Positions 1 to 23,378 of a DNA stretch of 23,378 nt are shown in pieces (position 1 is the first letter of the stretch; each line of letters opens with the position of its first letter). Source of the stretch: a virus; the IMG/VR virus record IMGVR_UViG_3300008217_000102, positions 1 to 23,378 of that record; one strand, given 5' to 3'. Made by a program: the position numbers and the translations under genes. The notes under the pieces were generated by a model. The model was not told the origin of the DNA, searched no databases, and saw only the letters and a list, made by a program, of their open reading frames with translations.

Positions 1-2
1 AA

Positions 3-101
3 ATTGCTTTGTTAGCAGCACAACAAGAACGACTATCCGAGCTAACTGATGTAGTTGCTAAGTTGGAGGAGAGCATTCAAAATGACGAAGACGATGATTA
101 G
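3..101 (+). CDS. 3' end of an unidentified gene (C-terminal 32 codons)
   Basis: The frame is open from the left edge to a TAG at 99-101. The tail is acidic and helix-prone: it contains LSELTDVVAKLEESI and ends in a DEDDD-type acidic run, which looks like a coiled coil or charged C-terminus. It overlaps the start of the next gene (ATG at 82) by 20 bases, as expected for a phage operon. The gene lies mostly outside the window, so no function can be assigned. Confidence 0.55.
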   Translation: MALLAAQQERLSELTDVVAKLEESIQNDEDDD

Positions 102-738
102 CACAACGATTGACACTGTAGAGAATATAATGCCGGCTGGTGCCACTCTTAACGAATGGCGCGACCACGTCTACGAGTGGGCACGAGGCAAAGGCTGGTA
201 TGACGTGGAGCGCGACAAAGACGACCTATTCGCACTTCTTCACACCGAGGTTAGTGAAGCCTTTGAAGAATACAGAAATGATCACGAGCCATCGAAGATC
301 TATTATAACGACGGCAACGACAAACCCGAAGGCGTACCTATCGAAATTGCCGACTTGTTTATCCGGATTATGGACAATGCCGGCTATTTAGCTATTGATT
401 TGGATGAAACGCTGGCGAGTGCATTAGACAAAGCACACCTTGCTCTATATGGATTGAGCATAGGCGACTGGTGCAAGCTGGTTGAAGACTGCATGCACAT
501 AACCACCTCCATACCTATCGCCGACTGGTCTGTGTCATACTGGATATGTTTGCTTAATCAGTTCATAACAAGAGCCTGGGAAGGTTCTGATAAATATATG
601 GCTATCGGGCTAGTTCGCATTATCGCTGTGATCCTTGTCGGCTGTCGTAAATTCGACATCGTCCTGGTGTCCGCTTTGCAAGTTAAGATGGCTTACAATC
701 ACACTCGAGAATACAGGCACGGAGGCAAGCGAATATAG
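82..738 (+). CDS. MazG-like all-alpha NTP pyrophosphohydrolase with an inserted second helical half
   Basis: The family hydrolyses (d)NTPs to monophosphate and pyrophosphate, in phages often for nucleotide-pool or alarmone control. Residues about 45-105 show the metal-binding pattern: LLHTEVSEAFEEYRN, then KPEGVPIEIADLFIRIMD. The C-terminus is the family's usual ending, KMAYNHTREYRHGGKRI. In typical phage members (about 100-120 residues, from memory) that ending closely follows the first helical block; here about 90 extra residues intervene, giving 218. The start at ATG 82 is chosen over TTG 55 because GGAGGAG lies at 65-71 with good spacing. The domain call is confident. Substrate and the role of the insert are unknown. 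Confidence 0.85.
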   Translation: MTKTMISTTIDTVENIMPAGATLNEWRDHVYEWARGKGWYDVERDKDDLFALLHTEVSEAFEEYRNDHEPSKIYYNDGNDKPEGVPIEIADLFIRIMDNAGYLAIDLDETLASALDKAHLALYGLSIGDWCKLVEDCMHITTSIPIADWSVSYWICLLNQFITRAWEGSDKYMAIGLVRIIAVILVGCRKFDIVLVSALQVKMAYNHTREYRHGGKRI

Positions 739-786
739 CTGTGCCAGATAGGAATCCAGAATGAAATCACAATTGAAGGAGAGAGT

Positions 787-873
787 ATGTCACGCACTTG
801 GCGAATTTGCATTATTGGGTTTCTGACAGGATTCATTGCATTCCAGGTATTTTGGCATTGTTGGTTATCATGA
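787..873 (+). CDS. 28-residue single-span membrane peptide
   Basis: ATG at 787 follows the purine-rich stretch AAGGAGAGAG. The product starts MSRTWR and continues with a hydrophobic stretch (ICIIGFLTGFIAFQVFW), so it is predicted to be a single transmembrane helix with a basic N-terminus. It ends with TGA at 871-873, and the next gene's Shine-Dalgarno begins immediately after. No homology is recognised. Size and composition resemble small phage membrane peptides that act on host envelope processes, but this is inference. The ribosome site is rather close to the ATG. Confidence 0.5.
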   Translation: MSRTWRICIIGFLTGFIAFQVFWHCWLS

Positions 874-885
874 GGAGAAGCAAGA

Positions 886-1059
886 GTGAATAGGGATGAG
901 TTTGAGAAACTATACGCGGAACATAGCGGAGTTACAGTCGAGTATTTGCGCCAGAATCGTCAATATGTGATACATTGCGATTGCGGAGGACCTTTATGCC
1001 AAGGTTGGCAAATGGTGTTTTTGCAATCCGACATTGAGGTTGATGAACTAGAAAAGTAG
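886..1059 (+). CDS. 57-residue Cys-motif protein, function unknown
   Basis: Starts at GTG 886 with GGAG about 8 bases upstream, 12 bases after the preceding mini-gene. The product MNRDEFEKLYAEHSG... carries an IHCDCGGPLCQGWQM segment, a C-x-C-x4-C arrangement that could bind zinc. The tail is acidic (SDIEVDELEK). Small proteins with a CxC...C-GWQ segment occur in phage early regions, but no function is known to me. Translation is likely coupled to 787..873. The structured non-coding stretch begins about 70 bases downstream. Confidence 0.65.
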   Translation: MNRDEFEKLYAEHSGVTVEYLRQNRQYVIHCDCGGPLCQGWQMVFLQSDIEVDELEK

Positions 1060-1128
1060 AGCCGGTGACTTAATCTTTCCAGGACATGATATGGGTCGCG
1101 CCACATTTTGTGTGTCGTCAGTTCTACT

Positions 1129-1478
1129 CCGCGCACACGGTTTAGCGGTGATTTCTGGCCTTGTGCGCGGGCGCTAACGTGTGTTAGCTTGGACGCTAAC
1201 CTCTTGGCGATTATTTGGCTTGATCAGGTAGTGGCCAAGGGGCTGGCGTTCTGCGGTGATCTATCTCATAGGGAGACACAGCGCAGGTCGCCGGTATAGA
1301 GAAAGGAGGAGCTATAGAAGAGATAGAAGTGTTGCCGAGGAACCGGGAGGGACTCGGTTTCTAGCTTTTAGCGCGACGCGAGAGGGTGAGGGGTACCAGG
1401 CTCGTAGCTCTCTCGCGCCGACTCAAGAGATCAGTAGCCGGCAGCCACCTTCGGGGCGTAGGTGGTCCTGCCTGCCGG
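1129..1478 (+). ncRNA. Candidate ornate structured RNA (about eight consecutive stem-loops) or long structured 5' leader
   Basis: Between the genes ending at 1059 and starting at 1501 there is no convincing ORF. The + strand instead folds into a run of strong helices: 1129-1137 with 1162-1170 (9 perfect bp); 1173-1178 with 1183-1188, or alternatively 1183-1188 with 1195-1200; 1201-1208 with 1234-1241; 1243-1255 with 1282-1294 (11 bp around a 2x2 internal loop); 1295-1299 with 1312-1316, presenting AGAAAGGAGGAG in its loop; 1338-1347 with 1353-1362 (10 bp, two G.U); 1377-1387 with 1407-1417 (8 perfect plus wobble pairs); 1438-1449 with 1461-1478 (7+5 bp, one bulge). No U-tract follows, so these are not simple terminators. 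It could be a stand-alone phage RNA or the leader of 1501..1797. I cannot match it to a known RNA class. Confidence 0.6.
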
Positions 1479-1500
1479 TCCAGCGAAGGGGAAATTGTAC

Positions 1501-1797
1501 ATGGACATAGAGATAGACATAGAAACGAGAAGGATAAATAAGTTATTGGAAATGATGGACGGCAAAACTCAGGGAAACGGGGGTTTTGAACGTGGGTTGT
1601 TTTTCTTGCTAAAGAGATATAAATCGTCTTTGCCACTACTTAATGATTATTTCCATAAAGCATTTCGTCAAATAGATATAACTGATTCCAGTCTTGTGGA
1701 TATGGCTATATGGAACGCGTTACAAGACAGCGAAATTTTCTGGCATTGTTTTGAATGCGTTCAGGACGAAAAAGACACTGATGACAAACCAAATTAA
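1501..1797 (+). CDS. Hypothetical protein, 98 residues
   Basis: ATG 1501 is preferred over GTG 1462 because GAAGGGGA lies at about 1485-1492 and because the upstream extension would run through the final hairpin of the structured region. The product begins MDIEIDIETRRINKLLEMM and has an amphipathic middle (FFLLKRYKSSLPLLNDYF) and an acidic C-terminus. It is predicted soluble and mostly helical. I do not recognise the family. If the upstream structured RNA is a leader, this gene is what it controls. Confidence 0.65.
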   Translation: MDIEIDIETRRINKLLEMMDGKTQGNGGFERGLFFLLKRYKSSLPLLNDYFHKAFRQIDITDSSLVDMAIWNALQDSEIFWHCFECVQDEKDTDDKPN

Positions 1798-1846
1798 AAC
1801 AAGCCGGCAAATTTAGTGTTTGCCAGAACAACAGAGGGGGCGAATT

Positions 1847-2134
1847 ATGACACAATGGGAACTAATTACATTTGATTTGGTGTCTCAGAAGTTTGAAGAA
1901 ATGTACGGAGAGGCACCTGATTATTTAGATGATGCGATGTTCGTCTACAAGGCCGGCGAGCGATTTTCCTGGTATTCCGGCGAGTGGGAATTTTTTGTCC
2001 AGCGAAGATGTTCGAAATGTGAGCAATTTCAATGGTCCAAAACATTCACAGATCGCACTGGCTGCGATTATCAGATTGAGCACTTTGAGATAGCCGATCC
2101 TTGTAATTGCGATAACATACAGTGGTCACTTTAA
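1847..2134 (+). CDS. Small Cys-rich protein, zinc-ribbon-like, 95 residues
   Basis: ATG 1847 follows GAGGGGG with normal spacing; the alternative TTG at 1820 has no such site. The N-terminal half is rich in aromatic and acidic residues. The C-terminal half carries CSKC, then a single Cys (TGCDY) and CNC, a set that could bind one zinc ion. The stop codon (2132-2134) lies inside the 5' arm of a 13-bp inverted repeat. Family not recognised; a nucleic-acid or protein-contact role is possible but unproven. Confidence 0.7.
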   Translation: MTQWELITFDLVSQKFEEMYGEAPDYLDDAMFVYKAGERFSWYSGEWEFFVQRRCSKCEQFQWSKTFTDRTGCDYQIEHFEIADPCNCDNIQWSL

Positions 2135-2154
2135 TGGCTGAGCCATTAAAGTGA
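2126..2154 (+). repeat. 13-bp inverted repeat spanning a stop codon
   Basis: The arms TCACTTTAATGGC (2126-2138) and GCCATTAAAGTGA (2142-2154) are perfectly complementary around a 3-base loop (TGA). The stop codon of the preceding gene is within the left arm. No U-tract follows, so it is more likely an mRNA-stabilising hairpin, boundary element or protein-binding site than a standard terminator. Confidence 0.85.
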
Positions 2155-2158
2155 AACA

Positions 2159-2190
2159 AGCCGGCGACTCACACGTGTGAATCACCGGCT
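2159..2190 (+). repeat. Second, 32-bp imperfect palindrome next to the first
   Basis: Outer arms AGCCGG (2159-2164) and CCGGCT (2185-2190) enclose a perfect TCACAC/GTGTGA palindrome (2169-2180), with two further pairs in between. It lies 4 bases after the preceding hairpin, giving two strong hairpins in tandem ahead of the terminator at 2243. Confidence 0.75.
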
Positions 2191-2242
2191 CAATACGCAG
2201 CGGAAGCGGCCCGCGGCGCAAAAGAAGTATACGAGGAAGTGG

Positions 2243-2273
2243 GCCAATTCCAAAGGGAGTTGGCTTTTTTATT
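2243..2273 (+). terminator. Rho-independent terminator
   Basis: GCCAATTCC (2244-2252) pairs with GGGAGTTGGC (2257-2265, one G.U) around an AAAG loop and is followed by TTTTTT. This should end transcription of the upstream small-gene operon. It argues that the open frame running through it (GTG 2177) is not the start of the next gene. Confidence 0.85.
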
Positions 2274-2287
2274 CGACTTACTTGTAT

Positions 2288-2866
2288 ATGAAAAAACAAT
2301 TTAACGTAACCAGCCTAGATTGGCCGGCTGAAAAGCTAGCCGAGATTCAGGCGCAAGACACGCGCAATCCACGATTAGCCATCGGCCTGGTATTTGTGGC
2401 CGGCTTCTGTTTCTATGTTCTGTTTATTGTTCTTTTCTCTATTGCTCTTGGCCTGCGCAGCCAGTTGCACTTGCTGCCTGACATCGCGATCACTGGCGCT
2501 GTGCTGGATCTTCTCGCTTGTGGTGCCGTGTTACTTCGATTGACCGTGTCTGGTTTTCATACACAAGTTTATGTGCTGGAGACAGAGCGGATTGAGCACC
2601 ACTTTGTTCAGACTCGAAACAAGTCGGTGCCGACCGAAGACTTGTTGTATTTCTTGCAGCGTGTCAACGTGACCGGCAGATCGGGAATTAACAGCATGCG
2701 CCAGGCCGAGTTTCCTTCTGGTCGCAAGTGCAACGATAATTACTATGCGGAAATGGTTGAAGCGTTGGAAGAGGCCGGCATATGGAGAAAAAGCAAGGGC
2801 AAACGGAAAGCTGGCGGATTACGCGTGGATTATAAGGAGGCATTGCAGATATTAAATGTGGAATAA
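2288..2866 (+). CDS. Two-span membrane protein with a basic winged-helix-like C-terminal segment
   Basis: From ATG 2288 (MKKQFNVTSLDWPAEKL) the product is 192 residues. Two hydrophobic segments follow an N-terminal cytoplasmic piece: about residues 27-52 (LAIGLVFVAGFCFYVLFIVL) and about 62-85 (IAITGAVLDLLACGAVLLRL). The C-terminal third has the pattern NYYAEMVEALEEAGIW, then a basic KGKRKAGG loop, reminiscent of a winged helix. Membrane-anchored DNA- or replisome-contact proteins can look like this; that is inference. The start is uncertain: ATG 2288 has no visible Shine-Dalgarno and sits only 15 bases after a terminator, while GTG 2177 would put the terminator inside the gene. Confidence 0.7.
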   Translation: MKKQFNVTSLDWPAEKLAEIQAQDTRNPRLAIGLVFVAGFCFYVLFIVLFSIALGLRSQLHLLPDIAITGAVLDLLACGAVLLRLTVSGFHTQVYVLETERIEHHFVQTRNKSVPTEDLLYFLQRVNVTGRSGINSMRQAEFPSGRKCNDNYYAEMVEALEEAGIWRKSKGKRKAGGLRVDYKEALQILNVE

Positions 2867-3032
2867 CACTTGTAAATATGGTCATATTTGGATATGGCCA
2901 GGCAGCAAGTCGGAGTCACCTGAACCTTTGGCACAGCAAAGATGTTTGTGCGGGCAACTCGAATGGCAGAGCCGGTTTCTCATTGTATATCATAAACTAC
3001 CAAAGCACCACGTCCCGCCCCTACTCGAGTAG
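2856..3032 (+). CDS. Small Cys/Trp-rich protein, 58 residues
   Basis: ATG 2856 overlaps the last codons of the preceding gene (ATGTGGAATAA). The product MWNNTCKYGHIWIWPGS... has Cys6, His10 and a CLCG pair at 30-33, a plausible zinc-ribbon pattern (C-x3-H ... C-x-C). AAGGAGG lies at about 2834-2840, further from the ATG than ideal. The stop falls in a perfect 14-bp palindrome. Composition looks protein-like and unlike a shadow frame. Function unknown. Confidence 0.5.
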   Translation: MWNNTCKYGHIWIWPGSKSESPEPLAQQRCLCGQLEWQSRFLIVYHKLPKHHVPPLLE

Positions 3033-3033
3033 G
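3020..3033. repeat. Perfect 14-bp palindrome at a stop codon
   Basis: CCTACTCGAGTAGG is its own reverse complement and contains the TAG of the small ORF 2856..3032. It may be an operator or a chance XhoI-type palindrome. It matters mainly because neighbouring genes also carry long palindromes. Confidence 0.7.
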
Positions 3034-3212
3034 TCAAATGCCCCAAAACGCTATCAGGGCGATAGATAGATAGAGATAGGGCGCATATTATGTCACGGGC
3101 GTAAGATTATGGTCAACACTGTTTGATTGTTGTGAGGCCCAGAGAGGTGCGTCGGTTATTCGATAACGCAAGGAAATTCACGTATAAACCCCCACTTTTC
3201 TCCTTATGTATA
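3034..3212 (+). other. Intergenic region upstream of the 3213 promoter, with GATA tract and operator-like dyad
   Basis: No gene is visible here. A short GATA tract (GATAGATAGATAGAGATAGG) lies at 3061-3080, preceded by CTATC/GATAG pairing. A dyad GTTAT-TCG-ATAAC sits at 3155-3167, about 45 bases upstream of the -35 box, where an activator or repressor could bind. Binding is inference from symmetry only. Confidence 0.4.
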
Positions 3213-3241
3213 TTGACATTGATTGCCGATTGTGTTATAAT
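3213..3241 (+). promoter_or_regulatory. Consensus sigma-70 promoter
   Basis: TTGACA (3213-3218) and TATAAT (3236-3241) are separated by exactly 17 bases, so both boxes match the consensus fully. Transcription should start near 3248 and run into the small-gene operon beginning at 3287. A perfect match of this kind in a phage suggests a strong early promoter read by the unmodified host RNA polymerase. Confidence 0.9.
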
Positions 3242-3286
3242 ATAGTCACGGAACCAACAACACACACAAGAAAGGATGTCAAGGAA

Positions 3287-3532
3287 ATGGGTTGGAAAGC
3301 AATACTGACAAATAATACAGACTTCCGCCATGGTGCAGAATTTGCAACAATAAAAGAACTTCGCGGATTTGTAGGAAAATATTATGTCGGGGAAGAAGGA
3401 AACGCGTACTGGGAAGTATGGAAAGTCAGCTACGAGACTCTCGATGACTTGCCTGACGGATTATGGGATCTATTGATCCCGAATGAACAGAACGACTCAT
3501 GGCGCTTAGCAAAAACATCATGGGGAGATTGA
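3287..3532 (+). CDS. Hypothetical protein, 81 residues, first gene after a strong promoter
   Basis: ATG 3287 is chosen because the upstream in-frame codons lie within the promoter. AAAGGA and AAGGAA occur in the 20 bases before it. The product (MGWKAILTNNTDFRHGAEF...) is acidic and Trp-rich, with a WEVWKVSYETLDDLPDGLWDLL segment. It is predicted soluble; the family is not recognised. As the first gene of a consensus-promoter transcript it is probably expressed early. A GGGATC/GATCCC hairpin lies within the coding sequence at 3465-3480. Confidence 0.7.
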   Translation: MGWKAILTNNTDFRHGAEFATIKELRGFVGKYYVGEEGNAYWEVWKVSYETLDDLPDGLWDLLIPNEQNDSWRLAKTSWGD

Positions 3533-3588
3533 ATAGTCATGCGGATCTTGATTTCTCCGCAATCATGCAATGGGTGGAGGATAACTAA
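3499..3588 (+). CDS. Possible 29-residue overlapping peptide
   Basis: ATG 3499 opens a frame inside the 3' end of the preceding gene. It ends in TAA at 3586-3588, overlapping the next ATG as TAATG. The product MALSKNIMGRLNSHADLDF ends in an acidic helix (SAIMQWVEDN). The end is precisely coupled to the next gene, and GGTGGAGG just before that gene sits in this frame's last codons. It could be a coupling leader or a real mini-protein, or the frame could be fortuitous. Confidence 0.35.
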   Translation: MALSKNIMGRLNSHADLDFSAIMQWVEDN

Positions 3589-3953
3589 TGACACTCTCGA
3601 ATGGTCAAATGCTGGCTGCTGTTTTCGCCAACGCTTGTGATAAAGATCCCGACTTCCCGAATGGCTTGCAAGCCATTCGGGGTAGGGCAGACATTCATTA
3701 TGTTGATGACAACGAAATAGACTTTGAAGCCACAAATGACGGCATCAAAAAAGATGTTGAGATGTACGAACTTGGAAAAGAGACACTTGGAACGCATATG
3801 CTGACATACTCGAAGCGAACGACTGTTCCGTATTCGGTTGATTCCAAGCCGATGGTAGAAATACCTGATGGCGCGAGCTTTATTGTGGTAAATTCAGGTC
3901 ACATTGCGACATCGCCGGCCTATCGATTTGCGATCTTCAAGGAGTGTAGCTAA
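3588..3953 (+). CDS. Hypothetical protein, 121 residues, containing a 26-bp palindrome
   Basis: ATG 3588 follows GGTGGAGG with good spacing; the stop overlaps the next gene (TAATGG). The product (MTLSNGQMLAAVFANACDKDPDF...) is mixed alpha/beta in appearance, with a hydrophobic C-terminal strand region (GASFIVVNSGHIA). No catalytic motif is recognised. The segment encoding DFPNGLQAIRG is built on a perfect DNA palindrome (3656-3681), so the peptide there may be constrained by the DNA or RNA structure rather than by protein function. Confidence 0.75.
   Translation: MTLSNGQMLAAVFANACDKDPDFPNGLQAIRGRADIHYVDDNEIDFEATNDGIKKDVEMYELGKETLGTHMLTYSKRTTVPYSVDSKPMVEIPDGASFIVVNSGHIATSPAYRFAIFKECS
3656..3681. 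repeat. Perfect 26-bp palindrome inside a gene
   Basis: CCCGAATGGCTTG is followed directly by its exact reverse complement CAAGCCATTCGGG, with no spacer. In RNA this forms a hairpin of at least 11 bp with a tiny loop. It lies within the coding sequence of 3588..3953. Confidence 0.9.
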
Positions 3954-4357
3954 TGGAGTTTTCAATCCATCGCATTGATGAGCCCCACGAAGCGTCTATG
4001 TACGCACTTGTAACCGAGGACGAGCACGGTTTCGTCCTCGGGGAATTGAGCGAAGTGCATGAGGCGGCCAAGGCGATTAATGAATTCCTGGCTACCGGGA
4101 AAGACGCCGGCGTCATCGACAACCTAGATGAGCGTTTTGGCTTCAAGTGGCTCACGGTTGAAGAGGCTATTGATATGGCGTACAAAGAATCGCGTATCGA
4201 TGTGCCGGCTACGTCGATACGTTGGTCCTGTCGGCAAGGTCATATTCAAGGCGCAATCAACAGTGGCCGCCAATGGCGTTTCCCGGCTATGCGTTTTCGG
4301 GGATGGTTGACGCGCAAGTATCAACCACGTAAAACTAACAACAAGCCGGCCACGTAA
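3953..4357 (+). CDS. Excisionase/MerR-like helix-turn-helix protein with an extra N-terminal domain
   Basis: ATG 3953 overlaps the preceding stop. Residues 1-60 form an unrecognised acidic domain (ALVTEDEHGFVLGELSEVHEA...). Residues about 66-120 match the HTH_17/excisionase-like layout: WLTVEEAIDMAYKES, then SIRWSCRQGHIQGAINSGRQ and WRFPAMRFRGW, that is helix, turn, recognition helix and Arg-Trp wing. It is therefore a likely DNA-binding regulator or recombination accessory factor. Two long inverted repeats (4014-4041, 4193-4221) lie in its coding sequence, and a decayed partial copy follows at 5188-5360. The C-terminal tail is basic. The HTH call is firm; the target is unknown. Confidence 0.8.
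   Translation: MEFSIHRIDEPHEASMYALVTEDEHGFVLGELSEVHEAAKAINEFLATGKDAGVIDNLDERFGFKWLTVEEAIDMAYKESRIDVPATSIRWSCRQGHIQGAINSGRQWRFPAMRFRGWLTRKYQPRKTNNKPAT
4014..4041. repeat. 10-bp inverted repeat inside the HTH gene
   Basis: CCGAGGACGA (4014-4023) and TCGTCCTCGG (4032-4041) are exact reverse complements around an 8-base loop. Confidence 0.8.
4193..4221. repeat. 11-bp inverted repeat inside the HTH gene
   Basis: CGTATCGATGT (4193-4203) pairs with ACGTCGATACG (4211-4221) with one G.U; the 7-base loop is GCCGGCT. It overlaps the codons just before the predicted recognition helix. Confidence 0.75.
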
Positions 4358-4378
4358 TAGCCGGCGGAGGAGATTGAA

Positions 4379-4696
4379 ATGTCATATAAAATAATTGTTG
4401 ACGGAGATACACTAGAAATACGACCCTTGTGCCCAAAGTGCAAAGAAGGCTTCGGTAAAAGCCAAAACAGTTATCAAAATGGGCCTTCGATAAAGAGCTA
4501 TGAGAGTTGCGCAAAGCAAGAGTGCGACGGGTCATGGGTGGATCGGAGTGAAAACGGCCGGTTAGTTTCTACAACCGGTGATATTCCGTATTCAACGGAT
4601 GGGTATGGAAATTATTCGACAAATGACGGACCGTCATTTGTCGATCCTTTAGGCGAGACAATAAATAAACATCTCGCACAAATGGGGATCAAGTAG
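4379..4696 (+). CDS. Zinc-ribbon-like protein, 105 residues
   Basis: ATG 4379 follows GGCGGAGGAG. The N-terminal half starts MSYKIIVDGDTLEIRPLCPKC and continues to a second Cys pair (SCAKQEC, residues about 42-48), so CPKC...C-x4-C could hold zinc. The C-terminal half is polar and rich in Gly, Ser, Asn and Tyr. Function not recognised. A 29-bp palindrome lies in the coding sequence at 4616-4644, and a 7-bp hairpin (4684-4704) spans the stop codon. Confidence 0.75.
   Translation: MSYKIIVDGDTLEIRPLCPKCKEGFGKSQNSYQNGPSIKSYESCAKQECDGSWVDRSENGRLVSTTGDIPYSTDGYGNYSTNDGPSFVDPLGETINKHLAQMGIK
4616..4644. repeat. 29-bp near-perfect palindrome inside a gene (14-bp arms)
   Basis: TCGACAAATGACGG (4616-4629) and CCGTCATTTGTCGA (4631-4644) are exact reverse complements separated by one A. 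This is the longest dyad I found in the window. Confidence 0.92.
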
Positions 4697-4704
4697 CGAT
4701 CCCC
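4684..4704 (+). repeat. 7-bp hairpin over a stop codon
   Basis: GGGGATC (4684-4690) and GATCCCC (4698-4704) flank a 7-base loop that contains the TAG. No U-tract follows, so it is a weak terminator at best and more likely a 3'-end stabiliser. Confidence 0.7.
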
Positions 4705-4816
4705 ACACTAATGGTTATGTCGAGAAAAGAAGCAAAAAAGAATGAGGCCAGATAAGTTTACAGTGTTCGATTCTGTTGATAGATACAACGAACTAAATTA
4801 AGGGAGGTTTAGTATC

Positions 4817-5155
4817 ATGACTGCCCGTGACATCGAGACGAGGCTAGACGGAATGACTGAACAGGAGATAAGAGATTTGAAAGCTTCGGTCAAGGCGCCG
4901 AACAAGTGCAAATCGGGTGATCCCGATTTGAAAGTCTGGTGGGCGTGCCAAGACCGTTTGAGTAACCTGAGAGAAAAACGACAAGGAGAACAATTTCTCT
5001 CGGGCGTCGCCGATCATTATAGTTTCGGAGGACAAGTAGCGGCGAATAGTGGCAACTCATTTGAACTGTGGATCGCCGATCATCCATACCACATAATTAG
5101 CCAAGATTTTGAACGAGGCTACCGACAAACCTCTAATGAACTTGCGGTAATTTAG
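4817..5155 (+). CDS. Hypothetical protein, 112 residues
   Basis: ATG 4817 lies 9 bases after GGGAGG. The N-terminal half is helical and charged (MTARDIETRLDGMTEQEIRD) with a W-W-x-C core (LKVWWACQDRLSNL). The C-terminal half is polar with aromatic residues (ADHYSFGG, then WIADHPYHII). No catalytic motif is recognised. The gene carries inverted repeats 4909-4930 and 4966-5004 and an 11-bp direct repeat (TCGCCGATCAT) near 5006 and 5072. Confidence 0.7.
   Translation: MTARDIETRLDGMTEQEIRDLKASVKAPNKCKSGDPDLKVWWACQDRLSNLREKRQGEQFLSGVADHYSFGGQVAANSGNSFELWIADHPYHIISQDFERGYRQTSNELAVI
4909..4930. repeat. 9-bp inverted repeat in coding sequence
   Basis: CAAATCGGG (4909-4917) and CCCGATTTG (4922-4930) are exact reverse complements around TGAT, inside 4817..5155. 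Confidence 0.8.
4966..5004. repeat. 11-bp inverted repeat in coding sequence
   Basis: CCTGAGAGAAA (starting at about 4966) pairs with TTTCTCTCGGG (4994-5004) with one G.U across a loop of about 17 bases. Confidence 0.6.
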
Positions 5156-5187
5156 TTTTTGGAGGATAGATAATAGATAATGCTTAT

Positions 5188-5360
5188 AATGAATTCCTGG
5201 CTGCCGGGCAAGACGCCGGCAGTATCGATAACTTTGGTAAGCGACTTGAAACTAAGTCGCTTACTATTGATATATAACGAATTACTAAATCAACGAAATT
5301 TAGTATGTTGCGCTTGCTGACGCGCAAGTATCAACCATGTATAACCAACAATAACAAGCC
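5188..5360 (+). pseudogene. Decayed, internally deleted copy of the 3953..4357 HTH gene region
   Basis: The left part matches parent position 4079 onwards: AATGAATTCCTGGCT is identical and the following 40 bases are similar. In the parental frame it reads NEFLAAGQDAGSIDN, against NEFLATGKDAGVIDN in the parent. The right part resumes at 5318 with TGACGCGCAAGTATCAACCA, matching the parent from about 4308. The HTH-encoding middle is gone, no start codon lies in frame (TAG just upstream) and a TAA follows after 29 codons. Between the two matches are new hairpins: 5237-5247 with 5254-5264 (11 perfect bp) and 5283-5290 with 5298-5305 (8 bp). Confidence 0.75.
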
Positions 5361-5375
5361 ATGGAGGACACTGAA

Positions 5376-5639
5376 ATGCCAACGTCAAGCGACAAAGACA
5401 GATGGTCGAGAGACCACGATAAATGCGTAAGCTGTGAAACAAACAAAATTCCGCACCAAGCACGAGGGCTTTGCACGAAGTGCTACAACAAAGCCCTATA
5501 CGAGGAAACACGCAGCGATCCCGAAAAATTGGCTGCACTGCAAGCCAGATGGCGCGAGCAGCAAAAAGCGAATCCAGTGCCGACAGATCGCAAGAGTGAG
5601 CAGAATCGCCGGCACTATCACAAGAAAGGCAAGAAATAA
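5376..5639 (+). CDS. Small zinc-finger protein (CxxC...GLCxxC), 87 residues
   Basis: ATG 5376 is chosen over ATG 5361 because GGAGG (5363-5367) falls between them at correct spacing for 5376. The core has DKCVSCETNKIPH, then ARGLCTKCYNKAL, a four-Cys zinc ribbon with the H-x-A-x-GLC-xx-CY layout seen in many small phage proteins. The basic, Gln/Arg/Lys-rich tail could bind nucleic acid. The stop overlaps the next start as TAATG. A 9-bp inverted repeat (5465-5473 with 5489-5497) coincides with the GLCTKCY codons. Confidence 0.8.
   Translation: MPTSSDKDRWSRDHDKCVSCETNKIPHQARGLCTKCYNKALYEETRSDPEKLAALQARWREQQKANPVPTDRKSEQNRRHYHKKGKK
5465..5497. repeat. 9-bp inverted repeat in the zinc-finger gene
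   Basis: AGGGCTTTG (5465-5473) and CAAAGCCCT (5489-5497) are exact reverse complements; the loop contains a smaller GCAC/GTGC pairing. Confidence 0.8.
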
Positions 5640-6112
5640 TGCATTATCTAGATTTTATGAGTCTATATCAACGAAACATGCGCAGAATGGAGGAAATTGG
5701 AGGCAAACAGTTCCTTTCTACTATGTGTAAAGCATATCGGACTTGGTGTGGCCTGTTCCAAGTAAATGCAATAAGCTCTGCAGCAAACACAGCCAGATCA
5801 GCGGCATCACCAGCAGCTTACAATTCAGCTATTTCGCGACTGGAAGAAGCTAAAAGCGATGCCGCCAACACTCTCGCCAATATAGACGAAATGTGGCTTG
5901 GATCACCAGATAAGCAATATAGATTCAGTAATCACCATATTTCTGATAAGGAAAGAGATTTGCCATTAGCACCCAAAGACAGCTCTGGAATAAGCAGATT
6001 GCTGGTGCAACACGCCACTGAATTCGAGCAGTGGCTTCATTACGGTAATGTCAATCGTCCGCACGATATGATAGATGCTGTTGCGCGCTTCAACCAACGC
6101 AACAATCCATGA
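5639..6112 (+). CDS. Hypothetical protein, 157 residues
   Basis: ATG 5639 overlaps the preceding stop (TAATG), implying translational coupling. The product is mainly helical: a basic N-terminus (MSLYQRNMRRMEEIGG), an Ala/Ser-rich middle (AISSAANTARSAASPAAY) and a polar C-terminus. No transmembrane segment or catalytic motif is visible. It is the last gene before about 480 bases of non-coding sequence. Family not recognised. Confidence 0.65.
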   Translation: MHYLDFMSLYQRNMRRMEEIGGKQFLSTMCKAYRTWCGLFQVNAISSAANTARSAASPAAYNSAISRLEEAKSDAANTLANIDEMWLGSPDKQYRFSNHHISDKERDLPLAPKDSSGISRLLVQHATEFEQWLHYGNVNRPHDMIDAVARFNQRNNP

Positions 6113-6593
6113 AACTCAAGATCAATGCGCCGGCCGTCCACCGTTTCATTCTTCTCAACAAATCGACTTCCACGACCGAACGCAAAGAACCATGTTAGAA
6201 CTTGTTTGTATATGTCGCAATGAATCTGACCAAACGTCTGTGGATGAGCAGTAACCCCCTCTACCCTGCCGGCCTTCGTCACCGCCAAAAACGCTGCCTA
6301 TCGGCAGGCAACGCCGTTATGTCACGAGATCGGGCGAATAATTAGAACATCCTTGCTAGATTCGTCCCGAAAATGTGGGCCGGTTCCCCACCAATAATCG
6401 ATGGTCAAGTCACGGGTGTTTTTTGTGGTGGTCAGTCGAGTATCGGGAACCAAGAGCAGGTCGATTTTCTACGAATCACCAAAAATCGTGGGGAAAACGG
6501 CGGGTTTTGTGGGGAAAACGGCGGGTTTTGTGGGGCGTAGCCGGGACTGGTGCCCAGCTACATAATGGTTTATAGTGCGAAGTTGAAACAAGG
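6113..6593. other. Non-coding interval with hairpins and tandem repeats
   Basis: I see no convincing gene on either strand in these 480 bases. The interval holds a short CTGCC/GGCAG hairpin (6294-6307), a long-range nested dyad in which GGTTCCC (6382-6388) pairs with GGGAACC (6445-6451) and CACCA (6389-6393) with TGGTG (6426-6430), and two 21-bp direct repeats. The mix of a large dyad and iteron-like repeats would suit a replication origin or regulatory hub, but there is no replication gene next to it. Confidence 0.45.
6488..6535. repeat. Two perfect 21-bp tandem repeats plus a 6-bp partial third
   Basis: The unit GTGGGGAAAACGGCGGGTTT(T) occurs at 6488-6508 and 6509-6529, and GTGGGG starts a third copy at 6530. 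Each unit contains AAAAC/GTTTT arms around a 5-base loop. Confidence 0.9.
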
Positions 6594-6797
6594 ATGAAAT
6601 GGATAAATATAATAGCTTGGCACGTTAAGTCGCTGTTTTACGTGGCTTTGACATTGCATGCCAAGAATTGCCGGCGTCATGCGGATGAAGCCTTCGAATA
6701 TCCCGAAGGTTGCATGGTCTATCAAATTGGTTTCATTTGGCTGGCTTTCGCCGAGATTCTTGAAGACCTGGCAGCGGCTGTGATGGGGATAACATGA
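6594..6797 (+). CDS. Small, probably membrane-associated protein, 67 residues
   Basis: ATG 6594 (MKWINIIAWHVKSLFYVALTL) gives a hydrophobic or amphipathic N-terminus. A second hydrophobic stretch follows (MVYQIGFIWLAFAEIL), with a Cys/His/Arg-rich link between them. AAGG lies very close upstream, so initiation is not ideal. The end overlaps the next gene as ATGA. Function unknown; localisation at the inner membrane is inference. Confidence 0.6.
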   Translation: MKWINIIAWHVKSLFYVALTLHAKNCRRHADEAFEYPEGCMVYQIGFIWLAFAEILEDLAAAVMGIT

Positions 6798-7171
6798 AGA
6801 ACAATTATGAATTAGACTTGTGTATTAACTTGCTGGTCTATGCCGGCTTGTCATCTAAACATACGGAGGACATGACGGTTCGCGAGGTTTTAGAGGCAGC
6901 CGCATTGTTCTTTGGAGAGAGGATGGTTGAAAAAGCTATCACCTCGATGGGCAATAGTCAAGAAACGTTAGACGATATAAGGTATGAACAGCCTGATTTT
7001 TCCCATATACGTGCAATGGTTGATCAGATGGAAATTATGGAGCCCGATATTCAGCGCATAGGCCACCTGGTTTCTAATAACCCTGAGATATTTGGTGACA
7101 AGCCAGCCGGCGAATTGGCGTTAAAGATAGCGGCCGAGTTCTTGGAAGCAGTATGCAGAGGTGATAAATGA
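6794..7171 (+). CDS. Hypothetical helical protein, 125 residues
   Basis: ATG 6794 overlaps the preceding stop (ATGA). The product (MKNNYELDLCINLLVYAGL...) is acidic and helical throughout, with no membrane span or catalytic signature. The downstream mini-ORF repeats an ELDLC...AG pattern seen at its N-terminus, which may reflect a partial duplication. The end overlaps that mini-ORF as ATGA. Function not recognised. Confidence 0.7.
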   Translation: MKNNYELDLCINLLVYAGLSSKHTEDMTVREVLEAAALFFGERMVEKAITSMGNSQETLDDIRYEQPDFSHIRAMVDQMEIMEPDIQRIGHLVSNNPEIFGDKPAGELALKIAAEFLEAVCRGDK

Positions 7172-7287
7172 AAGAGCAAGAATTAAGAGAGACCCCGGAA
7201 GTTGATCACTGCTCCTCTGAAGCCATAGAATTGGATTTATGTAACGTTGCGAGTGCCGGTAGCACGACCAGTAGTTACTACGTCTAA
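7168..7287 (+). CDS. 39-residue mini-protein, ATGA-coupled
   Basis: ATG 7168 overlaps the preceding stop. The product MKEQELRETPEVDHCSSEAI... contains IELDLCNVASAG, resembling YELDLCINLLVYAG at the start of the preceding protein. The coupling and non-random composition favour a real gene or a decayed paralogue. Function unknown. Confidence 0.45.
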   Translation: MKEQELRETPEVDHCSSEAIELDLCNVASAGSTTSSYYV

Positions 7288-7322
7288 TTTAGATTATGCG
7301 AAGTAAACTGACGTTGTAGAGC

Positions 7323-7343
7323 AGGGAGGTGTTGAGCCTCCCT
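7323..7343 (+). terminator. 7-bp hairpin between operon segments, weak terminator candidate
   Basis: AGGGAGG (7323-7329) pairs with CCTCCCT (7337-7343) around TGTTGAG. Only TCCC follows, not a U-run, so it may be an attenuating or stabilising hairpin rather than a full terminator. Confidence 0.4.
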
Positions 7344-7373
7344 TCCCAATAGATCCATTAATGTAAGGAGAGA

Positions 7374-7775
7374 ATGATGACGGAAGCTATTCGAACAGTA
7401 ACGTTAAGCCAAGTTGAGATTCAGGAAAATGGAATCATTAGAAACGAGGCCGGATACCTAATAGGTCGTTTAGTAGATCGTGTGGAATTTGATAGTAAGC
7501 ATATACAGAAGCCAGAAAAAATATTGGAAGAAGCTGTTGTACTGCAAACAGCGGAACCAGCACCAGAAGACAATCCGACAGAGCATCGGCGGAGATTCGC
7601 GGAAGAGTTGAGAAACATTATTAATAGATATGGTATTGAAAATGGCTCCGATACACCGGACCTTATTTTGGCTGAATACTTGGCAGGCTGTTTAGATGTT
7701 TTTGATGCTGCGGTTAATACTCGTGAGAAGTGGTATGGACGAAACAAAGAAAACGAGGCTTGGACAACATCTTAG
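7374..7775 (+). CDS. Conserved phage hypothetical protein with a LAEYLxxCLxxFDxAVxxREKWYGR C-terminal block
   Basis: TAAGGAGAG precedes ATGATG at 7374. The N-terminal part is variable. The C-terminal part has HRRRFAEELRNIINRYGIENG, then TPDLILAEYLAGCLDVFDAAV and REKWYGR. That block recurs in many small proteins of actinobacterial and other phages (from memory) and has no known function. It is all-helical and probably mediates protein contacts. The gene overlaps the next ORF, depending on that gene's start. Confidence 0.75.
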   Translation: MMTEAIRTVTLSQVEIQENGIIRNEAGYLIGRLVDRVEFDSKHIQKPEKILEEAVVLQTAEPAPEDNPTEHRRRFAEELRNIINRYGIENGSDTPDLILAEYLAGCLDVFDAAVNTREKWYGRNKENEAWTTS

Positions 7776-8011
7776 TTCGCCATTCCATTAAGCAAATCTG
7801 TCATGCCCGAATGCTCGTGGCTGAGATAATGGACAACGCCTGCTGTGCTCGAGGGCATGATTTTCTGTTGGCGTTGTTAAATGGATCAACATCCATGTAC
7901 GCCAATGGTATGTACACAATGTCTATGATTGAGTTAATTGAGGAAGACCTAAACGTAACAATCAAGCTAGAAGATTCTGGACTATTTATCTATGAGCACT
8001 GGCCTACCTAA
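7730..8011 (+). CDS. Hypothetical protein, up to 93 residues, start uncertain
   Basis: The frame is open from GTG 7730; TTG 7760 and ATG 7811 are alternatives and none has a strong Shine-Dalgarno. The core starts MLVAEIMDNACCARGHDFLL and ends acidic (LEDSGLFIYEHWPT). No domain is recognised. The coding sequence contains two interleaved inverted repeats (7801-7808 with 7853-7860; 7833-7840 with 7870-7877) that could form a pseudoknot in the mRNA. Confidence 0.6.
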   Translation: MVWTKQRKRGLDNILVRHSIKQICHARMLVAEIMDNACCARGHDFLLALLNGSTSMYANGMYTMSMIELIEEDLNVTIKLEDSGLFIYEHWPT

Positions 8012-8022
8012 AAAGTGATTAA

Positions 8023-8051
8023 TTGACACATTAGTTCGGATATGATACAAT
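8023..8051 (+). promoter_or_regulatory. Near-consensus sigma-70 promoter for the tRNA unit
   Basis: TTGACA (8023-8028) and TACAAT (8046-8051) are separated by exactly 17 bases. The transcript would start near 8058 and read through the mini-ORF and tRNA to the terminator at 8377-8420. Confidence 0.88.
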
Positions 8052-8055
8052 CTTT

Positions 8056-8098
8056 GTAAGCCTGCCCACACTTACGATACAAATGCCAGGGGGGCAGG
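8056..8098 (+). promoter_or_regulatory. Predicted H-type pseudoknot covering a ribosome-binding site
   Basis: GTAAG (8056-8060) can pair with CTTAC (8071-8075). The CCTGCCC lying directly in that loop (8061-8067) can pair with GGGCAGG (8092-8098), giving the classic pseudoknot order. The second helix covers part of the G-rich ribosome site (8089-8094) and the first base of GTG 8098. It could control translation of the mini-ORF. If transcription starts at about 8058, only part of the first helix would exist, so the exact start matters. Confidence 0.4.
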
Positions 8099-8241
8099 TG
8101 GATCAAGCCAGGAAGCGCAAAATCATTACGGCGTTGAAGAATTTTGGCAATAGCTTGATTGCCTCTGTGGATTGGATGCAAGTCAGACGGTCATTAATCC
8201 GACTTGCAAGCGAACTCAAACAAATAGAAACTGAAAGCTAG
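8098..8241 (+). CDS. Basic 47-residue peptide upstream of the tRNA
   Basis: GTG 8098 follows a GGGGGG run at 8089-8094. The product begins MDQARKRKIITALKNFGNS and continues with an amphipathic basic helix (MQVRRSLIRLASELKQI). It is the only ORF in the promoter-to-terminator unit. It may be a nucleic-acid-binding or membrane-active peptide, or the region may instead be a leader RNA. It ends at the left copy of the GCTAGCTAG repeat. Confidence 0.45.
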   Translation: MDQARKRKIITALKNFGNSLIASVDWMQVRRSLIRLASELKQIETES

Positions 8242-8357
8242 CTAGTCCCGCACTGCACATATCGATGTGGGGTGGAGCAGTGGTAGCTCGCCAGGCTCAT
8301 TACCTGGAAGTCGCGGGTTCGAATCCCGCCCCCACCACTAACCGCGCCGCTAGCTAG
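8237..8357. repeat. GCTAGCTAG direct repeats flanking the tRNA
   Basis: Identical 9-mers GCTAGCTAG occur at 8237-8245 and 8349-8357, bracketing the tRNA gene at distances of 20 and 11 bases. This may be a scar of tRNA acquisition or RNA-processing symmetry, or may be chance. Confidence 0.6.
8266..8337 (+). tRNA. tRNA with CAT anticodon (Met or lysidine-type Ile), atypical
   Basis: Acceptor 8266-8272 pairs with 8330-8336 (6 of 7 pairs). D-stem GAGC/GCTC is at 8275-8278/8286-8289. Anticodon stem CCAGG/CCTGG is at 8291-8295/8303-8307, with loop CTCATTA and anticodon CAT at 8298-8300. T-stem GCGGG/CCCGC carries a TTCGAAT loop. Oddities: position 1 is T facing C72 (no pair), position 37 is T where a purine is normal, and CCA is not encoded. 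The anticodon stem lacks the three G:C pairs of initiator tRNA, so an elongator Met or an Ile tRNA needing lysidine is more likely. Confidence 0.85.
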
Positions 8358-8376
8358 AACACAGCCCGCTAATTTG

Positions 8377-8420
8377 GCCCGCTGTACTCGCGATTTGTTT
8401 GCGAGGCAGCGGGCTTTTTT
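8377..8420 (+). terminator. Strong Rho-independent terminator after the tRNA
   Basis: GCCCGCTG (8377-8384) pairs with CAGCGGGC (8407-8414), with an inner CTCGC/GCGAG stem (8387-8391 with 8401-8405), followed by TTTTTT. A second GCCCGCT copy at 8364-8370, and ACAGC (8361-8365) able to pair with GCTGT (8381-8385), offer an alternative fold that would break the terminator. Confidence 0.93.
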
Positions 8421-8517
8421 GTTGTTTGCAACCGGTTACTTGTATTGGAACTTGAGAGAGAGATTAAGCGATTGTTTCCTCCTGTCCAACTATCGCCAGA
8501 AGCCAGTCATAGAATAT

Positions 8518-8856
8518 TTGAGGCCACTTATCGCAAGTGCGTTAGGAAAGGCTTGCTTCGCGCTGGTCCTGTTCCCTGTTTTGCTGGTCGGCTGCGGTTT
8601 TACCGGTGTTCAAGACGGTATGCCTCTGATACGCAATATGCAAGTGAGCGCGATTGCGACGCCCTGGGGCGTCCTTTATTTCGGCGGTTCGGAAACGAAC
8701 GCCAGGATAGTTGCGCATGAGGCGTGCCACATTGAACGCATGCGCAAACTTGGCGCGATTCGCTACTACTGGGATTATGTCACGTCGACTGAATGGGCTT
8801 GTCAAGAAGAGCGTCGCTGTGGTTGGCGCGGCCCTCATCCGGCTTGCTGGCGATAA
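8518..8856 (+). CDS. Lipoprotein with an HExxH zinc-metallopeptidase motif
   Basis: The frame is open from TTG 8374, but that start lies before the terminator. TTG 8518 gives a tidy lipoprotein signal (MRPLIASALGK, a hydrophobic core, then LLVGC), so the mature protein would begin at the lipobox Cys. The downstream domain is IVAHEACHIERMRKLGAIRYYW, then TEWACQEE: H-E-x-x-H with a Glu about 23-29 residues on as possible third ligand, as in gluzincin-type peptidases and small HExxH proteins of the 'HELTHV..' kind. It is the first gene of the lysis region, so an envelope target is plausible but inferred. No good Shine-Dalgarno is visible, so the start is uncertain. Confidence 0.65.
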   Translation: MRPLIASALGKACFALVLFPVLLVGCGFTGVQDGMPLIRNMQVSAIATPWGVLYFGGSETNARIVAHEACHIERMRKLGAIRYYWDYVTSTEWACQEERRCGWRGPHPACWR

Positions 8857-8873
8857 TGTGGAAAGGTTGATAA

Positions 8874-9122
8874 ATGAATAGAAGGAAGTTTGTCAAAAAT
8901 CTGTTTTGCTCTGGTTTGATAGGTGGATTGGTAGCGGGATTGCATAATCCTGAATATACCGCAGCTTCTGAGGATGAGCATAAGCTCCCTGGTATTTCTC
9001 TGTCCAATGAACAAGGTGACAAATGGACCATATATGTCGACCCGAGTGGAGAATTAGCATTTGCAGCGAACGATGACCCGGAAATCGTCGTCTCGTTTCT
9101 TCCGCCTGAACCAACTCGGTAA
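8874..9122 (+). CDS. Small exported protein with a twin-arginine-like signal, 82 residues
   Basis: AAAGG precedes ATG 8874. The N-terminus MNRRKFVKNLFCSGLIGGLVAGL has RRKFVK followed by a moderately hydrophobic stretch, which fits a Tat-type signal (R-R-x-F-x-K). The mature part (about 55 residues) is acidic with beta-strand character (GDKWTIYVDPSGELAFAAND). No enzyme motif is present. Its position between the HExxH lipoprotein and the holin-type genes suggests a role at the envelope. Confidence 0.6.
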   Translation: MNRRKFVKNLFCSGLIGGLVAGLHNPEYTAASEDEHKLPGISLSNEQGDKWTIYVDPSGELAFAANDDPEIVVSFLPPEPTR

Positions 9123-9202
9123 TCCAAGATAATGGCAATATTGGTGGCAAGGTTTGCTGACATACAAATTGACAGATTTCTCCCTTCTCCTCCTCATGGA
9201 TT

Positions 9203-9230
9203 GGCCGGCGTCAAGGGACGGGCGCCGGCC
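9203..9230 (+). terminator. GC-rich hairpin with U-rich tail, possible terminator
   Basis: GGCCGGCG (9203-9210) pairs exactly with CGCCGGCC (9223-9230) and two inner pairs extend it. TGTTCTTGT follows: U-rich but interrupted. It probably partly separates the upstream small genes from the holin-endolysin genes. Confidence 0.5.
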
Positions 9231-9279
9231 TGTTCTTGTGGGCGATTTGAGGTGTAGCCAATGATCCTGCCAGACCACG

Positions 9280-9549
9280 ATGATGAATTCAAGGATTATG
9301 GAAGAAAAAAACATTGGCGAAGTTCTTCGTCGAATAGATCGACTGGAAGCAGTACTAGAAGAACGCCATAAGCAGAACAAAGAAGAAATGACCGCTATTC
9401 ATAAAGATCTAGACCGCTTTGAAATACGGCTACGTGACGTGGAGCTTACGCAAGCTAAGCTTTTGGCGGTGGTCACAGGTGGTGGCGGGATTGGCGGTGT
9501 TATTGCCGGCGGTATCTTGCTGGCCGGCAAAACACTTGGTTGGTTTTGA
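9280..9549 (+). CDS. XhlA-like coiled-coil membrane protein (lysis-associated)
   Basis: The product has a long charged coiled coil (EVLRRIDRLEAVLEERHKQNK, then IHKDLDRFEIRLRDVEL) followed by one glycine-rich C-terminal membrane span (VVTGGGGIGGVIAGGILLAG) and a short tail. That is the layout of the haemolysin XhlA family, small membrane partners of phage holins. Start: ATG 9280 or ATG 9298; AAGGA lies just before the second, so the shorter form (83 residues) is possible. The next gene is a holin-like protein, as expected for a lysis pair. Confidence 0.7.
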   Translation: MMNSRIMEEKNIGEVLRRIDRLEAVLEERHKQNKEEMTAIHKDLDRFEIRLRDVELTQAKLLAVVTGGGGIGGVIAGGILLAGKTLGWF

Positions 9550-9580
9550 AGCGGTGAGTGCGGATTAGGGGATTGGCGAG

Positions 9581-9835
9581 ATGAATATCGAAGAGTTGGT
9601 GCGGTCCAAGAAGTTCAAGGTGTTTCTTGGCGCTGTCTTGACCTGGGCCGGTGTTGCGTTAACGGATGGCGTTATCAGTATCGAGGAGCTTCAAGAGTTT
9701 GTTAAAATCGTTACCGTTTATCTCGGGAGTCAAGGCGTCGCCGATTTTGGAAAAGGTGTGTCGCCGGCGGTGTTGGCTTTGATGGAATCGTTTACTAACG
9801 CGGCGCGCCAGACGCAGGAGGTGAAGAGTGAGTAG
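9581..9835 (+). CDS. Putative holin, 84 residues
   Basis: Holins form inner-membrane lesions that release or activate the endolysin. After a basic start (MNIEELVRSKKFKVF) comes a hydrophobic segment (LGAVLTWAGVALTDGVIS) and a second weaker one, EFVKIVTVYLGSQGVADFGKG. The 'VYLxSQGxADxGKG' element is common in small phage holins. The tail is polar. A GGCGAG site precedes the ATG. It overlaps the next gene (GTG 9828) by 8 bases. The assignment rests on size, topology and position. Confidence 0.65.
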   Translation: MNIEELVRSKKFKVFLGAVLTWAGVALTDGVISIEELQEFVKIVTVYLGSQGVADFGKGVSPAVLALMESFTNAARQTQEVKSE

Positions 9836-10172
9836 CGCTGAGAGCGCATTGATGGCTTTCCTTGACGGTGCCGGCATTGAAGGCAACGCACGAAATGCGT
9901 TGCTGGACCTGCTGAGCGCGGCGGAGCAGGGTGCGGCAGAGGTCGTTAGTCCGCGCGGTATTGTGACCAGCAATGAGCAGATTTGGCGGTTTGATCTTGC
10001 CGACCGGCTGGAAGATATTCGATCCGGCAAGGAAGGTGCGGTTAACGAGAACACACAGATCGGTGTTGGCGTGGCGCGCCAGGTTGTTCAGGATGTAATG
10101 TCGGGCCGTGGCCAACAGGCTGTCAGGGAGATTACGGCGGCGATTGCAGCGGTTGAGAAAATCAATGACTGA
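9828..10172 (+). CDS. Hypothetical protein in the lysis cluster, 114 residues
   Basis: GTG 9828 has GGAGG (9818-9822) at correct spacing inside the preceding gene. The protein is helical and Ala/Gly-rich (MSSAESALMAFLDGAGIEG...) with no hydrophobic span and no recognised domain. The end overlaps the next ATG (10165) by 8 bases, so it is co-translated with the VWA-like protein, which may be its partner. Confidence 0.65.
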   Translation: MSSAESALMAFLDGAGIEGNARNALLDLLSAAEQGAAEVVSPRGIVTSNEQIWRFDLADRLEDIRSGKEGAVNENTQIGVGVARQVVQDVMSGRGQQAVREITAAIAAVEKIND

Positions 10173-10869
10173 GAAGCACCTGGTCATCTTTTCGATTGAT
10201 CTTGGCGGCGTCATGGAGCACAACCAGCGCAAGCCGTGGATTGGTTCGCTGGCGTTGATTGATGCGCTGGCGGAGGCTATGCCGGCTGATACTGGGTATG
10301 GTTTTTTTGGTATCGCAGATGAATGGTGTCATAAGCCGTTGTTCGTACTGCCAGGTGAAATGACGCCTGGCCAAGTAACGGATTTTCTGCGTGATGAAGT
10401 TAAAAGCCGTTATCCTGGCGGGACAAGCCGGTTTGTTCAGCAGATTCATGGTGGTGCGAATGTGTTTAATCTGTGCAAGGCAGGTTTTGACAAGGCCGAC
10501 GTTATTCATTTGACAGATTGGCCGGAGCCTGTGCGAGATGATGCGCTGCGGTATATTCGGCCGGACGGCTCGGTTAGAGACAATATTTCTGGCTATAACT
10601 TGACCGGTTTCGAGCACATGACCAAGCCGAAAAGGTTGTTTGAGGATTATGGCGTGCGCTGGCACGTGGTGCCAATTGTCCAGTATAACCGGCGGTGGCG
10701 ATTTGATCGCACGGTCTGGAAGGCGCTGGAACATATGGCTACCATAACTGGTGGTTTGTTTGCGTTTGATGCTGAGCGTGATGACGATTGGTCGCATTTC
10801 CCAGGCTTGGGCCGGCGACTGGCTGAGAATATCCAGAAGAGCAAGGCGCGGCTGTTCAATCATCGGTGA
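10165..10869 (+). CDS. Divergent von Willebrand factor A-like protein, 234 residues
   Basis: ATG 10165 overlaps the preceding stop and is preferred over the upstream in-frame codons. The fold pattern is VWA-like: LVIFSIDLGGVM (first strand and MIDAS position, Asp12), an amphipathic helix (SLALIDALAEAM), GYGFFGIADE, YPGGTSRF (Gly-Gly-Thr about 85-87, the usual MIDAS Thr), and VIHLTDWPEP (Asp118, the usual 'TDG' strand). The canonical D-x-S-x-S is replaced by D-L-G-G-V, so metal binding is probably altered. VWA proteins mediate protein-protein contact; a lysis or regulatory role here is unknown. Confidence 0.55.
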   Translation: MTEKHLVIFSIDLGGVMEHNQRKPWIGSLALIDALAEAMPADTGYGFFGIADEWCHKPLFVLPGEMTPGQVTDFLRDEVKSRYPGGTSRFVQQIHGGANVFNLCKAGFDKADVIHLTDWPEPVRDDALRYIRPDGSVRDNISGYNLTGFEHMTKPKRLFEDYGVRWHVVPIVQYNRRWRFDRTVWKALEHMATITGGLFAFDAERDDDWSHFPGLGRRLAENIQKSKARLFNHR

Positions 10870-10876
10870 TGCGATT

Positions 10877-10910
10877 TACTAATTTGGTACTGAAAACTAT
10901 GAAATTAGTA
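10877..10910 (+). repeat. 9-bp inverted repeat between genes
   Basis: TACTAATTT (10877-10885) and AAATTAGTA (10902-10910) are exact reverse complements across a 16-base loop, in the gap after 10165..10869. No U-tract follows. It could be an operator or an mRNA hairpin. Confidence 0.7.
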
Positions 10911-10915
10911 GTTAG

Positions 10916-11203
10916 GTGATTACAGGGCCTACTATGGAATACGTAATGCGAGTCAAGAAGATTGTACCGGAAGACCACAAGGTCTTTCGTGGTTCGAGCA
11001 GTTTGATGGTGGCTATGCAGGCTACGGCTTACGTCAATGAAATCTATGGCGAGATGATCGACAAAGAGATTGACAAGCATTTGCAGCCTGCGAGCGGGCA
11101 TTTCGCGGACTTGATAGACAAGATTCGTGAAACCATAAAGGAATTCAGGCCAATGTATGTGGCTGCGGCGTGTAAGTTGTTTACAGAGCCGGCAAAACAA
11201 TGA
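10916..11203 (+). CDS. Hypothetical protein, 95 residues
   Basis: Open from GTG 10916; ATG 10934 is an alternative and neither has a clear ribosome site. The product is helical and charged (MRVKKIVPEDHKVF, then INEIYGEMIDKEIDKHL-type helices) and ends in a basic tail. No domain is recognised. The end overlaps the endolysin start as ATGA, indicating co-translation with it. Confidence 0.6.
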   Translation: MITGPTMEYVMRVKKIVPEDHKVFRGSSSLMVAMQATAYVNEIYGEMIDKEIDKHLQPASGHFADLIDKIRETIKEFRPMYVAAACKLFTEPAKQ

Positions 11204-12777
11204 AGAATATCGGCGTTCAATCTTTGCTATTTGACGAGCGTGTGTTGACTGCGTTGCAGCGTGGCCAGCCGGCGGTGTTTAAGCTCATTGACCCGGACGC
11301 CGGCTGGGTGAACCGAGTGCAAGAAGCCGTTACAGACGCAACGTTAGTTGGTCGTCTGCATGATTTGTCTCACCCGGCCAAGTTGGATGCTGAGAATGGT
11401 ATCCGGCTGGCTAAGGCTTGTGCTGCCAAAGCGCAAGAAACGTACATTGAAATTTGGGAAGGCAGCAATGAGGTTGTGCCGGCGTCGTTGGATGAGTTCA
11501 AACGCTACGTTGAATTTGAGCATGCGTTTGCATTGGAGTTGGCCCGCCAGGGATTGAAGCCGCTGATCGGCGGGTTTGCGACGGGTACAACGCCGGTTGA
11601 TGGTGATCCGGACTGTCAAACAAAGTGGCGTATTTTTTGCGATGCACTGGCCGATGCCTGGGGGATGCATTGGCATGAATACTGGTATGCGCCGCAGAAT
11701 GGCATTATTGATGATCGCTGGAATGCTTATCGGTATGAGAAGTGGTGGCATTTCTTGCCGGAGAAGCTGCGGCGCGAGAAGTGGTTTCTTGTCAGCGAGT
11801 TAGGCGTTGAGGGGCACGATCCGGCGGTGGGCGCGCGTGCCGGCTGGGTTGGCAAGGCTACGGTGAATGACTACTGGTCGCACTTGCAGCGGTACGCTGA
11901 TGCGTTGACCAACTTTAGTCCAAGGCTGGCGGCCACGCTATTTTACGCCGGCGACATTGTGGATAAATCATGGCAGTCCTACGACGTAATGCCATTGATT
12001 GGCAACCTTGAACAGGCCTGGAAAGGCGACAAAAAGCGCGTTTGGGGAGTAGGCGAGGCGAAGTTTGACGAGGAGCCGAATACGAACATGGATGTTGACA
12101 AGCTTAACAAAACGTTGTCTGTGCGTCTCGGAGAGGCAGGCATTGAGTACGATAACTTGATCGGCCATTTTCATGACAAACCTGGCTCAACTTGGTTGAC
12201 GAAGAAACGAGACATGGCCGATCTACACGGTGTGGCGTTGCATCATTCTGTCGGTCCGCACAATGGTTCGACAAAATCTATTTATGACGCCAATGTAAGC
12301 CGCGATCTTGGCGGGTTTGCATATCACTTTGTCGGATACTGCTATAGGAAGCGTGATGGCAGCGTATGGCGTAAGGTTCGGTTGATGCGCAATCCGCGTG
12401 ATTATGGCGCGCATGTTAAAGGCAAGAATCATGAGTGGCTGGGGTTTGTATGGCCAGGCGCGTATCATGAGGATGCGCCTGATTCTGGTGTGCTGACTGC
12501 GCAAGCGGAAGCTTTGGCCATTGTTGTCAAGGTTTTGCGCGAATGGACCGGCAACCAGGATCTTGTGTTGGATGCGCATGGCCAGATATTGCCTGGCTAT
12601 ACGGCGTGCCCTGACGGCGGCAAGTGGTTTAGTGACAAGTTGTTGCCGGCATTCGATAGGGCGATGGCCGGCACAACCAAGCCGCCAGAGGCAGACGATT
12701 ATGCACGCGGCTGGAATGACGCTCTGCAGACGGCGAATCAGGCGTTTAGTCAAGTAGTGGATGATTTGCGAAAATGA
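11200..12777 (+). CDS. Modular endolysin: glycoside-hydrolase-like domain plus amidase_2 domain
   Basis: 525 residues. Residues about 1-275 resemble a clan GH-A (beta/alpha)8 glycosidase: YIEIWEGSNEVV gives the Asn-Glu acid/base pair (Glu91), and WFLVSELGVEG gives a strand-borne Glu (Glu200) as candidate nucleophile. Residues about 340-490 form an N-acetylmuramoyl-L-alanine amidase (amidase_2/PGRP): GVALHHSVG (His348/349), YHFVGY, GAHVKG, then DAHGQILPGYTACPD (His460, Cys470), which are the expected zinc ligands. It would cut peptidoglycan or associated glycans during lysis. No signal peptide is seen, so holin-dependent release is expected. Tight coupling on both sides (ATGA) supports a lysis operon. 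Confidence 0.85.
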   Translation: MKNIGVQSLLFDERVLTALQRGQPAVFKLIDPDAGWVNRVQEAVTDATLVGRLHDLSHPAKLDAENGIRLAKACAAKAQETYIEIWEGSNEVVPASLDEFKRYVEFEHAFALELARQGLKPLIGGFATGTTPVDGDPDCQTKWRIFCDALADAWGMHWHEYWYAPQNGIIDDRWNAYRYEKWWHFLPEKLRREKWFLVSELGVEGHDPAVGARAGWVGKATVNDYWSHLQRYADALTNFSPRLAATLFYAGDIVDKSWQSYDVMPLIGNLEQAWKGDKKRVWGVGEAKFDEEPNTNMDVDKLNKTLSVRLGEAGIEYDNLIGHFHDKPGSTWLTKKRDMADLHGVALHHSVGPHNGSTKSIYDANVSRDLGGFAYHFVGYCYRKRDGSVWRKVRLMRNPRDYGAHVKGKNHEWLGFVWPGAYHEDAPDSGVLTAQAEALAIVVKVLREWTGNQDLVLDAHGQILPGYTACPDGGKWFSDKLLPAFDRAMAGTTKPPEADDYARGWNDALQTANQAFSQVVDDLRK

Positions 12778-13127
12778 GATACTTTCTAATCACGCTGCTC
12801 TGTTTTGGCGTAGCATTTCTGGTTTTGTGGCTAGCCATTGATACGGCTCATGTGGCCGGCGCAGCGTTGCCAGAGAGCAACAGCATTTCGTTGCGGCCAT
12901 TGCAGCCGGCGACAACCACGGCGACGGTTGTCTTGCCAACTATGACACCATTGCCAACTTACACGCCGTTTCCTACCTGGTCTCCGGCACCGACGCAAAC
13001 GCCGTGGATTCTTGTTGTGACTCGGATTGTGACGACTACGCCGGCGCCGAGTGTGGATCGCCGGCAGATCCATTACTTGCCGTTGGTTGGCAGAGCATGT
13101 AAGACTGAATGGCCGGCTGGGTGTTGA
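12774..13127 (+). CDS. N-terminally anchored Pro/Thr-rich protein, spanin-like candidate, 117 residues
   Basis: ATG 12774 overlaps the endolysin stop (ATGA). A single hydrophobic N-terminal helix (MRYFLITLLCFGVAFLVLWL) is followed by an extracytoplasmic region with repeated T-P-x-P-T units (TPLPTYTPFPTW, then APTQTPW) and a Cys-containing C-terminus. Such P-T repeats are typical of cell-surface proteins of Anaerolineae-type Chloroflexota. Placement right after the endolysin and the membrane-to-outside topology resemble spanins, but no spanin homology is claimed. A cell-wall-spanning linker role is inferred. Confidence 0.65.
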   Translation: MRYFLITLLCFGVAFLVLWLAIDTAHVAGAALPESNSISLRPLQPATTTATVVLPTMTPLPTYTPFPTWSPAPTQTPWILVVTRIVTTTPAPSVDRRQIHYLPLVGRACKTEWPAGC

Positions 13128-13158
13128 CTGGGCAACCCTTTGTAAGGTGAAGAACTCT

Positions 13159-13800
13159 ATGCAATGCGGCGCTAAAACTAGATCAGGCGCAAAATGCAAA
13201 AATAGATCAATGATAAATGGCCGTTGTAGAATGCATGGCGGAAAGACACCACGAGGTATTGCTTCTGCAAACTTCAAGACTGGTCGATATAGTAAGGACT
13301 TGCCGACCAGAATGGCTTCACGATATCGTGAAGCACAAGAAGACTCGGACCTGTTAGTATTACGCGATGACATCGCATTAGTTGACACACGTATTACAGA
13401 TTTGCTGTCAAGGGTTGATACCGGTGAGGCCGGCGTTTTGTGGAAGACGTTGAAGAAAGCGTATGACGATTATCGCGCTGCAACGATAAAGAAAGATGCG
13501 CTGGCGATGGCGGATGCTTTGCAGACAATTGAGGCATCGATTAAGCAGGGTAACGCCGATTATGTTACGTGGTCCGAAGTGATTGATCTGGTGGATCGCC
13601 GTCGGCGATTAGTTGAAAGCGAGCGCAAACGGTTGGTCGAGATGCAACAAACGATTACGACCGAACGCGCTATGGCTTTGCTTGGAGCAGTGGTTGACAC
13701 AATCCGCAAACACGTTGCCGACAGAGATACTCTCGTCGCCATCAGTAATGACATTGGAAAACTCGTGGTTATTGAAGGCGTCGAGGCAACTACATCCTGA
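13159..13800 (+). CDS. terS: Terminase small subunit (HGGK-type N-terminal motif)
   Basis: ATG 13159 with AAGGTGAAG upstream; codons upstream of it in this frame overlap the previous gene and are not used. The N-terminus MQCGAKTRSGAKCKN followed by GRCRMHGGKTPRG is the Cys/His-rich 'CGAKTRSG..C.....RCRMHGG' motif found in many phage proteins next to the large terminase. The rest is long coiled helix (LVDRRRRLVESERKRLVEM), as in small terminases that form DNA-binding rings. It would recognise the packaging site and recruit TerL. Overlap with terL supports the call; the specific pac/cos site is not identified. Confidence 0.75.
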   Translation: MQCGAKTRSGAKCKNRSMINGRCRMHGGKTPRGIASANFKTGRYSKDLPTRMASRYREAQEDSDLLVLRDDIALVDTRITDLLSRVDTGEAGVLWKTLKKAYDDYRAATIKKDALAMADALQTIEASIKQGNADYVTWSEVIDLVDRRRRLVESERKRLVEMQQTITTERAMALLGAVVDTIRKHVADRDTLVAISNDIGKLVVIEGVEATTS

Positions 13801-15151
13801 TTATGGTACCGCAGCAGAATTTGATATTCAAACCGATGACCAGCTTTGGCGATTTTGCCACGACGTTCTTGGGGTTGCTATCCCGCGTATGTCGTGTTGT
13901 GCCGGCCATGTTGCGCCCTTCCAGGCGTTTGCCGATGCTTACTTTGCGCGTTCCAGAATCAGCATTTGGAAAGCATCACGTGGCTTTGGGGGCAAGTCGT
14001 TTTTGCTTGCGCTGCTTGCCGTAACGGAGCAAATCGCTTTGGGCGCATCAGTGAATTTGTTGGGCGGTAGCGGGGAACAGTCTCTCCGTGTTCATGGCTA
14101 TTTGGCCGGCACTGATCCTAATTCTGGAGGCATGTTTTGGGACGCACCAAATGCGCCACGCGCATTGCTTGCTTCGGATATCAAAAAGGAATCACGAACG
14201 ACAAATGGTGGTATGATTCGCGCATTAATGGCTAGTCAAACATCAGTTCGCGGGCCTCACCCACAACGGTTGAGGCTAGACGAAATAGACGAAATGAGCC
14301 AGCCCATCTTTGACGCGGCCATGGGTCAAACAATGGCCGCGCGCGGGATTAAGGCTCAAACGGTGTGTAGCAGCACGCATCAGAATCCTGATGGGACTAT
14401 GACGGAGGCGCTCAAGCGTGCCTCCGAAGGGGCATGGCCGGTGTATGAGTGGTGCTATCGTGAGTCTTTAGAGCCGCATGGTTGGTTGCCGGCAAGCGAG
14501 GTGGAGGAGAAGCGCACAGAGATCCCCAAGGCGATGTGGGATTCAGAGTACGATCTTCAAGAACCCAACCCGGAGGGCCGTGCGATCGATGGTGATGCGG
14601 TTGAGGCGTTGTTTGATCGGTCGCTTGGCGAGTATGAAGGTGATGTTGGCGAGCATATCATTGTGGTTGAGCCAGACGAAGAGTTGGAGTTTGTGACCGG
14701 TACAGATTGGGCGAAGTCTCGGGATTGGACAATTATTCATACGAACCAACGGACGGATGAGGGCCCTGATTTGTTGGCGGCTTGGTTGCGCGTTGGGCGT
14801 AAACCGTGGCCGGCCATGATCGCTGACCATGATAGGCGTTTAGACACGTACGACGGGACCGCGGTGCACGATGCAACGGGTGTGGGTTCGGTTATTGACG
14901 ACTATCTTGAGAGCGGCTCTGAAGGTTTTGACTTCACCGGGCGCAAGGCGCGAGATGCGATGTTGACGGCTTATATTGCGGCGATTGAAAATGGCGAGCT
15001 TGTGTATCCGTGGATTCGCTATGCTTATAACGAACACAAATATGCGACGAATGACGATATTTATAGTGGCCGGCCAGGGCATTTGCCGGATTCTATTTCG
15101 GCTGGCGCGCTGGCTAAGTATGCGTTAGGAACAGGTTCTATTTTTTGGTAG
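13748..15151 (+). CDS. terL: Terminase large subunit (packaging ATPase and nuclease)
   Basis: Motor that drives DNA into the prohead and cuts the concatemer. ATPase part: KASRGFGGKSFLLALLA (Walker-A-like, about residues 73-90), RLRLDEIDEM (Walker B with catalytic Glu, about 173-182) and CSSTHQNPDGTM (coupling motif). Nuclease part: FVTGTDWAKSRDWTII (first Asp, about 318), AVHDATGVGS (about 373) and HLPDSISAG (about 446), the expected RNase H-like acidic residues. ATG 13748 gives 467 residues and a 53-base overlap with terS; a later TTG is possible. The family call is firm. Confidence 0.92.
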   Translation: MTLENSWLLKASRQLHPDYGTAAEFDIQTDDQLWRFCHDVLGVAIPRMSCCAGHVAPFQAFADAYFARSRISIWKASRGFGGKSFLLALLAVTEQIALGASVNLLGGSGEQSLRVHGYLAGTDPNSGGMFWDAPNAPRALLASDIKKESRTTNGGMIRALMASQTSVRGPHPQRLRLDEIDEMSQPIFDAAMGQTMAARGIKAQTVCSSTHQNPDGTMTEALKRASEGAWPVYEWCYRESLEPHGWLPASEVEEKRTEIPKAMWDSEYDLQEPNPEGRAIDGDAVEALFDRSLGEYEGDVGEHIIVVEPDEELEFVTGTDWAKSRDWTIIHTNQRTDEGPDLLAAWLRVGRKPWPAMIADHDRRLDTYDGTAVHDATGVGSVIDDYLESGSEGFDFTGRKARDAMLTAYIAAIENGELVYPWIRYAYNEHKYATNDDIYSGRPGHLPDSISAGALAKYALGTGSIFW

Positions 15152-15158
15152 TAATCAT

Positions 15159-16514
15159 ATGGCTGTGAATTCTACTTATATTGATGGCACGAAGAATATT
15201 CCGATCGAGGCATTGGATACGATGCTCTTTCCGGAGTTCTTTGATAGCGCGGATGCCGGCATCTCTGAGCGCGAGGCTTACAATTTTGTTGCGTGGGTTT
15301 ATCGGGCGGTGCAGCTTCGGGCTAATGCGTTGAGCAGCATTCCGTTCACGGTGCAAACGAGTGCCGGCCAGGCTCAAGACCGAATAGATTTTCAAAGCAT
15401 TTTGCCTCGATTGTTGCAGCTTACTGAGGCTAGTTTGTCTTTGCATGGTGAAGCGTATTGGCTCAAAGAAATCAATTTGCTCAACAATTTGCTTGCTATC
15501 AGGTGGGCGGTGGCGTCTACTATCAAGCTGAAGACTGATCCTATTGATGGTTTAGTGGGATTCACGCGGACGATACAGGGCGTGCCGAAACCATTAACCA
15601 AGGATGATGTATGCTGGTTTTGGCTGCCTGATCCAGAGGTGGAGCTTGGGCATGGCCAGGCGCCGGCGCAGGTAGCGCTTGAGGCGGCCGGAATCAATCG
15701 AAATATCAATCGGTATTCGTCGGCATTTTTCAAATCTGGCGCGATAAACCCGACCATTTTGAGCGTGACGGGGAATCCGGGCAAACAGGCGATGCGCGAG
15801 CTTGAAAGTTGGTGGAATCGGCTGGCGACGGGCATTAAGAATGCCTGGACATCGCGGGTGTTGAGATCGGAAGTGACGGTTACGCGCTTGACATCTGATT
15901 TGAAAGACATGGCGATGCCGGATTTGACTAAAAATAGTAAGGAGCAAATTGCGGCAGCGTTCGGTGTTCCGATTACGATGCTAGAGGATGCGGCGAATTT
16001 TGCTACGGCTAAGGAACATCGTGTTAGCTTTTGGCGTGACTCGGTTGTTCCTGACGCGAAGTTCATTGCCGGCAGCCTCAATGAACAGCTTTTTGAGCCG
16101 ATGGGGCTTAGGTTTGCTTTTGTGTTCGAGGATATTGAGGTTTTGCAGCAAGATGAGGCAACAAAGACAGATTCAGTTATTAGTCTGGTTGATGCCGGCC
16201 TGATCAGCCCGATGGAAGGTCGTGAGATGTTGAATCTTGCGGAGCGGACGGAGGTTGATGAGGCGGATATTATTGATAGCGCTGAAGTACGGGCGCTTGA
16301 TTTGAAGCGTTGGCAAAAGGTGGCTTTGAAGGAGTTGGTGGCCGGCAATAATCCGGCGCATCGGTATTTTCGGAGTGAGCATATTGGCGCGGGGTTGTAT
16401 GAGACGATTCATGGCCGGCTGGCTGGTGCGGAGACGAAAGACGAGGTGAGGGCTGCATTTGCAGCCAGCTTTCCCGTCGCAGATTATGGCCATAGCTGGG
16501 CCGGCTATCCTTAA
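15159..16514 (+). CDS. Portal protein (HK97 family)
   Basis: Dodecameric ring at the capsid vertex through which DNA passes. ATG 15159 lies 7 bases after terL. Family features are present: EREAYNFVAWVYRAVQLRANAL near the N-terminus, the ILPRLLQLTEASLSLHGEAYW helix, INPTILSVTGNP, LKDMAMPDLTKNSKEQIAAAFGVP and MLEDAANFATAKEH. That arrangement (…IaaaFgVP..ml…) is typical of HK97-like portals. Length 451 is normal. The C-terminal 100 residues (from about ERTEVDEADI) look like an added helical tail. It overlaps the next gene. Confidence 0.92.
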   Translation: MAVNSTYIDGTKNIPIEALDTMLFPEFFDSADAGISEREAYNFVAWVYRAVQLRANALSSIPFTVQTSAGQAQDRIDFQSILPRLLQLTEASLSLHGEAYWLKEINLLNNLLAIRWAVASTIKLKTDPIDGLVGFTRTIQGVPKPLTKDDVCWFWLPDPEVELGHGQAPAQVALEAAGINRNINRYSSAFFKSGAINPTILSVTGNPGKQAMRELESWWNRLATGIKNAWTSRVLRSEVTVTRLTSDLKDMAMPDLTKNSKEQIAAAFGVPITMLEDAANFATAKEHRVSFWRDSVVPDAKFIAGSLNEQLFEPMGLRFAFVFEDIEVLQQDEATKTDSVISLVDAGLISPMEGREMLNLAERTEVDEADIIDSAEVRALDLKRWQKVALKELVAGNNPAHRYFRSEHIGAGLYETIHGRLAGAETKDEVRAAFAASFPVADYGHSWAGYP

Positions 16515-17241
16515 GTCGAGTGATCCACCTGATGCTGATGAACGCAGAAAACTTGAACGCAAGATGCAACGGTTAATGCTAACTTACTGGAATGACGAAG
16601 TGTTGCCGGCAGTTTTGAGAGAAGCGCAGATACAGACGGCAACGCGAACAGTCGGGGCCGTGTTCCGTGACTTTGGAAGAAAAATGAATCAGATAGTTTT
16701 GCCTGTCTTGGAGCGTGGCGTACAAAATGGCGTCGAGAATGCCGCAGCAGAATTGGAGGAGTTGGGAATTGGGATTGATTTTAGCTTGGTGAATGAAGGC
16801 GTGCTCAAATGGGCACGCAGTCATGGTAGTGAATTGGTGAAAGGAATCACCAAAACTTCCCGGAACCAGACACGGCAGGCTATCTCTAACTGGATAGCTA
16901 GCGGCGATCCATTGCCCGTCTTGGAAGATAAGTTGGCGGTTACATTTGGGAAGAAGCGTGCTGAATTGATAGCCAGCACAGAAGTCACGCGGGTGTACGC
17001 TGAGGGGAACATGCGGGCGTGGCAGGAGAGCGGTGTTGTTGAGGCGAAGGTCTGGCGCACGGTTCGGGACGAGCGGGTATGTCCGATCTGCGAGCCGTTT
17101 GATAACATGGTTGTGGGATTCAAGAGAAAGTTTACGCATCCGGATGATAAGATTGCGAAGCAGATTGGGAAGGTGATGGCTCCGCCGGCGCATCCACGTT
17201 GCAGGTGCTGGATTAGTCCGAGGGTGGTAGGCAGTGCGTAA
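16459..17241 (+). CDS. Mu gpF-like head morphogenesis / minor capsid protein
   Basis: TTG 16459 has GAGGTGAGGG just upstream; ATG 16486 is an alternative. The C-terminal half shows the gpF signature: AELIASTEVTRVYAEGNMRAW, KVWRTVRDERVCPICEPFDN and PPAHPRCRCWI, with paired Cys residues (CPIC...CRC) that could bind metal. These proteins sit with the portal inside the prohead and are usually encoded directly after it, as here. 260 residues is within the family range. Confidence 0.88.
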   Translation: MQPAFPSQIMAIAGPAILKSSDPPDADERRKLERKMQRLMLTYWNDEVLPAVLREAQIQTATRTVGAVFRDFGRKMNQIVLPVLERGVQNGVENAAAELEELGIGIDFSLVNEGVLKWARSHGSELVKGITKTSRNQTRQAISNWIASGDPLPVLEDKLAVTFGKKRAELIASTEVTRVYAEGNMRAWQESGVVEAKVWRTVRDERVCPICEPFDNMVVGFKRKFTHPDDKIAKQIGKVMAPPAHPRCRCWISPRVVGSA

Positions 17242-17437
17242 TTTTGTTGTCGGTCCATTTGGGGGGGATTGCAGGCCCGAACTTTGTATGGATTCGGTGT
17301 AGCTCAATTCGTCTAGGCGTTTGCTTTAATCGCCGGCCAAATATCTCCAGTAATCGATATTTGCCTTTGTGGAACGGCTGGCGATTTCAGGTGTTACGGG
17401 CAACGAAATAAGTGGCTGAAAACATGATGACGATCAA
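17242..17437 (+). other. Gap in the structural operon with two hairpins
   Basis: No convincing gene. A GGCG/CGCC hairpin (17316-17319 with 17331-17334) and CAAATATC/GATATTTG (17338-17345 with 17356-17363, 8 exact bp) occur without a U-tract. A 22-codon frame from GTG 17234 exists but is too short to support. Gaps of this size are rare in the otherwise packed late operon. Confidence 0.45.
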
Positions 17438-17539
17438 TTGAAACAGCTCTTGGATGAAGGTTCCGTAGAACACAAAGTCGTGAAGGACTATGGGTTAGAT
17501 ATTGACATGTATAGATGGATTAAGACGGAAGAGAAATGA
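17438..17539 (+). CDS. 33-codon frame coupled to the next gene, possibly a remnant
   Basis: From TTG 17438 the frame reads MKQLLDEGSVEHKVVKDYG... and ends WIKTEEK, overlapping the next gene as ATGA. The composition looks protein-like and the open frame extends a few codons further upstream without a start codon. There is no ribosome site, so it may be the surviving C-terminus of a truncated gene (inference). Confidence 0.35.
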   Translation: MKQLLDEGSVEHKVVKDYGLDIDMYRWIKTEEK

Positions 17540-17796
17540 AACGTTGCATAGTTAAGGTGTCTACGCACTTGATTCTTGATGCGCTGGCATTTCCTGAAGG
17601 CTCTGAGATTGAGGCTTGTTTGGGGGAGAGAGCGCCTTTAGGGGAAATTGAGTTGATCATCAGCCATGATGATTTGCCAGATGTGCCCGAAGGCAACCCG
17701 TTGCCTTCACTTCTACCAACATTTACACTAGTTGGGGATCTGCCGGCTAAGTTCATTGAATTTGACTGGAATTTAGAAAACAAAGGGTATGGCTGA
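17536..17796 (+). CDS. Hypothetical protein in the head-tail region, 86 residues
   Basis: ATG 17536 overlaps the preceding frame; GGAAGAG lies about 5 bases upstream. The product (MKRCIVKVSTHLILDALAFPEG...) is acidic with beta-strand character and a LPTFTLVGDLPAKFIEFDW segment. No domain is recognised. It overlaps the gp10-like gene by 8 bases. By position it could be a minor head-tail joining protein, which is inference. Confidence 0.7.
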   Translation: MKRCIVKVSTHLILDALAFPEGSEIEACLGERAPLGEIELIISHDDLPDVPEGNPLPSLLPTFTLVGDLPAKFIEFDWNLENKGYG

Positions 17797-18190
17797 TAAC
17801 GCGATTACGATCAATGATCATGGCTTAGGAGATCGGCTGGCCAATGTGGACGCGCGTAAGTTTGCGGAGAAGGCCATGCATAAGGCTGTATTGCTGGTGT
17901 CGGAAAAAGGCAGCGAGTATCCACCTCCACCGTCTAACAGCACGTATCGCAGGACAGGCACGTTGGGCCGGAGTATAACGGGTAAGGTTGAATCGATCAC
18001 GAAAGAAGTTCGCGGTCTTGTTGGTTCACGGGTTGTATATGCGCCGAACGTAATAGGCGACAAGCAGGCGCCTATTCACGCCGGCCGATGGGTTAAACTG
18101 GTTGATGTGGCTGTGTCTCAGATTCCACAAATTGAATCATTTTTTGAGGATGCTACGAAGGAAATAGCGGAGTTCTTGAAGAATGGGTAA
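17789..18190 (+). CDS. HK97 gp10-like head-tail/tail completion protein
   Basis: ATG 17789. HK97 gp10-family proteins act at the head-tail interface. The signature is present: helical N-terminus (ARKFAEKAMHKAVLLVSEKG), YPPPPSNSTYRRTGTLGRSI, then VGSRVVYAPNVIGDKQAPIHAG, that is the 'P..TG.L..SI' and 'V.Y.....G' pattern of the family. 133 residues is normal. In most phages this gene lies after the capsid gene with the connectors; here it precedes it. Confidence 0.82.
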   Translation: MADNAITINDHGLGDRLANVDARKFAEKAMHKAVLLVSEKGSEYPPPPSNSTYRRTGTLGRSITGKVESITKEVRGLVGSRVVYAPNVIGDKQAPIHAGRWVKLVDVAVSQIPQIESFFEDATKEIAEFLKNG

Positions 18191-18416
18191 CAACGGAATT
18201 GAATCTAATCTTGTGAGCCGCCAAATTCCCGAGTCTAGTGGCAACATATCGATTAACATGTCAGGACAAATCTATCAAACGGTGATGGCATTGCGAAAGG
18301 CCAGGCTTGACGAAGTTGATGCGCTTGAACGGGTCTTGGAGATTTCGCCGAGGACGGCGGAGCTGCGGAAGTGGTATCGGGAAGGCCGGCTTGATAATGG
18401 TCCGGTGGGTGAGTAA
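18183..18416 (+). CDS. Hypothetical protein, 77 residues
   Basis: ATG 18183 overlaps the gp10-like stop by 8 bases, indicating coupling. The product has a polar N-terminus and a charged helix (LRKARLDEVDALERVLEI) near the C-terminus. No domain is recognised. It is the last gene before the terminator at 18511. Confidence 0.65.
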   Translation: MGNNGIESNLVSRQIPESSGNISINMSGQIYQTVMALRKARLDEVDALERVLEISPRTAELRKWYREGRLDNGPVGE

Positions 18417-18510
18417 AATTAGTTCAAGCGTGACCAAATAATCTGCAAAAACAACACGATTATTTGATTTGAAGATAGTGTAACAATTATATAACTGGCG
18501 GACCAATTGG

Positions 18511-18568
18511 AGCGCCGATTTTGACGACAGCCCGAGGGCAGGGGAGTCGTTGAGATCGGCGCTTTTTT
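18511..18568 (+). terminator. Strong Rho-independent terminator upstream of the capsid gene
   Basis: AGCGCCGAT (18511-18519) pairs with ATCGGCGCT (18555-18563), with inner GACGAC/GTCGT pairing, followed by TTTTTT. It ends 14 bases before the capsid gene ATG. Upstream lie an 8-bp inverted repeat (18435-18442 with 18459-18466) and a weak promoter-like pair (TTGATT at 18464, TTATAT at 18487, 17-base spacer), so it could act as an attenuator. Confidence 0.88.
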
Positions 18569-18582
18569 GTTTGGGGTGATTT

Positions 18583-20814
18583 ATGGCTGAGGCACGCGAG
18601 AAAAACAGTATCAAGCAGGACAGTTTGACGGATCGGTTGCGAGAGGTTGAAGGGGCTGTTTGGGATCAGTTGGGGCAGCAACAACAGGCTGAGCCCGTTG
18701 TTAGCAATGATGTTTGGCCTATTGAGGTATTCGATGATTTCGTGATTGTCGAGAGCGGCCGGCAACGCTTTTTCCGTGTGCCTTATGAGATGCAAGACGA
18801 TGTTGTTGTGTTTGCTGCGCGGGATGAATGGGAAGAGGTTGAAAAGGTTGAGGAGTGGATTGCTAAGTCTTTGCAGATAAGGGCTCGTTTGGCGGCAAGG
18901 AATGCAGCCGGCAAGTTGGCGGGTTCTCGTGTTAAGTTGCTCGGGCAAACTAAGGATGTATATCGCGTCGGTGGCTACGGGGTTGTGTTCGGTGGCCGCG
19001 ACTTGGTTGGCGACTACTTTACAAAAGACACTGACTTTTGGTTTGATCGGGTTACTGAGACGCCGATGGTGCTCTATGACCACGGGCAGGATGGGATGAT
19101 CAAGAAGGTTGCGATTGGCCGTGTGAATGCCAAGCAAGTTGATGATATAGGTCTGTGGATTGAGGCGCAAATCGATCGATACAATGTTTATGCCGGCGCG
19201 ATAAATGAACTGATTGATCAGGAAAAACTTGGTTGGTCGAGTGGCGCGGTGGCGCATTTGGTTGAGATTAAGAGCGATGGCTGCATTAAATCGTGGCCTG
19301 TTGCTGAATTTTCGTTAACACCAACGCCGGCGGAGCCGAGAACACTCGGCGTGTCGGAGTTGCGTTCGTTGTCTGAGGTGGACGGAAGCCTAAAGGCGGT
19401 TATGCCAGAGGGGTCGCTAGTTGAGAGCGGTCCGGGCGCTGCGACGGTGACTGTTCCGGAGGGCAGCACAATAACTATTGAGACAAGATATGAAAATGGA
19501 GATATTACGATGGGCAATGAAGTAGAACAAGCTCAAGGGGATGTTTCTGCTGAAGCTGGGGTGGTTGCTGGCAATGAGGTGAAACCTGTTATTGCCGCGC
19601 CGGCGGTTCCTGTCGCACCGGATAGCAGTGCGGAACTTGACGGGCTAAAGAATCAAGTAGCGGACATCGCTGCGACGGTGTCTGGATTTGATGCGCTGAA
19701 AACGACGATGGATGAGCTGTCGACTGGGTTTAACTCGGTTTTGGAGTATATGCAGAACACACCAAAGCTGGAGGGTGGTTACTACACCAATACGGGTGGG
19801 GCGACTGACCCAGAGGTAAAGAGTTTTGGCGATTGGCTGTTGGCTGTGCGGCGCAACGATGTTAAGCGGCTGACGAAGGTCTACAAGTCGACGAAGGATA
19901 TGACGGAAGGTACGGGTACGCAGGGCGGGTACCTGGTGCCGCGTGAGTTTTCCGATGAGTTGCTCCAGATCACGCAGGCTAACAGTCCGATTGCGCAGCG
20001 TGTGCGGCGCATTCCGGTGAACAGTGACGCCGGCGATTTTCCGGCATTGGATCATTTTGCGGCACCGACGGCTGGGTCTGGCAATACGGCTATGGCGGCC
20101 GGCGTTACGGCGGCTAGTGTAGCCGAAGGTGGTTCGATTACCGAGACGCAGGCAACGCTTGAGTCGATCTCGTGGAAGGTCAACAAAGTTGGCGGCTTCA
20201 CAGAGGTTTCTAACGAGTTGATTGCGGATAGCCCACAGGCGATTGAGGCATTGCTGACCGGTCTGTTTAGTGTGGCAATTGGCGCGAAGATCGAGCATTA
20301 CATTGTGCGGGGCACTGGCGCCGGAGAGCCGCTGGGTATTTTGAATGCGGCATGTGCCATTGGGATTACGCCGGCGTCGAACAACGCTTTTGGTGAGGCT
20401 GACGCGCTGTCGATGATGAGCCGATTTAAGCCGTTGGGGGGTGCGCCGGCCTGGCTGATGCATCCAGGGATTATTCCAGATTTCAACAACTTTACGGCTT
20501 CTAACGTGGATATGGTCGATTGGACGGCGGCACTGCGCGGCGCGCTTTTGGGATATCCGATCATTTATTCTGAGCATTTGCCGCAAGATGACAACGCCGG
20601 CGGTGTGATCCTGGCGGATTTGAGTGCTTATCTGTTGTTCGAGCGGATGGGGCTTGCGATTGCGTTTAGCGAGCACGCGGCCTTTACAACTGACAAGGGT
20701 ACATGGCGATTTTTGATGCGGCTTGATGGACAACCCTGGTTGAGCGCAGCGATTACGCTCGCTGATCCGCAGGGTAGCTATACCGTCAGCCCGTTTGTTT
20801 ATCATAACGATTAG
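18583..20814 (+). CDS. Fused prohead protease-scaffold-major capsid protein, 743 residues
   Basis: One uninterrupted frame holds three parts. Residues 1 to about 110: a leader domain (PIEVFDDFVIVESG, RFFRVPYEMQDD). About 125-250: an S78-type prohead protease (GGYGVVFGGRDLVGDYFT, YDHG with His167, GWSSGAV with Ser219/220, EFSLTPTPAEP). About 350-400: a coiled-coil delta or scaffold region (LDGLKNQVADIAATV). About 405-743: an HK97-fold major capsid protein (QGGYLVPREFSDELL, NKVGGFTEVSNELIADSP, GTGAGEPLGILNA, FLMRLDGQPW). The protease would cleave itself away to leave the mature shell protein. HK97 itself uses separate genes. AGGTGA-type purines are weak before ATG 18583; GGGGTG lies 7 bases upstream. 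Confidence 0.92.
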   Translation: MAEAREKNSIKQDSLTDRLREVEGAVWDQLGQQQQAEPVVSNDVWPIEVFDDFVIVESGRQRFFRVPYEMQDDVVVFAARDEWEEVEKVEEWIAKSLQIRARLAARNAAGKLAGSRVKLLGQTKDVYRVGGYGVVFGGRDLVGDYFTKDTDFWFDRVTETPMVLYDHGQDGMIKKVAIGRVNAKQVDDIGLWIEAQIDRYNVYAGAINELIDQEKLGWSSGAVAHLVEIKSDGCIKSWPVAEFSLTPTPAEPRTLGVSELRSLSEVDGSLKAVMPEGSLVESGPGAATVTVPEGSTITIETRYENGDITMGNEVEQAQGDVSAEAGVVAGNEVKPVIAAPAVPVAPDSSAELDGLKNQVADIAATVSGFDALKTTMDELSTGFNSVLEYMQNTPKLEGGYYTNTGGATDPEVKSFGDWLLAVRRNDVKRLTKVYKSTKDMTEGTGTQGGYLVPREFSDELLQITQANSPIAQRVRRIPVNSDAGDFPALDHFAAPTAGSGNTAMAAGVTAASVAEGGSITETQATLESISWKVNKVGGFTEVSNELIADSPQAIEALLTGLFSVAIGAKIEHYIVRGTGAGEPLGILNAACAIGITPASNNAFGEADALSMMSRFKPLGGAPAWLMHPGIIPDFNNFTASNVDMVDWTAALRGALLGYPIIYSEHLPQDDNAGGVILADLSAYLLFERMGLAIAFSEHAAFTTDKGTWRFLMRLDGQPWLSAAITLADPQGSYTVSPFVYHND

Positions 20815-20834
20815 TGGCTAGGAGGTAATGAATT

Positions 20835-21278
20835 ATGGCTACTCTACCTAGTGAACGTGTGGCGGTGGTTGCCACGATTGATCCGGATGCGAACGCTGCC
20901 GGCGCGCTCACGAGTGACTGGGCGTCGATGGAAGATTTTAGCGAGATGATGGCTGTCGCGATGGTTGGCGCGCTTGGTACTTCGGCTACTGTTGATTTTA
21001 AGTTGCAGCAGGCAACTGACAGCAGCGGAACGGGCGCGAAGGACATCAGCGGCAAGGCTATTACGCAGTTAACGCAGGCTGGTACGGACGACGACAAGCA
21101 GGCGGTTATCAATGTTAATGGCGCTGACCTTGATGTTGCTAATGATTTTGATCATGTGGCGATGGTTTTGACTACGGCCACGGCTACTAGCGATAGTGGT
21201 GCGGTGCTGCTTGGCATGCGGCCGCGATATGGGCCGGCTAGTGACTATGATCTGGCTTCGGTCGACGAGATAGTCTAG
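20835..21278 (+). CDS. Putative capsid decoration or minor structural protein, 147 residues
   Basis: A strong AGGAGGT lies 8 bases before ATG 20835. The protein is Ala/Asp-rich and beta-like: SERVAVVATIDPDANAAG, VDFKLQQATDSSGTGAKD, ISGKAITQLTQAG. Proteins with this 'KLQQATD..GTGAKDI.GKAITQL' pattern occur directly after the capsid gene in several siphoviruses (from memory) and are taken as virion proteins. The strong ribosome site fits a high-copy product. The exact role (decoration or tail tube) is uncertain. Confidence 0.65.
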   Translation: MATLPSERVAVVATIDPDANAAGALTSDWASMEDFSEMMAVAMVGALGTSATVDFKLQQATDSSGTGAKDISGKAITQLTQAGTDDDKQAVINVNGADLDVANDFDHVAMVLTTATATSDSGAVLLGMRPRYGPASDYDLASVDEIV

Positions 21279-21301
21279 GGGATTGTTGAGGGTGTTCGGG
21301 T

Positions 21302-21324
21302 AGGGGTTGGCTCAACCAACCCCT
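21302..21324 (+). repeat. 9-bp hairpin before the methyltransferase gene
   Basis: AGGGGTTGG (21302-21310) and CCAACCCCT (21316-21324) are exact reverse complements around CTCAA. It contains the alternative TTG start (21307) and its AGGGG ribosome site. No U-tract follows. Confidence 0.85.
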
Positions 21325-21333
21325 GCCGATCTT

Positions 21334-21813
21334 ATGCACGACACATCAATGGACATGATGGGCCGGCACTTGAACCGGGTTGATTTAACTGGTAAGCGTG
21401 TGTTGGACATCGGCAGTCTCGATCTTAATGGCAATTATCGGGGGTTGATTGAGGGACGTGGCGGGGACTATGCCGGCCTGGATCTTGTTGGGGGCCAGAA
21501 TGTGGATGTGATAGCTCGCGGTTCTTATGACTATCCGATTGATTCTGGTAGTTTGGATGTGGCCATTAGTGGCTCAGTTATGGAGCATGTGGAGGCCCCG
21601 TGGTTGTGGGTGCCTGAGTTGGCCCGGATGTTGAGACCGGCTGGGTTTTTGGCGATCGTTACGCATTGGCAATGGGAAATTCACCGGTTTCCGGTGGATT
21701 GTTGGCGGTTTTTGCCGGATGGTATGAATTATTTGCTTGAGCCTGATTTTGATCGGATTGAGATCACGTTGGATGATGATGGCACTATCGCGGCTTCGGC
21801 ATTTAGGAGATAG
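21334..21813 (+). CDS. Class I SAM-dependent methyltransferase
   Basis: Motif I GKRVLDIGSLDLNGNYR (SAM-binding G-loop), an acidic second strand (GDYAGLDLVGGQNVDVI), then SLDVAISGSVMEHVEAPWLW and MLRPAGFLAIVTHW form the class I Rossmann methyltransferase layout. The substrate is unknown; the SVMEHV segment and a C-terminal HRFPVDCWRF resemble small sugar or surface-polymer methyltransferases encoded by phages. ATG 21334 is preferred; TTG 21307 lies inside a hairpin. It sits between structural genes, with a glycosyltransferase 1.2 kb downstream, so particle or glycan modification is plausible. Confidence 0.82.
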   Translation: MHDTSMDMMGRHLNRVDLTGKRVLDIGSLDLNGNYRGLIEGRGGDYAGLDLVGGQNVDVIARGSYDYPIDSGSLDVAISGSVMEHVEAPWLWVPELARMLRPAGFLAIVTHWQWEIHRFPVDCWRFLPDGMNYLLEPDFDRIEITLDDDGTIAASAFRR

Positions 21814-21816
21814 GTT

Positions 21817-22014
21817 ATGAAAGTGACGGCACGAAGATATTTTGTTCACGAAAGTGTAAGTTATGCGCCAGGCGATGAGGTGCACAATATGAGTGATGCC
21901 GATGTACTGTATTATGCCGGCCTGGGGCGTATGGCGACGGTGCGAATTGAGGAAGAGGAAGAAAAGAAAACGGCCGGCGAGAAGACCGCACGGAGCACTA
22001 AGAAGGCGAAGTAA
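21817..22014 (+). CDS. Small basic-tailed protein, 65 residues
   Basis: ATG 21817 is 3 bases after the methyltransferase stop, with TAGGAGATAGG-type purines before it. The N-terminal part (RRYFVHESVSYAPGDEVHNM, then DVLYYAGLGRMATV) resembles short head-tail region proteins with a small beta domain. The C-terminus is a charged Glu/Lys run. Such genes often precede the gp6-like connector in phages, as here. Function unknown. Confidence 0.7.
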   Translation: MKVTARRYFVHESVSYAPGDEVHNMSDADVLYYAGLGRMATVRIEEEEEKKTAGEKTARSTKKAK

Positions 22015-22016
22015 GC

Positions 22017-22592
22017 ATGGCTTACACGACTACTGTGGCTGTAAAAACTTATTTGGGCATTACGGGAAGCGGTGACGACACGCTTATTGATGGCCTGGTT
22101 ACGTATGCTCAGCAGATTATCGATAGCTATACGCACCGAATGTTTGAGGCCGGCAGTGATTCGACGCGCAACTTTGATGCGGTGAGGGATGTAGAAGGGC
22201 GCTGGTTGCACCTTGATGAAGACTTGGCTGCGATCACGACCGTGACAAATGGTGACAGTACGGTGGTTGCCAGCACGAAGTATGTGACGGAACCGAGAAA
22301 TGAGACGCCGTACTATGCGCTTAAGTTGAAGTTGGATAGTGACTTGGTGTGGACGTATAGCGATGCGAATGAAGATGCGATTTCGATTGTCGGGAAGTGG
22401 GCGTATAGCGAGGCCGCGCCAGATGATATTGTGCATGTGGCGATTCGTTTGACAGCGTGGTTGTATCAACAGAAGGATGCACCGTTTGAACGCACGGCAA
22501 CGCCGAGTTTGGGGATTGTGACAGTGCCGGCTGATTTGCCGCGAGACATCAAGATGCTACTTGAGCCATATCGAAAGTTGGCTAGCTATTAA
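22017..22592 (+). CDS. Head-tail connector protein, gp6-like, 191 residues
   Basis: gp6-type connectors form a ring under the portal. The N-terminal pattern MAYTTTVAVKTYLGITGSGDD..., then LVTYAQQIIDSYTHRMFEAG is characteristic (the 'vK.yLgi....d..l...i..A...id.yt.r.F' helix pair). It continues with beta-rich sequence (RWLHLDEDLAAITTVTNGD) and a C-terminal helix (VHVAIRLTAWLYQQKDAPF). Its stop overlaps the next ATG (TAATG). Confidence 0.82.
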   Translation: MAYTTTVAVKTYLGITGSGDDTLIDGLVTYAQQIIDSYTHRMFEAGSDSTRNFDAVRDVEGRWLHLDEDLAAITTVTNGDSTVVASTKYVTEPRNETPYYALKLKLDSDLVWTYSDANEDAISIVGKWAYSEAAPDDIVHVAIRLTAWLYQQKDAPFERTATPSLGIVTVPADLPRDIKMLLEPYRKLASY

Positions 22593-23056
22593 TGCCGCTT
22601 GAAGACATTCTGCCTCGGCTCAAAACGATCAACAGCGGTGTGTCTGGCATATCCACGGCCTTTGATCATGACGACATACCGCAGTCGATTCAGACTGCCG
22701 ACTTGCCAGCGGTCATGGTGTATCCAACGCCAAGCCAGATCAATTATTCGGCCGCGCAACAGGCTCATATCGAGCATATTGTTTTGATGGATGTCTATGT
22801 TGCGCCGCGCAGTCGCCGGCCATTACGCGAGCAGTTGAGTGACGCTGTGCCATACGTCGACTTGTTTGTCACAGAATACGCGGATGCTATGCGGTTGAAT
22901 GATCTGGATTCTTCGACGCCTGAAACAGACGAATATATAGCGCAGTTGCAACAATACGAAATTGGTGAATTGGAATTCGAGGGCGACAAATTCTATATTG
23001 GCGTACGCTTTACACTCCAGGTGCATGAGCATACGCACAAGACAACCGGTACATGA
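22592..23056 (+). CDS. Tail terminator/completion-like protein, 154 residues
   Basis: ATG 22592 overlaps the connector stop. The layout is an N-terminal helix (MPLEDILPRLKTINSG), DLPAVMVYPTPSQINY, HIEHIVLMDVYVAPRS, and a C-terminal strand (FYIGVRFTLQVHEH). That is typical of small proteins placed between gp6-like connectors and tail genes, which cap the tail tube or complete the head-tail joint. The assignment is by position and pattern; confidence is moderate. Confidence 0.6.
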   Translation: MPLEDILPRLKTINSGVSGISTAFDHDDIPQSIQTADLPAVMVYPTPSQINYSAAQQAHIEHIVLMDVYVAPRSRRPLREQLSDAVPYVDLFVTEYADAMRLNDLDSSTPETDEYIAQLQQYEIGELEFEGDKFYIGVRFTLQVHEHTHKTTGT

Positions 23057-23378
23057 TCGACTTCGTGATCGTCAGCTACAACTCGCTTGAATATCTACCA
23101 AACGTATACCGGCAGATTCAGAAGAAGTTCGACGATCCGGATGTCACGATTCTGGATAATGCGAGCACGGATGGATCACAGAAGTGGCTTAACAAGCTGA
23201 AGAGGGCACGGGTATTGTATCGGCTAGACAATATAGGTTATGCGCCGGCAGCCAATAAGGCTTCTGAGTACGGGATTAATGAATACATATGTTTCATGAA
23301 TCCCGACATTGATTTCACGTGGTTTGCCATTCAGGGCGCCTTGATTGAGCTTGATGACCCAGACGTGGTCATTGCAAG
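23053..23378 (+). CDS. GT2 family glycosyltransferase, 5' part only (runs off the window)
   Basis: ATG 23053 overlaps the preceding stop (ATGA). The 108 visible codons contain the GT-A fold N-terminus: MIDFVIVSYNSLEYL, VTILDNASTDGSQKWL (nucleotide-sugar binding Asp), DNIGYAPAANKAS, and FMNPDIDF (acidic motif at the DxD position). This is the rhamnosyltransferase-like GT2 pattern. The frame is open to the last base. With the upstream methyltransferase, it suggests sugar modification of the virion or of a surface polymer. Confidence 0.85.
   Translation, partial: MIDFVIVSYNSLEYLPNVYRQIQKKFDDPDVTILDNASTDGSQKWLNKLKRARVLYRLDNIGYAPAANKASEYGINEYICFMNPDIDFTWFAIQGALIELDDPDVVIA

Follow-up and report, generated by a model that had tools for sequence, protein, structure and literature searches.

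What is the role of a long, GC-rich run of hairpins separating two small genes of a tailed phage? The locus lies in the IMG/VR virus record IMGVR_UViG_3300008217_000102, which was analyzed over 23,378 bases (called the window below). The phage is uncultured and tailed, with a portal gene (15159-16514, Pfam PF04860) flanked by terminase-like and capsid-like genes. The gap at 1060-1500 sits within an early gene block that consists mostly of orphans, and the genes on either side of it are both on the plus strand (Table 1). The downstream one, called gene 1501 here, has homologues in Acinetobacter phages and others.

The gap comprises 441 bases with a GC content of 56.7%, compared with 46.3% in the early genes, and ranks first in GC and second in length among the 11 gaps of at least 60 bases in the window. 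The longest gap, 6113-6593 (481 bases), contains a 21-base repeat, GTGGGGAAAACGGCGGGTTTT, in 2.3 perfect copies (6488-6535). Both codon usage and the family searches argue against a credible gene at 1060-1500. Most 120-base segments have a negative codon-usage signal in all frames, and the open reading frames 1256-1510 (plus), 1386-1541 (plus), and 1361-1636 (minus) score from -8.6 to -11.1 per 40 codons, while the frame 1108-1299 (plus) scores 0.0; the likely genes of the window score 0.4 to 16. None of the nine open frames on both strands had a notable match in PHROG or Pfam, and this absence of any trace of a protein family also counts against the remnant of a lost gene. Thus the initial annotation, which had described about 350 bases without a credible gene in a GC-rich block amid AT-richer genes, was right on both points.

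It is confirmed that the gap folds into a strong run of hairpins, beyond what is expected by chance. The full fold of the plus strand at 1060-1520 (461 bases) has an energy of -189.8 kcal/mol, and none of 100 shuffled sequences was as stable (z -3.49). When pairs were limited to at most 75 bases, the plus strand of 1124-1480 reached -153.7 kcal/mol (z -4.89), again with no equally stable sequence, here among 250 shuffles. Five of the hairpins are robust by their pair probabilities (hairpins 1, 3, 4, 6, and 7 in Table 1), with weaker ones between them, and the outer parts of hairpins 3 and 4 compete with each other. The predicted set spans 1129-1479 and roughly matches the helices listed at the outset, which had been described as strong, local, and nearly end to end. 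The global architecture of 1060-1500 depends on the choice of the fold ends. For instance, folding 1060-1510 gives a rooted architecture closed by the pairs 1061-1070/1433-1442 a probability of 0.95, which falls to 0.0 with 1050-1560; as these pairs vanish on moving the ends, no such architecture is claimed.

Table 1. Features of the hairpin-rich gap and of its surroundings
Feature	Position	Strand	Basis
Upstream small ORF, 57 aa, orphan	886..1059	+	family searches
Non-coding, GC-rich, hairpin-rich intercistronic gap	1060..1500	+	codon usage, family searches, GC 0.567, fold z -3.49
Hairpin 1, CCGCGCACACGG.../...CCUUGUGCGCGG, 15 pairs	1129..1170	+	mean pair probability 0.84
Two-state element GCUAAC-GUGU-GUUAGC-UUGGAC-GCUAAC	1171..1200	+	alternative pairs, P 0.43 / 0.52
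Hairpin 3, the longest, 26 pairs (7 of them G-U)	1191..1251	+	mean pair probability 0.70
Hairpin 4, 15 pairs	1242..1295	+	mean pair probability 0.78
Hairpin 5, GCCGAG/CUCGGU and weaker outer pairs	1334..1358	+	mean pair probability 0.78
Hairpin 6, CGCGAGAGGGUGAGGGGU/GCUCGUAGCUCUCUCGCG, 16 pairs	1377..1417	+	mean pair probability 0.89
Hairpin 7, 6-base bulge	1437..1479	+	-24.6 kcal/mol (1433-1500)
Shine-Dalgarno-like AAGGGG of gene 1501	1486..1491	+	sequence; mostly open in local fold
Downstream gene 1501, 98 aa, PHROG 1451, function unknown	1501..1797	+	phrog_1451, E 8.9e-6
First convincing intrinsic terminator downstream	2241..2266	+	stem of 11 pairs, then a T run

The strength of the fold has to be read against the background of the phage itself. 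Among about 130 genome windows of 357 bases the mean z is -0.95 (sd 1.43), so that the z of -4.9 at 1124-1480 is about 2.8 sd off the genome's own mean, for a region that was chosen for looking structured. This distance, the absence of any detected conservation, and the orphan neighborhood would all suit unselected or decaying sequence, for instance the remnant of a lost gene, which folds well owing to its composition and to local duplications. Such an origin seems to us rather doubtful, given that shuffling never reached the observed energy and that two consecutive 200-base windows are extreme in the scan of fold z scores. A second hairpin-rich stretch was observed at 4999-5355 (z -5.2, plus strand), where the AT-rich gap 5156-5360 has a GC content of 38.5%.

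The minus strand of 1124-1480 is over-structured as well (z -3.51). The plus strand is more stable by 38.6 kcal/mol, and composition-keeping shuffles give a difference of 31.3 +/- 6.5 kcal/mol; 40 of 300 shuffles attain the observed value, and the strand bias is thus not significant. With both strands over-structured and their difference explained by composition, the sequence cannot tell whether the plus-strand RNA matters. The same two observations would fit inverted repeats that act at the DNA level, in a region of replication, recombination, or packaging, the hairpins mattering as DNA or being by-products. Palindromes also abound in other gaps of the phage, for instance at 2126-2190, and the gap 2101-2300 is more structured than the one considered here (z -8.7 and -9.1 on its two strands). 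Nonetheless, we hold a role as DNA to be quite improbable. The long helices are rich in G-U pairs, which are mismatches in DNA (7 of the 26 pairs in hairpin 3, though this is no more than in shuffled sequences), the GC skew does not change sign at the region, and neither iterons nor tandem repeats occur within it. In the stretch 2126-2190, two near-perfect palindromes, TCACTTTAATGGCT/AGCCATTAAAGTGA and AGCCGGCGACTCACACGTG/CACGTGTGAATCACCGGCT, lie side by side at and beyond the end of the gene 1847-2134. This stretch is the most structured of the window on both strands; together with the plus-strand terminator at 2241, it is probably a bidirectional terminator region.

Two places in the predicted fold have alternatives of similar energy. 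In the two-state element, GUUAGC pairs with either copy of GCUAAC, forming the helix 1173-1188 or 1183-1200, and the whole region 1171-1295 has two states of -82.4 and -82.2 kcal/mol, a difference of 0.2 kcal/mol. At the downstream end, hairpin 7 competes with a pairing of 1445-1453 with 1484-1491 that covers the Shine-Dalgarno sequence of gene 1501 (-23.2 kcal/mol for 1443-1500). As proposed initially, this AAGGGG motif follows the last hairpin by less than 10 bases, starting 7 bases after its end at 1479. In the local fold it is among the more open Shine-Dalgarno sequences of the window and thus gives no clear sign of translational control. For this reason, and despite the close energies, we set aside the idea that 1437-1491 is a riboswitch-like expression platform. 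Multistability can also arise in random sequences. Taking this together with the open Shine-Dalgarno sequence, we regard switching, for which the competing folds at 1171-1295 and 1437-1491 would leave room, as a possibility only. That the region represents a large phage RNA of a class not yet described, about 350-440 bases long, switchable through a two-state core at 1171-1295 and the alternative at the Shine-Dalgarno sequence and belonging to an unsampled lineage, strikes us as quite improbable.

The initial annotation had also suggested a relative of the phage RNAs GOLLD and ROOL, and this was not borne out. With 4227 Rfam families, no match to the gap 1060-1500 passed the gathering score; at E <=10 only three matches appeared, all far below threshold and to unrelated eukaryotic families. 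Neither group I and group II introns, RNase P, tmRNA, and 6S RNA nor any other Rfam family gave a model match. The lack of a GOLLD or ROOL match even at E <=10 argues against both. Members of GOLLD are often longer than 800 bases, and both GOLLD and ROOL often occur near tRNA islands (PMC12286853). The region is like GOLLD in being a large non-coding structured stretch of a phage genome, and like ROOL in being a multi-helix candidate phage RNA of unknown function. It differs from both in its lack of an Rfam match and in its distance from tRNA genes, and from GOLLD also in the length of the gap (441 bases): the single tRNA found by ARAGORN in the window, a tRNA-Met at 8266, is 7 kb away.

Relatives of the region itself were sought at several levels. 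Neither the 50,697 phage and 72,556 plasmid records nor the four MAG genomes, five phage records, and additional virus record that were also compared yielded a nucleotide relative. In IMG/VR, six queries made from the early genes or the region gave no relative sharing the region, and three of these, from early genes, gave no relative. The 49-50 IMG/VR records reached through relatives of the terminase or of gene 1501 contain no homologue of the region. Across their whole records, the terminase relatives (about 40-60% identity) share only chance matches of 14-20 bases with the window, and their early regions are unrelated; one IMG/VR fragment, L004, has an identical terminase region and ends short of 1060-1500. 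The pattern GGMGCTAACRTGTGTTAGCTTGG had no match in IMG/VR, and the switch pattern GCTAAC/GTTAGC/GCTAAC had 40, none of them in a sequence relative. A dense array of GCTAAC/GTTAGC palindromes was seen at 9120-9410 (minus strand) of L150, an unrelated IMG/VR contig. Covariance models made from the single sequence at 1168-1297 and at 1368-1480 recovered from about 1.1-1.4 Mb only the window itself and one weak match at 2858-2975 of another contig, L114 (24 bits, E 0.012). The latter was taken as a chance match, since a single hairpin fits, the second is located within a gene, and the other model has no match there. A search of 299 genomes from the phylum of one MAG with a related terminase also returned nothing, a result which in that set shows little. 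The evidence for the region comes from one sequence of an under-sampled phage.

Orphan large RNAs do exist in phages. In ICP1, an orf-less transcript of about 800 bases was the most abundant phage transcript by RNA-seq (PMC7567579). The region resembles it as an orphan phage non-coding stretch without an adjoining tRNA (PMC7567579) and differs in the kind of evidence, which there includes RNA-seq and here is the sequence. The gap also approximates, in length and GC contrast, the targets of GC-IGR screens, in which long GC-rich gaps amid AT-richer genes are used to find structured RNAs (PMC6429828). Among the structured leaders and riboswitch candidates of phages, the manA and wcaG motifs occupy what are potentially the 5' UTRs of genes (PMC2864571); they were defined by conserved sequence and covariation, in contrast to the single sequence without an Rfam match considered here. 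The resemblances to GOLLD, ROOL, the ICP1 transcript, and the GC-IGR targets are likenesses, not membership. The GC contrast and the ICP1 example agree, as do the five robust hairpins, with a stand-alone, trans-acting large phage RNA of an undescribed class, comparable in kind to GOLLD and ROOL and made as its own transcript or cut from the operon transcript. The homologues of gene 1501 lack the region, which is therefore separable from that gene, and this too speaks for such an RNA. We consider it unlikely, since the consensus scan revealed neither an own promoter nor a credible terminator, the tRNA is far away, the phage, plasmid, and IMG/VR searches gave no homologue, and the global architecture shifts with the chosen ends. 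It is weakened further by the over-structure of the minus strand and by the gaps 2101-2300 and 4999-5355, which are at least as structured. If the RNA is real, it would be one more orphan among the few large structured RNAs known from phages, whose functions are unknown; at present, its value is that it defines precisely what transcript and homologue searches should look for.

In the consensus scan, no site on the plus strand of 1-1800 reached 9/12 as a promoter, and there was no credible plus-strand terminator between the gap and position 2241. Weak terminator-like sites on the plus strand at 997-1010 and 1194-1209, the latter within hairpin 3, were discounted. By comparison, the tRNA-Met unit has an extended promoter (11/12, position 8023) as well as a terminator (8397), and a 12/12 promoter is present at 3213; this difference favours the region being a segment of a longer transcript. 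The initial suggestion of a structured leader for gene 1501 (1501-1797) is partly weakened by the open Shine-Dalgarno sequence and by the homologues, yet this placement is still the one best supported by the absence of an own promoter and terminator. In Acinetobacter phages, Vequintavirinae, and a spring metagenome phage, the homologues of gene 1501 adjoin or overlap the upstream gene, and those in IMG/VR are preceded by short or AT-rich gaps, none comparable in GC content and structure. These annotated phage and IMG/VR members of the PHROG 1451 family are thus without such a leader, and as a leader of gene 1501 the region would be new.

We tentatively favour, at somewhat less than an even chance, a structured segment between the cistrons of an operon mRNA, acting in cis. 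This reading builds on a gap that is non-coding by codon usage, over-structured, and promoterless by consensus scan, with flanking genes on one strand and its last hairpin just before the Shine-Dalgarno sequence. A polycistronic phage mRNA would start ahead of 886, include 1060-1500, and end with the terminator 2241-2266. The string of stable hairpins would most likely protect or punctuate the message, and could keep the expression of gene 1501 distinct from that of the preceding genes, through stability or independent translation. We infer transcription of 1060-1500, the plus strand as its acting strand, and any effect on expression. Against a cis-acting segment are the lack of a homologue, and hence of visible conservation or covariation, the over-structure of both strands, with an asymmetry explained by composition, the absence of such a leader from the homologues of gene 1501, the open Shine-Dalgarno sequence, and the length of the gap, 441 bases being long for a simple intercistronic spacer.

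Two near-perfect extended sigma-70 promoters with TG before the -10 box were observed elsewhere in the window, at 3213-3241 (12/12) and 8023-8051 (11/12). The former precedes an early gene block, and the latter a small unit with a 52-aa ORF and the tRNA-Met. Finally, the palindrome GCCGGC occurs at 82 sites in the window (for instance 132, 379, 1437, 1803, and 2160), 16.4 times the mononucleotide expectation, while the next palindromic hexamer reaches only 2.3 times. The excess is 15.6-fold in the fragment L004 and 4.7-fold in another contig, L063. This resembles the signature of a highly iterated palindrome; among cyanobacteria, rCCGGy is reported to be over-represented in one Oscillatoria strain, where it has been tied to a methyltransferase (PMC4390886).
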